From contig JAIXSO010000018.1 in assembly GCA_027484685.1 (NCBI GenBank), positions 1 through 64,000 on the forward strand: a stretch of 64,000 nucleotides of DNA. Reading direction: 5' to 3'. This DNA comes from Bacteroidota bacterium. Lineage in GTDB: Bacteria > Bacteroidota > Bacteroidia > UKL13-3. The stretch's first letter is position 1. Each line of letters starts with the position of its first letter. A program made the translations under genes and the position numbers. Below are positions 1 through 64,000 of the stretch, in pieces. The notes beneath the pieces were generated by a model. It worked only from the letters and a program-made list of their open reading frames with translations. It did no database searches and was not told the DNA's origin.

Positions 1-74
1 CAGAGAAGTTAAGCTCAATTGCGCAGATGATACTGGGGTAAAACCTGGAAAAGTATGTTGTTGCCGGATTTTTA
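1..74 (+). rRNA. rrf: 5S ribosomal RNA, 3' part (truncated by window start)
   Basis: The first bases match the conserved 5S core: CAGAGAAGTTAAGCTC, then GATGATACTGGGGTAAAACC and a GC-rich 3' end near GTTGCCGGA. The 5' part lies outside the window. A strong terminator follows directly, so this is the last gene of an rRNA operon. The exact 3' end cannot be set without the 5' strand it pairs with. Confidence 0.88.
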
Positions 75-80
75 AATTAA

Positions 81-105
81 CCTCACCTTTTGGTGGGGTT
101 TTTTT
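81..105 (+). terminator. Rho-independent terminator of the rRNA operon
   Basis: CCTCACC (81-87) pairs with GGTGGGG (92-98) around a TTTT loop, with one G-U pair, followed by seven T (99-105). It lies just after the 5S rRNA and 25 bases before the prfC start. Confidence 0.85.
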
Positions 106-129
106 ATGTTTATTTTTTTTATTTTATTT

Positions 130-1722
130 ATGGATATACAAAACATTAGCAAACGTAGAACTTTTGGTATCATCAGTCACCCGGATGCAGGTAAAACTAC
201 CCTTACCGAAAAATTTCTCCTCTTTGGTGGGGCCATACAAATTGCTGGAGCCGTTAAAAGTAATAAAGCTACTAGAGCAGCTACTTCGGATTTTATGGAA
301 ATTGAAAAACAGAGAGGAATTTCTGTTGCATCTTCTGTTATGGGCTTTGACTATAATGACTATAAAGTTAATATTTTGGATACTCCTGGGCATAAGGACT
401 TTGCTGAGGATACTTACAGAACTTTAACCGCGGTTGACAGTGTAATTCTAGTTGTTGATTGTGTTAAAGGTGTTGAGGATCAGACGAGAAAGCTTATGGA
501 AGTTTGTAGGATGAGAAATACTCCTGTGATTGTTTTCATTAATAAAATGGATAGGGAAGGACAAGATCCTTTTGATTTATTAGATGAAATAGAAAAGGAA
601 TTGAATATTCACACAAGGCCTTTATCGTGGCCAATTGGAATTGGTTCAAGTTTTAAAGGTGTATATAATTTGTATGAGAAAAAGTTACAACTTTTCTCGG
701 CAGATAAAAGAAAGATTGCCAATGATGTATTAGCTATAAAATCGCTCGATTCAAAAGAACTAGATGAGATTATTGGGGAGAAAGCGGCCAATAAATTACG
801 TGATGATGCAGAATTAGTTGAGGGTGTGTATGAGCCATTTAATAGAGATTTATATTTAGAAGGTTATTTAGCACCTGTATTTTTTGGAAGTGCCATTAAT
901 AATTTTGGTGTTCAAGAATTACTTGATACTTTTGTTCAAATTGCTCCAGAACCAAGATCGAGGGAGAGCGAAACTAGAGAGGTGAAGCCAGAGGAGAAAA
1001 AGTTTACGGGTTTTATTTTTAAAATTCATGCTAATTTAGATCCAAATCATAGAGATAGAATTGCTTTTTGTAGGATTGTTTCTGGAAAGTTTGAAAGAAA
1101 TAAATTTTATCAGCATACAAGATTAGATAAAAAGATTAGATTTTCGAGCCCGACTAGTTTTATGGCTAATGATAAGAGTGTGATTGATGAAGCTTATCCT
1201 GGTGACGTGGTAGGACTTTATGATACAGGTAATTTTAAAATTGGTGATACTTTAACTGAAGGTGAGATGATTAATTTTAAAGGAATTCCAAGTTTTTCGC
1301 CTGAAATATTTAAAGAGTTAGAAAATAAAGATCCTTTGAAAACAAAACAGTTAGAAAAGGGAATTATGCAATTAACTGATGAAGGTGTTGCTCAATTGTT
1401 TATACAGCAGCCCGGTAATATTAAAATTATTGGAACAGTTGGAGATTTACAGTTTGATGTAATTCAATTTAGACTTTTGCATGAGTATGGTGCTTCTTGT
1501 TCGTTTAGACCTTTGAATTATGAAAAGGCTTGTTGGTTTACTTCGAAAGATAAAAAAGCTTTGGAGCGTTTTACCAATTTGAAGAAACATAGTATTGCTA
1601 TGGATAAAGAAGGAAGACCTGTATTTTTAGCTGATAGTTTATGGGCATTAAAGATTAATCAGGATAATTTCCCTGAATTGTCATTCCATACAACATCAGA
1701 ATTTAAGACTGATAATCAATAA
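130..1722 (+). CDS. prfC: Peptide chain release factor 3 (RF3)
   Basis: Translational GTPase that removes RF1/RF2 from the ribosome after termination. The protein of 530 residues matches the usual RF3 length. G1 motif HPDAGKTT is at about residues 17-24, followed by DTPGHKDF (G3) and NKMDR (G4); the rest has the RF3-type domain II and III sequence. An in-frame ATG exists at 106, but it sits in the terminator T-run of the rRNA operon and would add eight hydrophobic residues before the conserved [21 protein letters not shown] start, so 130 is preferred. A structured repeat follows the gene. Confidence 0.95.
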
Positions 1723-1738
1723 TTGGAATCGTAAAGTG

Positions 1739-1861
1739 CATTAGGGATAGAAGTGGAAATCCTTTTTTTTGTATCGGTTTGTGCTGTTGGAAAAAAGATT
1801 GGAACGGATAGCCCGACCGCAAGTGTGGTGGGTTTGTTGAGGGAATTGCGGTAATGCCCAA
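1739..1861 (+). repeat. Structured intergenic element (probable Bacteroidota dispersed repeat)
   Basis: Non-coding stretch between prfC and the peroxiredoxin gene. It contains alternating blocks of the style TTAGGGATAGAAGTGGAAATCC, GATTGGAACGGATAGCCCG and GCGGTAATGCCC, with short self-complementary pieces such as CGACCGCAAGTGTGGTGGG. From memory, very similar blocks occur between genes in other Bacteroidota, but I cannot name a family. It may be a structured 3' element or a mobile repeat. Confidence 0.4.
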
Positions 1862-1934
1862 ATAAAATGTATTTTGAATGAAATATGTTTTTTCTGTTAA
1901 ATAATTTTTATGCTAGTTTTAGCTGATAGAAATA

Positions 1935-1967
1935 TTTGTTTTGAACAAAACAATATGACTACATTTG
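1935..1967 (+). promoter_or_regulatory. Promoter of the peroxiredoxin gene
   Basis: TAcaTTTG at 1960-1967 fits the Bacteroidota -7 box and is followed by CGG. A TTTG lies at 1935-1938, 21 bases upstream, slightly longer than the ideal 19-20. The start codon is 40 bases downstream. Confidence 0.6.
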
Positions 1968-2006
1968 CGGTTCAAATAAGTATAAATAAATTTTAATAAT
2001 AAAAAT

Positions 2007-2651
2007 ATGACAATGTTAGTAGGCCGTAAGGCTCCAGTATTTAGTGCAAGTGCCGTAGTTAACGGTGGTGATTTTGAAGATAATTTTTCGTTAGAACAAT
2101 ACATTGGTAAAAAGCATGTGTTGTTTTATTTTTATCCATTGGATTTTACATTTGTTTGTCCAACAGAGATTATTGCTTTCCAAGAAAGAATTGCCGATTT
2201 TGAAGCAAGAGGTGTTCAAGTGGTAGGTTGCAGTATTGATAGTAAATTTACACATTGGGCTTGGTTGAATACTCCTCAAAATGATGGTGGTATTCAAGGT
2301 GTTCAGTATCCATTGGTGGCTGATGTAAATAAAACTATTGCTCATAACTTTGGTGTTTTAGCAGGTCATTATGATTACGATGAAAACAACCAATTAGTTT
2401 GGATTGGAAATTTAGGCGAAGATGCAGTAGCGTATCGTGGTTTGTTTTTGATTGATAAAGAAGGAGTTGTACGTCATCAAGTGGTTAATGATATGCCATT
2501 AGGGAGAAATATTGACGAGGCTTTACGTATGATTGATGCTTTACAGTTTTTTGAAGAAAAAGGCGAAGTTTGTCCTGCAAATTGGGAAAAAGGTAAAGAT
2601 GGTATGAATGCAACTGCAGAAGGTGTAGCTAGTTATTTGGCTAACCACTAA
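2007..2651 (+). CDS. Typical 2-Cys peroxiredoxin (AhpC/Prx1 class)
   Basis: Thiol peroxidase that reduces hydrogen peroxide and organic peroxides in the cytoplasm. The 214 residues fit the class. The peroxidatic cysteine is in DFTFVCPTE (Cys51) and the resolving cysteine in GEVCPANW (about Cys189); the HWAWLNTP segment is also typical. ATG occurs at 2007 and 2013 (MTM), so the true start may be two codons later. It has its own promoter and a terminator shared with the convergent lptD gene. No thioredoxin or AhpF gene is adjacent. Confidence 0.95.
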   Translation: MTMLVGRKAPVFSASAVVNGGDFEDNFSLEQYIGKKHVLFYFYPLDFTFVCPTEIIAFQERIADFEARGVQVVGCSIDSKFTHWAWLNTPQNDGGIQGVQYPLVADVNKTIAHNFGVLAGHYDYDENNQLVWIGNLGEDAVAYRGLFLIDKEGVVRHQVVNDMPLGRNIDEALRMIDALQFFEEKGEVCPANWEKGKDGMNATAEGVASYLANH

Positions 2652-2670
2652 TATTTGTTGTTTATAAAAA

Positions 2671-2704
2671 AAGCCCAATTCGATTATTCGGATTGGGCTT
2701 TTTT
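2671..2704. terminator. Bidirectional terminator between peroxiredoxin and lptD
   Basis: AAGCCCAAT (2671-2679) pairs with ATTGGGCTT (2692-2700), with A-runs before and T-runs after, so it can serve both convergent genes. Confidence 0.85.
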
Positions 2705-2709
2705 GTTGA

Positions 2710-5451
2710 TTAATAATTTCTGTTATCGAAGTAATCTTTACGTTTTGGTAATTTTAACTCTTGTAATACGCTAGATTTTGGATTAATTTGGAAGTTGAAG
2801 AATGAAAAACCTCCAGGCGCAATTGGGCTCCAACTGAAAGTAAACTGCCAGCAATGTAAATCGCGTTTTAAGTCTATGAATAAGCTAGCTATTTTTTTGT
2901 TTACAAAATCGTATCCAGACGAATAACCAAAAGTCCATCCTTTGGTTAAAGTAACATTTCCGCTAAATCCTAAAGTTTGTACGTAAGCTGTTTTGGTTAA
3001 ATCGGCAAAACTATTTGCCTGATATTGAATAGCATAGTTTAAACTCAACGACCAAGGTAACTCGTAATTATGGTAACCCCATTTTTCATTTTCTTTCTTA
3101 CGTGCTTCCTTACGTTTTTTCTTACCTTCGAAAGTAGCTTGCGATAAACTGTAGCCGAAGTTTAAATTGGCGTTAGTAATTTTACCAAAGTTGCCATTAT
3201 TATCAAAATAGTATTGATTAACACGTTGTATACGTTGGAAATTTCCTTGTTTTACAATGATATTTTGGTAAGGGTCTAAGGTGGCAAAAGCATTTACAGC
3301 CAATGTTTTAAACAAAGTGGTACCACCATTTATGGCAATGGTAGAAAGGTTTAATGAATCGGCAAAAATGTTATAAGCTCCACTTATATTGAATCTTTCT
3401 AATAATTTTATTTTGGTTTCTTTAACGGCAGTATCTTTACCACCTGTTCTAATTTTCATTTCTAAATTGTTATTTAAACCAAAAGTTATATTTCCCACTC
3501 TTCCTTGGCCTGGAGAGCCTCCAAAACTATTTTCAAAAATGGAGTATTTTTGCATTTTACCTGTGCTATCCATTTTAACTTCTTGGTAAAAGCCCCACAT
3601 TCTATCGCTAAAATCAGGAGTAAAACTAAATCCTAAATTTGGATCAGCTACGTGGCGAATGGCGGCAATTTTGCCTTTTTTGAAATTAAGCATTCCAAAC
3701 CATTTGGTGCTTAAAGATGCTCCTGTATTAAATGTAAACCAACGTCCAAATTCACTCACTAATCGTGTTTTTACTTCGTTGTTTACAAATTCTTTTCTTA
3801 TGGTAGTTGGCGCCCAAGTTTCATTGTAATTAGCATTTATGCTTAGTACATAAAACTTAAATAATTTGAATGAAGTATTGATAGGAATAGAATGAGTTAC
3901 ACCATATCTAAAAGTAGTATCAATAAATTTACTCCAGGCGCCAGATTCACGGCTTCTAAATAAAGTAGTATCGGAGGTAGTAAATGAGTTATTAAATGTA
4001 GTGCTGTAACTCATATTTATTTGCTCATACCAAAACTCGGCAGTGGCTTTATTGCGTGGTTTAAAAGGATTGAACGCAGCTACTGTAAAAGCTATATTGG
4101 GTAAAGTAGCCGAAAGAGTTCTGGTTTGTAAATTTTGATCAATACGAGCGGTAGTTGATAAATTGTATTTTCCATTTTTAAAACCCCTAGAAAACGAAAT
4201 ACTTGATTGAGAAGCAGAATTGAACTGAGTGGCACTACGTTGTGCATTTTGAGCAAAAAAATTAGAACTTACAAAATTTACACTGGCTGAAAAATTGGTA
4301 AATGGCCTTGCTTTTGGATCCATGGCATGATTCCAACCGATAGAATAAGTGCTTTGTTCATTATAACTGGCATCATCGGGGTTCCCAAACCGATTATTTC
4401 CAAACATGATATTTACCAAACCATTATAGCGATAGCGTGTTCTGTAATTAGATTTTACATTCAATAACCAACTAAAATTAGTGAAAATATCTCCTGTTAG
4501 GGTTAAATCAAGTTTTTCGCCTAAACCAAAATAGTATCCACCTCCACGCAAATTAGGCCCACGTTGCGCATCTATACCATACTGAGGTATAATTACACCC
4601 GACTGCTGACCACGCTTAAGCGGAAAAATTCCAAAAGGGAGAAATAAAGGGGTTTGAATGCCTTCAATAACAAAATTAGCTGGCCCAGTAATTAATTTTT
4701 TTCCTGGAATAACTTTAATTTTACTTGAGCCAATATAAAAGTGAGGATGGTCTGCATCGCAGGTGGTGTAATACGCCCCATCAATATAGAAATTATTTTC
4801 AGGATCGCGTTTTACATTGGTGCCTTTTACAAAACCTTCGCCTTCTTTGGTTTTAAACTCTTTTAAGTAACCTTTTTTTGTAACGTAGTTATAAGTAATC
4901 TTTACAGCTTTGTAATCGTTTGCACCTTGTTTAAATTCGGGGGTTCCAATAAGGGTTCCAAGGCTATCTAATTTTCCCAAACTGGAAATAGTATTCCTAT
5001 TTAGGTCTATAGTTATGTGTTCTGAGCTGTTGTTAAGGTCTTCGTAAAAAACCTTGGCATCGCCATATAAATCAAGCATTCGCACCGAATCTACAAATGC
5101 AATTGAGTCTTTGGCAGTGTATTTGACTATACTCTTTATAGCTGAACTATTCCTTGGCAAGTAGCTAAAGGAATCTATTTTTAAGCTGTCGTTATTTGAA
5201 TTGCTGTTTTTTTTGTTTGTATTGCTAGTGCTTAAAAATAAACTATCTGATAATCTGTTTGTTGTGTCGGATTTATTTATTTTAATTGCGACAGAGTCGG
5301 GCGAGTTAAGATTTTTTGTCTTACTTTGCTGTGCAACAATAAATTTAACATTTAAAAAGCAGCATAAAATTAACACAATTAAAGGATGGAAAATCCGTTT
5401 AAAAGTAGATAGGCTGTTAAAAAACAAATGATATGAAATTTGATTATTCAT
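2710..5451 (-). CDS. LptD-like outer-membrane LPS assembly protein
   Basis: Large outer-membrane beta-barrel, 913 residues from the ATG at 5451, likely to insert LPS into the outer leaflet. It has an N-terminal signal sequence (hydrophobic LIVLILCCFL, cleaved near VAQ). A periplasmic OstA/LptA-like part follows, with the segment DLYGDAKVFYED near residues 125-140. After FLPFGIFPLKRGQQSGVIIPQYG comes a long barrel rich in aromatic-alternating strands. Bacteroidota homologues are usually annotated as putative LPS assembly protein LptD. A longer start at 5466 is possible but would put extra residues before the signal sequence. Its 5' end faces the divergent amidase gene. Confidence 0.85.
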   Translation of the reverse strand: MNNQISYHLFFNSLSTFKRIFHPLIVLILCCFLNVKFIVAQQSKTKNLNSPDSVAIKINKSDTTNRLSDSLFLSTSNTNKKNSNSNNDSLKIDSFSYLPRNSSAIKSIVKYTAKDSIAFVDSVRMLDLYGDAKVFYEDLNNSSEHITIDLNRNTISSLGKLDSLGTLIGTPEFKQGANDYKAVKITYNYVTKKGYLKEFKTKEGEGFVKGTNVKRDPENNFYIDGAYYTTCDADHPHFYIGSSKIKVIPGKKLITGPANFVIEGIQTPLFLPFGIFPLKRGQQSGVIIPQYGIDAQRGPNLRGGGYYFGLGEKLDLTLTGDIFTNFSWLLNVKSNYRTRYRYNGLVNIMFGNNRFGNPDDASYNEQSTYSIGWNHAMDPKARPFTNFSASVNFVSSNFFAQNAQRSATQFNSASQSSISFSRGFKNGKYNLSTTARIDQNLQTRTLSATLPNIAFTVAAFNPFKPRNKATAEFWYEQINMSYSTTFNNSFTTSDTTLFRSRESGAWSKFIDTTFRYGVTHSIPINTSFKLFKFYVLSINANYNETWAPTTIRKEFVNNEVKTRLVSEFGRWFTFNTGASLSTKWFGMLNFKKGKIAAIRHVADPNLGFSFTPDFSDRMWGFYQEVKMDSTGKMQKYSIFENSFGGSPGQGRVGNITFGLNNNLEMKIRTGGKDTAVKETKIKLLERFNISGAYNIFADSLNLSTIAINGGTTLFKTLAVNAFATLDPYQNIIVKQGNFQRIQRVNQYYFDNNGNFGKITNANLNFGYSLSQATFEGKKKRKEARKKENEKWGYHNYELPWSLSLNYAIQYQANSFADLTKTAYVQTLGFSGNVTLTKGWTFGYSSGYDFVNKKIASLFIDLKRDLHCWQFTFSWSPIAPGGFSFFNFQINPKSSVLQELKLPKRKDYFDNRNY

Positions 5452-5507
5452 TTTTAAGGTATGCAAAACTAATTAATCTTCGCAAATTCGCTAGGATTGA
5501 AAATTTC

Positions 5508-6287
5508 ATGCCAATTTTTATGTTGTTGATATCTATTTGTGCAACATTGCCTGCATTGAATAAACGTCAAGTAAGAACTATTGTGATTGATGCTGGTCAT
5601 GGTGGACATGATCCTGGTTGTCAGTATGGTGGCATAAAGGAAAAAGAAGTTACTTTAAAAATTGCATTAGAATTAGGTAAAAAAATAAGTGAAGAACTTT
5701 CTGATGTAAAAGTAATTTATACCCGCAAAACCGATGATTTTGTTACACTTTGGGACAGAGCTAACATTGCAAATAGAAATCAAGCTGATTTATTTATATC
5801 AATTCATTGCAACGCAAATAAAAATACTGCGGTAAGTGGAACTGAAACTTTTGCTATGGGTTTGCATAAAGCTGAAAGCAATTTAGAGGTTTCGAAACGT
5901 GAAAACGATGTAATTTTAATGGAAAAAAATTACGAAGAACGTTACGAAGGTTTTGATCCTAACTCGCCAGAAACTCATATTATACTTTCATTACACCAAA
6001 ATGCTTACTTGGATAAAAGCATTGATTTGGCCTCAAGAATTGAAAAATATTTTGTTAAAAACAAAGTAAATACTAGTCGTGGTGTTAAACAAGCAGGTTT
6101 TGTGGTGTTATGGAAAACAAAAATGCCAAGTATATTAATTGAAACAGGATTTTTATCGAATAAAAACGACCGAAATTTGCTAACCAGCCCTGAAGGTGTT
6201 GATAAAATTACGGATAATATTACTTACTCGCTTATCGATTTTAAACAATCGATTGAAAATGTGCAAGCTAAGAACACGGTTGACTAA
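5508..6287 (+). CDS. N-acetylmuramoyl-L-alanine amidase (Amidase_3)
   Basis: Zinc amidase that cleaves the bond between MurNAc and the stem peptide, used in cell separation or wall turnover. VIDAGHGGHDPGC carries the first zinc histidine, GGIKEKEV the zinc glutamate, FISIHCNAN the second histidine, and ILIETGF the catalytic glutamate. A start at 5508 gives MPIFMLL, a short hydrophobic export signal, about 260 residues in all. An upstream in-frame ATG at 5433 would overlap the divergent lptD start by 19 bases, so I prefer 5508, but this is not settled. The MCE gene follows in the same direction. Confidence 0.88.
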   Translation: MPIFMLLISICATLPALNKRQVRTIVIDAGHGGHDPGCQYGGIKEKEVTLKIALELGKKISEELSDVKVIYTRKTDDFVTLWDRANIANRNQADLFISIHCNANKNTAVSGTETFAMGLHKAESNLEVSKRENDVILMEKNYEERYEGFDPNSPETHIILSLHQNAYLDKSIDLASRIEKYFVKNKVNTSRGVKQAGFVVLWKTKMPSILIETGFLSNKNDRNLLTSPEGVDKITDNITYSLIDFKQSIENVQAKNTVD

Positions 6288-6354
6288 CTACTGGAAATTT
6301 ATTTGACGGAAAAAATAGCTGATTAAAAGCTACTTTAATTTGCCCAAAAAAGAA

Positions 6355-6362
6355 TACTTTTG
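6355..6362 (+). promoter_or_regulatory. -7 promoter box for the MCE gene
   Basis: TActTTTG followed by CC matches the Bacteroidota -7 box. It lies inside the longest possible reading frame of the MCE gene, so translation must start downstream of it; the GTG at 6388 is 26 bases after the box. No clear TTTG -33 box was found. Confidence 0.6.
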
Positions 6363-6387
6363 CCTAAATTATTATTCAAATTCTGGA

Positions 6388-7401
6388 GTGAAAATAACTA
6401 AAGAAGCTAAAGTAGGATTGTTTGTTGCGGTAGCAATAACATTATTGTATTTCGGATACAATTTTTTAAGAGGAAAAAAATTCTTTTCTACTTATAACAC
6501 ATATTATGTGGTTTACAATAATGTAGAGGGTTTGGTACCTTCAACTGCGGTGTATGTTAATGGATTTAAAGTAGGGCAAATTGAAGAAATTTCGATGCCC
6601 GATATGTTAAGAACAGATAGTATTTTGGTAAAAATATTTGTTCAAGGTAAAATTCAAATAAAGGCTAATTCTATAGCTTTGGTTACCAAATCAGGATTGT
6701 TAGATGGAAATGTAATCAGCATAAATTTTGATGACAAGCCAGCCGATATTTTAAAAGATGGCTCTTATATTTTTGGAGCTAGAGAAGAAGATTTGTTTAC
6801 TTCTATTAATAACATGGTTTCGCCTATAAAAACCAAAAGTGAGCAAGTATTGGTAACTTTAGACAAAGTTTTAAATTCACTTCGCCAAGTATTTAACGAA
6901 AAAGGAACTCAAAATTTAACCAATAGCGTGGTTGATTTAAGTGGAGCGCTGCATGCATTGCGTTTAACCTCTGAAAGTTTAAATAAAATAGTGAATGAAA
7001 ACGGTAATTCAATAAGTAAAACTATGGGCAATTTTCAGAGTATTTCGGCCACCATTGCAAAAAATAACAACGAAATAAATAATACCATTAAAAATTTTAG
7101 TAAGCTATCTGATACACTTGCCAATTCGAATTTAATTAGTAACCTAGCACAAGTTACCAAAGACCTAAGTGCCATTACAACCAAACTTAATAAGGGCGAT
7201 GGAACTTTGGGCAAAATGGTAAATGATAAAGAGTTATACGAAAACTTAACCAAAACTACCAAAGAACTAAATGCATTATTGAAAGACATGCAAAAGTATC
7301 CGGGTAGATATGTAAATGTTTCGGTATTTGGTGGGCCTGCTAAAAAAGCGGAAGCTAAACGCGAAAAAGACATTAAATCAGGTACTTATAAGCCAGAATA
7401 A
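6388..7401 (+). CDS. MCE (MlaD-like) lipid-transport substrate-binding protein
   Basis: Periplasmic, membrane-anchored lipid-binding component of an Mla/MCE phospholipid transporter. One transmembrane helix (about residues 8-24, VGLFVAVAITLLYFGYNF) is followed by the MCE domain: YNNVEGLVPSTAVYVNGFKVGQI, then a strand ending in SGLLDGNVISI. The long helical tail (about residues 140-310) is rich in Asn, Ser and Thr. GTG at 6388 is chosen because a promoter box sits upstream in the same frame. No MlaE/MlaF genes are adjacent, so the permease and ATPase must be elsewhere. A 37-residue membrane protein follows 11 bases later. Confidence 0.88.
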   Translation: MKITKEAKVGLFVAVAITLLYFGYNFLRGKKFFSTYNTYYVVYNNVEGLVPSTAVYVNGFKVGQIEEISMPDMLRTDSILVKIFVQGKIQIKANSIALVTKSGLLDGNVISINFDDKPADILKDGSYIFGAREEDLFTSINNMVSPIKTKSEQVLVTLDKVLNSLRQVFNEKGTQNLTNSVVDLSGALHALRLTSESLNKIVNENGNSISKTMGNFQSISATIAKNNNEINNTIKNFSKLSDTLANSNLISNLAQVTKDLSAITTKLNKGDGTLGKMVNDKELYENLTKTTKELNALLKDMQKYPGRYVNVSVFGGPAKKAEAKREKDIKSGTYKPE

Positions 7402-7412
7402 TTTTTAAAGTT

Positions 7413-7526
7413 ATGAATAAATTTTTTAAAGGATTTCTTGTTGGTGCTATAATTACTGCCATTGCAGCATTATTAGCTCAAAAAGTAGATTGGCAAAAAG
7501 TAAAAAGAGATTTGTTTGGCAATTAG
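7413..7526 (+). CDS. Very small membrane protein (37 aa)
   Basis: MNKFFKGFLVGAIITAIAAL begins a 37-residue protein: a short basic start, one glycine/alanine-rich helix, then a basic tail (VDWQKVKRDLFGN). The shape resembles YtxH-like small proteins, but the match is weak. It begins 11 bases after the MCE gene, suggesting co-transcription. Function unknown. Confidence 0.6.
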   Translation: MNKFFKGFLVGAIITAIAALLAQKVDWQKVKRDLFGN

Positions 7527-7530
7527 TTTT

Positions 7531-7567
7531 TAGCCACAGATTACGCAGATTCCGCAGATTACGCAGA
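7531..7567 (+). repeat. Short dispersed repeat (AGCCACAGATT family)
   Basis: Three imperfect copies of CACAGATTACGCAGA-like units in a row. A copy in opposite orientation lies at 45851-45878. Both copies sit just upstream of genes for the same secreted-protein family (7624 and 45792). Confidence 0.6.
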
Positions 7568-7623
7568 AAGTTAGTTTATGCCAAATAAGTATAAATTGCG
7601 TTTAATATTTAAATGCAATTTTT

Positions 7624-8295
7624 ATGAAGTACTTGTTTCTTTTCCTTTATATTTTATTTCAAATTACTGGTTTTGCACAACCTAAAAATCAACCGATGGC
7701 TGTTATAGCTGCCACTAAAAATAATATTGTTTATAGAGGTGTTATAAATCCTTTGTCAATTGCGGTTCCCGGTTATTACGATAAAGATATAGTTGTAAAA
7801 ACCAATGTTGGTAAAATTGAACATTTTGTCAATTCAGCTAATTATGAATTGATTATAGGATTGTGTCCTGATATATCAGCAACAGTTTCGGTTTATATAA
7901 AAAAGCCAAATAAAAAGTTGCAACCTGTAGGAGAGTTACAATTCAAAGTTAAAGATTTTCCAAAACCCATTTTCCAGCTAGGTTCAATTGTTGGAGATGG
8001 GGTTGTATCTTATGAAAGGTTAACCCAAGCCAATGCTATTTTTGTTTTTCAATCATGCTTTGTAGTTTGTGAAATGGGATATAAAATTAGAGAATTTCAG
8101 GTAAAGCACAAACATAAAGACGGAACAATTAGTATTTTTAAAGCTACAAACTTTTTACTTACTGAGGAAATGAAAGAGTCGTTTAAGAAGGCAGAAGATG
8201 GTGATGTTATTATGGTTTATGATGTGAAAGTGGAAGGACCAAATGGTATAGAAAGTATAGATGATGAGTTGATATTGGATATAAAAAAGATTTAA
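7624..8295 (+). CDS. Secreted GldM C-terminal-domain-like protein (paralogue 1)
   Basis: 223 residues with a signal peptide (ends near ITGFAQ). The mature part begins MAVIAATKNNIVYRGVINPL, followed by IAVPG and ending GPNGIESIDDELILDIKK. This pattern resembles the C-terminal periplasmic domains of the gliding/T9SS protein GldM (VSA-x-KMNVLYRGVxNP...VPG...GPDG). It is a stand-alone domain without the GldM membrane helix. Two paralogues occur at 44434-45105 and 45115-45792. The stop overlaps the convergent gene by four bases. The family call is by recall and the function is unknown. Confidence 0.65.
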   Translation: MKYLFLFLYILFQITGFAQPKNQPMAVIAATKNNIVYRGVINPLSIAVPGYYDKDIVVKTNVGKIEHFVNSANYELIIGLCPDISATVSVYIKKPNKKLQPVGELQFKVKDFPKPIFQLGSIVGDGVVSYERLTQANAIFVFQSCFVVCEMGYKIREFQVKHKHKDGTISIFKATNFLLTEEMKESFKKAEDGDVIMVYDVKVEGPNGIESIDDELILDIKKI

Positions 8296-8822
8296 TTGGA
8301 TTGCTTTATTTTACTCAAAGCTTTCAAAATTTTTCCACCACGGTTTTTGTAACCGGGCAATGCGCCCTCCATGTGCATTTCAATACAGTCGTATAACTCG
8401 TGGGCTAAATCGGGTTCTTGGAGGGTTAAATTATAAAGCACAGTCATGGCAAAAACCCTAATGGCTACTGCTTCTTTTGGGTTATTTAATAATTGAAAAC
8501 AATATGCTAAAGTTATTCCTTGCAGTTTTTTAGGAATGGTGGTAAACTGTAACATACGCACTACATTACGTTTAATGGCATCGTGAACAGGTTTGTTTAA
8601 TAATTCAATTACAGTTTTTAAATACGGTTGAATTAATTGGTCAATATTTTTATCGGCAATACTAGGAATAACCCAAGCAGCACGGTTAGCCATTTCTAAA
8701 TCTTTACTAGTTATTATTTCAATTAATTCGGCAAAACGTTCTTTGCTATTGCCAATATAATCAGCTACTTCAATACAAGTTTTTTTGCTGCGTTCTTTTT
8801 GAAGGATGGTGAGGAGGTTCAT
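8292..8822 (-). CDS. HEAT-like helical protein, unknown function
   Basis: About 176 residues, all-helical in appearance (LITSKDLEMANRAAWVIPSIADKN, LNKPVHDAIKRNVVRMLQFTTI), reminiscent of HEAT/ARM repeats. ATG at 8822 gives MNLLTILQKERSKKTC; a TTG three codons earlier is possible. There is no signal peptide, so it is probably cytoplasmic. The first 36 codons recur as decayed copies at 9059-9166 and 12206-12260. Homologues are common in Bacteroidota, but I know of no function. Confidence 0.65.
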   Translation of the reverse strand: MNLLTILQKERSKKTCIEVADYIGNSKERFAELIEIITSKDLEMANRAAWVIPSIADKNIDQLIQPYLKTVIELLNKPVHDAIKRNVVRMLQFTTIPKKLQGITLAYCFQLLNNPKEAVAIRVFAMTVLYNLTLQEPDLAHELYDCIEMHMEGALPGYKNRGGKILKALSKIKQSN

Positions 8823-8850
8823 AATTTTCAAAGATTATAATTTTTTTCAA

Positions 8851-8964
8851 CTTTCTTTTTCCTTAGATGAAAAAGAAACAAAAAATCAAGGCAAAAAAAT
8901 GCTTCCACGCACAACCTCGGCTGGCTCGCTTTTTTGCCGACCCTCCCGCTGCGTTAATGGAATA
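8851..8964. repeat. Dispersed intergenic repeat, about 110 bp, copy 1
   Basis: Shares with 21470-21602 the blocks TTTCTTTTTCCTTAGATGAA, GGCAAAAAAATGCTTCCACG, CCTCGGCTGG, GCTTTTTTGCCGACC and GTTAATGGAAT. It contains no gene. GGCAAAAAA / TTTTTTGCC can pair. Confidence 0.75.
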
Positions 8965-9058
8965 TATCATTGATATCATAACGTAATTTAAACGATTCAA
9001 TAGTGTCATATAAAGTAAAAAAATAATTCAGTTTAGTAATAAGTTTATTATAAATTTT

Positions 9059-9166
9059 GATTTCAATTAATTCGGCAAAACGGTCGGGATTATTGCCAAT
9101 AAAATCAGCAACTTCTATACAAGTTTTTTTGCTGCGTTCTTTTTGAAGGATATTAAGGAGGTTCAT
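9059..9166 (-). pseudogene. Decayed 5' fragment of the HEAT-like gene
   Basis: From the ATG at 9166 the translation is MNLLNILQKERSKKTCIEVA, then DFIGNNPDRFAELIEI, nearly identical to the first 36 residues of the gene at 8292-8822. The similarity then stops and unrelated AT-rich sequence follows. The frame runs on to 8954 but is unlikely to be functional. Confidence 0.7.
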
Positions 9167-9182
9167 GTTGAATATTAGGTAT

Positions 9183-9779
9183 TTATTTAACTTTAAGTAG
9201 AGACTCAAGTTTTCCAATATCTCCTGATTGTCCAAAATATTCTGTGTTGCCTTTTGCTCCTATAATTATATGTTGTGAGCATTCAAAACATATCTTTGCT
9301 ATACCTACTGTTTTTTTCTTTTTCTTAAAAATTAATACATCTCGGTAATTGGCTATGCAAGATAAACTAAAGTATTCTTTATGTTTTCTTTCGCAAAATA
9401 TTTGTTCTAACAATGGAAATTTATTTTTATTTACTATTATCTTTTTAAATCCTATTTCTACTAGATTTGAGATTACAGATGTATCATTTAATGATTTTGG
9501 AGAAAATGTACTTGAAACAATGCGATATAAGTTCTCTTCATTTTTATTTCTATTTTCTTTAACAATTAACTTAACTATATCTTTTTCAGCAATTTTTATT
9601 TTGTAATGTATTACTTCATCAAATTCAAAATATGGTTTGCAATTTTCCTTATTAACTATAGTTGGTATTGAATCAGCTATATTTTCATTTGTTTGTGAAG
9701 TTTGCGGATTGTTGCATTGAAAAAAGAATATTAATATTATTATGTAAATTAATAATTGGAAAAATATGTTTTTATTCAT
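9183..9779 (-). CDS. Lipoprotein, unknown function
   Basis: 198 residues from the ATG at 9779. Signal LLIYIIILIFFFQC ends in a lipobox cysteine followed by NNPQTSQT, so it is probably anchored in a membrane. The mature part has no motif I recognise; it has a lysine run (IFKKKKKTVGIAK) and several cysteines (ICFECSQ). The reading frame is open further upstream to 9866, but that extension runs into a repeat hairpin. Not recognised. Confidence 0.6.
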   Translation of the reverse strand: MNKNIFFQLLIYIIILIFFFQCNNPQTSQTNENIADSIPTIVNKENCKPYFEFDEVIHYKIKIAEKDIVKLIVKENRNKNEENLYRIVSSTFSPKSLNDTSVISNLVEIGFKKIIVNKNKFPLLEQIFCERKHKEYFSLSCIANYRDVLIFKKKKKTVGIAKICFECSQHIIIGAKGNTEYFGQSGDIGKLESLLKVK

Positions 9780-9836
9780 AATCAAAGTTAAATGGTTTTC
9801 AAGAAATAAAAAAACTCTAAATTCAATTGTTTTATC

Positions 9837-9890
9837 ATTGCAGGCCTCCCCGCCTGCAATTATCATTTGTTAATGTTAGTGAGGCCTCCA
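9837..9890. repeat. Composite two-hairpin repeat, copy A (downstream of the AAA ATPase gene)
   Basis: ATTGCAGGC and GCCTGCAAT form a perfect stem (9837-9860), followed by TATCATTTGTTAATGTTAGT and GAGG. The same run recurs in degenerate form at 11262-11328, so these copies flank the AAA ATPase gene in direct orientation. Confidence 0.65.
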
Positions 9891-9911
9891 TCATAAGATG
9901 AATTGTTATTT

Positions 9912-11147
9912 TTACGCAGTAATTTCTAGTAGCCAATCAAAAACATTCAAGTGTTTTATTCCGTTTCTATTTTGTGTAAAAGAGTCGGTGGTAAGTAAAT
10001 ATTTAGGATAGTTGTCGTTTATTTTTTCTAATGCTTTAAACTCGCGTTCAGCAGTGCTCTCGTTATTTATTTGCCAAGCTACTTGGTAATACGATATATT
10101 ACCTGTTGGGGTTTTACATACAAAATCAACTTCATTGTTGCGTGTTGTACCTGTCCATATTTTATTACCTCTGCGCAGAAGTTCAAGATAAACAATGTTT
10201 TCTAAAATATGTCCTCTATCTGTAGCTCGTTCTTTTCCTACCAAAACATTGAGCAAACCTGTATCAACCAAATAATACTTTTCTTGTGTTGCCAATTGTT
10301 TTTTTCCTTTTAAGTCAAACCTATTTACCTTATAAATAACAAAACTTGCGACCAAATATTCTAAATATTTTTCAACGGTTGTATTATGCGTGCTTTGCCC
10401 GTCTTGTTTTAAAGTTTTTGCAATATTCCCGGGAGATAGCGGGCTGCCAATGTTGGAAGCTACAAATTTTGTAATGTTGCCAAATGCTCTCTTATCATTT
10501 ATTTGGTGTCGTTGAGTAATGTCTTTTTCTACTATGGTATTGTAAATAGCTTCTAAGTATTCGTATATCTTATCAAAACCGCTTTCACGTAAATCAACGC
10601 CTTTAGGCAATGATGTTTCATTTGCATAATCAAAAAACAGTGCTTCATAATTAAGGTATTTGTTTGAAGTGTCAATATTGCGAGCCGTTAAATATTCTTT
10701 GAATGAAAAGGGCAAAATTGAAATTTCAATATAACGACCACTTAAAAGTGTTGCTAATTCGCCTGATAATAAAAAGGCGTTTGAGCCAGTGATGTAAACA
10801 TCAATATTGGGTTTCACAAACAAACCGTCCACTAATCGTTCAAATTCATTTACATTTTGCACCTCATCTAAAAAAACATAGCAGGGTTTAGATAAATCTA
10901 ACTGACCAATTACGTAAGCATACAAAGCATCTAGGTCATTTAAAAACTTACGAAGTTCAAAATCTTCAAAGTTTAAAAATACTATTTGCTCTGCCCTTAC
11001 TCCCATCTGTAATAGTGTTTGTCGGTATAATTCGAACAAGGTACTTTTGCCACTTCTTCTTAAACCACTTACCACCTTTATAAGGTCTTTGTCCTTGTAT
11101 GCCAGCAGTTTGCTAATGTAATCCTTGCGGTTTGTATAGTTTCTCAT
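9912..11147 (-). CDS. AAA (AAA_14) ATPase with DUF4143 domain
   Basis: 411 residues. Walker A is GLRRSGKST (about residues 28-36), and Walker B is in YVFLDEVQNVNEFE (about residues 91-104), followed by ITGSNAFLLSG. The C-terminal part has the DUF4143 / PD-(D/E)XK-like pattern YLVDTGLLN ... ENIVYLELLRRG ... NEVDFVCKTP. This family is common in Bacteroidota and its cellular role is unclear; nuclease-like ends suggest a defence or toxin-antitoxin type role, but that is inference. Direct repeats flank the gene at 9837 and 11262. A second, distant homologue is at 29093. Confidence 0.85.
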   Translation of the reverse strand: MRNYTNRKDYISKLLAYKDKDLIKVVSGLRRSGKSTLFELYRQTLLQMGVRAEQIVFLNFEDFELRKFLNDLDALYAYVIGQLDLSKPCYVFLDEVQNVNEFERLVDGLFVKPNIDVYITGSNAFLLSGELATLLSGRYIEISILPFSFKEYLTARNIDTSNKYLNYEALFFDYANETSLPKGVDLRESGFDKIYEYLEAIYNTIVEKDITQRHQINDKRAFGNITKFVASNIGSPLSPGNIAKTLKQDGQSTHNTTVEKYLEYLVASFVIYKVNRFDLKGKKQLATQEKYYLVDTGLLNVLVGKERATDRGHILENIVYLELLRRGNKIWTGTTRNNEVDFVCKTPTGNISYYQVAWQINNESTAEREFKALEKINDNYPKYLLTTDSFTQNRNGIKHLNVFDWLLEITA

Positions 11148-11261
11148 TAAGCAAACATAATACTTAAATTATTAAAACTTGTATAAATTGCAAGTTTTAA
11201 TGATTTTAAAGAGTACTATTTTTTGTTTAAAAATTTAGACAAGATAATTAAGCACATAGCC

Positions 11262-11328
11262 AATGCAGGGGGAAAAGCCTGCAATTATCATTTGTTGATG
11301 TTGACGAGGATGCCAATATCGGCTGAAA
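11262..11328. repeat. Composite two-hairpin repeat, copy B
   Basis: AATGCAGGGGGAAAAGCCTGCAATTATC carries a degenerate hairpin, followed by TTGATGTTGACGAGGATGCC and AATATCGGCTGAA. The second half is a decayed reverse complement of the perfect hairpin at 34461-34484 together with its flank. It lies upstream of the AAA ATPase gene. Confidence 0.65.
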
Positions 11329-11334
11329 TAACAA

Positions 11335-11393
11335 CGTCATTGCGAGGCACGAAGCAATCTGTCTGTGGGATTGCTTCGTGCCTCGCAATGACG
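11335..11393. repeat. 25-bp perfect inverted repeat
   Basis: The left arm 11335-11359 begins CGTCATTGCGAGGCACGAAG. The right arm 11369-11393 is its exact reverse complement, with spacer TGTCTGTGG. It would form a long hairpin. A decayed relative (GATTGCTTCG ... CGCAATGACG) lies at 14570-14614. No gene is inside, although a 70-codon open frame crosses it. Confidence 0.85.
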
Positions 11394-11572
11394 CCAAAAC
11401 TCACAACTATTCGTAGAGTTAGCTTACCGCTCTAGGGATTTAAAATGTTATGTAGTGTCTCTGACACGAGTAATTAAAAAGGCAAATACGAGTTACAAAC
11501 TCTTTTTCATTTATTAATTCGTAGTCAGCAACGCTACTGCCCAGCTCACAAAACTACGAACAGTTGGCTCTG
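11394..11572. other. Non-coding accessory sequence
   Basis: Together with the repeats at 11262-11393 and the pseudogene at 11573, this fills the 680 bases between the AAA ATPase gene and the antitoxin gene. It holds low-complexity fragments of the type GTGTCTCTGACACGAGTAAT and GAGTTACAAACTC, which look like debris of dispersed repeats. I see no gene here. Confidence 0.5.
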
Positions 11573-11839
11573 CAAATTTCAATTTGAGTTTGAACTTTTA
11601 CAAAGTCGGCATATTCGTCTATTGTTTCAAGTAGTTCTTCTATGTCAGTATTTGAAAAGAAACCTCTGAATTTTGGTCGTCTTGCAACTTCTAAAAAATT
11701 CGTCTAGCAATTCTTGGCTAAAAACTAAGATACCGTGTTTTGAAAAAAGAATTTAGTCAATTTGGGCAAAGTCCTTGGTAATTAAAAAGCTAATCCAAAG
11801 GTTAGTGTCAATAATTATTCTACTAACCTTATTTTGCAT
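11573..11839 (-). pseudogene. Broken PIN-domain toxin gene
   Basis: Starting at the ATG at 11839, the translation MQNKVSRIIIDTNLWISFLI is the start of a PIN-family toxin with its first acidic residue. A stop codon lies at 11753-11755 (after KDFAQID). Reading continues with ILFSKHGILVFSQELLDEF, and one extra T in a T-run then shifts the frame to EVARRPKFRGFFSNTDIEEL, ending near QTQIEICRA. The usual second acidic region is lost. The start overlaps the antitoxin gene by 11 bases, the normal layout for such pairs. Dead ribonuclease toxin. Confidence 0.75.
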
Positions 11840-12041
11840 AACGTTTGCTTCTTACCAACTCTACTTCACTCGTTATTTCATCAAATGTTGGTGCCGATTT
11901 TGCTTTTGAACGTAATTTTTTCAAAACGCTTGCAAAACCATTTTCTGAAGTATCCTGAATGGCGATTAGGTTTAAATCTGCTAGGTCTTTTAATAGTCTT
12001 TCAGCCTTTGGGTTCAATATGTTGATTCGCATTGTATTCAT
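11829..12041 (-). CDS. Antitoxin-like protein beside a dead PIN toxin
   Basis: 70 residues: MNTMRINILNPKAERLLKDL, then a short variable segment and a charged C-terminus (SEVELVRSKRYAK). The N-terminal pattern is that of Bacteroidota antitoxins found directly upstream of PIN-family toxins. The second ATG (12032) is an alternative start. The gene is intact although its partner is broken, so it may be a remnant on its way to loss. Confidence 0.65.
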   Translation of the reverse strand: MNTMRINILNPKAERLLKDLADLNLIAIQDTSENGFASVLKKLRSKAKSAPTFDEITSEVELVRSKRYAK

Positions 12042-12205
12042 GTAACGAATTTAGTTAAAAGAACTGAATTTTCAATTTAATATCCAATCGCAAGTTGCGG
12101 CTAAGCATAACGTACAACTCATAAATATATCCAACTCCCAAACTAACGAATTTTTCTACCATTGCAGGAGTCCTCTTTTTTAAATATTCGCTTTTACTTA
12201 CCACG

Positions 12206-12260
12206 CTTCAATACAAGTTTTTTTGCTGCGTTCTTTTTGTAAAATGGTGGGGAGGTGCAT
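12206..12260 (-). pseudogene. Second decayed head of the HEAT-like gene
   Basis: Reading from the ATG at 12260 gives MHLPTILQKERSKKTCIEA, matching the first 19 residues of the protein at 8292-8822. The match ends abruptly at 12206. It is only a fragment, next to the unknown gene at 12314. Confidence 0.65.
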
Positions 12261-12313
12261 GTGACAAAAAATTCAATATTGACAAAAAATTATTAGGAAA
12301 ACTCCAATTTAAG

Positions 12314-14122
12314 TTATTGAAGCTCGATTATAGATATATTTTTAACAACATCATCTAGAAGTGTAATTAACTCAAAAACATTTACGTTAATTTTTTTTCT
12401 TATTTTTGTTAAAACAAATTCTTTTCCTGTCCAATCAGTAATTTTGAATCGTCTATACTTTATATTTTCTTCGTTATTTAAATCATGATGTTTATCTCCA
12501 ATGTTATTAATTTGTTTAATTTTCAAAAATGAGAATGATAGAAAACTTATAGGTAATTCACCTTTTATAGAAGTAATAGATATTTCAGTCTTAGCCTTAT
12601 TGACAATGTGTCCAATCACATAATTTACATAAGATTCATCCCATTCAATATTTTCAAATAATCCATTTTCATTCACAAAATCAACTTTTCCTTCCATATA
12701 GTTTTCAAAGCGAAAACTACTACTTAATTTTCCTGCTTCGTAATAATATTTGTTTTCAAGAGAATATATTTGTTCATGTAACAAAGACATTTTTTTAAAA
12801 TTAAACTTTTCTTTACCAGGATACTCATGATGACAAATTTCATTTTCGAATAAGTCAAAATATTGGTTGTTATATTGAAAAGTTTTCAAATTATATGATG
12901 AGAAACTATCAGTTTCAGGAGAACCATTTAAACTAAAAATATAAATAATTCTATAAAACATATCAAACTCAACTTCTGTATCTTTTTTTAATGGTAAATT
13001 ATTATTATTTGACTCACCTATTATAATTTTAGTCAAATATTCATGATACCAATTTTGTCTGATTTTTTCAAAATAATAATGTATGTCTTCTTTTGATAAA
13101 AATAAATTATCATTTTCTTCAACTAAACAAATACCATCATTTTTACTATATTTAATATCTACGGGAAAATTATCTTTATCAAAAACCCATTCCCAAATAT
13201 CCATTAAGTAAGGATAAGAATCTGTTAGATAATCAGTTTTTTTTTCGCATTTTAAAATATCAAAATTTTTATTAACTGTTAAATAAGTATCACTTTTTTT
13301 ATGACTAATTCTAGGAGGTTTTTCGTCATAAATATCATAGCTATATTCAAACATATGATAATATAAATCACTGTAATATTTATTGGGACCTTTAAATGTT
13401 ATTGAATTTTCATTAGCACTACAGCTGCCTAATTTTGAACTCAAGTATTTTTCGGATTTCCCTTTATTATCTTCGAATACATTTACAATTCCATCATTTT
13501 TGTAGTTTAAATAATATGTTTCTATTTCATCCCAATCATCTTCACCTTTTTCTACCAATTCAGTTGACTTTTCAATAGATGCATTTAATCCACGAATTGA
13601 GGCATAATTTGAAGAAAGATCACCTTTTTTATTTCTATAACTCACTTTTTCACCATTTCTATTATAGAAATAGGATGAACCATCATCACTAAACTTTATG
13701 ATGCCTAAATAATTTCCGAATTCATCATGTGGAACAAATTCACATTTTATTTCCTTTTTAATTGATAAAACATCTTGCTGAGGGAGTTTAAATAAGAACA
13801 AATAAGGTTTGTTTTCAGTATATTCAATTTCTAAAGATTCAAGAATTGTACCGTCTAATGTTTTTATTTCTTGACTTTTTAACAGGCCATTATTAAATTT
13901 TATTTCGGCACAATAAGGTGATAATTTATTTGATTCGTTATAGTAGATTTTATCATCAAAAAATTTAATTCTTATGCTTTTATAATTAGTATTAACTAGT
14001 CCAATAATCCTAAATGGCATTTCAATAATTTGTCTAGAATCATATCTGTCGCCATGAATTTTAATACACAGATTTAAAAAATAGTTTTCAAAATCAAAAT
14101 AGGTAAGTCTTTTGTATTCCAT
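12314..14122 (-). CDS. Large unknown protein (602 aa)
   Basis: I do not recognise this protein. It starts MEYKRLTYFDFENYFLNLCI with no signal peptide, is rich in Asn, Lys, Tyr and Glu, and has repeated short aromatic strands (YFYNRNGEKVSYRNK, YYLNYKNDGIVNVFED) that resemble toxin-tail or WG-type repeats only loosely. Base composition is even more AT-rich than the neighbours, which points to horizontal transfer. It is followed upstream by another unknown gene (14156-14482) in the same direction, 33 bases away. The two may form a transcription unit. Confidence 0.55.
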   Translation of the reverse strand: MEYKRLTYFDFENYFLNLCIKIHGDRYDSRQIIEMPFRIIGLVNTNYKSIRIKFFDDKIYYNESNKLSPYCAEIKFNNGLLKSQEIKTLDGTILESLEIEYTENKPYLFLFKLPQQDVLSIKKEIKCEFVPHDEFGNYLGIIKFSDDGSSYFYNRNGEKVSYRNKKGDLSSNYASIRGLNASIEKSTELVEKGEDDWDEIETYYLNYKNDGIVNVFEDNKGKSEKYLSSKLGSCSANENSITFKGPNKYYSDLYYHMFEYSYDIYDEKPPRISHKKSDTYLTVNKNFDILKCEKKTDYLTDSYPYLMDIWEWVFDKDNFPVDIKYSKNDGICLVEENDNLFLSKEDIHYYFEKIRQNWYHEYLTKIIIGESNNNNLPLKKDTEVEFDMFYRIIYIFSLNGSPETDSFSSYNLKTFQYNNQYFDLFENEICHHEYPGKEKFNFKKMSLLHEQIYSLENKYYYEAGKLSSSFRFENYMEGKVDFVNENGLFENIEWDESYVNYVIGHIVNKAKTEISITSIKGELPISFLSFSFLKIKQINNIGDKHHDLNNEENIKYRRFKITDWTGKEFVLTKIRKKINVNVFELITLLDDVVKNISIIELQ

Positions 14123-14155
14123 TTAAATTGATGGTTGTTTAGTTATAAAAATAGC

Positions 14156-14482
14156 CTAAAGCAAATTCAACTTTTTATTCTTCAATAATAAGGTTTGAAT
14201 TTTTAAAGAACCCTCTATAGAAATATTTTTTGTATTTTGGGGCTTATGTTTTTTGAAATAATCTTGTGCAAAAATAAATGCGTTGTTAAAATCAGTAACA
14301 TTACTTTCATCTATGAATTTTTTTTCACTCAAGTGATAAATCCAATCCCATATTTCAACACCGTTAAATTTTTTAGTCTTCCATAAATTTGAATAATGTA
14401 TTTCATATTCACTGGGGATAAAACTCAATCCAAGTTCATCAACATACCAATCTCCAAATTTTTTAATCACTTTGTTTTTCAT
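14156..14482 (-). CDS. Small unknown protein (108 aa)
   Basis: Starts MKNKVIKKFGDWYVDELGLS, followed by a Trp/Tyr-rich part (NGVEIWDWIYHLSEKKF) and a lysine-rich tail. Cytoplasmic by appearance. Its size, composition and position before a large AT-rich protein would suit an immunity-type or accessory gene, but nothing in the sequence proves that. Confidence 0.5.
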   Translation of the reverse strand: MKNKVIKKFGDWYVDELGLSFIPSEYEIHYSNLWKTKKFNGVEIWDWIYHLSEKKFIDESNVTDFNNAFIFAQDYFKKHKPQNTKNISIEGSLKIQTLLLKNKKLNLL

Positions 14483-14557
14483 AATAATTCAAAAATAAAA
14501 ATAAACAACTTGTATGCTTTTATTTTGTTCGAACATAATGTCCACACACAACAAAAG

Positions 14558-14730
14558 AGAGCGCTAACTTGAGATTGCTTCGTTTCCGAAAGTTTTCGGA
14601 ATCGCAATGACGCCCTTACTTCGACAAGCTCAGCAACCTATAATTCAACATCCAATCACGCCTTGCGTGACAACATTCAACATTCACGTTTCGACTTCGC
14701 TCAACGACCGTGCTTCGACTCCGCTCAGCA
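14558..14730. repeat. Cluster of decayed dispersed repeats
   Basis: Between the unknown gene and mutS lie a degenerate GATTGCTTCG / CGCAATGACG hairpin, ATCACGCCTTGCGTGA (a hairpin also found near 48075 and 48152), and several CTTCGACTCCGCTCAGCAAC-type pieces. No gene is present. Confidence 0.6.
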
Positions 14731-14735
14731 ACCAT

Positions 14736-17354
14736 CTATTTAATCATCTGTTTCAACTCGCTCAGTTTCATTAAGGCTTCAATAGGAGTGAGGGTGTTGA
14801 TGTCTAAACTTTCCAAACTCTTTTTTAGGTTTTCTAGTTCTGGGTTTTCAACTTGAAACATGCTTAACTGAATGGTTGGAGATTTTACTTTTATGCCTGA
14901 GTTTTTGCCAATTCCTTCGGTTCTGTCTTGCTCTAATTGTTTTAAAATTTCGGCAGCACGGCCAGTAACCGTAACTGGAATTCCAGCCATTTTAGCCACA
15001 TGAATACCAAAACTATGTTCGCTTCCACCAAGGGCTAGTTTGCGCAAAAACAACACTTTTTTATCGGTTTCTTTTACAGCAATATGGTAGTTTTTAATGC
15101 CATTTTCGGGTTGTTCTAGTTCGTTTAACTCATGGTAATGTGTGGCAAAAAGTGTTTTAGGTTTGTAAGGATGTTTGTTTAAATATTCTGCAATTGCCCA
15201 AGCAATAGAAACGCCATCGTAAGTGGCAGTTCCGCGGCCAATTTCATCTAACAGTATCAAACTGTTTTTTGAAATATTGTTCAAAATGCTGGCAGTTTCG
15301 GTCATTTCTACCATAAACGTACTTTCTCCTGCACTTAAATTATCGCTTGCACCCACACGTGTAAATATTTTATCTACCAAACCAATATTGGCTTGGCTTG
15401 CCGCCACAAAACAACCCATTTGGGCCATTAAAACACACAAAGCCGTTTGTCGTAACACGGCAGATTTACCACTCATGTTTGGCCCAGTTAAAATAATCAT
15501 TTGTTGCTTTTCATTATCAAGCAAAATATCGTTGGCAATGTAGGCTTCACCAATTGGCAATTGTTTTTCAATCACTGGGTGGCGTAAATCTATTAAGTTT
15601 AACTCGTGCGATTCGTTTAAAATGGGTTTACAGTAATTATTGTTTTCGGCTAATTCAGCAAAAGCAAAAAGGCAATCAATTTTAGCCAATACAATGGCAT
15701 CTTGCTGAATAGGCAACACGTAATCTTGCAAGGCAGAAATCAAATCGTTGTAAAGTCTTTCTTCAATAACTCCAATCTTATCTTCCGCACCTAATATTTT
15801 CTCTTCGTAATGCTTTAATTCTTCGGTTATGTAGCGCTCCGCATTGGTTAAAGTTTGCTTTCTAATCCATTCTGGTGGCACTTTATCTTTGTGCACATTG
15901 GTTACTTCTATGTAATAACCAAACACATTATTGAAAGAAATTTTTAAACTGGTAATTCCTGTTGCTTGTTGCTCGCGCAATTGCATTTGCAACAAATAAT
16001 CTTTTCCACCAAATGCAATGGCTCTTAGTTCATCTAATTCAGCATTTACACCTGCATTAATTACATTGCCTTTATTGGAAGCAATAGGTGCTTCGGGGTG
16101 CAATTCTTTGTCTATTTTATCAATTGCCCACTGACAATGATTTATTTGGTCGGCAAGCTTTTGAAGCAGGTTATTATTTTGCTGCGTAAATAACTTTTTT
16201 AAAGGTTCTAATTGTTTTAACGAACGGTTTAGTTGTTGCAATTCCCGTGGGCTAATGCGCCTCATGGCTAGTTTTGAAACCATGCGTTCCAAATCGCCAA
16301 TTTGTTTTAAAATATCAATTACTTGAAGCCTAAAACTTTTTTGTTGTTTGGCAAAATCAACAATATTTAATCGTTCGTTTATTTGTGCTAAATCTTTTAA
16401 TGGCAAAACCATCCAGCGTTTAAGCAAACGTGCGCCCATAGGCGTAATGGTTTTATCTAAAATATTAATTAAGGCAACACCATTATCATTGCTACTTTGA
16501 ATCAATTCAAGATTTCTGATTGTAAATCTATCTAACCAAACATATTTGTCTTCATCAATTCTGCTGATGCTCTGAAAATGTCCAATTTGTTCGTGGTGGG
16601 TTTCTGACAAATAGTGCAAACAAACGCCCGCTGCGGTAATTGCCATTGGCATTTCCTGAATACCAAAACCTTTTAAGTTTTGCGTATTAAAATGATTGAG
16701 TAATTTTTCGTAACTATATTGGTATTGAAAAACCCATTCATCTAATTGATAGCTGTAAAGTTTTTCGCCAAATTTTTGTTTAAAAAAATTAAACTGTTTT
16801 TTAGAAACCAATACTTCCGAAGGTTTAAAACCTTGCACCAATTTATCTATGTATTCCAACGAACCTTGCGAAGCCATAAACTCCCCAGTTGATAAATCTA
16901 AAAAGGCAATTCCGGCTTCTTTTTCATTATCTAAATGAATGGCGCAAAGGTAATTATTGCTCTTGTTGTCGAGTATTTTATCGTTATAACTAACCCCAGG
17001 CGTAATAAGTTCTGTAACCCCACGTTTTACGATGGTTTTAGTCATTTTTGGGTCTTCCAATTGGTCGCAAATTGCAACCCGCTGCCCAGCACGAACTAGT
17101 TTTGGCAAATAAGTATCTAAAGAATGATGCGGAAATCCTGCCAGTTCAATATGAGAAGCTTGTCCGTTGGCACGTTTGGTTAAAACAATTCCAAGAATTT
17201 CCGCAGTTTTCACTGCATCTGCTCCAAAAGTTTCGTAAAAATCGCCTACACGAAACAAAAGAATAGCACCAGGATATTTGGTTTTTATCTGGTTATACTG
17301 CCTCATTAAAGGCGTTTCATTGTCTGGATTATCGGGGTTTTGTTTCTTAGCCAT
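14736..17354 (-). CDS. mutS: DNA mismatch repair protein MutS
   Basis: Recognises mismatches and insertion loops and starts methyl-independent repair with MutL. 872 residues, the usual MutS1 length. The N-terminal mismatch-reading motif is in GDFYETFGADA (Phe39, Glu41). The ATPase domain has Walker A TGPNMSGKS, Walker B LILLDEIGRGT and the signature FATHYHEL. The start MAKKQNPDNPDNETPLMRQY fits family starts. It appears complete. It lies between repeat debris and the WYL regulator, and no mutL is near. Confidence 0.97.
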   Translation of the reverse strand: MAKKQNPDNPDNETPLMRQYNQIKTKYPGAILLFRVGDFYETFGADAVKTAEILGIVLTKRANGQASHIELAGFPHHSLDTYLPKLVRAGQRVAICDQLEDPKMTKTIVKRGVTELITPGVSYNDKILDNKSNNYLCAIHLDNEKEAGIAFLDLSTGEFMASQGSLEYIDKLVQGFKPSEVLVSKKQFNFFKQKFGEKLYSYQLDEWVFQYQYSYEKLLNHFNTQNLKGFGIQEMPMAITAAGVCLHYLSETHHEQIGHFQSISRIDEDKYVWLDRFTIRNLELIQSSNDNGVALINILDKTITPMGARLLKRWMVLPLKDLAQINERLNIVDFAKQQKSFRLQVIDILKQIGDLERMVSKLAMRRISPRELQQLNRSLKQLEPLKKLFTQQNNNLLQKLADQINHCQWAIDKIDKELHPEAPIASNKGNVINAGVNAELDELRAIAFGGKDYLLQMQLREQQATGITSLKISFNNVFGYYIEVTNVHKDKVPPEWIRKQTLTNAERYITEELKHYEEKILGAEDKIGVIEERLYNDLISALQDYVLPIQQDAIVLAKIDCLFAFAELAENNNYCKPILNESHELNLIDLRHPVIEKQLPIGEAYIANDILLDNEKQQMIILTGPNMSGKSAVLRQTALCVLMAQMGCFVAASQANIGLVDKIFTRVGASDNLSAGESTFMVEMTETASILNNISKNSLILLDEIGRGTATYDGVSIAWAIAEYLNKHPYKPKTLFATHYHELNELEQPENGIKNYHIAVKETDKKVLFLRKLALGGSEHSFGIHVAKMAGIPVTVTGRAAEILKQLEQDRTEGIGKNSGIKVKSPTIQLSMFQVENPELENLKKSLESLDINTLTPIEALMKLSELKQMIK

Positions 17355-17527
17355 TTGTTATTCAACTCATTTTATTTTTCAATAAAATAATGCTTTGCAA
17401 AATAGTTAATATGAAACTGAAAGTAATGTGTGTGAACAATTTTTTTGTGTATAAGTTAATTGAGTTAATTATGTTGAGATAGGTTGATTGGCTAATAGGT
17501 CTAAATCTGAGTTGGTAAAACAATTCT

Positions 17528-18550
17528 TTACTCTGCTTTTTCTTCATAGTGTTCCATGGCAGCCTTTAATCGTTTGGCAATTCTGCTTTTAAAATGCCTT
17601 GGACCTAATACTTTTATGCTTTCGCCAAAGCCTAGAATCTCACGTTCCAATTCAAAATTTAACACCAAATCTAGCCTGATGATAATGCCTGTTTCATCCT
17701 CTTTTACCAATGTTTGCGAGGGATGAATGGGTTTGGTTAACACATAAGGCGCGTTTGCACTATTTACATGTAAAATAATTTTGATGGCTCTATCTCTATC
17801 AGTTTTTGTAACACCTAGTAAATCATTAAAATACCTTTCAAAATCTATACCTTCGTAAGGCACAAACTTTTCGTTTGGTAGTTCTTGAAATTCAATTATT
17901 CTATCTAAAGCCAATGTTATGAGTACATTTCCTTTTTTAGGTTTGGCAATTAAAAACCAACGGTTGCGGTATTCTTTTAATAAATAAGGGAAATAAATTT
18001 GATGTTGCGCTGCTTTTGCTTTGAACGATTTGTATTCAATCAATAAAGCTTTTTGGTTTAAAATAGCTTGGTATAAAGGATTGATATGTTCAATTCCTTT
18101 TAGTAAATGATTGGTTTCAAACTGAATGCAATTGCGGCTACCCTTGGTCGATTTATTGATATTGTTCTCCAATTTGGTAATCATATCGCTCATTTCATCA
18201 AAATAATTAAAACCATTTAGGTGCTTCAGCACGCCAACAATTTCTTTCATTTTTTCAACATCAGCATTGTTAATAGGAGTTTTGGTAATGCTAAATGTAT
18301 TGTCTTCGTAGCTATAATATTTTTTATCGGTAACTATAATGGGCGCATTGTAACCCAACTTATCACTGCGCATCAATTGAATATCAGCTTGAATGGTACG
18401 CTTTGAAATGCCAGTAGAAATGCCTTCGTATTCGTACAAAGCATTCGATACTTTTTCAATCAAATCATCTAAAGTCCATTTTCTGAATCTGTTTTGTAAA
18501 CATTCGTCAATGGTTTTATACCTGATTAAGGCCAATTTGTTAATAGACAT
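17528..18550 (-). CDS. WYL-domain transcriptional regulator of the RNA-repair island
   Basis: 340 residues. The N-terminal winged helix (about residues 20-75, TLDDLIEKVSNAL ... SKRTIQADIQLMRSDKLGY) is followed by a WYL domain (KALLIEYKSFKAKAAQHQIY, FPYLLKEYRNRWFLIAKPK) and a C-terminal WCX-like part ending near GPRHFKSRIAKRLKAAMEHY. Known WYL proteins bind nucleic-acid or nucleotide ligands and control defence and DNA/RNA damage loci. It points away from the RNA array and shares the intergenic region with it, the usual position of a local regulator. A TGCGCAA site sits at its own -33 position. Confidence 0.88.
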   Translation of the reverse strand: MSINKLALIRYKTIDECLQNRFRKWTLDDLIEKVSNALYEYEGISTGISKRTIQADIQLMRSDKLGYNAPIIVTDKKYYSYEDNTFSITKTPINNADVEKMKEIVGVLKHLNGFNYFDEMSDMITKLENNINKSTKGSRNCIQFETNHLLKGIEHINPLYQAILNQKALLIEYKSFKAKAAQHQIYFPYLLKEYRNRWFLIAKPKKGNVLITLALDRIIEFQELPNEKFVPYEGIDFERYFNDLLGVTKTDRDRAIKIILHVNSANAPYVLTKPIHPSQTLVKEDETGIIIRLDLVLNFELEREILGFGESIKVLGPRHFKSRIAKRLKAAMEHYEEKAE

Positions 18551-18567
18551 AGTGCAGTTTTTTATTT

Positions 18568-18599
18568 CAAATATATCTTATTACCTATTAAGTGCGCAA
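18568..18599 (-). promoter_or_regulatory. Promoter of the WYL regulator with TGCGCAA site
   Basis: On the minus strand TAtaTTTG (18575-18568) forms a -7 box. TTG at 18599-18597, 21 bases upstream, is a possible -33 box and lies inside TGCGCAA (18593-18599, plus strand). The same heptamer is in both conserved upstream elements at 18703 and 27231, so autoregulation is plausible. Confidence 0.5.
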
Positions 18600-18702
18600 T
18601 CAAAATGCGTAGTTTGTTTTAGTTGAAAATATTTTACATTTTTATTGAATTTAATAAAATGATAATCAAGTAATTGTATTGTAAATTTATTTAAGCTTTT
18701 TA

Positions 18703-18749
18703 TGCGCAAGTTAGCTGCGCAGAAGCTGCGCCACCTTTGCCACATCAAA
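18703..18749 (+). promoter_or_regulatory. Conserved 47-base promoter/operator element of the RNA array
   Basis: Begins TGCGCAAGTTAGCTGC and ends CACCTTTGCCACATCAAA. It aligns without gaps to 27231-27277, upstream of the second rtcB: 30 of 47 bases are identical, with blocks TGCGCAA, AGCTGC, CTTTGCCA and ATCAAA. CAccTTTG is a weak variant of the -7 box, as expected for an activator-dependent promoter. AGCTGCGC occurs twice (18713, 18724), 11 bases apart, about one helical turn. Confidence 0.65.
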
Positions 18750-18788
18750 TAACAACAAACAATAAAACAGTTCTTTATATAAAAATAT

Positions 18789-18854
18789 TTAGCAGGTCAA
18801 ATAAAAGTTACTTCTATTCCACTCCAAATGAAAACTTTTGTAATTACCTGTTAA
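18789..18854 (+). ncRNA. Y-RNA-like element 1
   Basis: The outer stem TTAGCAGGT (18789-18797) pairs with ACCTGTTAA (18846-18854), with one G-U pair. An internal loop of CAAAT against GTAATT leads to the inner stem AAAAGTT (18803-18809) / AACTTTT (18833-18839) and a 23-base loop starting ACTTC. The GGU-CAA / AAUU-ACC internal loop recurs in the next three elements. This end-paired stem with an asymmetric loop resembles the Ro-binding stem of Y RNAs (GGUCCGA); that likeness is inference. It ends three bases before the tRNA-like element. Confidence 0.7.
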
Positions 18855-18857
18855 TTG

Positions 18858-18976
18858 GGGGCAGTAGCTCAGTGGTAGAGCAATGAAAAAGTTTTTATAA
18901 TTACCTTTTTAAAGGTCAAAAGAAACTTACTTCTTAATCCAAGTCATATACGTTGGTTCGAATCCAACCTGCCCCA
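18858..18976 (+). ncRNA. tRNA-bodied RNA with a Y-like module in place of the anticodon arm
   Basis: Acceptor GGGGCAG (18858-18864) pairs fully with CTGCCCC (18969-18975), with A as discriminator. Bases TA, D-arm GCTC-AGTGGTA-GAGC (18867-18881), a short ATGA/TCAT stem (18883-18886/18944-18947), a 4-base variable loop, and T-arm GTTGG-TTCGAAT-CCAAC (18952-18968) are all canonical. Instead of an anticodon loop, 57 bases form AAGTTT/AAACTT, an internal loop ATAATT against CAAA, and ACCTTT/AAAGGT capped by a tiny loop. This is the array module turned inside out. CCA is not encoded. RNase P and 3' processing at the tRNA ends would also free elements 1 and 3. Total 119 bases, with no usable anticodon. 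Confidence 0.8.
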
Positions 18977-18979
18977 CAA

Positions 18980-19060
18980 AATAATGGTCAAGTTTAGCTT
19001 ACTTAATTTGGTTACGCAGGTTCGAATCCTGTCTTTGATAGCCTAACAATTGCCATTATT
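18980..19060 (+). ncRNA. Y-RNA-like element 3 with T-arm mimic
   Basis: AATAATGG (18980-18987) pairs perfectly with CCATTATT (19053-19060). A U-G pair, the loop CAA against AATT and a short GTT(T)AG/CTAAC stem follow. The interior holds a T-arm, GCAGG-TTCGAAT-CCTGT (19016-19032), and a GG-containing D-loop-like AATTTGGTTA. This matches the known plan of bacterial YrlA-type RNAs: a terminal Ro-binding stem joined to a tRNA-like module. Covariation with element 2 is visible (GGU/ACC becomes GGU/GCC). It is three bases after the tRNA-like element and three before element 4. Confidence 0.7.
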
Positions 19061-19063
19061 CAT

Positions 19064-19124
19064 TAGGTCAAGTATTTCTTACTTCAACACTCTTTTAGGT
19101 AGAACTCAGAAATACAATTATCTA
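19064..19124 (+). ncRNA. Y-RNA-like element 4 in the leader of the TerD-like gene
   Basis: The outer stem TAGGT (19064-19068) pairs with ATCTA (19120-19124), with one G-U pair. The loop CAA against AATT is followed by a perfect 8-bp inner stem, GTATTTCT (19072-19079) / AGAAATAC (19108-19115). The loop begins TTACTTC, as in the other elements. It ends 18 bases before the start codon at 19143, so it may act both as an RNA and as a cis-acting leader for that gene. Confidence 0.65.
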
Positions 19125-19142
19125 TTTTATAAAAATAAAAAA

Positions 19143-21383
19143 ATGAAAAACGAATTATTAAAAATTGCCTTGCGTCAAAACGCTATCTTTATTCCGCAAC
19201 ATTTAATTGCGCATAAAGAGCCAAAAATCAGTGAATTGTCATTAGTTATGGTGCAAAGATTGGCGGAGCTTGGTTTTACTTTTTCTGAAGAATTATTGCA
19301 CTCAATAAATGCGGTAAACACAGGTTACAAGTATCAAATTTTAGAGTTCTTAAAGGATGTAATGGGTATTGATAAAAACTGGACTCCATTAAGAAAAAAC
19401 TTTGGTGAAACCACCAACGAAACTTTGTTTGATCATGTAAAAACATTTTTGGAAAATACTTTTAAAACGCATGATAACATGGTGTTAGCTTGTGGTCATA
19501 TCATTCCGCAAAATACTTTTAACTTATCGGTTTACAATGGTTGCCCTATTTGTGGCTTGCCAATGAGTTTTGGAGCAATTGAACAAATGGGTAATGGCAG
19601 TAAATTAAAAGTTCTTGATTTATGGACTGAAGATAACTTAAAAGCATTGATGGTTGATTTATTACAATCGAAAACTGCTTTAGATGCTACTCAAGTTGAT
19701 TCGTTAAAACTATTGTTAACTGAGTTTGGTTTGCCAAATGTTGAAATAACCATGAAGGAAACCAACATGCTTGCAATAAATTATTTGGTAAAAAGTAAAC
19801 AAGCTGAAAAAGCCAATGCTTACTTTAATAATCCAAATGATATTTTGCGATTTTTATGGTATCAAAAAACAGGCTTTTTGCAAATAATTGAACCTAAAAC
19901 CATATTGAAAAGGGCAGCTAGCAATAATTTTCATTTTAACACGTATGCAAGCCATAGTGCTAAAAGCAAATTAGATAAAAAAGCTGCTTTAAAGTTAAAA
20001 TATGGAAGAACTGAATGTTTGGCAGTTGCTACTTGGTTAAACAATTTAAATATGTCGGCCGAAAATGCTTGCGAAATAATGCATCCAAAAAGAGGCATGT
20101 GGGTTAGGTTTATTCGTGCTTTGCGTTTAGCAGAATACAGCAAACGCAAAGGTTTTGAAAAGTTAGCTGCTTTGCTTGATGTGTTTTATAATCGTCATTA
20201 CACAGTATGGAGCGGAAGTGTAAATCATTACCGTTTAAGAAGCGATGCTGAAAAAACATTTGCTTTGTTAAAACAACGTCCTGGATTATTTGCTCGTTCT
20301 TTATTTGCCAATATGTTATGGTTTGGTGCTACCGAAACCATCAATGAATTTAAGCAAGTATTAGATAAAGTGCCAGCAAGATTGGTATTTACGCTAAACA
20401 TGTATGCTCAAAATTATTTTGATTATACGGTTAGTCGTTCGGTAAAACCTTTAGGTGGAATTAGCAAACGCATTGCTGCTAATAAATTATTAACTCTATA
20501 CACCAAAGAGCAATTACATGAAATGAAATTGCAAGTAGAAGAGTTGTGTTTTGAAGCCATGAAAAAACGTTTTGCTGCTTTAAACAACGATAATAAAACC
20601 ATATATATTGATGAAGCATTGTTTAACATGCCAGTAAGTATTGGCGATAGAAGTGAAACTTTGCAAGATTTGCCAGTGGCATTAATGGGTACTAGATTTT
20701 TGGTAGAAGGAAATACGGTAAGGTTGTTTATGCAATGGGGTAAAGATTTGCCTGCTCAACATTTGGATATGGATTTAAGTTGTGTAATTGCTTATGAAAA
20801 TAAAATGGAACGTTGTTCATACAGCAATTTAATTGCTACAGGCTGTAAGCATAGTGGTGATATTATACATATTCCAAATAAAATTGGTACAGCAGAATAC
20901 ATTGAAATGAATTTGGATGTATTGAAAAAAGCCCAAGCAAAATATGTTACATTTACTTGTAATGCATATAGCAATGGAAGTATTGCACCTAATTTGGTAA
21001 TTGGTTGGATGAATAGTAAATATCCAATGCATATTTCAAATGCTACCGGTGTAGCCTACGATCCAAGCTGTGTTCAGCATCAAGTAAGAGTAACTAAAAG
21101 TGCTACTAAAGGTTTAGTTTTTGGTGTATTGGATGTAGAAAAAAACCAAATTATTTGGTTAGAAATGGCATTTGCAGGACAAGTGGTTCAAGGTTTAGAT
21201 TTTAACAATGTAAGTGCATTGATAGCTAAATTAGGTGCTAAGTTAAATATTGGTGCTTTGTTAATGTTAAAAGCCGAAGCGCAAGGTTTAACTTTGGTAA
21301 CTGAAAAACAAAATGCCGATGAAATATACGACATTCAATGGGCAATGAATGCAGCTGCAGTTACCCAATTGTTTGTTGATTAG
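19143..21383 (+). CDS. Zinc-finger (RING-like) plus TerD-like protein of the RNA-repair island
   Basis: 746 residues from the ATG at 19143; an upstream in-frame TTG at 19050 would be translated through RNA element 4 and is rejected. Near residues 117-137, ACGH and CPIC form a zinc-finger/RING-like motif. A long helical middle follows (RGMWVRFIRALRLAEYSKRK, RPGLFARSLFANMLWFG). The C-terminal part has a TerD-like domain (HLDMDLSCVIAYEN, SGDIIHIP, YIEMNLDVLKKAQAKYV). The order resembles the MXAN_6230/SCO0854 RING-domain family, by recall. No vWA/MIDAS is seen, so it is not a classical Ro60. It probably partners the RNA array just upstream. Confidence 0.7.
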   Translation: MKNELLKIALRQNAIFIPQHLIAHKEPKISELSLVMVQRLAELGFTFSEELLHSINAVNTGYKYQILEFLKDVMGIDKNWTPLRKNFGETTNETLFDHVKTFLENTFKTHDNMVLACGHIIPQNTFNLSVYNGCPICGLPMSFGAIEQMGNGSKLKVLDLWTEDNLKALMVDLLQSKTALDATQVDSLKLLLTEFGLPNVEITMKETNMLAINYLVKSKQAEKANAYFNNPNDILRFLWYQKTGFLQIIEPKTILKRAASNNFHFNTYASHSAKSKLDKKAALKLKYGRTECLAVATWLNNLNMSAENACEIMHPKRGMWVRFIRALRLAEYSKRKGFEKLAALLDVFYNRHYTVWSGSVNHYRLRSDAEKTFALLKQRPGLFARSLFANMLWFGATETINEFKQVLDKVPARLVFTLNMYAQNYFDYTVSRSVKPLGGISKRIAANKLLTLYTKEQLHEMKLQVEELCFEAMKKRFAALNNDNKTIYIDEALFNMPVSIGDRSETLQDLPVALMGTRFLVEGNTVRLFMQWGKDLPAQHLDMDLSCVIAYENKMERCSYSNLIATGCKHSGDIIHIPNKIGTAEYIEMNLDVLKKAQAKYVTFTCNAYSNGSIAPNLVIGWMNSKYPMHISNATGVAYDPSCVQHQVRVTKSATKGLVFGVLDVEKNQIIWLEMAFAGQVVQGLDFNNVSALIAKLGAKLNIGALLMLKAEAQGLTLVTEKQNADEIYDIQWAMNAAAVTQLFVD

Positions 21384-21469
21384 TAAAATGCATTGATTCT
21401 CCTCGTCATTCCGAAGGAATCTCCTTTAAATGGCAACCATGTTAACTGTTAACAGCGTATTTTTCTCTT

Positions 21470-21602
21470 CTTTCTTTTTCCTTAGATGAAAAAGAAACAA
21501 TCCCGCTGAGCGGGACAAGGCAAAAAAATGCTTCCACGCACCACCTCGGCTGGCCCGCTTTTTTGCCGACCCAACGCGCATAGTTAATGGAATGATTGAA
21601 AT
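21470..21602. repeat. Dispersed intergenic repeat, copy 2
   Basis: Same blocks as 8851-8964, with an extra small hairpin TCCCGCTGAGCGGGA inserted after AAAGAAACAA. It lies in the 365-base gap between the TerD-like gene and the first nucleotidyltransferase gene. Confidence 0.75.
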
Positions 21603-21630
21603 ACAAAATGGAACAAATTTGAATTAAACA

Positions 21631-21668
21631 AAAGAGGCTGTTCCAAAAGGACAACCTCTTCGTTTTTT
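21631..21668 (+). terminator. Probable terminator after the TerD-like gene
   Basis: AGAGG ... TGTTCC pairs with GGACA ... CCTCT around an AAAA loop, followed after CG by TTTTTTG. It separates the array/TerD-like unit from the nucleotidyltransferase genes. The remaining bases up to 21748 hold a degenerate GAGCGGAGTCTAAATG / GACTTCGCTCGAACTGACA repeat. Confidence 0.6.
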
Positions 21669-21748
21669 GTTACATTGAGCGGAGTCTAAATGTAATAATT
21701 ACGAGTTATCGACTTCGCTCGAACTGACATTTTAAAACAAAACAAATA

Positions 21749-22498
21749 ATGAAAACTGGTATAAAAAATAAATTGCTTGAAATAGAAAAAAGCAATCAAA
21801 TAAAAATACTATATGCCAATGAATCAGGCAGCAGGGCATGGGGTTTTCCCTCGCCTGATAGTGATTATGATGTAAGGTTTATATATGTAAAACCAATGGA
21901 GTCTTATTTATCTATAAAGAATGAAAATGATTTTATGAGTTTTCCAATCAATGATGAGTTAGATGTATATGGTTGGGATTTGAAAAAGGTTTTGCAATTG
22001 GTTTATAAATCAAATACTACTCCTTTTGAATGGTTGCAATCGCCTATAGTTTATATGGAGCAAAATGGTTTCAAAGAAAACTTGTTTGCGTTGTGCCAAA
22101 ATTATTTTAATGCCAAAGGCAATGTGCATCATTATGTAGGAATAGCTAAAAACGCTTTCAGCGGTTTGAATGATGACAATGAGATAAAGATAAAAAAGTT
22201 GTTTTACGTTTTAAGATCATTGCTTTCAGCAAAATGGTGTGTAGAGAAAAATCAAATAGCACCCATGACAATACAGAAGTTGATAACTGTTTTGCCAATG
22301 CAATTTCATGATATGATAAATGAGTTGATAATAATAAAATCAACTGCTAAAGAAGCTGATTTAGTAAAGCTAGATAAGGCTTTAAAAGATTTTATAGTAA
22401 ATGAATTAGAAAAATGTAGTTTGGCTGCTGATGCTAAAAGCAAGCCAATATTTGATGTAAATTTATTGAATCAATTTTTTAAGGAAACAATCAAATGA
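21749..22498 (+). CDS. YcgL-type (COG3541) nucleotidyltransferase 1
   Basis: 249 residues. The polymerase-beta-fold signature GSRAWGFPSPDSDYDVRFIY (about residues 27-46) gives the GS motif and the two metal aspartates; a third acidic residue is probably in NDELDVYGWDL. The substrate is not known for this family; genes of this type recur in bacterial RNA-repair loci, where RNA end modification has been proposed. The stop overlaps the next start (ATGATG/TGA), so the two are translationally coupled. Confidence 0.82.
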   Translation: MKTGIKNKLLEIEKSNQIKILYANESGSRAWGFPSPDSDYDVRFIYVKPMESYLSIKNENDFMSFPINDELDVYGWDLKKVLQLVYKSNTTPFEWLQSPIVYMEQNGFKENLFALCQNYFNAKGNVHHYVGIAKNAFSGLNDDNEIKIKKLFYVLRSLLSAKWCVEKNQIAPMTIQKLITVLPMQFHDMINELIIIKSTAKEADLVKLDKALKDFIVNELEKCSLAADAKSKPIFDVNLLNQFFKETIK

Positions 22499-23556
22499 TG
22501 ACTATAGATGAACTGAAAGAAAATAACTTGATACTATTTGAATGTATAAGTGGTAGTAATGCTTTTGGGTTAAATACGCCAAGTTCTGATACGGATATAA
22601 AAGGCGTTTTTTACTTGCCTAAAAATCAATTTTACGGATTAAACTATACTCCTCAAATAAACAACGAAACCAACGATATAGTGTATTATGAGCTTGGTCG
22701 TTATGTTGATTTGTTAATGAAAAACAATCCGAATATGTTGGAATTATTGTCAACTCCAGCAGACTGTGTTTTGTATAAACACCCCATAATGGATTATTTA
22801 ACAATAGACATGTTTTTATCGAAACAATGTAAGGAAACATTTGCAGGTTATGCCATAGCACAAATAAAAAAGGCTAAAGGATTGAACAAAAAAATAATGA
22901 ATCCATTGCCTAAGGAAAAGAAATCTGTGTTAGATTTTTGTTTTATATTAGATGGATATAATACCATTTCAGCTCAGGAGTGGCTTGAAAGCAATAACTT
23001 GGTGCAACAAAATTGTGGTTTAATAAATATGCCACATACCAAAGGAATGTATGCTTTGTTTTACGATAAATTAGGCGATAAAAACTATAAAGGAATTGTT
23101 CAAAACGAACTTTCAAACACAGTTTCATTATCTTCAATACCAAAAGGAGAAAAGGAATTGGCTTATTTGTTTTTCAACTTAGATAGTTATTCTTCGTATT
23201 GCAAAGATTATATTCAATATTGGGATTGGGTAAAAAAGCGAAATGAGGAACGATATCAAAATAACATAAAAAATACGTTTGATTACGATGCTAAAAACAT
23301 GATGCACACCATCAGATTGCTACAAGTGGCTTATGAAATATTAGCTGATGGAAAATTAAATGTAAGGCGAAATAACAGAGCAGAAATGCTAGATATAAAA
23401 GCTGGTAAATATACTTATGATGAAATATTGAGTATGTCGGATAAGCTAATAGAACAGATAGAAAGTGCGTATTTAACAAGCTCTTTACCTGATGAAATTG
23501 ATAAATTAGCTATCGAAAATACTTTGGTAAAAATGCGAGAGGAATTGTATTCATAA
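22495..23556 (+). CDS. YcgL-type (COG3541) nucleotidyltransferase 2
   Basis: 353 residues with ISGSNAFGLNTPSSDTDIKG (about residues 18-37), again the GS...DxD active site, and a longer helical C-terminal part (ENTLVKMREELYS at the end). It starts at 22495 or 22498, overlapping the first nucleotidyltransferase gene. The pair is probably one unit acting on the same RNA substrate, perhaps with different subunit roles; this is inference. A strong terminator follows. Confidence 0.82.
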   Translation: MMTIDELKENNLILFECISGSNAFGLNTPSSDTDIKGVFYLPKNQFYGLNYTPQINNETNDIVYYELGRYVDLLMKNNPNMLELLSTPADCVLYKHPIMDYLTIDMFLSKQCKETFAGYAIAQIKKAKGLNKKIMNPLPKEKKSVLDFCFILDGYNTISAQEWLESNNLVQQNCGLINMPHTKGMYALFYDKLGDKNYKGIVQNELSNTVSLSSIPKGEKELAYLFFNLDSYSSYCKDYIQYWDWVKKRNEERYQNNIKNTFDYDAKNMMHTIRLLQVAYEILADGKLNVRRNNRAEMLDIKAGKYTYDEILSMSDKLIEQIESAYLTSSLPDEIDKLAIENTLVKMREELYS

Positions 23557-23569
23557 TTTTCTTAAATTG

Positions 23570-23598
23570 AAAAGGCTGCTCGAGGGCAGCCTTTTGTG
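23570..23598. terminator. Terminator after the nucleotidyltransferase pair
   Basis: AAAAGGCTGC (23570-23579) / GCAGCCTTTT (23586-23595). It is almost the same sequence as the terminator at 24420-24453, and the two bracket a lipoprotein gene. Confidence 0.8.
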
Positions 23599-23641
23599 TT
23601 TTGAATATTTTGGGTCAAATAAACTGTGTTAATTGATGCTT

Positions 23642-24304
23642 TTAATAATCTTTCGGTTTTCTAATTCTCAAAAAAACTATTTCTTGGCTACAATTTCTTG
23701 CACCAAATAAATATTGTTCCATTTGGCCATCTTTGTTTAAATCATACTCAAAAAAGTCGGCATTAATTAAACTATCAACGATAATTGTTCCTGTTGGGTA
23801 TGATAATTTAACTTTATTGAAAACTGCATCATTGCAAGAGATCCCTTGAAATTTTATACTGCATTTTCCGGCTGAAAATTGAAACTTTGGATTCGTTTTT
23901 TCTTGCCTTTCAGTATAAAGCTCAATACTTTTACTATCATCAGATATATTTAAATCATTTTTAAAAAATTGTATCTGGTCTTGAGTAATAAAAAATCTTT
24001 TTGCGAAAAGTAATCCACCCTTGTATTCTTTAATTGGCTGACATGTCAAACATTCTACTCTGAAATTAATTCTATCTTTTTTTTGCCTTCCTAAATAATG
24101 TTTTAGACTATTAAAAAGGATATCAATTTTTCTGTCAGAACTATTAGAAATATTGACATCACTAATATTATTCTTATAAGAGAACGTTAAAATACTATCA
24201 GTTTTTAAACTATCAGTATTGGGTTTTTCAAATGTTTTTATGGCTGTTTCGTTGTTACAAGAAACCACAACTAAACCTAATAATATGTAAATAAAATATT
24301 TCAT
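23642..24304 (-). CDS. Lipoprotein, unknown function
   Basis: 220 residues. Signal MKYFIYILLGLVVVSC ends in a lipobox cysteine, followed by NNETAIKT. The C-terminal part has DLNKDGQMEQYLFGARNC, an EF-hand/FG-GAP-like calcium-loop pattern, near residues 188-205. Cysteines in VECLTCQP and AGKCSIKFQGISC may form disulfides in the periplasm. It lies inside the RNA-repair island but between duplicated terminators, and its theme does not fit; it looks like a passenger gene. Confidence 0.6.
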   Translation of the reverse strand: MKYFIYILLGLVVVSCNNETAIKTFEKPNTDSLKTDSILTFSYKNNISDVNISNSSDRKIDILFNSLKHYLGRQKKDRINFRVECLTCQPIKEYKGGLLFAKRFFITQDQIQFFKNDLNISDDSKSIELYTERQEKTNPKFQFSAGKCSIKFQGISCNDAVFNKVKLSYPTGTIIVDSLINADFFEYDLNKDGQMEQYLFGARNCSQEIVFLRIRKPKDY

Positions 24305-24419
24305 TTCTTTATGGCTTTAATGGCATTTTCTTTTTCATCAGATTGTTTTAAAAAATTGTTTCTTCTAAAATATTAGCTATTCAAACATACCAATTATTTT
24401 TACTTTTTTTAAAGTTAAT

Positions 24420-24453
24420 AACAAAAGGCTGCCCTCAGGCAGCCTTTTGTTTT
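24420..24453. terminator. Bidirectional terminator after prfH
   Basis: ACAAAAGGCTGCC pairs perfectly with GGCAGCCTTTTGT around CTCA (24421-24450). It serves the minus-strand rtcB-prfH operon. Near-identical to 23570-23598. Confidence 0.85.
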
Positions 24454-25069
24454 ACACCAATGTTTCGTTAAAAGTTTTTACAGGATTCCCTCTTTCCAAT
24501 TGATGGTGTTTGATCCATTTGTCTTGAACCAGTTTTTTGGCTTTTTCTACTTCATCTAACATCAGTTTGTCTTTTAGTTTTTCTAAAGCCAATTTTTTGT
24601 TTAGCAATTGCGAGCGTTCTTGGTTAGCAGTTACAAATATTCCTGTTGGCAAATGAATAGCTCTAACCGCTGTTTCTACCTTGTTTACGTTTTGTCCGCC
24701 AGGCCCGCCACTGCGCATGGTTTGGTAACTGATATCGCTTTCTTTTATTTTCATCTCTTTGCTTATATCAAAACAATCAATGCCCACAAACCAGTTTTTA
24801 CGCCTGTGAAATTTTCTATATGGACTTTGAGCTATCCATAAAATGCTGCCAGTCCATTGTTCACAAAAGTTGCTGATATTATTTCCACTTAACAGCAATG
24901 TTACTGAAAAATAACAACCTTTCAATTGGCCTTTTATACTATCAATAATAGTTACTTCAATGCTTTTATTTTTGGCTTCAGCCATAAGTTTTTCAACTAC
25001 TTTGGCTACTGCTCTTTCGCATTCCTCGGGCCCTTTGCCCGAGGTTATTTGCATTATTTTTTTCTCCAT
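24452..25069 (-). CDS. prfH: Peptide chain release factor H homologue
   Basis: 205 residues; a short release-factor-like protein with the hydrolysis motif [17 protein letters not shown] (GGQ at about 124-126) but without the codon-reading domain of RF1/RF2. PrfH is known to pair with an RtcB paralogue and has been reported to act on ribosomes whose 16S decoding region is cut, releasing the peptide so that RtcB can seal the RNA. The start lies one base after the rtcB stop, so the two are one operon. A terminator follows immediately. Confidence 0.9.
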
Positions 25070-25070
25070 T

Positions 25071-26465
25071 TTACTCTTTATTCATTCTTACTATTTTAGG
25101 ATAAAATATCCCTTCTACATTTACCAAATCGCTTTGATTGCGCATTACTTGTTCTATGTCTTTATACGCATTTGGAGCTTCTTCTGTGCTGCCACCAATT
25201 AAAGTTACACCATGTTCAATCAACAACTTTTTCATGCCCGAAACGGTATTCATTTGTTTGGCTTTGCTGCGACTCATGGCTCTTCCTGCTCCATGAGAAG
25301 CGGAGTTGATAGCGGCTTCATTGCCTTTGCCACTTACCAAATATCCTGGATGAATCATGCTACCGGGAATGATGCCTAGTTCACCTAATTTGGCAGGTGT
25401 TGCCCCTTTGCGGTGAACAATCATTTCCTCACAATCTACCATTTCTTTCCATGCAAAATTGTGGTGATTTTCTACTTTTATTATGGGTTTAAATCCAGTT
25501 TGTTTGGCTAAGTTTTTATGGATTACATCATGACAAGCTTTGGCATAATCGCCTGCTAAATTCATGGCTAACCAATATTCCATACCCAATTCAGTGTTTA
25601 AATCTAACCAGGCTAATTGTTTGGCATGATTAGGAAGTTTGCATACATCCATGGCTTTTTGAAAGTAATGCATGGCAATATTTGAACCCAAACCTCTGGA
25701 GCCCGAATGTGATAACAACGCCACATATTTACCTGCTTTTACGTTCAAATTATTTTGCTCTTGCAATTCAATAATGCCCCATTCTACAAAGTGATTACCA
25801 CTGCCTGAGCTACCTAATTGCCTGGCTGCTTTGCCTTGCAATTGTTTAATAAAAGGTATTTCGTTAAACACTTGGCTATCCAAAATATCATGCGATTGTT
25901 TGGTTTCCAATCCGCCTTCCATTCCAAAATGTGTACCTTCTTTTAAAGCCATTTTGCATTGATAACTATATTGTGTCAAGGCTCGTTCATTGGCTTCAAA
26001 AATGGTCATAGCCATGCGACAACCAATATCTACGCCTATTCCGTAAGGTATCACTGCATTTTTAACAGCAAGCACGCCACCAATAGGTAAACCATAACCC
26101 GCATGTGCATCAGGCATCAATGCTCCTTTTGCAGTAATGGGTAAGCGTAAAGCTATGTCCATTTGCTGCTTGGCCGATGTTTCAATAAACTTGTTACCAA
26201 AGGTTTTTACAGGTTGTGGTTCACTTAATAAATCGTAAGCTGTAAAGTGTTTATCTTCCTTTTTGTCTAAAAATTGCAAAGCTATTTTGCTTAAAAATTC
26301 ATGTGTTTCATATTTTGTTGGGTTGTTTTTTATTTGGGTTAATAAATCAAGCGCCTCTTGTTTGCTTTGGTGCTTGTAATGTTTTGATAAAATAGTAATT
26401 GCCAAACTACGTGTTTGGTTATTGGTATATCCTATTTTGCTTAAATCTTTTGATCTAATATGCAT
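25071..26465 (-). CDS. rtcB: RNA ligase RtcB, prfH-linked paralogue
   Basis: 464 residues. GTP- and Mn-dependent ligase that joins 2',3'-cyclic phosphate and 5'-OH RNA ends. [12 protein letters not shown] (residues 119-130) and GVDIGCRM (Cys149) supply metal ligands; [25 protein letters not shown] and the C-terminal [10 protein letters not shown] active-site segment are intact. It lacks any intein. Upstream of prfH with one base between them. The second rtcB at 27445 runs in the opposite direction, back to back. The repair substrate of this copy is probably ribosomal RNA, by analogy. Confidence 0.95.
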
Positions 26466-26561
26466 TCAGTTTTTAAAAATTTTTATATTGACTTTAAAAG
26501 GCAGTCAATAGCCTTGTTAATTAAAATTTTGATGGAATTTATTTTCTGAAAAAGCCATCTG

Positions 26562-26750
26562 CCAAGCATGCGTAATGCTTGGAGCTAATAGTTTTACTAT
26601 TAAGAATTCTATGTTATTAATTAGAGATCTTTGTGACCTTGAAAAGGTCAAACGTTTATAGAATTAAAATTTGTTGTTGTGTTCGACCCCTTCGGGGTCG
26701 TATGTTTTAAATTCATAATCGGCTATAAACATTTGACTCCTTTGGAGTCA
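26562..26750. repeat. Series of short hairpins between the two rtcB genes
   Basis: CCAAGCAT/ATGCTTGG (26562-26582) is followed by GACCTT-GAA-AAGGTC (26635-26649), CGACCCC-TTC-GGGGTCG (26684-26700) and TGACTCC-TTT-GGAGTCA (26734-26750). The last three start 49 and 50 bases apart and are divided by AT-rich spacers. They look like members of the small hairpin-repeat family common in Bacteroidota. No gene is seen in 26466-27230. Confidence 0.65.
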
Positions 26751-27230
26751 TTTCTTTAAAACTAATAACATGTAACTATGCGGTTATAGTGCACTCAGAA
26801 AAGGGCTTATTGAAAAACGGAAAACAGAAAAATCTTGAGTAAAAATTGGGCATAACAAAACACGACCAATTCTTACTTGATTTTTTTAGTTACCGATAAA
26901 GTATTGCAGGAAATTTATTGACAATGAATTTTACCTGCAATTATGCAGTAAGCAGTGCACTGATTGTATGTAGCGACTTTTTCATTGTAGTAGTTATTAT
27001 AGATTAGTAATTATTTTGAGCGCACAAAACTATATTTCTTTTTTTATAAAACAAAAAAATAAAATTTTCGGAGTTGAATAGTAGTTTTTGATAGAATAAA
27101 ACGAAGTTAAATTTTTTTACTACGCAATACAGCTGCACACTTGAAGGTTTATTTAGCTTATTATTATAAAAATTGAAATTATTTATATGAAAATCAATGT
27201 GTTGCCTTTTAAGGTGGTTTTTTGATTATT

Positions 27231-27277
27231 TGCGCAAATAAGCTGCATCATTCAGCATGCATCTTTGCCATATCAAA
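27231..27277 (+). promoter_or_regulatory. Conserved promoter/operator element of the second rtcB
   Basis: Begins TGCGCAAATAAGCTGC and ends CATCTTTGCCATATCAAA, the same length and block spacing as the element at 18703-18749. CAtcTTTG serves as a variant -7 box. A further TGCGCAA occurs downstream at 27342-27348. It is likely the binding site of the shared regulator, perhaps the WYL protein. Confidence 0.65.
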
Positions 27278-27283
27278 ATGACT

Positions 27284-27330
27284 CCCCTACAAGATTGGCT
27301 GAACGTATTGAAAAATATGGCTTGTAGGGG
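27284..27330 (+). ncRNA. Structured leader or small RNA before the second rtcB
   Basis: CCCCTACAAG (27284-27293) pairs perfectly with CTTGTAGGGG (27321-27330). Inside, CGTATT-GAAA-AATATG forms a stem with a GNRA-type GAAA loop (27304-27319), leaving a 10-base bulge ATTGGCTGAA on one side. TTTTATA follows, weak as a terminator. Two more hairpins lie in the 27331-27444 leader: AGTCCAAA/TTTGGACT near 27357-27375 and ACCTTAC/GTGAAGGT near 27400-27427. Confidence 0.6.
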
Positions 27331-27444
27331 TTTTATACCGCTGCGCAATTTGTAATAGTCCAAATTTTTTGGACTAAACATATTGTCTTGCGGCATTTAC
27401 CTTACTAAATTTAAATAAGTGAAGGTTTTATAAAAATAAAAAAA

Positions 27445-28866
27445 ATGAATACACAAATTAACGGTAACGACTTAATAGAAATAGGTTACGAACAAGGTGA
27501 AATATTAGGATTGGCTTTAAGAGCTAACAGAAAAAGAACTGGCTATACACGCGATGAAATGATGATGCATTATAAAAATGTATTGGATAATGCAGCTGGA
27601 TATTTAGACCATAAAATATTTGGAAAATTAGCTACCGCCATTATTGAAAAAGCCAATTCGCCAATTGAAGAGACCATTACTTTGTTTGAAAATGCAAATG
27701 CTTACGCCATTTACGGAAAAGAAAATATTGAAGAAGGAGCCATCAAGCAAATGGATATTGCCATGAAATTACCTGTTACTGTGGCTGGTGCTTTGATGCC
27801 AGATGCGCATCAGGGATATGGGCTGCCAATAGGAGGAGTTTTGGCTACTAAAAATGCCATTATTCCTTATGGTGTAGGAGTTGATATAGGATGTAGAATG
27901 GCCTTAACTGTTTTTGATATTTCAGAAAATTATTTTTACCAAAATGCAGCTATTTTTAAAAATAAATTGATTGAAAATACCAAGTTTGGTGCTGGACATG
28001 GTTTTCATGGACGACATAAAGCAGATCATGAAGTGTTGGATAGAAGTGAATTTAATATTACCCCATTTATTAAAAACATGCACGATAAAGCTTACTCGCA
28101 ATTAGGAACTTCGGGTGGTGGAAACCACTTTGCGGAGTGGGGAATTATTGAGTTTGCAGAACGTGATGAAGCGTTGAATGTAAATGCTGGAAATTATTTG
28201 GCATTACTTACACATTCTGGTTCAAGAGGATTTGGAGCAACTATTGCAGGGCACTATACCCAGTTGGCTAAATCGTTATGTAAATTGCCACAAGAAGCAA
28301 GAAACTTAGCATACTTAGACTTGAATTCAGAAGCGGGACAAGAGTATTGGATTGCCATGAATTTGGCGGGAGATTACGCATCTGCTTGTCATGAAGTAAT
28401 TCATAACAAATTGGTAAAAGCGGTGGGGGGGGATATTTTAGCTAAAATTGAAAACCATCATAACTTCGCTTGGAAGGAAGTTTGGAATAATGAGGAAGTA
28501 ATTGTGCATAGAAAAGGAGCAACTCCAGCAGGAAAAGGAGTGATGGGAATTATTCCAGGCTCTATGACTGCGCCAGGATTTTTAGTGAGAGGTAAAGGTG
28601 ATACCAATGCCATTAACTCTGCATCGCATGGTGCTGGAAGGCAAATGAGTAGAACCAAAGCCATTCAAAATATTTCGCAAACCGATATGAAAACTATTTT
28701 AGAAGCTAACCAAGTTACTTTAATTGGTGCAGGATTAGATGAAGCCCCAATGGCATATAAAGACATCAATATGGTGATGAATTCGCAAAAAGATTTAGTG
28801 GATGTAGTTGCTAAATTTACTCCAAAAATTGTGCGTATGGCTGATGATGGAAGTAGAGAGGATTAG
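27445..28866 (+). CDS. rtcB: RNA ligase RtcB, second paralogue
   Basis: 473 residues. [12 protein letters not shown] (residues 120-131), GVDIGCRM (Cys150), [27 protein letters not shown] and [12 protein letters not shown] keep all RtcB active-site features. Clearly homologous to the prfH-linked copy but well diverged, so probably different in substrate. It has its own regulated promoter and structured leader. A G8 tract (28425-28432, in AVGGDIL) is unusual in this AT-rich DNA and could slip. No archease or rtcA gene is adjacent. Confidence 0.95.
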   Translation: MNTQINGNDLIEIGYEQGEILGLALRANRKRTGYTRDEMMMHYKNVLDNAAGYLDHKIFGKLATAIIEKANSPIEETITLFENANAYAIYGKENIEEGAIKQMDIAMKLPVTVAGALMPDAHQGYGLPIGGVLATKNAIIPYGVGVDIGCRMALTVFDISENYFYQNAAIFKNKLIENTKFGAGHGFHGRHKADHEVLDRSEFNITPFIKNMHDKAYSQLGTSGGGNHFAEWGIIEFAERDEALNVNAGNYLALLTHSGSRGFGATIAGHYTQLAKSLCKLPQEARNLAYLDLNSEAGQEYWIAMNLAGDYASACHEVIHNKLVKAVGGDILAKIENHHNFAWKEVWNNEEVIVHRKGATPAGKGVMGIIPGSMTAPGFLVRGKGDTNAINSASHGAGRQMSRTKAIQNISQTDMKTILEANQVTLIGAGLDEAPMAYKDINMVMNSQKDLVDVVAKFTPKIVRMADDGSRED

Positions 28867-28929
28867 TGGAGGAAAGGTTAAATTGTTGAATTGCTATAGT
28901 GTTGATTGGTTATATGACTTATTTTTTTT

Positions 28930-28958
28930 AAAAGCTTACTAATTTGGGTAAGCTTTTT
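28930..28958 (+). terminator. Terminator after the second rtcB
   Basis: AAAAGCTTAC pairs with GTAAGCTTTTT around TAATTTGG, ending in a T-run. Confidence 0.75.
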
Positions 28959-28965
28959 GCATTTT

Positions 28966-29097
28966 ATTGATTTGGATTTTTCGCATTTTAATGGCAATAT
29001 TGATTTGGATTTTTACAAAATTTGCTTGTTTATTGATTTGTATTTTTTACATTTGCTAGTAATTATTGATTTGTATTTTTTATAAAACAAGTATGTA
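28966..29097 (+). repeat. Four-copy 33-bp tandem repeat
   Basis: ATTGATTTGGATTTTT starts at 28966 and 28999, and ATTGATTTGTATTTTTT at 29032 and 29065, exactly 33 bases apart. The first 16-17 bases are conserved and the rest varies. The last unit runs into the start of the ATPase gene. The array overlaps that gene's promoter, so unit number could affect expression. Confidence 0.8.
29026..29055 (+). promoter_or_regulatory. Promoter of the second DUF4143 ATPase, inside the tandem repeat
   Basis: TTG (29026-29028), 19 bases, then TAcaTTTG (29048-29055), a near-perfect Bacteroidota promoter, 37 bases before the ATG. Confidence 0.6.
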
Positions 29098-30412
29098 TTT
29101 AAATAGAAATGTTGATAATGATCTGAAATATTGGAGTTTATCAAAAAACAGAAAGCCACTTATTTTAAGAGGTGCAAGACAAGTTGGAAAATCATCATCT
29201 GTAAAAAATTTAGCGAAGCAGTTTAAGTATTTTGTTGAAATCAATTTTGACGAAAATGCTGGTTTCGAAGAGCTATTCAATAAAAACTTATCAGTAACCG
29301 AAGTTTGTGAGCAAATTTCAGTTTTAACCAATACGCCAATCATTGAGGGTGAAACCTTATTATTTTTAGATGAAATTCAAGCATGTATTCCAGCTATTTC
29401 CATGCTCAGGTATTTTTATGAAAAAATGCCTAATCTCCATGTAATAGCAGCCGGTTCTTTATTAGAATTTGCATTGGCTGAATTACCTTCATTTGCTGTT
29501 GGCAGGGTGCGTTCAATATATATGTATCCACTTTCGTTCGATGAATTTTTATTGGCACATAATGAAAATAAATTACTCGAAACTTTAAATAAAGCTTCTG
29601 TTTCAAAACCACTTTCTGAATTGGTGCATCAAAAATTGGTTAATTATTATAAAAAGTTTTTGATTATTGGCGGTATGCCAGAAGCCGTTGCGGCTTATGT
29701 AAAAAATAATGATTTGCTAGAAGTACAAAGGGTTTTAAACGATTTAGTTATTTCCATTCAAGCTGATTTTGCTAAATATAAAAACAAGGTTTCAAGTGCT
29801 AGGTTGTTGGAAGTATTTAATGCCATTGCGCAGCAAGTTGGGCAAAAATTTACATACACTTATCCAAATGCAACACTAAATAATTTACAAGTAAAGGAAG
29901 CCATTGAATTACTAAAAATGGCTGGATTGGTTTATGGAGTTACTCATACCGCAGCCAATGGAATTCCACTTGGGGCAGAAATAAATACCAAGAAAACAAA
30001 ATGGTTAATTTTTGACACAGGAATATTTCAACGGATTTTAGGGTTGAATATTGCCGATTTATTAATTAGCAATGATTTTAATGTAACAAACAAAGGAAAT
30101 ATTGCAGAGTTATTTGTTGGTTTGGAGCTAATAAAAGCAGTTGACTGTTACGAAAAAACAGATTTGTATTATTGGCACAGAGAAGCAAAAAACAGCCAAG
30201 CGGAGGTTGATTATATTTGGCAGTTTGGTAACATTATTGTTCCAATTGAAGTTAAAGCAGGTACAAAAGGCAGCATGCAAAGCTTGTATTTGTTTCTAAA
30301 AGAAAAAAATCTGTCACAGGGTTTTAGGCTTTCACTAGAAAATTTTTCAGTAGTAAATGAAGTAAAAATTCTACCAATTTATGCTGTTAAGAATTTATCT
30401 GATAATGTATAG
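29093..30412 (+). CDS. AAA ATPase with DUF4143 domain, second copy
   Basis: 439 residues from MYLNRNVDNDLKYW; an earlier in-frame ATG at 29066 lies in the tandem repeat and is less likely. Walker A GARQVGKSS, Walker B TLLFLDEIQACIPAI, sensor IAAGSLLEFAL. The DUF4143 C-terminal part has LIFDTGIFQRILG and the nuclease-like AEVDYIWQFGNIIVPIEVKA. It is distantly related to the protein at 9912. The role is unknown; the PD-(D/E)XK-like end suggests nucleic-acid cleavage, which is inference. Confidence 0.85.
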   Translation: MYLNRNVDNDLKYWSLSKNRKPLILRGARQVGKSSSVKNLAKQFKYFVEINFDENAGFEELFNKNLSVTEVCEQISVLTNTPIIEGETLLFLDEIQACIPAISMLRYFYEKMPNLHVIAAGSLLEFALAELPSFAVGRVRSIYMYPLSFDEFLLAHNENKLLETLNKASVSKPLSELVHQKLVNYYKKFLIIGGMPEAVAAYVKNNDLLEVQRVLNDLVISIQADFAKYKNKVSSARLLEVFNAIAQQVGQKFTYTYPNATLNNLQVKEAIELLKMAGLVYGVTHTAANGIPLGAEINTKKTKWLIFDTGIFQRILGLNIADLLISNDFNVTNKGNIAELFVGLELIKAVDCYEKTDLYYWHREAKNSQAEVDYIWQFGNIIVPIEVKAGTKGSMQSLYLFLKEKNLSQGFRLSLENFSVVNEVKILPIYAVKNLSDNV

Positions 30413-30459
30413 ACACTTTAATGTTAAAGTAAGCTAGTTGTTTTAGTTTGACTATGATT

Positions 30460-31155
30460 TTATTTGCCATCCCACGTATTTTTGCTATCGACTTTTCGTG
30501 TACCAAGTTTCGAAAATACTTCAACACCTTCCTTATTATTAAATTCTTCTAAGTTTTTTATTCCTGTTGAGTAACAGTCATCATAGCTTATAATTTTCCA
30601 TCTTACTAAACGCATATCAGTATTTAAATATGGTTTTACGTAAACTTGTTCTTGTTTTTCCAATTTCCTATAAGCATCCTCAAAGTCTTTTGCTTTAATT
30701 AGAACAAATCTGTCCTCATATGTTTGCATTCCAGAAAACACTCCTTCTACTTGTATCAAAACAGTCATCCTTACACAAAAAAATTCAAGTTCCTTTTTAT
30801 CCTTTTTTTTCTTAGCACCATTCATTTTATCAATGAAAATGTAATCGACAAATTGAAGTTTAGCAATTAAGCTTAATTCCGAAAGTTTAATTTTTGTAAT
30901 TATTCCTCTTGGCTTAACTTTATTTCCAATAATTTCATAATCAGAAATAATTGAATTATTTATGAGTTTATTGAATCTTGCTTTAAAATGATTATTGCTG
31001 AACTTTTTTCGTTCAGGAATTTCTAAATGAATATAAGAATTTTGATCAGGGCTTTTAAGATAAATTTTAACACGTAATATTCTTTCGTCATCTGGAATAT
31101 TTTTGGTAAAAGTCCAATCATTTAAAGTATATATTTTATTAGCAGATAATTTCAT
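30460..31155 (-). CDS. Unknown protein with a DUF4288-like C-terminal part
   Basis: 231 residues, cytoplasmic by appearance. The middle has ELEFFCVRMTVLIQVEG and then YEDRFVLIKAKDFEDAYRKL, a pattern like DUF4288 proteins (an alpha/beta domain of unknown function), near residues 120-195. There is a very basic linker (GAKKKKDKKELE). It lies 23 bases downstream of the UvrD-like helicase gene in the same direction, so the two may be co-transcribed. Confidence 0.55.
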   Translation of the reverse strand: MKLSANKIYTLNDWTFTKNIPDDERILRVKIYLKSPDQNSYIHLEIPERKKFSNNHFKARFNKLINNSIISDYEIIGNKVKPRGIITKIKLSELSLIAKLQFVDYIFIDKMNGAKKKKDKKELEFFCVRMTVLIQVEGVFSGMQTYEDRFVLIKAKDFEDAYRKLEKQEQVYVKPYLNTDMRLVRWKIISYDDCYSTGIKNLEEFNNKEGVEVFSKLGTRKVDSKNTWDGK

Positions 31156-31178
31156 TCTCGCAATTAAGGATATTTCAC

Positions 31179-32993
31179 TTACATCACATCAATTCCTAAC
31201 TTTTTTACTCTTGACCAAATGGCTCCTTTGGTGCGGTTAAATTGTTTCGATAAATCGGTCATGCTCATGCCAGTTTGGTACAGTCGTTTTAATAAATCGT
31301 CTTGCTCTTTGGTCCAAGGTTGGTAAGCTTCTTTTGGCTTTTTATTGGTAACTTTTGGTTCAAATACATCGCCATAAATACTGGCTTCATCTTTATCGTA
31401 AATTACTACTCTGCGATAAGGTTGTTTAACAATTTTATTACTTTCTGGTACTGTTGCTTTTTCAGGTTTTTTCTTTTCAATCACCAAAATTTCAGGTGTT
31501 TTTTCAAATGCCTTTGGCAATAAATCTTGATGAATTTTTAGCGTATTTTTAGTACGAGTAACTGCCACATACAAAAGGTTTATTTCTTCATTTAGCTTTG
31601 GAATATTTAGTTCCAATTCTTTTTCTAATTCCTTCTTATCTTTTAGTTTTTCTAGCTTGTCTTCAGTTATAAAATCATTTACCAATTCAATGCTATCGTA
31701 CTCCATGCCTTTACATCTGTGAACCGTTGAGAATATAATTTCAGCCTTGTGTTTTTCAGCATTTTCAACATGTTTGCTTTTAATGGTTTTGATGATGTCG
31801 TAAATTTCATTTTCGTATTCTTTCACCATTTCTACCATCATGCCAAGTTGCTTGTCTTCGGTTTTTTCAATATAATCTTCTAACTCGCCCATGCTTTTCA
31901 TTTCTTTAATCATGGGGTCTTTAATCATACTGCGTTTGTTATTGTATAAATTCAACACATCGTAAAGCGATGTTCCATCATCAGCATAGGTGTAAGAGTT
32001 AAAATTGCCTTCAAAATAAATGTGTTTTACACGCGTGTTTTCGGTTATAAACTCAATGGCTTTTAGTATTAAACCCAAGTTGGTCCTGGCTATAATGGCT
32101 TTGGTTGTGCCATTTTTATTTTGTCCTTTTCCGGTGATGGTAAGCTGTAAAGGTTGGTTAAAATAATTTTTCCATTTTAAAATTTCGCTCGCCAATTGTG
32201 CCACATTTTGACTAAACCTAAAGCTAACCGAAAGGTTATAGGTTGTAAAATTTGCTTTTTCCAACGAGTTAACTGCAAACCGCCAACCATAAATTTGCTG
32301 GTGGGTATCGCCTACAATTACTTTGGTGGCAGCTTGATTTAAAAAAGTATCCAACATAGCAGGCGAAGCATCTTGCCCTTCGTCAAACAAAATATAATCG
32401 TAAGGCAAAGCGGGATTAAGCAATTGAAATTTTTTCAAGTAAAAATCGTGTGTAATTTCAATTTCAGCTCTATTCATTTTAGCCAATAATTCACGCGCAT
32501 TTTGAACAATTAATTCATAATGTTTTTGAACAAAATCTTTGGCTAAATCGTCAGTTACCAAATCCAAATAATTAAGGTCTTGAACCTTGCTTTTATTGCT
32601 ATTGCAAAAGTAAGCCACTAATTTATTAATATGATTGGCAGCTATGTATTCAGCATGTTTTTCGCCTCTAATTCTTAGGTTTAAAAGTTGTACTAATTCT
32701 TGGGTTTTATATTCTTGCGGCCTTACACGGTAATTGCTTTGCATTACCACGTATTTAAATGCCAACGAATGCGCTGTTTCCACTTGCACATTATTTAAAC
32801 CACTATCGGTAAATTTTTTACTAGCTTCTAACTTTACAGATTTATTAAAAGCCAAATACAAAATGCGGCTATTAGCAGGGCGAGCTTTGGCATATTCAAT
32901 AATGGTAGTGGTTTTACCCGAACCAGCTACCGCGTTTATTTTAATATTTCCTGTTGATTGAACAATGTCAATTTGCTCCTGAGTTAAATGCAT
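31179..32993 (-). CDS. UvrD/Rep-like superfamily 1 helicase with Myb-like tail
   Basis: 604 residues. Walker A AVAGSGKTTT (about residues 20-29), motif II FDEGQDASPAM, motif III-like IVGDTHQQIYGWR, motif IV VSFRFSQNVAQL and motif VI LLYVAVTRTKN. It is shorter than UvrD/PcrA (about 720), resembling small stand-alone helicases found in accessory regions. The last 45 residues (WTKEQDDLLKRLYQ ... FNRTKGAIWSRVKKLGI) look like a Myb/SANT-type helix-turn-helix, an unusual addition that could target DNA. Confidence 0.85.
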   Translation of the reverse strand: MHLTQEQIDIVQSTGNIKINAVAGSGKTTTIIEYAKARPANSRILYLAFNKSVKLEASKKFTDSGLNNVQVETAHSLAFKYVVMQSNYRVRPQEYKTQELVQLLNLRIRGEKHAEYIAANHINKLVAYFCNSNKSKVQDLNYLDLVTDDLAKDFVQKHYELIVQNARELLAKMNRAEIEITHDFYLKKFQLLNPALPYDYILFDEGQDASPAMLDTFLNQAATKVIVGDTHQQIYGWRFAVNSLEKANFTTYNLSVSFRFSQNVAQLASEILKWKNYFNQPLQLTITGKGQNKNGTTKAIIARTNLGLILKAIEFITENTRVKHIYFEGNFNSYTYADDGTSLYDVLNLYNNKRSMIKDPMIKEMKSMGELEDYIEKTEDKQLGMMVEMVKEYENEIYDIIKTIKSKHVENAEKHKAEIIFSTVHRCKGMEYDSIELVNDFITEDKLEKLKDKKELEKELELNIPKLNEEINLLYVAVTRTKNTLKIHQDLLPKAFEKTPEILVIEKKKPEKATVPESNKIVKQPYRRVVIYDKDEASIYGDVFEPKVTNKKPKEAYQPWTKEQDDLLKRLYQTGMSMTDLSKQFNRTKGAIWSRVKKLGIDVM

Positions 32994-33146
32994 AGAGGGC
33001 TGCGAAAATAGGAAGTATTAATGATAAATTTTGAAATATGAATGACGAAAAAGGAATATTGAGTGAATTGTAATAATGATTTATGGTTTAACTAATTTAA
33101 TCAATTGAATAGGTTCTTTAAATCTTTTGATTGACAAGTTGTGTCT

Positions 33147-33335
33147 TTATAAATCTGTAAGTTTAATAATTCTATAAACTCTTTGAAGTCTTGATTGAGT
33201 TCCATGTACTTGTTTTCTTAAAAATTCAATAGCAGAAATACGTTTATCAAAAGGTTGTGTTTGCCAATAAACAAAAGCTGGAGTTTCCTGTCCAAGTTTT
33301 ACTTTTTTTCCTGCTGTTTTATCTAATCTGAACAT
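33147..33335 (-). CDS. Small accessory protein (62 aa)
   Basis: MFRLDKTAGKKVKLGQETPA begins a 62-residue basic protein with FVYWQTQPFDKRISAIEFLR and a C-terminal VHGTQSRLQRVYRIIKL. The same arrangement (short protein with YW ... R..A..FLR, ending RLxRV) is common in Bacteroidota beside nucleotidyltransferase or PIN genes, often as an antitoxin-like partner. No such partner is intact here. Moderate support. Confidence 0.5.
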   Translation of the reverse strand: MFRLDKTAGKKVKLGQETPAFVYWQTQPFDKRISAIEFLRKQVHGTQSRLQRVYRIIKLTDL

Positions 33336-33385
33336 GAGTCGAATTTAAATAATTTTACTGAAAATCTAATTGCTATTTGCTTTAA

Positions 33386-33604
33386 CTATTGGTGTTTTTG
33401 AACTAATTCCAATTTAAGTGTATCCCAAGTTTTTAGTTTATTGGTGTTTGTAGTTTTGTTTTTCATTCGCTCTTCCAAAACTTCAATATGCCAATCAGAA
33501 ATGACAGATTCATTTTTAGGATTTTCTATACTATCCCAAAGGTAATTGGCAAGTTCCAATCTTTCTTGAGTATTTAGTTTTTCAATATCTATCAAAAGAG
33601 CCAT
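33386..33604 (-). CDS. Addiction-module antitoxin-like protein (TIGR02574 type)
   Basis: 72 residues from the ATG at 33604: MALLIDIEKLNTQERLELAN, then YLWDSIENP. The pattern LxxxERLELxxxLWDSI is that of the putative addiction module component family, usually paired with a RelE-like toxin. No RelE-like gene lies next to it in this window, so it appears to be an orphan. Confidence 0.65.
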   Translation of the reverse strand: MALLIDIEKLNTQERLELANYLWDSIENPKNESVISDWHIEVLEERMKNKTTNTNKLKTWDTLKLELVQKHQ

Positions 33605-33699
33605 ATTTTTTATTTTAAAATTAGAGATTCTAAGTTCAATTAGCAATAGTAATTTATTATAAATACCATTATTATTGAAAAAATAAAAGAATTTGACAA

Positions 33700-34377
33700 A
33701 TGATAAAACAAACCATTTTAATAGTATTGACAGCTTTAACGATTTTAAGCTGTAACAGTTCAGATAATAAAAAAATAGCTGCTCAACAAAGCCAAACCGA
33801 AACTAAAACTAAAACACAAATAGATAGTATTTTAGATGAACTTAATAATAAATTTACCATCAACGGTCAGCCAATTAATCCAAGGGTTATTCATGAGCTA
33901 ACTGGAGGCGATTTTGATATGTCGGATGGACCAATCATTACTGCTTTAGATTTGAAAAAGGCCAATGACAGCAACCGTTATTTTTGCGATTCGTGTTTAG
34001 GTAAATACGAAATTTATTTTGGCACAGATAAAGATGGAAATGATTTAGGCCATTTTGCTTATAAGTACTTAGGCAAAACCGACAATAATATCCATGTAGT
34101 AGAAACATCAGGCAATGGTGGAGGCTCAGGCACTTGGAGTTTTGTTTTGTTCTTGAGTGTTCAAAAAAGAAATGCCTATGTAATGGGCGAAAAACAAGAA
34201 CAATTGATATTGAACTTGGAAGGCAGTGCTGACGGTCCGTCTGGTAGTGGTGTATACGGCACCAATTCAAATATAGCTATAAAACAAAACACAGTTAACA
34301 TTGATTATGAAACCAATGAACCTGACGAAAATGGAAAAGAAAAAATAACCAAAAATAGTAAACAATTTGAATTTTAG
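33700..34377 (+). CDS. Lipoprotein, unknown function
   Basis: 225 residues. Signal IVLTALTILSC, then NSSDNKKIAAQQ. A central part has FCDSCLGKYEIYFGTDKDGND and a glycine-rich VVETSGNGGGSGTWSFVLFL, consistent with a secreted beta-rich domain. Not recognised. A dedicated hairpin terminator follows 37 bases after the stop. Confidence 0.6.
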   Translation: MIKQTILIVLTALTILSCNSSDNKKIAAQQSQTETKTKTQIDSILDELNNKFTINGQPINPRVIHELTGGDFDMSDGPIITALDLKKANDSNRYFCDSCLGKYEIYFGTDKDGNDLGHFAYKYLGKTDNNIHVVETSGNGGGSGTWSFVLFLSVQKRNAYVMGEKQEQLILNLEGSADGPSGSGVYGTNSNIAIKQNTVNIDYETNEPDENGKEKITKNSKQFEF

Positions 34378-34413
34378 AGTGAAGCTAAATTCGGATTTTG
34401 TATTTTACCTTAC

Positions 34414-34446
34414 AAAAAAAGCGACCCTTTCGAGTCGCTTTTTTTT
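34414..34446 (+). terminator. Terminator, AAAGCGACCC family, copy 1
   Basis: AAAAAAAGCGAC / GTCGCTTTTTTT with loop CCTTTCGA. Nearly identical terminators occur at 35924, 36448 and 60310. Confidence 0.85.
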
Positions 34447-34460
34447 ATATTCTTTCAGCC

Positions 34461-34523
34461 GATGTTGGCGTCCTCGCCAACATCAATTAGGCTATTTTTA
34501 TTGCAGGCGAGGACGCCTGCAAT
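34461..34523. repeat. Composite two-hairpin repeat, copy C (intact)
   Basis: GATGTTGGCG-TCCT-CGCCAACATC (34461-34484) and ATTGCAGGCG-AGGA-CGCCTGCAAT (34500-34523), each a perfect 10-bp stem. The two cores GGCGTCCTCGCC and GGCGAGGACGCC are reverse complements of each other. The rest of the 34378-34745 gap is AT-rich with no gene seen. Confidence 0.8.
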
Positions 34524-34745
34524 GGCAATAAAGTTTGCTGCAAGTTGCAGGAAGAAAAATTGGGTGTAATTAAAAATGTTATAAACTAGCGTTGCAGGTT
34601 TTTGAATAGACTAGTTAGGGATGTCAGAAATGATTGTGTTAGATATAAAATGATTACAATCTTAAGTTGAGTGATTTGGATTGCAAATACAAACACAGTA
34701 GAGTATTATTGTAATAGGAAATAGTAAAAAATAAACTATACTTTG

Positions 34746-35825
34746 ATGTTATATTTGAATAAACAGTCCCGATTAATCACTATATTAATGCTTTGCACTT
34801 TATTCTTTGTTCAATGCAAAAATAAAGAAATACAAACAAGGAAATACAGTCAAATTTATAGATATCAATACTCTAAGTCTCCAGTGGTTGACAGCGTACT
34901 CTTTGGTTTGCCTATGGTCAATAAAGTTAAATATAACAAATACATTAGAGTGCATTTGCCTAGTCAAATAATTGAACTTTATGGCAATGATAGTGGTTTA
35001 TTTCATGGCTTCTTGCTAAATTATATATTGGAAGGTAAGTTTAAACGAACTGATTATGAAACACATAAAATGCATAAATATTTATTTCAAAAAATAGAAA
35101 TTGATAGTATTTACTGTTCGAAAGTGGCAAATCATTTATTTTCAAATGGTCAATATAATATTCCAACAAGTTATGATATTAAATATTGGAATTGGAAACC
35201 AAAATTACCAAACAGTTTTTCAGTACAATTTCAATTTAAGTTTGGTAATAATTACAAAGAACAACGATATGTATATCTCTCTGAACAAAATGACAAAATT
35301 GCCTATAAATCACAAATCCTTTTAAATTGTGATTACATCTCAAAAGAATTAAAGTTAAAGGAAAAATTAGATTCATTTATAGCTAAACTTCCAAAAGGAA
35401 AACATTATTTCATATATGGTTTAAGCGAGTCTATTCAAATCCCTTATATGCATACTGACAAAGAACTAAAAAAAATAAGAAAAAACCTTCCTCATCAGAA
35501 ATACATGGCAAGTATTGAAGATACTTTAAATAAATATTTGAGTGATGTTTTAACAAAAGTGTTAACAGGAAAAAATGAAATAAATTGCCCGCAAATTGTA
35601 CTTAAATTTTCCATTTCAAATAAGCTTAAAGGCGTTTATTCATTATATCAAGCCTATGGTGGAAAAGATGAATATGATTTAGAAGAAAAAAAAGAATTTA
35701 AGAAATGTAAACAAATAATAATAAAGGCATTTAAGGATGTTAGAATTGATTTTGTTCACTCCAAAAAAGTATATAGGAAAAGTTTATATTATTCTTTTGA
35801 AGAAAAAAAGATAATCGTTTATTAA
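34746..35825 (+). CDS. Lipoprotein, unknown function
   Basis: 359 residues from the ATG at 34746. Signal LITILMLCTLFFVQC followed by KNKEIQTR marks a lipoprotein. The mature part is rich in Tyr, Lys and Asn with no motif I know; it ends FVHSKKVYRKSLYYSFEEKK, which loosely resembles a TonB-C-type end, but this is weak. It lies among repeats and terminators in an accessory stretch. Confidence 0.55.
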   Translation: MLYLNKQSRLITILMLCTLFFVQCKNKEIQTRKYSQIYRYQYSKSPVVDSVLFGLPMVNKVKYNKYIRVHLPSQIIELYGNDSGLFHGFLLNYILEGKFKRTDYETHKMHKYLFQKIEIDSIYCSKVANHLFSNGQYNIPTSYDIKYWNWKPKLPNSFSVQFQFKFGNNYKEQRYVYLSEQNDKIAYKSQILLNCDYISKELKLKEKLDSFIAKLPKGKHYFIYGLSESIQIPYMHTDKELKKIRKNLPHQKYMASIEDTLNKYLSDVLTKVLTGKNEINCPQIVLKFSISNKLKGVYSLYQAYGGKDEYDLEEKKEFKKCKQIIIKAFKDVRIDFVHSKKVYRKSLYYSFEEKKIIVY

Positions 35826-35886
35826 TAACGAGTTCTGAAATTAATTTGTTTGTTGTTATGGTTTCTTAATTCATGCCATCATCTAT

Positions 35887-35908
35887 TTGCAGGCGAGGAC
35901 GCCTGCAA
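35887..35908. repeat. GCAGGCGAGGACGCCTGC hairpin, copy D
   Basis: TTGCAGGCG-AGGA-CGCCTGCAA, the same hairpin as 34500-34523, alone this time. Confidence 0.75.
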
Positions 35909-35923
35909 TGGCATTAACCCAAC

Positions 35924-35955
35924 AAAAAAAGCGACCCTTTCGAGTCGCTTTTTTT
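35924..35955. terminator. Terminator, AAAGCGACCC family, copy 2
   Basis: Same stem and loop as 34414-34446. It lies between the convergent genes 34746-35825 and 35978-36421 and can work both ways. Confidence 0.8.
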
Positions 35956-35977
35956 AAAACTCAAGTATGTTATTTAT

Positions 35978-36421
35978 TTAATGGATATCGGTTTCTATTA
36001 TAGAAACATATCCAGTAAAATCAGCTTCTTTTGATTTCCAAAATGCTTGCATATTATGCTTAACTATTATAAAACTGATTGTAGATCCTTCCGGAAGAGC
36101 GATTGGAAAATTAACATTGACCATCGTAGAAGTGAAGTATGAAAATATACAAGGGCCAACTAAATTTGTTTCAAAATTAGTAAGCTCAGCTCCATTAATT
36201 GATTTGATATAAATGTTAGCAATTTCAGGGATAAAAGGTTTGTAATTATGGCTTGAAAAAGCTGAGGTAATATACCATGTTTTACCTTCTGGCACCTTTA
36301 ATAGTTCACTAGTGTTTGTGAATTTTATCAATTTTGCTTTCCCTTGTGGTAATTGACAGTATGTTAAACTTGAATAGTAAAATAAAAACAATCCAATAAG
36401 AATTAATTTGAGGTTTTTCAT
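35978..36421 (-). CDS. Secreted protein, unknown function (147 aa)
   Basis: MKNLKLILIGLFLFYYSSLT is a signal peptide ending near TYCQ. The mature part of about 125 residues appears beta-rich (KVPEGKTWYITSAFSS, FPIALPEGSTISFIIV). No motif recognised. It has terminators of the same family on both sides. Confidence 0.6.
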   Translation of the reverse strand: MKNLKLILIGLFLFYYSSLTYCQLPQGKAKLIKFTNTSELLKVPEGKTWYITSAFSSHNYKPFIPEIANIYIKSINGAELTNFETNLVGPCIFSYFTSTMVNVNFPIALPEGSTISFIIVKHNMQAFWKSKEADFTGYVSIIETDIH

Positions 36422-36447
36422 AGTTTTAGTTTAAAGTTTAAGTGATT

Positions 36448-36480
36448 AAAAAAAAGCAACCCTTTCGAGTCGCTTTTTTT
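36448..36480. terminator. Terminator, AAAGCGACCC family, copy 3
   Basis: Same family with one change (GCAACCC) that weakens the stem. Upstream of the secreted protein gene and downstream of pckA. Confidence 0.6.
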
Positions 36481-36488
36481 ATTATTAC

Positions 36489-36521
36489 AACTTTGTCAAA
36501 GTTTAAAACTTTGACAAAGTT
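36489..36521. repeat. 16-bp perfect inverted repeat after pckA
   Basis: AACTTTGTCAAAGTTT and its exact complement AAACTTTGACAAAGTT with one base between them. It is probably both a dispersed repeat and a 3' hairpin of pckA. Confidence 0.75.
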
Positions 36522-36535
36522 ATGGAAGTAAAACC

Positions 36536-38131
36536 TTAGTTAGTTTGACTAGCTTTTGGAGCTGCGTCTAATATTTCTTGGCTTACACCACTTGCATATT
36601 GCTCAAAGTTTTTAACAAACATAGCCGCTAATTTATTAGCTTGTGCATCATATCCATCTTTATCAGCCCAAGTATTGCGTGGGTTTAAAATTTCAGTTGG
36701 TACGTTAGGGCAAGTAGTTGGCATTTGGTAACCAAATACTGGGTGTTGCTCAAATGTTACATTGTTCAATTCGCCATTTAAAGCTGCGGTAATCATTGCA
36801 CGAGTGAAAGATAATTTCATACGTGAACCAGTTCCGTAAGCACCACCGCTCCAGCCTGTGTTAATTAACCAAACATTTACATTAGGATTTTCTTTTAATT
36901 TTTTACCTAATAATTCAGCGTATTTTCCTGGGTGTAAAGGTAAAAATGCTTTACCAAAACAAGCCGAGAAAGTAGCCGATGGCTCAGTAACTCCAGCTTC
37001 TGTTCCAGCTACTTTAGCAGTGTAACCACTGATAAAGCTGTACATAGCTTGACCAACATTTAACTTAGAAATTGGAGGCAATACACCAAAAGCATCTGCC
37101 GTTAAAAAGAAGATATTTTCTGGAGTTTTTCCTACCGAAGGTACAGCTATATTATCAATTAAATCAATTGGATAAGCTGCACGTGTATTTTCAGTTACCG
37201 AAATATTGGTATAATCAACTGTAGAAGTTCCTGGAATAAAACGAGTGTTTTCTACCAACGAACCAAAACGGATGGCATCAAAAATTTGAGGCTCTTTTTC
37301 TTTAGTTAAATCTACACATTTTGCGTAGCAACCACCTTCAAAGTTAAATACTGAATCTTCAGCCCAACCATGCTCATCGTCACCAATTAACTTACGTTCA
37401 GGATCAGCACTTAAAGTAGTTTTACCAGTTCCTGATAAACCAAAGAATACAGCAGTATCGCCATTTTTACCAATATTTGCTGAGCAATGCATTGATAAAG
37501 TATTGCGTTCTTGCGGTAATACGTAGTTTAATACAGTAAAAATACCTTTTTTCATTTCACCTGTGTATCCACTACCACCTACTAAAATAATTTTTCTTGA
37601 AAAATCAATGATAGAGAAATTGTGTTGACGAGTTCCATCTTCAGCAGCTACAGCTTTAAAACTTGGTGCATTTAAAATTAACCATTCAGTTTCAAAAGTT
37701 GGTAATTCGCTAGCCTCAGGGCGAAGGAATAAATTATTGCAAAATAAGTTATGGTAAGCAGTTTCGTTCACTACTGTTACGTTTAATCTGTAACGAGGGT
37801 CAGCACAAGCATAAGCATGACGCATGTAAACTTTTTTACCTGCATAATGAGCAATTACTTTGTTCATTAATTTTTCAAACTTGTCGCTCTCGAAACGATT
37901 ATTAACATCGCCCCACCAAACAGTATTTTCTGTTTTGCTATCTACCACACAAAATTTGTCTTTAGGCGAACGACCAGTGAATTCACCAGTATCAGCCATT
38001 AACGCGCCAGTATCAGTTAATACGCCTTCGCCATTAATAATTGCATGGCTTACTAACTCGGCAGGGGTAAGGTTTTGGTGTGCTGTAGAAGCACTTTTCA
38101 AAATCCTATCTAAGATAGAAATGTTTGTCAT
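36536..38131 (-). CDS. pckA: Phosphoenolpyruvate carboxykinase (ATP)
   Basis: 531 residues, the usual length. Converts oxaloacetate and ATP to phosphoenolpyruvate, CO2 and ADP in gluconeogenesis. The kinase loop FFGLSGTGKTTLSADPERKL, the metal-binding IGDDEHGW, and the substrate-binding TGRSPKDKFCV near the N-terminus are present. The start MTNISILDRILKSAST fits. Its promoter box on the minus strand at 38170-38161 reads TACTTTCGCA. Confidence 0.97.
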   Translation of the reverse strand: MTNISILDRILKSASTAHQNLTPAELVSHAIINGEGVLTDTGALMADTGEFTGRSPKDKFCVVDSKTENTVWWGDVNNRFESDKFEKLMNKVIAHYAGKKVYMRHAYACADPRYRLNVTVVNETAYHNLFCNNLFLRPEASELPTFETEWLILNAPSFKAVAAEDGTRQHNFSIIDFSRKIILVGGSGYTGEMKKGIFTVLNYVLPQERNTLSMHCSANIGKNGDTAVFFGLSGTGKTTLSADPERKLIGDDEHGWAEDSVFNFEGGCYAKCVDLTKEKEPQIFDAIRFGSLVENTRFIPGTSTVDYTNISVTENTRAAYPIDLIDNIAVPSVGKTPENIFFLTADAFGVLPPISKLNVGQAMYSFISGYTAKVAGTEAGVTEPSATFSACFGKAFLPLHPGKYAELLGKKLKENPNVNVWLINTGWSGGAYGTGSRMKLSFTRAMITAALNGELNNVTFEQHPVFGYQMPTTCPNVPTEILNPRNTWADKDGYDAQANKLAAMFVKNFEQYASGVSQEILDAAPKASQTN

Positions 38132-38160
38132 ATTCAGAGTTTTATATTAAATAAATATAA

Positions 38161-38170
38161 TGCGAAAGTA
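38161..38170 (-). promoter_or_regulatory. pckA -7 promoter box
   Basis: On the minus strand TActTTCGCA, a TTCG variant of the Bacteroidota box, 30 bases before the start codon. The remaining 38171-38450 is AT-rich with no gene seen. Confidence 0.5.
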
Positions 38171-38458
38171 TTTTTTATTTTGATTTATAAAAGCACTTTT
38201 TGAGCTTCAATGCCTTGCAATGATTAAAATCAAAATAAACATTAGTTGCAGACATAGCTTGTAATTTTGTTTTAAATTGCTGTATAATAGTAGTTTAAGT
38301 TAGATATTGTCTTTGAAATAATACTGCTGAAAGGTTGTTTTAGAGGCTAAATCGCGCATAAATCATTTTTTAAAAACTGAAAAATCAGGTCTTTGTTAGG
38401 CTATATTGCACTAGCAATTTTTAGGTTTTTGCACCATCAATATTTTAAATAAAATAAT

Positions 38459-38466
38459 TACTTTCG
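38459..38466 (+). promoter_or_regulatory. -7 box for the methyltransferase gene
   Basis: TActTTCG followed by CTCC, the same variant as at pckA, 25 bases before the ATG. Confidence 0.5.
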
Positions 38467-38491
38467 CTCCTTCAAAAAAAGTAACAATTGA

Positions 38492-39265
38492 ATGTTTGAT
38501 AGAGAAAGACCTAGTTTTGAGGATAGCAATAATGTAACAGTTCAAAGATGTTTTTATGCTTACGAATTTGCCAAACCATATATAACTAATAAAAATACTG
38601 CCGATATTGGCTGCGCTGATGGTTACGGAACTCAGTATTTAGCTGATTTTACCATTAGTACCGTTGGTGTTGATTATAGCGAAGTTACCATAGCCGATGC
38701 TCGCAAAAAACATGCAGCTAAAACCAATTTAACTTTTAAATCGGGTAAAGTTCCACCCATTCCTTTGGAAACCGAAAGTGTAGATGTAGTAACCGCATTT
38801 CAATTTATTGAACATATTGAACTACGCAAAGCATTTATGGAAGATGTAAAACGTGTGCTTAAGCCAGGAGGTGTTTTTATTTGCACTACTCCAAATGTAA
38901 AAATGAGCATTGCGCGTAATCCCTTCCATGTGCATGAATATACTTTTGACGAAATGCAAAAAGAAGCATCAAGCGTATTTTCTAAAATTGAATTACAAGG
39001 TTTGCAAGGCAATGAAGCCGTAAACAAATATTACGATGATAACTCCAAATGGGCAAAACGTATTTTAATGTTAGATCCATTGGGTTTACATAAATTAGTT
39101 CCTGCTAATTGGTTAGTGGCTCCTTATAATTTTTTAACCAGCATTATGCGTAAAAATTTAAAAGAAACCAATAACGATACTTTAAAAATAACCACTCAGG
39201 ATTTTCATTTAACCAAAGATAATTTGGATAAAACTTGGGATATTTACTTAATAGCTCACAAATAA
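38492..39265 (+). CDS. Class I SAM-dependent methyltransferase
   Basis: 257 residues. SAM-binding motif I is TADIGCADGYGTQYLAD (about residues 37-53), motif II GVDYSE, then VDVVTAFQFIEHI and VLKPGGVFICTTPN. This is the Methyltransf_11 type. The substrate cannot be told from sequence; the C-terminal part is unlike Ubi/Coq enzymes and like those found with glycan genes. dapA follows 31 bases later, so they may be one transcript. Confidence 0.85.
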   Translation: MFDRERPSFEDSNNVTVQRCFYAYEFAKPYITNKNTADIGCADGYGTQYLADFTISTVGVDYSEVTIADARKKHAAKTNLTFKSGKVPPIPLETESVDVVTAFQFIEHIELRKAFMEDVKRVLKPGGVFICTTPNVKMSIARNPFHVHEYTFDEMQKEASSVFSKIELQGLQGNEAVNKYYDDNSKWAKRILMLDPLGLHKLVPANWLVAPYNFLTSIMRKNLKETNNDTLKITTQDFHLTKDNLDKTWDIYLIAHK

Positions 39266-39296
39266 ATAATACTAAATTTAACAAATTGATTAAACC

Positions 39297-40169
39297 ATGA
39301 AAGGCACAGGATTAGCATTAGTAACCCCTTTTAAAGCCGATTTGTCAATTGATTTTGATGCATTGTCAAACTTAATTGAGCACGTAATTACCGGAGGAGT
39401 AGAGTATGTGGTAGCATTAGGAACCACAGGCGAAAGCGTAACTTTAAGTAAAGACGAAAAGAAGCAGGTTTATCAATTTGTTCAACAACAAGTTAAAGGC
39501 AGAGTGCAATGTGTGGCTGGTTTAGGTGGAAACGATACTGCTGAGTTAACTGACTATATCAAATCGTTTGATTTTACTGGTTACGATGCGGTACTTTCGG
39601 TTAGTCCTTATTACAACAAACCAAGCCAAGAAGGCATTTACCAACATTTTATGAAAGTGGCTGAGGTCAGCGCTAAGCCTATTATTTTATACAATGTTCC
39701 AGGAAGAACTGGCAGTAACATGACAGCCGAAACTACTTTGCGTTTAGCAAAAGCCAATAGTAAATTTATAGCTGTAAAAGAAGCAAGTGGAAACTCAGAA
39801 CAATTTATGGATTTAATTCATCAAGCACCTGCAGGTTTTTCGGTAGTTAGTGGCGATGATAATTTAACCGTTCCTTTTATTTCGATGGGCATGACAGGAG
39901 TAATTTCGGTTATTGGTCAAGCTTATCCTAAAAAGTTTTCTAATATGGTTCGTGCTGCTTTGAATAACGATATTGTAACCGCTCGTACTTTGCATTTTGA
40001 GTTATACGATGTAATGAAATCAATTTATTTAGATGGAAATCCAGGTGGTATAAAAGCATTATTAAGCTTAATGGGTATTTGTCAAAATATTGTTCGTTTA
40101 CCATTGGTACCTGTAAATAATGGTGCTTTCGAAACCATTAAAAAACATTTCAATGAAACTAAAGCTTAA
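39297..40169 (+). CDS. dapA: 4-hydroxy-tetrahydrodipicolinate synthase
   Basis: 290 residues. Condenses pyruvate and aspartate semialdehyde in lysine and diaminopimelate synthesis. ALGTTGESVTLS holds the substrate threonines, LYNVPGRTG the catalytic tyrosine, and FIAVKEASGN the Schiff-base lysine. Full length. Its last 17 bases overlap the next start, suggesting coupling. Confidence 0.96.
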   Translation: MKGTGLALVTPFKADLSIDFDALSNLIEHVITGGVEYVVALGTTGESVTLSKDEKKQVYQFVQQQVKGRVQCVAGLGGNDTAELTDYIKSFDFTGYDAVLSVSPYYNKPSQEGIYQHFMKVAEVSAKPIILYNVPGRTGSNMTAETTLRLAKANSKFIAVKEASGNSEQFMDLIHQAPAGFSVVSGDDNLTVPFISMGMTGVISVIGQAYPKKFSNMVRAALNNDIVTARTLHFELYDVMKSIYLDGNPGGIKALLSLMGICQNIVRLPLVPVNNGAFETIKKHFNETKA

Positions 40170-40905
40170 TTCAGTTTTATCAATAGTGCTTTTAGTTTTG
40201 GTTGCAGCTTGTAATCAAAAACCAAAGGAGCTTAAATTTAGTGATTTTAAAATTGCTAATACGCAATTTCCAATTGCTGGAGATAGCTCACGTAGTTGCA
40301 CTTTTGAGGCAAGTATTCCAATTTTTGAGGATGGAAACCAACAATTAATTGACTCAATCAATACTTTTATTGGTCAAACATTTTTTGAAGATGAAAGCAA
40401 AATTACCGATTTAAAGCAATTGGTTAAAGCTGAATCAGATAGTTTTTATCAAGATTATTTACGTGATTTTTCAGAGTTTAACGAAGCTGATTTTCCGCTT
40501 ACTTACAATTATAATTTAAAATTAGCTGTTGCATTTCATAACGAAAAATATGTAACACTAAAAAACGAAAATTATCAATACACAGGAGGTGCTCATGGCA
40601 ATTATGCTACTTTGTACCATGTGTTTGATGCTACCAATGGTAAGCGAGTTTCTATTAACGAATTAGTGGAGGATACTTTAAAATTAGAGCAATTGGCAAA
40701 ACAACAGTTTTATACATTGAAACAAATTGATAGCACTAAGTCAATTAACGACCAAGGATATTGGTTTGAAAAAAATGTATTTAGTTTAAACAGTAATTTT
40801 GGTTTGATAAACGATACTTTGGTTTTTACTTATAATCCTTATGAGGTTACCAGTTATGCCGAAGGCCAAATTGATTTAAAAATACCTTTAAGTAAGCTAA
40901 AATAA
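40153..40905 (+). CDS. DUF3298/DUF4163-type lipoprotein (PdaC/RsiV-like)
   Basis: 250 residues from the ATG at 40153. Signal SVLSIVLLVLVAAC, then NQKPKELK. The C-terminal DUF3298 pattern is clear: YQYTGGAHGNYATLYHVFDA (about residues 140-160) and FTYNPYEVTSYAEGQIDLKI at the end. Family members are extracytoplasmic and some bind lysozyme or sit near peptidoglycan enzymes. A start at 40120 would remove the lipobox context and is rejected. Overlaps dapA by 17 bases. Confidence 0.8.
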   Translation: MKLKLNSVLSIVLLVLVAACNQKPKELKFSDFKIANTQFPIAGDSSRSCTFEASIPIFEDGNQQLIDSINTFIGQTFFEDESKITDLKQLVKAESDSFYQDYLRDFSEFNEADFPLTYNYNLKLAVAFHNEKYVTLKNENYQYTGGAHGNYATLYHVFDATNGKRVSINELVEDTLKLEQLAKQQFYTLKQIDSTKSINDQGYWFEKNVFSLNSNFGLINDTLVFTYNPYEVTSYAEGQIDLKIPLSKLK

Positions 40906-40906
40906 T

Positions 40907-41422
40907 TTACTTTAATAATTCTGCTATTTCTTTATGTCCATTGGCAATGGCATAATCTAAAGCTGTTTTTCCATTATTATCTTTTAGTGTTGTAACAGCA
41001 TTGTTTTTTAATAAAAGTTTTACCAAATCTTTATGTCCAAAAGTACAAGCATAAATTAATGGAGAAGCTCCATTAACGTTCACTAAATTTATGTTTGCAC
41101 CTTGTTGTATAAGTATTTCAGCAATATTGGTAAAGCCTTTAAAAGCCACACTGTGTAAGGTGGTGTTTCCCATTTTATCCGAATGGTTTGCATCGGCATT
41201 CATTAACAATAATAATTTTACTACTTCGGTTTTGTTGCCGTAAGCTGCTATCATTAATGGACTAAATCCTTTGTCGTTAGTTTCATTTACTAATTTTTTA
41301 TTAGTAGTAAGTAAAGAATGAATTTGCGCTGTATCTCCATTGCGGCAAGCATCAAAAATAGTTTGTGCTTGGGTTTTATATCCAATCCCAATAATAGTAA
41401 TTAATAAAAATAACTTCTTCAT
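40907..41422 (-). CDS. Secreted ankyrin-repeat protein
   Basis: 171 residues with signal peptide MKKLFLLITIIGIGYKTQAQ. About four ankyrin repeats follow: KGFSPLMIAAYGNKTEVVKL, MGNTTLHSVAFKGFTNIAEI, NGASPLIYACTFGHKDLVKL and NGKTALDYAIANGHKEIAEL. Likely a periplasmic protein-binding scaffold. Small ankyrin proteins often lie beside oxidative-stress genes (catalase, dps), and here dps is next, 22 bases upstream, in the same direction. Confidence 0.85.
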   Translation of the reverse strand: MKKLFLLITIIGIGYKTQAQTIFDACRNGDTAQIHSLLTTNKKLVNETNDKGFSPLMIAAYGNKTEVVKLLLLMNADANHSDKMGNTTLHSVAFKGFTNIAEILIQQGANINLVNVNGASPLIYACTFGHKDLVKLLLKNNAVTTLKDNNGKTALDYAIANGHKEIAELLK

Positions 41423-41444
41423 TTTGTTTACAATTGTATGATTA

Positions 41445-41924
41445 TTAATTATTTAAAAATGACGAAAACATCCAAATCATTTTTTCTTGTTCTCTAATAT
41501 TATCGCTCATTAAGGCATTGGTTCCTTCGTCATTAGCATCGCTGGCAAGGCTTAAAATGCTGCGCTGTATAATAATAATGGTTTGAAACGACTCTACAAT
41601 GGCTTTAACAGCCTCTTTTCCATTGCTAATATTGGTAGTCTCGGCAATGCTCGATGTTTTTAAGTAATCAGAATAACTGTGCAGAGGAGTTCCGCCTAAG
41701 GTTAAAATACGTTCGGCTATATCATCTATTTTTATTTGAAAATTATTGTACAATTCTTCAAATTTTAAATGCAATTCAAAAAACTTTTCGCCTTTTATGT
41801 TCCAATGAAAACCTCTGGTATTCATATAAAGTACTTGGTAATTAGCTAAAAGGGTATTTAAATTTTGGCTTATTTTTTGGCTTAACTCGGTGTTTAATCC
41901 AATTGATGTTAAATTGTGTTTCAT
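41445..41924 (-). CDS. dps: Dps/ferritin-like DNA-starvation protein
   Basis: 159 residues. Forms a 12-subunit cage that oxidises iron with peroxide and shields DNA. The ferroxidase ligands are visible in TRGFHWNIKGEKFFELHLKF and EELYNNFQIKIDDIAERIL. It reads away from oxyR, whose product would be expected to activate it. The ankyrin gene follows in the same operon. Confidence 0.93.
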   Translation of the reverse strand: MKHNLTSIGLNTELSQKISQNLNTLLANYQVLYMNTRGFHWNIKGEKFFELHLKFEELYNNFQIKIDDIAERILTLGGTPLHSYSDYLKTSSIAETTNISNGKEAVKAIVESFQTIIIIQRSILSLASDANDEGTNALMSDNIREQEKMIWMFSSFLNN

Positions 41925-41989
41925 AATTTTGGTGTTTTATTGTGCTACAAAAATGTAAGTTTTATTGTGTTCAATCAAACTGATTATGT

Positions 41990-42003
41990 CTATATTTGTA
42001 TAG
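41990..42003. promoter_or_regulatory. dps/oxyR divergent control region
   Basis: TATATTTG (41991-41998) is the likely oxyR -7 box and sits inside the dyad CTATA-TTTG-TATAG. A palindrome here would suit OxyR autoregulation. The weak minus-strand box TACATTTTTG upstream of dps lies near 41950. Confidence 0.45.
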
Positions 42004-42024
42004 ATTCTGTCTAACACTTTTAAA

Positions 42025-42960
42025 ATGAACTTACAACAACTAGAATACATTATTGCTGTAGATAATTACCGCCATTTTTTAAAAGCATCGCAGGCTTGTA
42101 ATGTTACGCAAGCCACACTGAGTATGATGATAAAAAAGCTGGAGGAAGAATTAAACGAAGTTATTTTTGATAGAAGTAAACAGCCTGTAGTGCCAACTGT
42201 TATTGGCGAAAAAATTATAGCACAATCGCGCAGAATTATAAGTGAGGCAAATTATTTAAAAGAAATGCTTCAGCAAGAAAAAAGCGAAATTTCGGGAACA
42301 TTAAAAGTTGGCATTATTCCAACTGTGGCGCCTTATTTACTGCCTTTGTTTTTGAAAAAAATGGGCAATTTATATCCTAAATTAAGTTTGTATGTTTACG
42401 AATTTACTACCGATGCTTTGGTTCAAAAACTAAAATCAGGCGAAATAGATGTAGGTATTTTGGCCACACCATTAAACATCAAATCAATTCAAGAAACTCC
42501 GCTTTATTACGAAAAATATTTTTTGTATGTAAACGAAAATGAGCCTCAATTTGATAAAGAATTTGTATTGCCTCAGCAGCTTGACATGAATAAACTTTGG
42601 CTTTTAGAAGAAGGTCATTGCTTGCGCAATCAAATATTAAACTTGTGTGAGTTAAAAAAACAAAATCACCTTCAGCATGCTTTAAATTACGAAGCAGGCA
42701 GTATTGAAACATTGATTAATTTAGTAGATAATAATTATGGCGTAACCATAATTCCAGAATTGGCAGCCAAAAAGTTAACTGAAAAACAGCAGCAACAAAT
42801 TAGATACTTTAAACCTCCCACACCAGTTAGAGAAATTAGTTTAGTTACCCATCATCAATATGTAAAAGAAAGGCTCATTCGGGTTTTGAAAGATGCTATT
42901 TTAAGCAGTATTCCGCAGGAAATGCAAAATAATAACGAAATAAATATTTTAAGTATTTAG
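42025..42960 (+). CDS. oxyR: Hydrogen-peroxide sensor OxyR (LysR family)
   Basis: 311 residues. N-terminal winged helix (MNLQQLEYIIAVDNYRHFLK ... TLSMMIKKLEEEL). The sensor cysteines fall at Cys199 (EEGHCLRNQ) and Cys208 (LNLCELKKQ), the same spacing and numbers as in the E. coli protein, so it should form the peroxide-induced disulfide. Divergent from dps, a classical target. Confidence 0.95.
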   Translation: MNLQQLEYIIAVDNYRHFLKASQACNVTQATLSMMIKKLEEELNEVIFDRSKQPVVPTVIGEKIIAQSRRIISEANYLKEMLQQEKSEISGTLKVGIIPTVAPYLLPLFLKKMGNLYPKLSLYVYEFTTDALVQKLKSGEIDVGILATPLNIKSIQETPLYYEKYFLYVNENEPQFDKEFVLPQQLDMNKLWLLEEGHCLRNQILNLCELKKQNHLQHALNYEAGSIETLINLVDNNYGVTIIPELAAKKLTEKQQQQIRYFKPPTPVREISLVTHHQYVKERLIRVLKDAILSSIPQEMQNNNEINILSI

Positions 42961-43004
42961 TTGATAATAAGAATTTTATGTTATTTATGAGGAGAATATC
43001 CTGT

Positions 43005-43051
43005 TTATTCTCTGCATATTTTGCGGAGATTAGAGTAATTATTCACCGCAT
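43005..43051. repeat. 13-mer operator-like motif, downstream pair
   Basis: TTATTCTCTGCAT (43005-43017) and TTATTCACCGCAT (43039-43051), separated by TTTGCGGAGATTAG. They lie 3' of the fic gene, in the gap after oxyR. Confidence 0.55.
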
Positions 43052-43080
43052 ATTTTTGTAATAAAATAATTTTCAGTGCA

Positions 43081-44199
43081 TTATAAATTCGTGTTTATTT
43101 CGTAATTAGTACTTCTTCCGCCTGCATTTTCTTTTTTTAGCACCCCCTTATTTATCAAATCCTGTATATCGCGCAGGGCTGTATCGGCTGAGCATTTACC
43201 TATTTTAGCCCATTTTGATGAAGTTAATTTACCATCAAATCCATCTAAAAGCTTATTGGTTATTAATAGTTGGCGACTGTTAAATGCAGTTGTTTCATGG
43301 TGTTTCCAAAATTTTGCTTTAAAAAGTATTTTAGCCAATACTTCATCGGTATTTTTTAGTGCATTGAGCATACAGTTTAAAAACCAATTTAGCCAAGCGG
43401 TTATGTTTAAATTTCCTTGTTGGGTTTTTTCTAATATTTCGTAATACTGCTTTCTTTCTTTGCGTATTTGAGCCGACATGCTGTAAAAACGTTGTGCACT
43501 TTCATCCGATCGGGCTAGGAGCATATCGGTTAATGCACGTGCTATGCGTCCGTTTCCATCGTCAAATGGATGTATAGTTATAAACCATAAATGTGCTATG
43601 GCTGCTTTTAACACTGGGTCTAGCTTTTTTTGATTGTTGAACCAACTTAGAAATGCGGTCATTTCTTTTTCAAGTAAGTTGGAGTTGGGTGCTTCAAAAT
43701 GTACTTTTTCTTTTCCCATAGCGCCAGATACTACTTGCATAGGGCCGGTACTATCTGTGCGCCACTTACCAACTGTTATTTGGTACATGCCGCTTTGTCC
43801 CAAAGGAAAAAGTGCAGTATGCCAACTGAATAATCTCTTTTTTGTGAGTTTTTCGGTATAGTTTTGTGTTGCGTCTAGCATCATATCTACCATGCCATCT
43901 GTGTTTCTATCCGATGGCACTAAGCCTGATATGTCTAGCCCTAATTTGCGCGCCAACGATGAACGAACCTGTTCTGCATTCAATATTTCGCCTTCTATTT
44001 CGGTAGATTTTAAAACATCTAAAGTAAGTGTTTCTAGCAAGGCTTCGTTTTTTAAATGAAAGCCTATGGCTTCCATTTTACCCATTAATTTGCCTTGCAA
44101 ATTGCGCACAGAGCCAAGTAGCAATAAGAGCTCATCGTTATTCCAAGTAAAGTTTGGCCAATTATTGTTTTGGTGTATATAAGGCGCTAATCTCCGCAT
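43081..44199 (-). CDS. Fic family AMPylase-type protein with C-terminal winged helix
   Basis: 372 residues from the ATG at 44199 (a TTG four codons earlier is possible). N-terminal DUF4172-like part, then inhibitory-helix-like SSLARKLG, and the active site FITIHPFDDGNGRIARALTD. The C-terminal HTH (SSKWAKIGKCSADTALRDIQ, DLINKGVLKKENAGG) may bind DNA. Fic proteins transfer AMP to target proteins. The start codon lies inside ATGCGGAGATTAG, one of several copies of a motif around the gene, so the protein may control its own expression. Confidence 0.9.
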   Translation of the reverse strand: MRRLAPYIHQNNNWPNFTWNNDELLLLLGSVRNLQGKLMGKMEAIGFHLKNEALLETLTLDVLKSTEIEGEILNAEQVRSSLARKLGLDISGLVPSDRNTDGMVDMMLDATQNYTEKLTKKRLFSWHTALFPLGQSGMYQITVGKWRTDSTGPMQVVSGAMGKEKVHFEAPNSNLLEKEMTAFLSWFNNQKKLDPVLKAAIAHLWFITIHPFDDGNGRIARALTDMLLARSDESAQRFYSMSAQIRKERKQYYEILEKTQQGNLNITAWLNWFLNCMLNALKNTDEVLAKILFKAKFWKHHETTAFNSRQLLITNKLLDGFDGKLTSSKWAKIGKCSADTALRDIQDLINKGVLKKENAGGRSTNYEINTNL

Positions 44200-44220
44200 A
44201 TTGTGCGGCAAATATATGTA

Positions 44221-44351
44221 TTATTCTCCGCATGTCAATATTTATTTCAGTTTAACAATTTGATAGTTAGTAGTTAATTTAATTAAACTAATTTGAACGT
44301 GTTTTTATTATCCGTAAAAAATGCGGTGAATAATGGTGTTATTCATCGCAT
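44221..44351. repeat. 13-mer operator-like motif, upstream cluster
   Basis: TTATTCTCCGCAT (44221-44233) and the inverted pair ATGCGGTGAATAA (44321-44333) / TTATTCATCGCAT (44339-44351) around TGGTG. With the copies at 43005 and 43039 there are five sites of TTATTC-(A/T)(C/T)(C/T)-GCAT around fic. Confidence 0.6.
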
Positions 44352-44433
44352 GATTTAGTTTTGTTTCTTAGCCATGCTGCTTTTGCGAGGTTTGTTTCAT
44401 TTTACAATAGTTTCGCTTATAGGAAGCTTTGGG

Positions 44434-45105
44434 TTATGGTTTTTTGATTACAAAAAATAACTCATCTGTAAGTTTTAATAATCCACTTGGCCCAATAACG
44501 CTAACATCGTTTATAATAATAGTATCGCCATCTTCCGCATTTTTAAACGATTCTTTTATCTCGTTATTAAGTAGTGGTCCGTTGTTTTGAAAAATAGAAC
44601 TATCGCCATTGGTCTTGATGTGTTTAACTTTAAATTCTTTTACTTCAAATCTCAAACCACACATGGTGATATTCCAATCCATTATTGTATAAAGTGCAAT
44701 TATTTTTTGAAGATTGTTGTAAAAAAGTAAACTATTAGCACAATTTGAACCGAAGCAAATATTGGGTTTGGGAATTTCTTTAAGTCTAAAAAGAGAAGAG
44801 CTAATGAGTTTTAACTTTTTGTTTTTTAGTTTAACGAATACTGTAAAAGTAACTTCGTTTGTATCTTTTGCAGAAGAAAAGAAAATGTATTGGTTTTCTT
44901 GCTCTTTATAAATGGTTCCTACACTTACCTTTACTACTAAATCTTCGGCCTTATAGCCAGGAACCGCAATAGCTATTGGATTTGGTATTGACTTGTAAAC
45001 CACATTCATTTTGGTAGCAGCCACTACTGCAATAGGCTTGCTTTTTTGCTGTGCAAAACCCATCAAATGGAGCATTATTAAGGAAAGAAGAAGGCAATAT
45101 TTCAT
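44434..45105 (-). CDS. Secreted GldM C-terminal-domain-like protein (paralogue 2)
   Basis: 223 residues. Signal MKYCLLLSLIMLHLMGFAQQ, then IAVVAATKMNVVYKSIPNPI, the best match in the window to the GldM opening. It ends SVIGPSGLLKLTDELFFVIK. Sits nine bases downstream of paralogue 3 in the same direction, so the two form an operon. It is a stand-alone domain, perhaps a T9SS accessory or a decoy of GldM. Confidence 0.65.
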   Translation of the reverse strand: MKYCLLLSLIMLHLMGFAQQKSKPIAVVAATKMNVVYKSIPNPIAIAVPGYKAEDLVVKVSVGTIYKEQENQYIFFSSAKDTNEVTFTVFVKLKNKKLKLISSSLFRLKEIPKPNICFGSNCANSLLFYNNLQKIIALYTIMDWNITMCGLRFEVKEFKVKHIKTNGDSSIFQNNGPLLNNEIKESFKNAEDGDTIIINDVSVIGPSGLLKLTDELFFVIKKP

Positions 45106-45114
45106 AGGTTTATT

Positions 45115-45792
45115 TTAAGTTTTCTTTACTTCTAAAATTAATTCGTCATCTACTTTTTCAATTCCATTTGGGCCCTCAACTATTACATCATAAATTGTTA
45201 TTATATCTCCAGTGTCGGCCTTTTTGAATGATTCCTTCATTTCCTCAGTTAAAAGATTACCTTTTGCATTAAAAATGGTTATGGTGCCATCTTTATGATT
45301 GTGTTTAACTTTAAATTCTTTTGCTCTATGTTGAAAATCACAAAGTGTGAAGTCGAACCCAAATGGCATTGTAAATATTGAATGTGAGTTATTTAACATT
45401 TTATATGAAACAAAACCATTATCAATTATTTGTCCTAAAAATACTTGAGGTTTAGGGAATGGTTTTATTTTATAAGCCTGTTCAAATATTTTAAATAATT
45501 TACACTTGGGTTTCTTTAAAAAAACGCAAAGAGTTAATGTTTTTTCATTGCATAAACCTGTATTAAGATAATAGTCTACAGAATTTTCATTATGCTCAAT
45601 TTTACCAACATTTGTTGTTATCACAATATCTTTATCAAAATAACCAGGTACAGCAACCTGAAATGGATTGTTAATGTTTCGAATAAATAAGTGATTTGAG
45701 TTTGTAGCAATAACTGCCATTGGGTAATTTTTTCGCTGTGCAAAACCAATTAATTGGAGCACAAAAAAGAAAAGAAGGAGGCAATATTTCAT
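45115..45792 (-). CDS. Secreted GldM C-terminal-domain-like protein (paralogue 3)
   Basis: 225 residues from the ATG at 45792. Signal MKYCLLLFFFVLQLIGFAQ; the mature part MAVIATNSNHLFIRNINNPF and FQVAVPGYFDKDIVITTNVG is closest to paralogue 1 at 7624. The C-terminal end GPNGIEKVDDELILEVKK matches too. A copy of the AGCCACAGATT repeat lies just upstream. Confidence 0.65.
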   Translation of the reverse strand: MKYCLLLFFFVLQLIGFAQRKNYPMAVIATNSNHLFIRNINNPFQVAVPGYFDKDIVITTNVGKIEHNENSVDYYLNTGLCNEKTLTLCVFLKKPKCKLFKIFEQAYKIKPFPKPQVFLGQIIDNGFVSYKMLNNSHSIFTMPFGFDFTLCDFQHRAKEFKVKHNHKDGTITIFNAKGNLLTEEMKESFKKADTGDIITIYDVIVEGPNGIEKVDDELILEVKKT

Positions 45793-45850
45793 CACAAAAA
45801 AGTTTTAGTTGTTAAACGCAATTTATAATTATTTGGTGTAAATTAAATTT

Positions 45851-45878
45851 TCTGTGTCATCTGTGAAATCTGTGGCTA
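45851..45878 (-). repeat. Short dispersed repeat (AGCCACAGATT family), inverted copy
   Basis: The reverse complement reads CTAGCCACAGATTTCACAGA, then TGACACAGA, the relative of 7531-7567. Confidence 0.6.
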
Positions 45879-45922
45879 GTTTCTGCAAAATCACAAATCA
45901 CACCTCAAAAATCAGAAATCCT

Positions 45923-46602
45923 TTAGTATTCAATTTCCAATTCAAGTAATTGGCGAAGTGTGGCTAAATCAGGGTTTTGCTCCACCATTTTGTTAAACTT
46001 ATCTTCTACCGATAGCGATTTTGTTTCAGGAATTAATGTGGCATCTACCTCAAAATCTAAATTTATTTGGGTGTTTTTTAGGTTAATTCTAAAATATTGC
46101 AATGCATTTAAACGATGTTCTTCGCATAAACTTCTTTCGTGGTTACTTGCAAAAATTACACTTATTTTATGGTTGGTATTGTTCAGTTTACGCTCTTTCA
46201 TAAAGCTTAAACTGCCCTTGTTTAGCTGAGCTATAAACTCATGCCAAACCCGGTACATATCGGCTTCGGTATAAGCCTCATCTTGACTAACTACAACTGT
46301 TTCGGTGATGTTTTCTTCGTCTTGCTTTTGGGTTTCTTGGCTTTCGTTTTTAAGTTTTTCGGCCATTTGTTCCCTCATTTGCGCAATAGAATCTTCCGAT
46401 TTTTTACCAAATAAACCTCCAGTTTTAGGCATTGGAGGCAGGTTGTTGGTTATAACTTTATTTTCAGGAACAGCAATTGGCTGCTTCTGAACAATGTTTG
46501 GTGTAGTAGTAGGTTCAGTATTTACTAGTGTATTAACAATGGTGTTATTGCTAATTGGTTTATTTTCAGTAGTTACTGCTGGTGTTGAATCTGAAAAATC
46601 AA
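45923..46602 (-). CDS. dnaX: DnaX C-terminal (tau-type) segment in the -1 frame
   Basis: From the A10 run the -1 frame (IVDFSDSTPAVTT) is open to 45923 without a stop. It gives a Pro/Thr/Asn-rich linker, then LPPMPKTGGLFGKKSEDSIA and the C-terminal domain ending PDLATLRQLLELEIEY, as seen at the end of Bacteroidota DnaX. An internal ATG at 46432 exists, but there is no promoter. I read it as the tau-specific part, reached by slippage at the A-run, about 605 residues in total. If the A-run length is a sequencing error, this is one ordinary gene. Confidence 0.8.
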
Positions 46603-47739
46603 CTATTTTTTTTTTAAGTCAACACCACTATTTTGTAGGTTGATATACGATTGGATATGGCTTAATTTCATTAAGCACAGTTCTACATGCAGCCTAGCAT
46701 TTTTCGATGTTTTGTAGTCTAACTCGCATTTGTTTAAAATATTCAATGCGTTTAACATCAGTGCTACATTGCAAGCTTTGGCTTGCTCATTAAATTTAAC
46801 AGCAACAGATTGAGAGACTTCTAACAATTTTACTGTATCAGGATGCTTACAAACCATTAAGTTACGAATGTGTTCGCTAAATCCACCAACAAAATGTAAG
46901 GCATCAAAACCATTGTTTAATATTTCATCAAATAATAAAAGTAAGCCAGCTAAATCTTCGTTTAAAAGTAGGTTTACGGCTTTAAAGTAATAATCGTAAT
47001 CAAGAATATTTAAGTTATTAATTACATCTTGATACTTGATATTGGTTCCACTAAAACTTACAATTCTATCAAAAATAGAAAGCGCATCACGCATGGCTCC
47101 ATCAGCTTTTTGAGCAATTACATGCAGTGCATCTTCATCGGCAGTAATGTTTTCTTTTTCGCAAATGGCTTTTAATTGCTTAACCGCATCTTCTATTTTA
47201 ATTCTATGAAAATCAAATACTTGGCAACGTGAAATAATGGTTGGAAGTATTTTATGTTTTTCGGTAGTAGCTAAAATAAATTTGGCATAAGGAGGTGGTT
47301 CTTCCAATGTTTTTAAAAATGCATTGAAAGCGTTTGCACTTAACATGTGCACCTCATCTATAATATAAATTTTATAAGTAGCGCCTTGCGGGGCGTAACG
47401 CACTTGGTCAACCAAGGCTCTAATATCGTCAACTGAGTTATTACTGGCAGCATCTAATTCATAAATATTAAACGATGCATTGTTATTAAAAGCTTTGCAG
47501 CTATCGCAATTATTACAAGCCTCTAAATCGGCAGTTAAGTTGGTACAGTTTATAGTTTTAGCTAACAAGCGTGCCGAGGTTGTTTTACCCACACCACGTG
47601 GTCCGCAAAATAAAAATGCGTGCGCCAAATGTTTGTTTTTAATGGCATTTTTTAATGTTTGTACTACATGGCCCTGGCCAATAACAGTATCGAAACTAGC
47701 CGGACGGTATTTACGGGCCGAAACCACAAAATTTTCCAT
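46603..47739 (-). CDS. dnaX: DNA polymerase III tau/gamma subunit, ATPase part
   Basis: Clamp-loader ATPase. 378 residues up to TAG at 46603. The start is MENFVVSARKYRPASFDTVI; Walker A CGPRGVGKTTSARLL; zinc-binding CTNLTADLEACNNCDSC; DEVHMLSANAFNAFL; and LATTEKHKILPTIISRCQVF. It stops right after the A10 run, giving a gamma-like short form; the C-terminal tau-like part continues in the -1 frame. Confidence 0.92.
   Translation of the reverse strand: MENFVVSARKYRPASFDTVIGQGHVVQTLKNAIKNKHLAHAFLFCGPRGVGKTTSARLLAKTINCTNLTADLEACNNCDSCKAFNNNASFNIYELDAASNNSVDDIRALVDQVRYAPQGATYKIYIIDEVHMLSANAFNAFLKTLEEPPPYAKFILATTEKHKILPTIISRCQVFDFHRIKIEDAVKQLKAICEKENITADEDALHVIAQKADGAMRDALSIFDRIVSFSGTNIKYQDVINNLNILDYDYYFKAVNLLLNEDLAGLLLLFDEILNNGFDALHFVGGFSEHIRNLMVCKHPDTVKLLEVSQSVAVKFNEQAKACNVALMLNALNILNKCELDYKTSKNARLHVELCLMKLSHIQSYINLQNSGVDLKKK
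46606..46615 (-). other. A10 slippery run in dnaX
   Basis: The coding strand reads GAC TTA AAA AAA AAA TAG. Adding one A, or a -1 shift, joins the two reading frames and bypasses the stop. Transcriptional slippage on A-runs and -1 frameshifting are both known for dnaX in other bacteria. Confidence 0.7.
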
Positions 47740-47805
47740 GCCTGCAATTAATTTGATTTTTTCGATATAATAAAATTAAACTGCTAATTGTTGATAAATT
47801 GGTTG

Positions 47806-48172
47806 AGGAATGGGCAATGAGCAATAGACAATAAGCAAGGAGAAATGAGAGTTGAGAGTTGAGAGATGGGATTTGAGGAATGGGCAATTTGCAATTAGCA
47901 ATAGGCAATGAGCAAGGAGAAATGAGAGATTAGAGATGAGAGTTGAGAAATGGGATTTGAGGAATTTGCAATAGACAATAAGCAATAGGCAATAGCAATT
48001 ACTGAAACTACAATTAACCATCCAACAATATAACAATTCAACAATCTCTAAATCGAAAATCACTAAATCTCCAAATCAATCACGCCTTGCGTAACAACCA
48101 TTCAACAATTCAGCAATCTATAAATCAAAAATCAACAAATCTCCAAATCAATCACGCCTTGCGTGACAAAAA
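47806..48172. repeat. Low-complexity repeat tract
   Basis: The 430-base gap between dnaX and the porin holds repeats of units like GAGAGTTGAGA, ATGGGATTTGAGGAAT and GCAATAGGCAATGAGCAA, then a CAACAATTCAACAATC-rich part and two copies of AATCACGCCTTGCGTAAC-like hairpins (about 48075 and 48152). The open frames across it are low-complexity and not genes. Confidence 0.75.
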
Positions 48173-48173
48173 A

Positions 48174-50057
48174 TTAATTATACATCCTCCATCTTACACC
48201 AATTCTAAACGTGGTTAATGGTAATGGGTAGTTTGGTGTTCCGTAAAATCCTGTCGATTTAAACCAATCTTGGTTCAGGTGTTCGTATGCAGCAAATATT
48301 ACCGCATGGCGAATTTCGCCACATAAAAACACATTGATTAAAGGGTAATTTCCAATTTGTTTATCATTTTGTAAATAGAATCCACGTGTGGCAGGATTAT
48401 AAGCTTGCGCATAAAATGCAGTATTGTAAAATACATCAAAGCCTAATTGCAAATTCAATGCTTTTTTAAACAGAGTTTGTTGGTAATAATAACGCAACAT
48501 GGCACCAAACTCAGGTAAGCGAATAAAATCGGCACTGCTTTTTTGGTATAAAATTCTGTGATCGAAGTAAAAGCGCCATAGGTTAAAAGTTTTTTTAAGT
48601 TCAATGGTAGTTACCGCAGCTATGTCTTTGTTATTTTGAACAGGTTTGGCATCGGTTCCAAAATATACCCAATTGGCTAAAATGTTTTGACTTACAGATA
48701 GTTTAAAGTTATTTTTAAAAATACGAGTTTCTAATGAACCATGCCAATTGCTTACATTTATTTTGTTAAAATTACTATTATCCCAACTAAATTGGTTGCT
48801 GTTAAAATAAGTAAAGGTAAAATCTGGCGTATATAAATTATTAAAAACGCCTCCTGTAAAAAAGAACCAAGGTGTTTTGTAGCTAATATCGCCTGTTAGT
48901 TTTAAATCGTTTTGGGTATAACCAATTGGGGAGTAGCCACCATAAAGTAAAATTGACCAACCATAATCTTTATATCCAATTCGTTCAAATTTTCCTTCTA
49001 ATAAAATATTGTTAAAAGTGCGTTTATTTGTTTGAATATCAGTATGTAAATATTGATGTGTTGCTGCCAATTCTATAAAGCGCATTTCATTTTTTCTGTC
49101 GGTATTATAAAGTGTATAGGCAAATTTATTGCTAAAAGTTTGCGCTGTAATGGAGTCTTTAAAAGTTTTGATTAAACCGTTAGGAAATAAACTTAGGTTA
49201 GAGTCATTAACTACACTTAAGTAATAAATTTCATCTTCGGCTTTTAACGTGTGGCTAAAATGACCGTAGCTAACAAATTGATCTGTAGTATCTTCACTGG
49301 TAATTTTTCGGGTAGTTTTGCCATAATGAAAATATTGTTTTAGATACAAATTACGGTTTCTAAAGCCATTTTCTGTACCAATTAATTTTGAATTTCCGGT
49401 TTTGCTAGAGCCTGTTAAAGTTTCAAAAGTTGAATCGCTTTGTAAACCACCACTTTCTTGGTTATAACCTAAATTCCAAGTTAAATTAGCCAATAAAGCA
49501 TATTTACCACTTTTTGATTGGTAATAAGTAAATGCTTGTGTGTTATAAAAACTGTTTTTTTGACGAACATAATTCCCCAACGAGGTTAACCTAAAATAAT
49601 CTACACCAATCATCCACCTTGGAGTAATGTTAATTGCTAATTTGGTTTTAAGATAAACAACATCTTTACCACCTTGTACGTAAGTTAAATCGGTAATTGG
49701 CGATTTAGAATTGTAATAAACTCTTTCTTCGGGTTTAAAAAAATAGTCGTTCCAAGGGTTTTGGGTAAACTTATATCCAAAATTTCTATTTGCATCAAAC
49801 ACTAATGATTGACCTGCCGAGCCTATATTGCCTAAATCTTGAAAAAAACCGTATTTGGCATACATGGGGTGAAACAATTCGTTTTTAGTAATGCTGGTAT
49901 CTAATGCTGACCATTTTAAGTTCCTATCAATTTTACTTTCGGTAGTAGTAAATGTTCTTATTGGGCTGGTAAATATACTTGTATCTACTTGAGCATAAGT
50001 ATTTTGAATAAAAGTAATAACTAGTATAAATAAAATATATTTTAAAAAATGTTTCAT
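48174..50057 (-). CDS. Bacteroidota putative porin
   Basis: 627 residues with signal MKHFLKYILFILVITFIQNT (cleaved after TYAQ). The early part carries LFHPMYAKYGFFQDLGNIGS, characteristic of the putative porin family (PF14121-type), followed by a long barrel with alternating aromatic strands and a C-terminal TTFRIGVRWRMYN ending in an aromatic strand. Outer membrane. The substrate is unknown. Confidence 0.85.
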   Translation of the reverse strand: MKHFLKYILFILVITFIQNTYAQVDTSIFTSPIRTFTTTESKIDRNLKWSALDTSITKNELFHPMYAKYGFFQDLGNIGSAGQSLVFDANRNFGYKFTQNPWNDYFFKPEERVYYNSKSPITDLTYVQGGKDVVYLKTKLAINITPRWMIGVDYFRLTSLGNYVRQKNSFYNTQAFTYYQSKSGKYALLANLTWNLGYNQESGGLQSDSTFETLTGSSKTGNSKLIGTENGFRNRNLYLKQYFHYGKTTRKITSEDTTDQFVSYGHFSHTLKAEDEIYYLSVVNDSNLSLFPNGLIKTFKDSITAQTFSNKFAYTLYNTDRKNEMRFIELAATHQYLHTDIQTNKRTFNNILLEGKFERIGYKDYGWSILLYGGYSPIGYTQNDLKLTGDISYKTPWFFFTGGVFNNLYTPDFTFTYFNSNQFSWDNSNFNKINVSNWHGSLETRIFKNNFKLSVSQNILANWVYFGTDAKPVQNNKDIAAVTTIELKKTFNLWRFYFDHRILYQKSSADFIRLPEFGAMLRYYYQQTLFKKALNLQLGFDVFYNTAFYAQAYNPATRGFYLQNDKQIGNYPLINVFLCGEIRHAVIFAAYEHLNQDWFKSTGFYGTPNYPLPLTTFRIGVRWRMYN

Positions 50058-50184
50058 TCTTTATAAGGTGTTTTGGGTATTTAAAAAGGCTTAAACAAGT
50101 TTTGCTATTAGCCAAAAGCATACCAATTATTTTAAACTGCGAATTAACTTTTTTTATTTGGAAATTTCTTTCATAAAGTTAAAC

Positions 50185-50192
50185 TACTTTTG
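50185..50192 (+). promoter_or_regulatory. DEAD-box helicase -7 box
   Basis: TActTTTG followed by CAGC, a perfect Bacteroidota -7 box, 35 bases before the start. Confidence 0.6.
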
Positions 50193-50226
50193 CAGCGCAA
50201 TTTTTAAAAATGCCTAGTAAAAAAAT

Positions 50227-51447
50227 ATGAAGTTTGAAGAATACAATATAGCCGATGAAATTAAAAAAAGTATTGCAGAAATGGGCTTTAGGCGTCCAAC
50301 TGATATTCAATTTAAGGCCATTGGTCCTATTTTAAAAGGCGAAGATGTATTGGGTATTGCACAAACAGGTACGGGAAAAACAGCAGCTTTTGCCATTCCA
50401 ATTATTCATTTGCTATTGCAACGCAAAAAAAAAGGTACTTATATTAAAAGTTTGGTTTTGTTACCAACACGCGAGTTAGCAGTTCAAATTACTGAAGTTT
50501 TTAAAAATATAGCCAAATACACTAACTTGAAAATAGTTTGTTTAATGGGCGGAGTGGAGCAAGACAATCAAATTTTTGATTTAACAGTTGGTGCTGATAT
50601 AGTAATTGCCACTCCGGGTCGTATGTTCGATTTACAAAGCCAAGGTTATATAGATTTAACTAGGGTAGAAATGTTGGTGCTTGATGAAGCTGATAAAATG
50701 CTTGATAAAGGATTTATTAAAGATATTCATGATATCATAAAGCGTATTCCGCGTGTACATCAAACCTTGTTTTTTTCGGCAACTATTAACCGACAAATAA
50801 AAACTTTGGCTTACTCAGTAGTAGGTGCTAATCCAATTCGCATTCAAATTTCGCCTAAAAATCCAGTTTCAAAAAATGTAAGCCATGCTGTAGCTTTTGT
50901 TGAAATGGATGATAAGCGCTTTTTCTTAGAACGATTAATAAAAGAAGCTCCCGAAAGTAAATTTTTGGTTTTTGTAAGAACCAAAGTGCGTGCTGAAAGG
51001 GTTTTTACTGCTATGCAACGTGTAGGCATTGAAACACTTACCATGCATGGAGGGAAAGAGCAAGAAGACAGATTAGCTGTTATGACTGATTTTAAAAACG
51101 GTAAAGTTAAAATATTAATTGCTACCGATTTAAGCGCACGTGGGATTGATATTGAAAATGTAGATTATGTAATTAACTACGATTTACCTGATTTGCCTGA
51201 AAACTATGTTCATAGAGTTGGAAGAACGGGTAGGGGAGTAAAATCAGGAAAAGCGGTTTCGTTTAGCAGCAAAGAAGAAGCTAAACTTTTAAAAGATATT
51301 GAAACTTTTTTAGGCTATGAAATTCCTCGTTTAGAGGTAGATAAAGAAACTTATGTTGAAACTTTAGACTTTAGTGACGATGGAAATAAAAACTGGAAAG
51401 CTTTAATGAAAGATGCAGCAAAGTTTGAAGTTAAAAAGAAAAAGTAA
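50227..51447 (+). CDS. DEAD-box RNA helicase (RhlE-like)
   Basis: 406 residues. Q motif (RRPTDIQ), AQTGTGKTAAF (I), PTRELAVQ (Ia), TPGR (Ib), VLDEADKML (II), FFSATINRQ (III), FVRTK (IV), DLSARGIDIENVDYVINYD (V) and HRVGRTGRG (VI). A short basic tail ends KKKK. Likely roles are RNA unwinding in ribosome assembly or decay. Confidence 0.93.
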   Translation: MKFEEYNIADEIKKSIAEMGFRRPTDIQFKAIGPILKGEDVLGIAQTGTGKTAAFAIPIIHLLLQRKKKGTYIKSLVLLPTRELAVQITEVFKNIAKYTNLKIVCLMGGVEQDNQIFDLTVGADIVIATPGRMFDLQSQGYIDLTRVEMLVLDEADKMLDKGFIKDIHDIIKRIPRVHQTLFFSATINRQIKTLAYSVVGANPIRIQISPKNPVSKNVSHAVAFVEMDDKRFFLERLIKEAPESKFLVFVRTKVRAERVFTAMQRVGIETLTMHGGKEQEDRLAVMTDFKNGKVKILIATDLSARGIDIENVDYVINYDLPDLPENYVHRVGRTGRGVKSGKAVSFSSKEEAKLLKDIETFLGYEIPRLEVDKETYVETLDFSDDGNKNWKALMKDAAKFEVKKKK

Positions 51448-51584
51448 CTGATTTTACAACGAAGTGCAAAATTTTTACAAATAATTAAAAACAATTAAAT
51501 CTCTTTTACATTAGTATTCGTATGTATCTTTAATAAAATTATTTGCTATTGGCATAACTATTGTTAAAGTAATACTTACAAAAT

Positions 51585-51815
51585 ATGATAAGTTATATCT
51601 TAATTGTTTCCGCAACGTTTCCCTTTTTAGCTTTTCTAATTATTAGATTGGCTATTTACTTTTTTAGTCAAAAACATACGCAATGTAAAGTTTGTAAATC
51701 GTTTGATACAGAGCGAGTAGAACGTGGTTTTTTTATAAAAAAAGTTTTGTTCATGAGTAAAACTCACAAATATTGGTGCCGTAAATGCTGGAATAATTTT
51801 TATGTGAGGCACTAA
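51585..51815 (+). CDS. Small membrane protein with zinc-ribbon
   Basis: 76 residues. A hydrophobic start (ILIVSATFPFLAFLIIRLAI) makes one membrane helix, followed by CKVCKSFDTERVERG and WCRKCWNN, a four-cysteine zinc-ribbon-like pair. Function unknown. It stands alone between two transcription units. Confidence 0.6.
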   Translation: MISYILIVSATFPFLAFLIIRLAIYFFSQKHTQCKVCKSFDTERVERGFFIKKVLFMSKTHKYWCRKCWNNFYVRH

Positions 51816-51865
51816 TTGTTTTGTTGTTTTTTTTTAACTTTATTTGTATTTAAAGTTTTTAAAAT

Positions 51866-52702
51866 ATGAAGAAAGTTATTTTTACAATTTTATTTGGCAT
51901 TTCGGCATTAATATTCCTTGAATCGTTTGGAACTGCTGGTTTAGGAAAAATTGATGGTACTGAGCCTGGTTTTACAGGTTCGCCTGGCGATAGTTTAAAA
52001 AATTGTACCGTTTGTCATGGTGGTAGTGCTTATCCGGTTGAAGGGTGGATTACTTCTAATATTCCTTCAAGTGGTTATATTCCAGGTAGTACCTATACCA
52101 TTACCGCTAAAAATACCTCACTAGGTCATAATAGATTTGGTTTTTTAGTTTCTCCACAAAAACTTAATGGCGATTTACTTGGAACATTAATAATTAGCGA
52201 TACTGTAAAAACTAAATTAGTCGGAAATAGTAAATATGTTACCTACAGAGCAGCAAGTGTTGCTAGTCAAGATTTTATGTCTTGGACTTTTAATTGGATT
52301 GCACCAGCAGCTGGCACTGGCGATGTGGTATTTTATGGTGCATTTAACTCCAATCATGATGGACACAAAGGTGGAGATTTGACCCAACTTTCAACGTTAA
52401 GGGTGAAAGAAAACGGAACTGCATCAGTTGCTAATTTTAAAAATAATAAAATTACTGTTTCAACTTATCCTAATCCTGCAAGCAATTTTATAAACGTAAA
52501 TGTTGCATTTGCTCAAAAAGGTAATTTAGTTATTAAAATGGTAAATTTAGAAGGAAAAATAGTTTACCAATCAAATGAAGAAAATGTTAGTGGATTAACT
52601 AATAAACAAATAGAAACTAGCCAATTGGCAAATGGAGTTTATTTTATTCAAACACAAGTTGGCGAAAGTATTGCAACTAATAAAGTGGTAGTTTTTAATT
52701 AA
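51866..52702 (+). CDS. Secreted protein with CxxCH motif and T9SS sorting domain
   Basis: 278 residues. Signal KVIFTILFGISALIFLE; then CTVCHGGSAY, a heme-like CxxCH, and a beta domain of the choice-of-anchor/Reelin-like kind (SGYIPGSTYTITAKNTSLGH). The final 85 residues are a type A T9SS signal: STYPNPASNFINVNV, NLEGKIVYQSN, LANGVYFIQTQVGES, NKVVVFN. Exported through the outer membrane by the type IX system. Confidence 0.85.
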   Translation: MKKVIFTILFGISALIFLESFGTAGLGKIDGTEPGFTGSPGDSLKNCTVCHGGSAYPVEGWITSNIPSSGYIPGSTYTITAKNTSLGHNRFGFLVSPQKLNGDLLGTLIISDTVKTKLVGNSKYVTYRAASVASQDFMSWTFNWIAPAAGTGDVVFYGAFNSNHDGHKGGDLTQLSTLRVKENGTASVANFKNNKITVSTYPNPASNFINVNVAFAQKGNLVIKMVNLEGKIVYQSNEENVSGLTNKQIETSQLANGVYFIQTQVGESIATNKVVVFN

Positions 52703-52721
52703 TTATCAGGTTTTGGAAAAT

Positions 52722-52760
52722 AAAAAAAGGTGGTTCAAATTAGTTTGAACCACCTTTTTT
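52722..52760. terminator. Bidirectional terminator between the T9SS gene and lpxA
   Basis: AAAAAAGGTGGTTCAAA and TTTGAACCACCTTTTTT pair over 17 bp with loop TTAG, with T/A runs on both sides. Confidence 0.9.
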
Positions 52761-52778
52761 ATGGGTATTACCTGTCTA

Positions 52779-53564
52779 TTATTTTCCTTTATTAAAACCT
52801 TTCATTACTCCGCGTTCCGAAGTTTGAATAAATTCTAAAATTTCATCTCTTAAAGGCGAAGGTTTAATGGCATCTTCTACTTGCGCCATTCCTTTGCTTA
52901 CATTGTTATTATGAATAAAAATAACACGGTAAGTATCTTGTATGGTATTTACTTCTTCTTGGGTAAATCCATTGCGTTTTAAGCCTACCGAATTTACACC
53001 TTCGTAACTTACTGGATAACGGCCTGCAATAACATAAGGAGGAATATCTTTGGTAACCATACTTCCACCCTCTATCATTACATTTCGGCCAACTTTTACA
53101 AATTGATGAATAGCCGAAAGGCCACCAATTCTAGCAAAATCGGCAATGGTAACATGTCCCGCCACTTGAACTCCATTAGCTATAATTACATTGTTTCCAA
53201 CAATACAATCGTGTGCCAAGTGCACATAGGCCATCAACAAACAATTACTTCCTACTTCAGTTTTGTATTTGTCTTTGGTTCCACGGTTAATGGTTACACA
53301 TTCTCTAATGGTGGTATTATCGCCTACTATGGCATAAGTTTCTTCGCCTACAAACTTTAAATCTTGAGGAACGGCACTAATTACAGCTCCCGGAAAAATA
53401 TGGCAGTTTTTGCCTATTCTAGCACCAGGATAAATGGTTACATTGGGTCCAATTTCGGTTCCATCACCTATTTCCACATTATCGTAAATGGTTGTAAATG
53501 CACCTATAACCACATTGCTTCCAATTTTGGCGCGTGTATCTATTTGAGCTAAGTTTGATATCAT
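52779..53564 (-). CDS. lpxA: UDP-N-acetylglucosamine acyltransferase
   Basis: 261 residues. First step of lipid A synthesis: puts a 3-hydroxyacyl chain on UDP-GlcNAc. Many left-handed beta-helix hexapeptides (IGSNVVIGAFTTIYDNVEIG). The catalytic histidine is in AYVHLAHDCIVGN and GGLSAIHQFVKVG is conserved. It follows lpxC-fabZ by 60 bases in the same direction, the standard Bacteroidota order. Confidence 0.96.
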   Translation of the reverse strand: MISNLAQIDTRAKIGSNVVIGAFTTIYDNVEIGDGTEIGPNVTIYPGARIGKNCHIFPGAVISAVPQDLKFVGEETYAIVGDNTTIRECVTINRGTKDKYKTEVGSNCLLMAYVHLAHDCIVGNNVIIANGVQVAGHVTIADFARIGGLSAIHQFVKVGRNVMIEGGSMVTKDIPPYVIAGRYPVSYEGVNSVGLKRNGFTQEEVNTIQDTYRVIFIHNNNVSKGMAQVEDAIKPSPLRDEILEFIQTSERGVMKGFNKGK

Positions 53565-53624
53565 TTTAAAAATTTTAGCCTTTGGCAGCGAGCTTTCAGC
53601 TATTTTTATTTGTTAAGTTAAAAA

Positions 53625-55010
53625 TTATTTTTTTGCTATTTGTGCCATTAATTCTGCTTCGCAAACTAACTTATCGCCAACAAATGCTGATGCTTTCATT
53701 ACGCAAACACCCCTTCTTACTGGAGCTATTAACTCTAATCTAAATAAAAGGGTATCGCCTGGAACCACCTTATCTTTAAATTTAGCATTGTCTATTTTCA
53801 TAAAGTAGGTATTGTAATTCTCAGGGTCTTCTACCTGCGAAAGTACCAATACACCACCTGCTTGTGCCATTGCCTCAATAATTAAAACACCTGGCATTAC
53901 AGGGTTTCCAGGGAAATGGCCCGGGAAAAACGGTTCATTAAAAGTTACATTTTTTACCGCTGTTAAATAACTTTTGCCCATTTCCAAAACTTTATCTACC
54001 AACAAAAATGGACTGCGATGAGGCAACATTCTTGCTATATCTTGTGTATTGTAAAGAGGTGGTTTGTTAGGATCGTATTTAGGAACATTTACTTGGCTAC
54101 GGGTTTTTTTAATCAATGCTTTAATTTTTTTACCAAAAGCAATATTAGCCGCATGGCCGGGACGGGCAGCCATAATTTGCGCTTTTATGGGTGTGCCAAT
54201 CAAAGCTAAATCGCCAACTAAATCTAGTAATTTATGACGTGCAGGTTCGTTATGAAAACGTAAATCTACATTGTTTAAAATACCTTCTTTTTTTACTTCA
54301 ACCTTTGGCTTGTTAAACATTTTAGCCAAATGATCTAGTTCATCATCTTTTATAATTCTATCTACAATTACAATGGCGTTATTTAAATCGCCACCACGAA
54401 TTAAGTTATTGTTATACAACATTTCTAACTCGTGTAAGAAGCAAAAAGTACGGCACGATGAAATTTCAGATTCAAACTCTTTTAAGCTGGTAATAGAAGC
54501 ATGTTGACTTCCTAAAACTGGCGAGTTATAATCAACCATTACAGTTAAACGGTAATCGTCTAAAGGCATGGCTATCATTTCTACTTGTCTATCTTCTTCG
54601 GTATAATAAATATTGGAAGGAAGTGTAAAGTATTCGCGTTCTGCTTCTTGTTCTAAAATTCCAGTTTCTTTTAAAGCTTTAATAAAAAACTGCGAACTTC
54701 CGTCCATAATTGGGGTTTCATCAGCGTTTATATGAATAAGGCAATTGTCTATTTCTAAACCTGCCAACGAAGCCATAACATGCTCAACGGTATTCACCTT
54801 GCCACCATTTTGCTCTAAAGTAGTTCCACGACTTAAGTCGGTAACATTATCTACATCGGCATCAATAATGGGTTTGTTGGGTAAATCTATGCGTTGAAAT
54901 TTTATTCCGTGGTTTTCGGGTGCTGGGTTAAAAGTCATGGTAACTTCTTGCCCTGTGTGTAAACCTACACCACTTAAACTCACTGCTTTTTTGATTGTTG
55001 TTTGTTTCAT
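53625..55010 (-). CDS. lpxC-fabZ: Bifunctional LpxC deacetylase / FabZ dehydratase
   Basis: 461 residues joining two enzymes, as in other Bacteroidota. LpxC half (about 1-300): zinc ligands in [16 protein letters not shown] and [20 protein letters not shown]. FabZ half (about 315-461): [13 protein letters not shown] and the active site [20 protein letters not shown]. It deacetylates UDP-3-O-acyl-GlcNAc and dehydrates 3-hydroxyacyl-ACP, coupling lipid A with fatty acid synthesis. Transcribed from a near-consensus promoter. Confidence 0.97.
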
Positions 55011-55064
55011 TTCTACTGATTTTCAGCTATAAAATTAAAGGCTTTGTTGTTTTTAAAACGGGTT

Positions 55065-55095
55065 CAAATATAGCAAATAGCCTTGTTTGGTCAAA
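55065..55095 (-). promoter_or_regulatory. Near-consensus promoter of lpxC-fabZ
   Basis: On the minus strand TTTG (55095-55092), exactly 19 bases, then TAtaTTTG (55072-55065). Start codon 55 bases downstream. One of the best promoter matches in the window. Confidence 0.75.
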
Positions 55096-55175
55096 TGTAA
55101 TTTTTAAGGCCTAATTTATGGGCTTTTGGTTAAAAATAATTGTTCTAGTTCAATGGTTCAAACTATTATTTTGGC

Positions 55176-55183
55176 TACTTTTG
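55176..55183 (+). promoter_or_regulatory. -7 box for the pirin gene
   Basis: TActTTTG, 43 bases before the ATG, in the divergent region with lpxC-fabZ. Confidence 0.5.
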
Positions 55184-55226
55184 AATAAACTTAATTCTTT
55201 ATTTTAGGTTTAATACTATATTACTT

Positions 55227-56366
55227 ATGAGCAATAAATTAGAACGTAGAAATTTTTTAGGCCGATTATCGTTGGCTTTTTCAGCTGCATTAGCCGCTCC
55301 AATCCATGGTTTTTCTAACTCTTTAAAACAAACTTATAATGCTTTGAACCCAAATCCTATTTTAAAAATTAAGCCTTTGGGTTTTCAGTGGGAAACAGCC
55401 GATCCTTTTCTGTTTTGTGTGCACCACGAAGATAAATTTCCGAAAGGAAACGAGTTAATGGGTCCTGATAAAACCCTTTTTCAAGGGCGCCACATGGGCG
55501 ATGATTTTATTATAAAAGATGGTTTTAGGATGTATCATGGTAAAACCGTTCCGGGCTTTCCTGGCCATCCGCATAGAGGTTTCGAAACCATTACTGTGGT
55601 GCGCAAAGGCATTGTTGACCATGCCGACTCCATGGGTGCAGCAGGCCGATATGGCGATGGCGATGTGCAATGGATGACGGCAGGAAAAGGTGTGCAACAC
55701 TCAGAAATGTTTCCATTGATAAAAAAAGACCAAGAAAACCCCATGGAACTTTTTCAAATTTGGCTGAATTTACCTGCAAAAAAGAAAATGGTAGAACCTC
55801 ATTTTAAAATGCTTTGGCGCGAAGCAATTCCTAATTATGTATATACCGATGGCAATAAAAAAACTACCAAAGTAGAAGTAATTGCAGGCAAAATTGGGAA
55901 ATACAAAGCCCCAATACCTCCGCCAAACTCGTGGGCGGCTAATCCTAAAAACGAAGTAGCCGTTTGGAATATAAAAATGCAAGCAGGTGCAGTGTTTACT
56001 TTGCCTAAAACTTCTGTGGGAATAAACCGAACCATTTATTTTTACGAAGGCACCACTTTAAAATTAGCTGAAACCAATATTAATCCATACAGTGCAGTAG
56101 AACTTTTACCAAATGTTGATGTAGCACTTTTTGCTGGCGATACCGAGGTAAGTATTTTGGTATTACAAGGTAAGCCAATTGGAGAGCAAGTAATGCAATA
56201 CGGGCCTTTTGTAATGAATACCAAAGAGGAAATAAACCAAGCTTTTGAAGATTACCACAAAACCCAATTTGGTGGCTGGCCTTGGCCTAAATACGACCAA
56301 GTTCATGACCGTACCAAAAGCCGTTTTGCCAAACATGCCGATGGGAAATTGGAGGTGAAAGGGTAG
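55227..56366 (+). CDS. Pirin family protein with Tat-like signal
   Basis: 379 residues. An N-terminal twin-arginine-like start (LERRNFLGRLSLAFSAALAA) suggests export; most pirins are cytoplasmic. The cupin core has HPHRGFETITVVRKGIVDHA and MTAGKGVQHSE, with the histidines and glutamate of the metal site. The C-terminal cupin-like half ends KSRFAKHADGKLEVKG. Some pirins are quercetinases; the substrate here is unknown. Confidence 0.88.
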   Translation: MSNKLERRNFLGRLSLAFSAALAAPIHGFSNSLKQTYNALNPNPILKIKPLGFQWETADPFLFCVHHEDKFPKGNELMGPDKTLFQGRHMGDDFIIKDGFRMYHGKTVPGFPGHPHRGFETITVVRKGIVDHADSMGAAGRYGDGDVQWMTAGKGVQHSEMFPLIKKDQENPMELFQIWLNLPAKKKMVEPHFKMLWREAIPNYVYTDGNKKTTKVEVIAGKIGKYKAPIPPPNSWAANPKNEVAVWNIKMQAGAVFTLPKTSVGINRTIYFYEGTTLKLAETNINPYSAVELLPNVDVALFAGDTEVSILVLQGKPIGEQVMQYGPFVMNTKEEINQAFEDYHKTQFGGWPWPKYDQVHDRTKSRFAKHADGKLEVKG

Positions 56367-56384
56367 ATTATTTGTTGATTAAAG

Positions 56385-57149
56385 CTATTCAACCACTATT
56401 TTAGTGTAATTAAATAACAAATGATAAATAGAAAATTCATCATTTGTGCCATGATTTCTTTTGTGCTTGGATAAATAACTTGCATCAAAATCAGGGTGTA
56501 TTTCATATGGAATTGGTATTAAAGTACTTATTGTTGTTATAGTACCAGCTTGATTTGTAAGCGCGTTTTTTATACCATTAGAAACTGAGGTATGCGTATA
56601 TTTGGGGTTAATAATGTATCCAATTTGACCTTCAAATGGTAATCTTGGTGTGTTGTAGTTTCTATTACACATTTTTTCGATATCAGAAACATATTGGCTA
56701 TATCCATTATCAATGACTTTACATTCAATAGCCATATGAATTTGCTGTTGCTCCACACTGCCCCAAATAGTTGACAGCACTGAATCATTTATTTTTATAT
56801 CAATATAATCATCTTTTCTTGTGCCGTTTTCGTTGTAAGTTTGCTTAGGTTCGTAATTAAAGTAAATAAAGGTTTTAGCACTGTTTACTCCCGTTATATT
56901 GCTATTAAAATAATCCTGAATGTTGTTCCATTTTGTCAAATAGGTATTAACAAACATTTCTGTTAAATATTCTTCAAGATTAATTCTAGTTTTTGCTTCA
57001 TTTAAGGATTCTGTTTTAGAATAAACCATACCTTCGTTAATCATTTGGTTATAGCAGGTAATTACATAACCCATAATATTTTGAACCCTGAATCTAGTTT
57101 CTTTTTCAAGAGAAGCAGATTTAAATTTTGAAGCATCTAACTTACTCAC
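56385..57149 (-). CDS. Probable restriction endonuclease partner of the methylase
   Basis: 254 residues starting at GTG 57149 (a TTG one codon earlier is possible). Near the middle DDYIDIKINDSVLSTIWG and IHMAIECKVIDNGYSQYVSD fit a PD-(D/E)XK nuclease core (D ... ExK). The start overlaps the last eight bases of the methylase gene, so both are made together. I recognise no specific family; the nuclease call is inference from motif and context. Confidence 0.6.
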   Translation of the reverse strand: MSKLDASKFKSASLEKETRFRVQNIMGYVITCYNQMINEGMVYSKTESLNEAKTRINLEEYLTEMFVNTYLTKWNNIQDYFNSNITGVNSAKTFIYFNYEPKQTYNENGTRKDDYIDIKINDSVLSTIWGSVEQQQIHMAIECKVIDNGYSQYVSDIEKMCNRNYNTPRLPFEGQIGYIINPKYTHTSVSNGIKNALTNQAGTITTISTLIPIPYEIHPDFDASYLSKHKRNHGTNDEFSIYHLLFNYTKIVVE

Positions 57150-60100
57150 CAAAACTCCTTCCTTTTATTCTTCCAATTTCAGCACCTAATATAGCCTCCC
57201 TTATTTCAGCTACATCGTACCAAGCCATTGCCCTATGCCAACATTTATATTCGTTAGGTTTAATAATATAAAACGAGTTTTCTTCAAAACCTTTTATGTC
57301 TTTTTGAATAAATAAATTATGGTCATTAGTTGCATCATTAGTAATTTGGGAAATAGATAATTTTTTTGAAAGCATCTGTAAAACACTCTTTTCATCATTA
57401 TCTTTTGTATCTCGATTTATTTTCCATGAACTAGTTTTTGTATCATCAAATTTAAAGTTTAAAGCAGTAAAATGGTTTAGCTCATATATATCTACTTCAA
57501 TGGCTTCATCGCCATAAACGGCTTGTAATTGCTCTTTAAATACTTCAATATATTTATCTATTACGTAACTTTTTTCTCTTTTGGAATCTTCTGTAGTACT
57601 GAATTCAGAAACCTTATCTTGACTCTCTTTCTTATCTTGAAACTGATAGCGTGATACATTTAAAACATAATCAATCAAATCTCTTTCATGAGCTTTAATT
57701 TCATATATTTCGTAAACAATTTCATTTATTTTATCTAATACATTTTTATCTGGCTCGCCATTATAAACAGATTCAGGATAGGTATTGTAAAAATCTTTAT
57801 AAGGTTGAAGTAGTTTATTTACAAGCGAAACTAACGAGTCTCTTTGTGATTCAGTTGGTTCTTTGTAAGGGAATGATAGATATTCTGTTTTATTTATTTC
57901 AGGGTAATAAATTCCCCAATTTGAAGTAGATAGATATTGGTAATAAGTAAATAGATTTGAGACTAGAATTGAGTAAATTTCGTAAAGTAAAAAACCATTT
58001 TCATTGAATGGTATGCCATAGGCACTATTCTTAAATACTACATCACTTTGACAAATTGAAATGCTTATAAATGTTTCTTTTTTAGGTCTTCTAGTAAATA
58101 ATATTTTATAACCACAAAATAAATCCTTATTTCTTCCTGCTTCTAAATAAACATCTTCTTTTTTTAGTTTTACATTATTTGGTGCTATGAAAGTGAAATA
58201 CTCCTTAATATTTTCAGTTTCAATAACAGGTAATCCAATTAAATCTTCAAAATACTTTTTCGGTGTTCCTTTATGAATACCGTTTTTTGCTTGAATCAAT
58301 TTGGCATTTTTCAGAAAAGATTCAATACTAATATTAGATTTTTGTATCTTTTTAAGTAATAAATAGTCTAATGTGTTGCCATATAAAGCGACCTTGAACA
58401 TCCAACTATTTTCAATAAAATGCTTTTGAGAAATTTCTTTATAATCAAATTTCTCAATTACTAAGTTTTTAAAGTTTTTATTGAAAAACTTATTTTGTTT
58501 AATTGAAATATGTGTAACTATATTTTCTTTGCTCGGCTTATTTTCAATATTGGCTTTTTCAAAAAACAAAATCATTGCTGGATTACTGGCATTTTCGAAA
58601 ACTAAATGTCTAACAGGTGATAAATCTAAACATTGATTCATCTTGTAATTTCTCAAAAATAACTCTTTAAACTCTACAGCATTATTGTTATAAATTGCTT
58701 TACTTGTTACAATTAAAGCTATCTGGGTATTTCTATTAGCAAAATCATTTACTCTAATTAAATAAGATTGAGCAATTTGATTATCGCTAACAATATTTCT
58801 GTTTTTACTTTTTACTAACCAGTCTATATGTTCAGTATCAGTATTGTTTTTCCAAGGAGGGTTTCCTAAAATAAATTGAATATCTTTATTCTTTATTTCA
58901 TTGAGAATATTCTCTTTTTGTAAATCAAAAAAGTTTACATGATGAAAGTTCTTACCCTTTAAAGTTGGAAATAAATAAACATCAATATCAGCAGGAGCTT
59001 GGTAATCTAACAAAGCAACATAAACAGAAAAGCAGGCAACGTCTATCGCTTCATTATTTATATCAATTCCAAAAAGATTATTTTCTGCAATTTGCTTGAT
59101 TACTTCACCATATTGTGTTGTGTTGAAATCATCTTTATTAACTTTATCAGCCATTCTTCTAAATGACTGAACTATAAAAATGCCTGATCCCATTGCGGGG
59201 TCAAAAACTGGGCATTCCAGAGAAGTTCTATTTTTCTCAAAGTACTTATCTACAGTTTGAGTTAAAATGTAATCGACTAAAAATGGAGGAGTATAAACGG
59301 CAGAAGTAGCTTCTTTTGTAGTTGGATCTAAAATAGATTCATAAATGCCGCTAATTAACTCAACTGGGATAATCCCAAAGTCAAAAACATTATAACAAAA
59401 CTCTATATCATTAATAAATAAGTGAGTTGTATTATCTGTATTAAATAAGTCAGCTAATTTAGATGCTTGTTCAGGAAATAATTCAATATTTAACTCTTTG
59501 AATAAAACTCCATTAAACCTTGTATCTAAGTATTCAAAAAACTTTACAAGTCGCTTAGGTTCTTTTATTAAATTACTCAGCGATTTTCTTCTTGTAAGTA
59601 CATTATTTTCGTGCCCTTCAATAAATGTATTATCAATTTTTATCTTTCTGTCAATTAAGTAGCGAATAAAAATTAATCTAAGTACTAATAGTTTTGCTTC
59701 TTTTTCTGGTAAATTTAATTCAACTAATATTTTAATGGTTTGCTTTATATTTTCAAATAAGCGTTGGTTTACTCTTTTCTTTTTTAGAGTTGCCTTATAT
59801 TTATCTTGAAACCAATCAAACATATCCCCACTTTGCAAATTCCAAAAGTTGCAATTTTTTACAGCTTCTTTCTCATCTATTTTAGCTAATGCTCCATCTT
59901 TTTCAAGCTGAAAAGCGTTAAATGCTTCAATTGAATTATTTTGAATAATAAAAATTACTGGAGCTTGGTCAAACGACCAAACTTGTTTATGAATCTCTCT
60001 CGTTCTGGTTGTGTCTGTATTTTCTGTTAAATCAAAAAACAAGATATAAGGCTGCTTATTAAATATATAGAAAGCAGTTGGTTTTATTATTTGTAGCTTA

Positions 60101-60213
60101 TTTTGGGTTTCTTTTGATACAATAGATTTCCAATTGTCTTCTTTAAAATAGAAAACAGCATTATTTTCAGTTAATTGTAAATCTGAAAGTAATTTGGTTA
60201 AATCTTTTGACAT
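57142..60213 (-). CDS. Type IIG-like (Eco57I-type) DNA methylase, class I
   Basis: 1023 residues from the ATG at 60213. SAM-binding motif I VFDPAMGSGIFIVQSFRRMA (about residues 340-360) and catalytic NPPWKN (motif IV), typical of N6-adenine methylases. The N-terminal 300 residues and the C-terminal target-recognition half (YLSFPYKEPTESQRDSLVSL) are those of long restriction-modification enzymes. It probably protects host DNA while its partner cuts unmodified DNA. A terminator of the AAAGCGACC family lies upstream. Confidence 0.85.
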   Translation of the reverse strand: MSKDLTKLLSDLQLTENNAVFYFKEDNWKSIVSKETQNKLQIIKPTAFYIFNKQPYILFFDLTENTDTTRTREIHKQVWSFDQAPVIFIIQNNSIEAFNAFQLEKDGALAKIDEKEAVKNCNFWNLQSGDMFDWFQDKYKATLKKKRVNQRLFENIKQTIKILVELNLPEKEAKLLVLRLIFIRYLIDRKIKIDNTFIEGHENNVLTRRKSLSNLIKEPKRLVKFFEYLDTRFNGVLFKELNIELFPEQASKLADLFNTDNTTHLFINDIEFCYNVFDFGIIPVELISGIYESILDPTTKEATSAVYTPPFLVDYILTQTVDKYFEKNRTSLECPVFDPAMGSGIFIVQSFRRMADKVNKDDFNTTQYGEVIKQIAENNLFGIDINNEAIDVACFSVYVALLDYQAPADIDVYLFPTLKGKNFHHVNFFDLQKENILNEIKNKDIQFILGNPPWKNNTDTEHIDWLVKSKNRNIVSDNQIAQSYLIRVNDFANRNTQIALIVTSKAIYNNNAVEFKELFLRNYKMNQCLDLSPVRHLVFENASNPAMILFFEKANIENKPSKENIVTHISIKQNKFFNKNFKNLVIEKFDYKEISQKHFIENSWMFKVALYGNTLDYLLLKKIQKSNISIESFLKNAKLIQAKNGIHKGTPKKYFEDLIGLPVIETENIKEYFTFIAPNNVKLKKEDVYLEAGRNKDLFCGYKILFTRRPKKETFISISICQSDVVFKNSAYGIPFNENGFLLYEIYSILVSNLFTYYQYLSTSNWGIYYPEINKTEYLSFPYKEPTESQRDSLVSLVNKLLQPYKDFYNTYPESVYNGEPDKNVLDKINEIVYEIYEIKAHERDLIDYVLNVSRYQFQDKKESQDKVSEFSTTEDSKREKSYVIDKYIEVFKEQLQAVYGDEAIEVDIYELNHFTALNFKFDDTKTSSWKINRDTKDNDEKSVLQMLSKKLSISQITNDATNDHNLFIQKDIKGFEENSFYIIKPNEYKCWHRAMAWYDVAEIREAILGAEIGRIKGRSFGE

Positions 60214-60309
60214 CGGTTTTTGCTCCAAATTTAAATAAAGATACCTAAAGAAATAAACAAACTATAAAGGTTTTTATAGATTATAGACTTTTTAAAGCTC
60301 AATAACCAT

Positions 60310-60341
60310 AAAAAAAGCGACCTTTCTCGAGTCGCTTTTTT
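60310..60341. terminator. Terminator, AAAGCGACCC family, copy 4
   Basis: AAAAAAGCGAC / GTCGCTTTTTT with loop CTTTCTCGA. It lies between the T9SS gene upstream and the restriction genes downstream on the minus strand. Confidence 0.75.
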
Positions 60342-60412
60342 GTTATTTATTTCTATGGGCTCAACGGCCGTAACATTTACTCCGCAATCCAAACTCCTCA
60401 ATTCGCAATTTC

Positions 60413-62275
60413 CTAATGAGTCACCATTATTTTTTTACTATGAACTACCGTTTCGCCATCTTTAATTATTAATTGGTAATAACCATTTTGAAGGTTAGCT
60501 GCATTAAATATAAATCGGTTTAAACCTGCTTTGGCTCTATCGGTCAATAATAACGTTTCTTTGCCTTGCATATCTATCAACACAAAGTTAAGTACCGTTT
60601 TTTGCTCCAAGTTAAAGTCAATATTGATGTATTCTTTAGCCGGAATTGGGTAAATGCTTACATTGGTAATAGGTTCGTTATTCATGTCTTTGGTATTTAG
60701 TTTGGCATCAGCATTTTTACTAATTCCAACCCATGTGCGGTTATCGTTATTTAAACCATAACTGCCATTAAAAAATACTTTTCCTGGTTCGTTATACTTG
60801 CGCTGAATACCAGTGTAATCGCCCCAACGTTCTACCGAATCGCCAATTAAAATAATATTGCTTTCGCCTGCCTTCATAATAGCAGGAATTGATGGATTTA
60901 AATTTCTATCAACATACACCAAACTGGTACCCGGAAAAGTGCGTGGCGAAACATGGCTACATGTAATCATGGCGCTGTTATCGCCTAATCCATTGCCACA
61001 ATAAGCTATACTTGGGTAACCAAAATCCATGGTATCTGAACTAATTATTTGCAATTTGGCACTCAAGGCATTTGGTCCCCAATAATTTTCAATGGTAATT
61101 AAATAAAAACCAGCCGCATTGTAACGTGCATCTACCGAGTTGCCTACCAAATAAAATATACCATTTTCGTACATGGCACTGAGCACGCGTGCATCGTTGG
61201 TTTGAAGTTTTTTGCCATTTGGTTGGAAAGCATTTGGCTGTAAGCCATAATGGTTATCGGCTACTACCAATTTGGTTTTTAACTCGGCCTTGCCTGATTT
61301 AATGGTATTGGTAATTTCGTGTACAAAAACGGTATCGTTCCAAAGTTGGTCGGGTCTTACCGAAAATAAATACATGTTTGGTCCGTATAATTTGCTTCCA
61401 CCTTTTGCAGGGCAAACACTCCAAATAGGTTTATCATTATATTTTATATCAAAATACACTTTTTGGTTAAGCGAATCACCTTTAAAACCATTGTCTTTAT
61501 CCATTTGCCAAACATAACTTTCAATAAAACCATTTTTCCAGTAAGTATTGTCTTTAAGCCTGTTAATGGTTAAAAAAAGTTCGTTTTTAGTAATGGCTAT
61601 AATGGGGTAATCGCTCCAGCTGCTATCGCCAGTAATATTACCCGGAATGGTATAAAAATTCCAATTTTGTGAAGGGTCGTTGGTTTGGCTAAAACCTACT
61701 ATGATGCGTGTATCTTTACTGGTGCTACCTTGCATAAATACTAAAATAAAACGGTCAGCTTCTGGGTCGTAAATTACACGTGGGTCGTAAGTACGGTTAA
61801 GGTTACTTACGCCTTTGGCAATAGATGATAATGTTCTTGATGATAAAACCCTACCTGTATCATTAATTACATTTAAGTTGGTATTTACCACACTGCAAAT
61901 AATACCAGAATTACTCACAGCCAAATCATTGTCGTTAGGCGTTCCTTGGGTAATATTAGCCCTAAAACCTTTTAATTGAGTAGGTGGAGTAACAGCAGTT
62001 TTACTTAAAGTTTGAGCCGAAGTACCATTGTATTTTAAAATATTTTCCCAATGTTTTTCATCTAAAGCTTGTTTGTTTAGGTTAAACTCTGTGGCAGGTT
62101 TTGGCGCAGCCGATTTTAGCAGAATTAACTTTGGGTCAAAGTCTTCATCGTTTACACTCATGTTAACCACTTTGGCTAAAGGTGCTTTAATGCTTTTGGT
62201 ATTATAGGTAAGTTGTGCAAACGTGTTTATATATGCTATTGATAAACAAGCCATAGCAAAAATTTTGTTTTTCAT
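60413..62275 (-). CDS. Large secreted protein with T9SS sorting domain
   Basis: 620 residues. Signal MKNKIFAMACLSIAYINTFA. The body has beta-propeller-like blocks (YDPRVIYDPEADRFILVFMQ, WSDYPIIAITKNELFLTINR), and the last 85 residues form a type A sorting signal (VSIYPIPAKEYINIDFNLEQ, LQNGYYQLIIKDGETVVHSK). It is exported by the type IX system. The biological role is unknown. Confidence 0.8.
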   Translation of the reverse strand: MKNKIFAMACLSIAYINTFAQLTYNTKSIKAPLAKVVNMSVNDEDFDPKLILLKSAAPKPATEFNLNKQALDEKHWENILKYNGTSAQTLSKTAVTPPTQLKGFRANITQGTPNDNDLAVSNSGIICSVVNTNLNVINDTGRVLSSRTLSSIAKGVSNLNRTYDPRVIYDPEADRFILVFMQGSTSKDTRIIVGFSQTNDPSQNWNFYTIPGNITGDSSWSDYPIIAITKNELFLTINRLKDNTYWKNGFIESYVWQMDKDNGFKGDSLNQKVYFDIKYNDKPIWSVCPAKGGSKLYGPNMYLFSVRPDQLWNDTVFVHEITNTIKSGKAELKTKLVVADNHYGLQPNAFQPNGKKLQTNDARVLSAMYENGIFYLVGNSVDARYNAAGFYLITIENYWGPNALSAKLQIISSDTMDFGYPSIAYCGNGLGDNSAMITCSHVSPRTFPGTSLVYVDRNLNPSIPAIMKAGESNIILIGDSVERWGDYTGIQRKYNEPGKVFFNGSYGLNNDNRTWVGISKNADAKLNTKDMNNEPITNVSIYPIPAKEYINIDFNLEQKTVLNFVLIDMQGKETLLLTDRAKAGLNRFIFNAANLQNGYYQLIIKDGETVVHSKKIMVTH

Positions 62276-62287
62276 GATAGTAAAAAA

Positions 62288-62692
62288 TTATTTGGCAAGT
62301 AACAAAATATAATCAAATTCTTCTTTTTTTAATTCCATAACCGAAAGTCGGCCTTGGCGCACTAAGCCAATGTCTTTTAGGTTTTCATCGGCTTTTATTT
62401 GCTCCAATGTAACAGTTTTTTTCAGTTTTTTAAATGGAGCTAAATCTACCACTACCCAGTTTTTATCTTCTGTAGTTGGGTCTTGGTAATGTTCTTTAAC
62501 CACTTTGGCTATTCCTACTATTTCTTTACCCTCGTTGCTATGGTACCAAAGTACCAAATCGCCTTTTTTCATTTCGCGTAAATTATTGCGCGCTTGGTAA
62601 TTACGCACTCCATCCCAAAATGTTTTTCCGTCTTTTTCAAACTGATCCCAACTGTATTTAAAGGGTTCCGATTTTACTAACCAATGTCTCAT
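62288..62692 (-). CDS. EVE domain protein
   Basis: 134 residues, the whole protein being one EVE (PUA-like) domain: MRHWLVKSEPFKYSWDQFEK, then FWDGVRNYQARNNLREMKKG, VLWYHSNEGKEIVGIAKVVK and VELKK-type end. EVE domains bind modified bases in DNA or RNA. It is 12 bases downstream of a lipoprotein gene, in the same direction. Confidence 0.92.
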   Translation of the reverse strand: MRHWLVKSEPFKYSWDQFEKDGKTFWDGVRNYQARNNLREMKKGDLVLWYHSNEGKEIVGIAKVVKEHYQDPTTEDKNWVVVDLAPFKKLKKTVTLEQIKADENLKDIGLVRQGRLSVMELKKEEFDYILLLAK

Positions 62693-62715
62693 TGTATAAA
62701 TTATAGCTGTATTTT

Positions 62716-63399
62716 TTAATTAAAGTGATAGTACTCAAGCACCTTATTTTGCTTTTTATCAAAAGCAATTTCGGTTTGGCTACCTTTGCTTTTGCTGTAT
62801 ACAAAACCAACACTTGAAGGGTCGGCCGCTATGGCTTCCCAATGGTGTTTTTTTGAAAATTCGGCTTCATATTCTCTTTCAGCATGAATAGCAGGCGTTA
62901 AAAAGTTTTCGTGTTTAAAAAAGTTGTCAACCCAAGCGCGCATGTAATCGTCTTTTTGAATAAAAGTAGCATACTCACCTCCACCATCAAATACACGTTC
63001 TAATACTTTCATTAAAGGAAATTGATCATGGAAAATACGTTCACCTTGGCTGTTGGTGATGGTAAAATCAATGGTGGCATAATGAATTTTTTTACCCTTA
63101 ACGGTTATTTTAAATTCATCGGCTGTTTCGTCATTACTAAATTTGTGTTTAGTGCTGTTTTCTAAAAAATAATCCTTTCGGTACACGTTGGTATCAATGT
63201 CGGCTGTGTATTTTAAGTTTTTAAAATCTTCTCCTTCGTAATCATCTTTATGACTGCGTTTGTTTTCAACTGTTCGTTTAGAGCCAGTTGATGTTTCGCT
63301 CCAATTGCTTTCTCCATATCGATCTACATCTACACTATCGTTATTGCAGGAAAAAAATGTTAAAAAAGCTAATGATAAATAAGCAAATCTAAGTTTCAT
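62716..63399 (-). CDS. Lipoprotein, unknown function
   Basis: 227 residues. Signal LRFAYLSLAFLTFFSC, then NNDSVDVDRYG. Acidic, charged mature part with VKGKKIHYATIDFTITNSQG and FVYSKSKGSQTEIAFDKKQN. Not recognised. It sits 14 bases downstream of the S41 peptidase gene and may share its transcript with the EVE gene. Confidence 0.6.
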   Translation of the reverse strand: MKLRFAYLSLAFLTFFSCNNDSVDVDRYGESNWSETSTGSKRTVENKRSHKDDYEGEDFKNLKYTADIDTNVYRKDYFLENSTKHKFSNDETADEFKITVKGKKIHYATIDFTITNSQGERIFHDQFPLMKVLERVFDGGGEYATFIQKDDYMRAWVDNFFKHENFLTPAIHAEREYEAEFSKKHHWEAIAADPSSVGFVYSKSKGSQTEIAFDKKQNKVLEYYHFN

Positions 63400-63413
63400 G
63401 TTTTATTGACTAG

Positions 63414-64000
63414 TTATTTGTTTTCAAAAATAAGTTTCCAAATTAAGTCCATTTCTTCATCATTTTCGCTATTAATTGTTTGTGAATTAATGGGAGTTTC
63501 TATTTGAGGTAAAACACCTCTTGCTGAGTAAGTTATTGGTAATATGTGCTTGAATTGATAATGCGGAATTCGAATAAAATTTTTAGTATTGGGTAATTCT
63601 AAAAATGGCGTATTTACTGCATAACATCCTGATTCTGTACCCGCAGTTTCTTGACCTATTACTATGGCTCCGCATTTATGTTTTAAGTAAGCTGCCACAA
63701 AACTAGCAGCGCTAAACGAACCATTATCTACCAAACAAAAAATGGCACCATTAAAGTGCTTTTCTTTTTTTAGCGATTTTTTACCATAATAAAAATGGTA
63801 ATTGTATTGTTCGTTTACTTCGGTTCTGTTTCCAAACAAATCAAGCATAGCTCTCGAAAAATAATAAATTAACTTTTGAGTAGCATGTTTTTTATAAGTT
63901 AAACCTTGTTTTCCTCTCACAAAATCATAGCTAAAAGTATCTTTACTTAAATACGAAATAAGCTCGGCTGCATCCATAATATTGCCACCTCCATTACCTC
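63414..64000 (-). CDS. S41 family peptidase, C-terminal part (runs off the window)
   Basis: 195 residues present; the frame is open to the window edge. GNGGGNIMDAAELISYL at the edge is the conserved LRGNGGG strand of S41 peptidases, and VDNGSFSAASFVAAYLKHK carries the catalytic serine (S-A-A). KCGAIVIGQETAGTESGC follows as the usual strand. The 5' half, with any signal and PDZ domain, is outside. Likely periplasmic or secreted protease. Confidence 0.8.
   Translation of the reverse strand, partial: GNGGGNIMDAAELISYLSKDTFSYDFVRGKQGLTYKKHATQKLIYYFSRAMLDLFGNRTEVNEQYNYHFYYGKKSLKKEKHFNGAIFCLVDNGSFSAASFVAAYLKHKCGAIVIGQETAGTESGCYAVNTPFLELPNTKNFIRIPHYQFKHILPITYSARGVLPQIETPINSQTINSENDEEMDLIWKLIFENK

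Follow-up and report, generated by a model that had tools for sequence, protein, structure and literature searches.

The window analysed here, a stretch of 64,000 nucleotides from a Bacteroidota genome, carries a short array of RNA modules upstream of the gene of a 746-aa protein, and one of these modules lies inside what looks like a tRNA (18858-18976). The question raised by this locus is what such an RNA is for, as its outline is that of a tRNA and its content that of its Y-RNA-like neighbours. The first-pass annotation had described a tRNA body whose anticodon arm was replaced by a Y-RNA-like module. The coordinates of the element, of its parts and of the surrounding genes are collected in Table 1.

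Table 1. Features of the array and its surroundings; positions are those of the window.
Feature	Position	Strand	Basis or remarks
Flavo-1 RNA	1736-1822	+	58.7 bits; also in one related locus (L035)
WYL/WCX regulator	17528..18550	-	Pfam
Palindrome TGCGCA-N7-TGCGCA, candidate operator	18703..18721	+	
CACCTTTG, candidate -7-type promoter box	18732..18739	+	
Y-like module 1, open form GGUCAA-N8-UACUUC ... N8'-AAUUACC	18795..18848	+	stem pairs 8/8; isolated fold z -1.40 only
tRNA-bodied element	18858..18976	+	acceptor, D and T arms, Rfam tRNA match, fold, covariation
Acceptor stem	18858-18864/18969-18975		7 bp
D arm	18867-18881		4 bp; A14 and G18G19 present
Anticodon stem	18883-18886/18943-18947		around the module
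Permuted module within the tRNA body	18889..18933	+	stem 18889-18896/18921-18928; tip pairs 18903-18905/18914-18916; then UACUUC
T arm	18952-18968		5 bp; loop TTCGAAT
Discriminator A73	18976		CCA absent from the DNA
Module 2, open form	18986..19054	+	T-arm-like hairpin GCAGG-TTCGAAT-CCTGT inside
Module 3, open form	19066..19122	+	stem pairs 8/8
746-aa protein: RING-like stretch, Ro60-like helical ring, TerD domain	19143..21383	+	
Two RlaP nucleotidyltransferases (21749-22498 and 22495-23556)	21749..23556	+	PF10127, 248.2 and 79.4 bits
PrfH release factor	24452-25069	-	TIGR03072, 246.3 bits
RtcB	25071-26465	-	PF01139, 249.3 bits
Second RtcB	27445..28866	+	PF01139, 275.1 bits

The Rfam tRNA model matched the whole element with 56.1 bits (E 2.1e-9), and the sequence, this match and the minimum-free-energy fold agree on the canonical acceptor, D and T arms that the first-pass annotation had noticed. 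The fold (-32.7 kcal/mol) forms these three arms and, where the anticodon would be, a hairpin; the mean of shuffled sequences was -20.2 kcal/mol, and none of the 200 shuffles matched it (z -4.27). The anticodon arm is expanded by the inserted module and not replaced, because the Rfam alignment hides 57 nt inside it and pairs 4 bp around them. The earlier description was thus right in that the insert is the same module as in the neighbouring elements, circularly permuted and with the ACC/GGU end as the hairpin tip, and wrong in that the arm was lost: a stem of 4-5 bp persists around the module and covaries in relatives. ARAGORN found no tRNA gene in the window, hence no finder call with an anticodon of the kind that marks a functional tRNA.

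The related loci used for comparison were collected through the gene at 19143-21383. Six of 395 genomes of the class, that of the window included, have homologs of this gene, and among 58 near relatives the genome of the window is the only one with the protein. The set comprised 89 loci as fetched, two of them fetched twice (L003 = L078; L002 = L019) and one (L001) being the window itself; 80 of the loci are the best 80 of 383 relatives in a larger genome collection, mostly Flavobacterium. In 84 of the 89 loci the strict scan showed a tRNA body with an insert upstream of the homologous gene, while the controls gave 0/89 in each of 10 rounds of shuffled upstream DNA and 0/89 within the first 1300 nt of the gene. 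The scan of the upstream DNA found no inserted body in three of the 89 loci (L005, L009 and L071), and the tRNA body of L003/L078, one locus fetched twice, is degenerate.

The three open modules of the array share a common plan. In each, GGUCAA is followed by one 8-nt stem strand and by UACUUC or a similar sequence; the opposite stem strand and AAUU(A/G)(C/U)C complete the module. Inside the tRNA body the module strands stand in the opposite order, so the GGU/ACC end becomes the tip. The fold of module 2 was no better than that of shuffles (z 0.41), and its stem has 6/8 pairs by eye. Across the 89 loci we counted 394 GGTC-type sites, of which 73, from 68 loci, paired as the permuted form in a tRNA body, 102 were plain open modules and 53 were open modules with the T-arm-like hairpin, with GG shortly 5' of the hairpin in 47 of these 53. 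At 166 of the 394 sites no partner strand was found by the strict rule. When foreign stems were used as a control, about 124 of the 394 sites still reached 7-8 pairs against 214 observed, because related loci share stems. Some loci have larger tRNA bodies of 150-233 nt with at least two GGTC-type sites inside.

The 91 bodies analysed for pairing are what was left of 131 listed spans after removal of ordinary tRNAs, spans devoid of a module, spans whose D or T arm was weak and a different tRNA-like RNA; the alignment A3 has 35 bodies, picked from the original list by span, motif and redundancy. The scanner had demanded acceptor, D and T pairing, so these helices are no test of themselves, and the module stem and the anticodon stem are the fair tests. 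RNAalifold recovered from the 35 aligned bodies the acceptor, the D arm, an 8+3-bp module and the T arm, with 27 pairs, 21 of which have two-sided changes; 97.8% of the cells were paired, the acceptor, D and T arms being the best-kept parts. The covariation value was 0.439, compared with a shuffled mean of 0.212 (0/500 as high) and 0.130 for the best slid version. The 8-bp stem of the module showed two-sided changes at 8/8 pairs with 92.9% of its cells paired, and the changes in the 3-bp tip were one-sided only. Likewise, the anticodon stem was paired 5/5 in 82 of the 91 bodies versus 8.5 of 91 with shuffled inserts; exchanging the inserts among related bodies left 41.2 of 91, a high figure because related loci share stems. 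Among 38 non-redundant bodies it was paired 5/5 in 32, 4/5 in five and 3/5 in one (null for 5/5: mean 5.5, maximum 11 in 200 sets), with several pair types at all five positions. The point of insertion varies, lying after nucleotide 2, 3, 4 or 5 of the 5' strand in 13, 6, 5 and 8 of the 32 bodies paired 5/5, respectively. CCA follows the discriminator in four of the 91 bodies. The element at 18858-18976 is therefore real and conserved; random substitutions destroying the pairs in relatives had been named beforehand as the outcome that would speak against it, and the opposite was observed, as both module and anticodon stem covary.

The distribution of the RNA was followed with the model R1, which gave 102.9 bits on the window element and at most 57.4 bits on ordinary tRNAs of the same genome. 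The best of the latter is tRNA-Lys, which resembles the window RNA in that its CCA is unencoded but differs from it in having no insert and another acceptor stem. In the 395 genomes, under stricter filters, eight places in seven genomes scored at least 67 bits among the matches listed; the other places listed had at most 59.9 bits, the level of ordinary tRNAs, and the match of 59.9 bits in G388 (171 nt) was rejected, as by eye it looks like neighbouring ordinary tRNAs. Five of the seven genomes (G000, G097, G149, G331 and G335) encode the RING/Ro60-like/TerD protein. The remaining two (G054 and G297) are without it and have a protein of a second family, 594-596 aa long and present in 3 of the 395 genomes (loci L110, L111 and L118). 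The tRNA bodies of these two genomes hold another module, with the stem ACUUU/AAAGU or ACUAUU/AAUAGU, the tip UCGC and a UUCCUAUA-type flank; it is formed in the predicted folds of the bodies at two of the three loci, and open versions adjoin. We can only infer that the second-family protein is Ro60/TerD-like, because it has no Pfam match above threshold and BLASTP relates it only weakly to the TerD part of the 746-aa protein (E 0.018). No relatives of it were found in the viral contigs or plasmids searched. In G227 and G350 a protein of one of the families is present and the R1 search found no tRNA-bodied RNA. Genome G149 has a good copy (75.2 bits, L109) on a contig other than that of the protein gene; an open module lies there too, and the reading frames listed for that locus include no Ro60-like one, so the tRNA-bodied RNA can exist away from the protein gene.

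The protein encoded directly downstream of the array was matched below the cut-offs by two family models, Prok-RING_4 of Pfam (25.1 bits, cut-off 27) and NF041916 of NCBIfam (residues 353-698, 133.5 bits, cut-off 600). The latter is the MXAN_6230/SCO0854 RING family, whose domain order the 746-aa protein shares by the alignment of these residues, although with this score the Bacteroidota members stay below the family cut-off; in the open literature searched we found no paper naming SCO0854 or MXAN_6230. The Pfam TROVE model (PF05731) matched neither the 746-aa protein by hmmscan nor anything else in its genome, and a canonical Ro60 as the neighbouring protein was rejected on this ground. The AlphaFold2 model of the whole protein (pLDDT 81.0) has a C-terminal domain that matches TerD (3ibz, Z 15.0, rmsd 2.5, 148 residues), whereas Ro60/TROVE proteins carry a C-terminal vWA domain. 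The whole model also matches three Ro entries (Z 4.9-6.1, 300-328 residues).

When residues 160-485 were modelled on their own (pLDDT 86.4), the top five PDB matches were all Ro60, from human, frog and Deinococcus, over 247-255 of the 326 residues: 9nep_A (Z 10.1, rmsd 4.5, 252 residues), 1yvp_A (9.8), 9nf8_A (9.2), 9nen (9.0) and 2nvo (8.7). The next match had Z 6.8 over 96 residues. Foldseek with the same residues listed no Ro60 among its 50 best and nothing below E 0.001. Helical repeats can commonly give a Z near 10, and the VIA-align and Foldseek lists leave other folds possible. The evidence for a Ro60-like fold of the central domain is thus good but not final, because the Foldseek top 50 contains no Ro60 and helical repeats give middling Z values by chance. 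At this strength, the structure match supports a Ro60-like partner for the RNA.

Close homologs of the 746-aa protein (44.0-55.9% identity) were found in three Bacteroidota plasmid records. A phage origin of the close copies was rejected: a pattern scan found no relative in viral contigs, and phage records contain only distant homologs, the best with 23.2-23.8% identity. The Variovorax homolog (L125 891-2543) adjoins rtcR. In the faecal phage MT835874 a tmRNA match of 94.2 bits (L128 808-1108) and tRNAs lie upstream of a Ro60/TerD-type homolog. Motifs of the UWMCUUCU type, searched on the coding strand by regular expression upstream of distant homologs, were absent in Variovorax, Niallia and Rhodococcus phage Weasels2, and one was present upstream of the Streptomyces homolog, counted without a null. 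Y-like arrays beside homologs in phages and Deinococcus may exist as well; they are only a lead, because this motif was counted without a null.

The relation of the window RNA to known Y RNAs is best seen in the Rfam model of YrlA (RF02553), in which the order of the helices is outer Y stem, T arm, closed acceptor, D arm and outer Y stem. If the ends of YrlA are joined and its acceptor is opened, the order becomes acceptor, D arm, anticodon stem, module, anticodon stem, T arm and acceptor, which is the window RNA. The claim of a Y-RNA-like module in a tRNA body with the topology of known bacterial Y RNAs reversed is borne out in this form, the helices being those of the YrlA model opened at the acceptor. 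In YrlA (RF02553; 6CU1; Salmonella rsr-yrlBA-rtcBA), as in the window RNA, D-, T- and acceptor-like arms are joined at the anticodon position to a protein-binding stem, which in the window RNA is predicted. According to the accessible parts of the literature, YrlA also has a Ro60-type partner and RtcB nearby, as at the window locus (PMC8394870, PMC7790460, PMC11472068), the crystal structure 6CU1 is circularly permuted relative to tRNA (PMC11472068), and the basal stem of YrlA tethers Rsr while its tRNA-like domain binds PNPase (reviewed in PMC8394870). The two RNAs differ in that YrlA ends in the Y stem and has a closed acceptor, whereas the window RNA ends at the acceptor and has a closed module tip, and in that the partner of YrlA is of the Pfam TROVE type, whereas the putative partner of the window RNA is RING/Ro60-like/TerD and not TROVE.

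None of the Rfam Y families, YrlA included, matched positions 18680-19145 of the window at E up to 10, and the gathering score of RF02553 (69) was not reached. The best YrlA match in the whole genome had 28.3 bits, and weak matches were also present in 13 of 14 control genomes. In Rhodobacter phage RcXuper, an element in the YrlA order lies upstream of a distant homolog of the protein (23.5% identity); it scores 40.7 bits (E 1.6e-7), which is below the gathering score of 69. In the same phage, matches of the tmRNA type (L131 1999-2554; RF01849 106 bits, RF04321 108 bits) stand directly 5' of a Y-like array with this element. Elements in the YrlA order were also seen near TROVE genes in 5 of 17 TROVE genomes (L137/L154, L142, L145, L148/L161 and L151), as regular-expression hits counted without a null, some of which may be paired ordinary tRNAs. 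The ROT/TROVE ribonucleoprotein (Burroughs and Aravind 2016, as cited in PMC7824862) shares with the window system a Ro-type protein, a tRNA-like RNA and RNA-repair genes. None of the accessible parts of the open literature searched describes a tRNA body whose anticodon arm contains a Y module, a coverage outside which Burroughs and Aravind 2016 falls.

The comparison also brought up another tRNA-like RNA, about 190-203 nt long and different from the first; it consists of an acceptor, a GCTTAAAAGG-AAAGC D arm, an insert of about 140 nt and a T arm. It lies upstream of the same array in four Flavobacterium loci (L015 4248-4437 (+), L018, L035 and L060) and is also found in two TROVE genomes (L135/L162 and L146/L153). 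Matches to it are present in 4 of 345 genomes (G222, G273, G074 and G297), with RtcB beside the copy in G222 and WYL beside that in G273, and no Rfam family reached its gathering score in the five loci scanned. We presume that it may be the tRNA-like molecule of Burroughs and Aravind 2016, whose abstract reportedly names Y RNAs and a novel tRNA-like molecule.

The DNA upstream of the array and the genes around it were compared in the same way. Of the 87 loci with a GGTCAA site, 68 have a CGCA-N6-8-TGCG palindrome no more than 200 nt upstream of such a site, and the density of this palindrome in all fetched DNA, these occurrences included, is 0.24 per kb. TTTG lies downstream of the palindrome in most of the loci listed and also in the window, and the CACCTTTG at 18732..18739 we take to be a -7-type promoter box of Bacteroidota. 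The WYL regulator would bind the palindrome at 18703..18721. Of the genes that make up the RNA-repair setting (RtcB, RlaP, PrfH and WYL in the window), WYL and RtcB recur in relatives: within about 5 kb of the 80 related loci, WYL homologs were found at 50, RtcB at 36, RlaP at no more than nine, and PrfH at none.

These results are, on balance, probably best explained if 18858-18976 is an un-permuted, tRNA-ended Y RNA of the Ro60-like RING/TerD protein, encoded in an RNA-repair island. This explanation is supported directly by the conserved structure, the permutation relation to YrlA, the association with the proteins and the repair genes, and the fold match of the protein. As the sequence suggests, the RNA and the neighbouring modules would be read from the operator-controlled promoter; RNase P and RNase Z would trim both ends as they do those of a tRNA, and CCA would be added. 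The hairpin in the anticodon arm would dock the RNA on the Ro60-like RING/TerD protein, as suggested by the array, the fold of the partner and the precedent of Ro60 and Y RNA. The tRNA body, facing outward, may then serve as a tether or as a competitor for a tRNA-handling enzyme.

Among the other explanations, it is unlikely that the tRNA body is mere processing punctuation, showing RNase P and RNase Z where to cut so that the Y-like modules are released from the mRNA of the protein gene. The bodies are indeed located between the modules and upstream of the gene, their acceptor, D and T arms are the best-kept parts, and in two loci the body ends only 15 nt (L085) or 19 nt (L006) 5' of the start of the matched reading frame. 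However, such a role leaves unexplained the conserved permuted module and the covarying anticodon stem inside the body, the bodies with several modules, and the body in the stand-alone array of L109.

The loop of the retained stem bears on two further explanations. In the class of bodies whose insert follows nucleotide 2, U33 is kept in 22, U36 in 18, A37 in 20 and A38 in 19 of 24 unique stem-loops, which are related and not independent rows, while positions 34-35 are variable; we take this to be the pattern of t6A-modified tRNAs. In the class of the window, with the insert after 4-5 nucleotides, U33 is present in only 8 of 19 unique rows. There is no conserved anticodon among the orthologs, as TTT, TCT and TAT are implied within the Flavobacterium bodies alone. 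Decoding by RNAs of this type is therefore unlikely, because the implied anticodons differ among close relatives and because U33 is kept in fewer than half of the unique rows in the class of the window.

The RNA could act as a bait or sensor for anticodon nucleases, with the stem-loop cleaved instead of the tRNAs of the cell, and with the tethered ribonucleoprotein, RtcB and RlaP repairing or reporting the damage. We regard this as quite unlikely: it would fit the repair genes of the island and the loop kept in the first class, but the loop is unconserved in the class of the window, and YrlA fragments were not found by Hughes et al. It is very unlikely that the element is a tRNA gene with an intron whose halves RtcB joins after excision of the module. 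Removing the insert from Flavobacterium-type bodies does leave a canonical anticodon arm (e.g., GGACA-CTTTTAA-TGTCC), near that of the tRNA-Lys of the window's genome, and the island has two RtcB genes; against this stand the implied anticodon, which varies between close relatives, the variable point of insertion and the lack of a canonical loop in the class of the window. Least credible of all is a relic, a tRNA gene invaded by a neighbouring module and now devoid of function, which would suit a patchy system whose protein occurs, among 58 near relatives, solely in the genome of the window, but is contradicted by the two-sided compensatory changes in module and anticodon stem and by inserted bodies at 84/89 loci.

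Taking the un-permuted Y RNA as the preferred explanation, we further propose, as a tentative possibility, that it belongs to a topological class of Y RNA absent from the searches made, with a true tRNA cloverleaf, tRNA ends, probably CCA, and, in its anticodon arm, the module on which a Ro60-like RING/TerD protein would dock. Two unrelated modules are found in tRNA bodies, each in the neighbourhood of a different protein family, so that selection would act on the tRNA body as such.

If this holds, the tethered tRNA would recruit enzymes that cut or mend tRNA, or would be attacked in place of tRNA, and YrlA would be a circularly permuted isomer of the same particle, both isomers occurring in systems with homologous proteins. 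The existence of matched topological isomers, one of the YrlA type and one un-permuted, with related proteins would allow tests of what the tRNA does in the Ro60-type particles of RNA-repair islands, whether it is a tether, a gate, a decoy or a damage sensor. Moreover, the Ro60-like RING/TerD protein becomes a candidate RNA-binding partner in Bacteroidota genomes that have no TROVE protein, such as the genome of the window itself.
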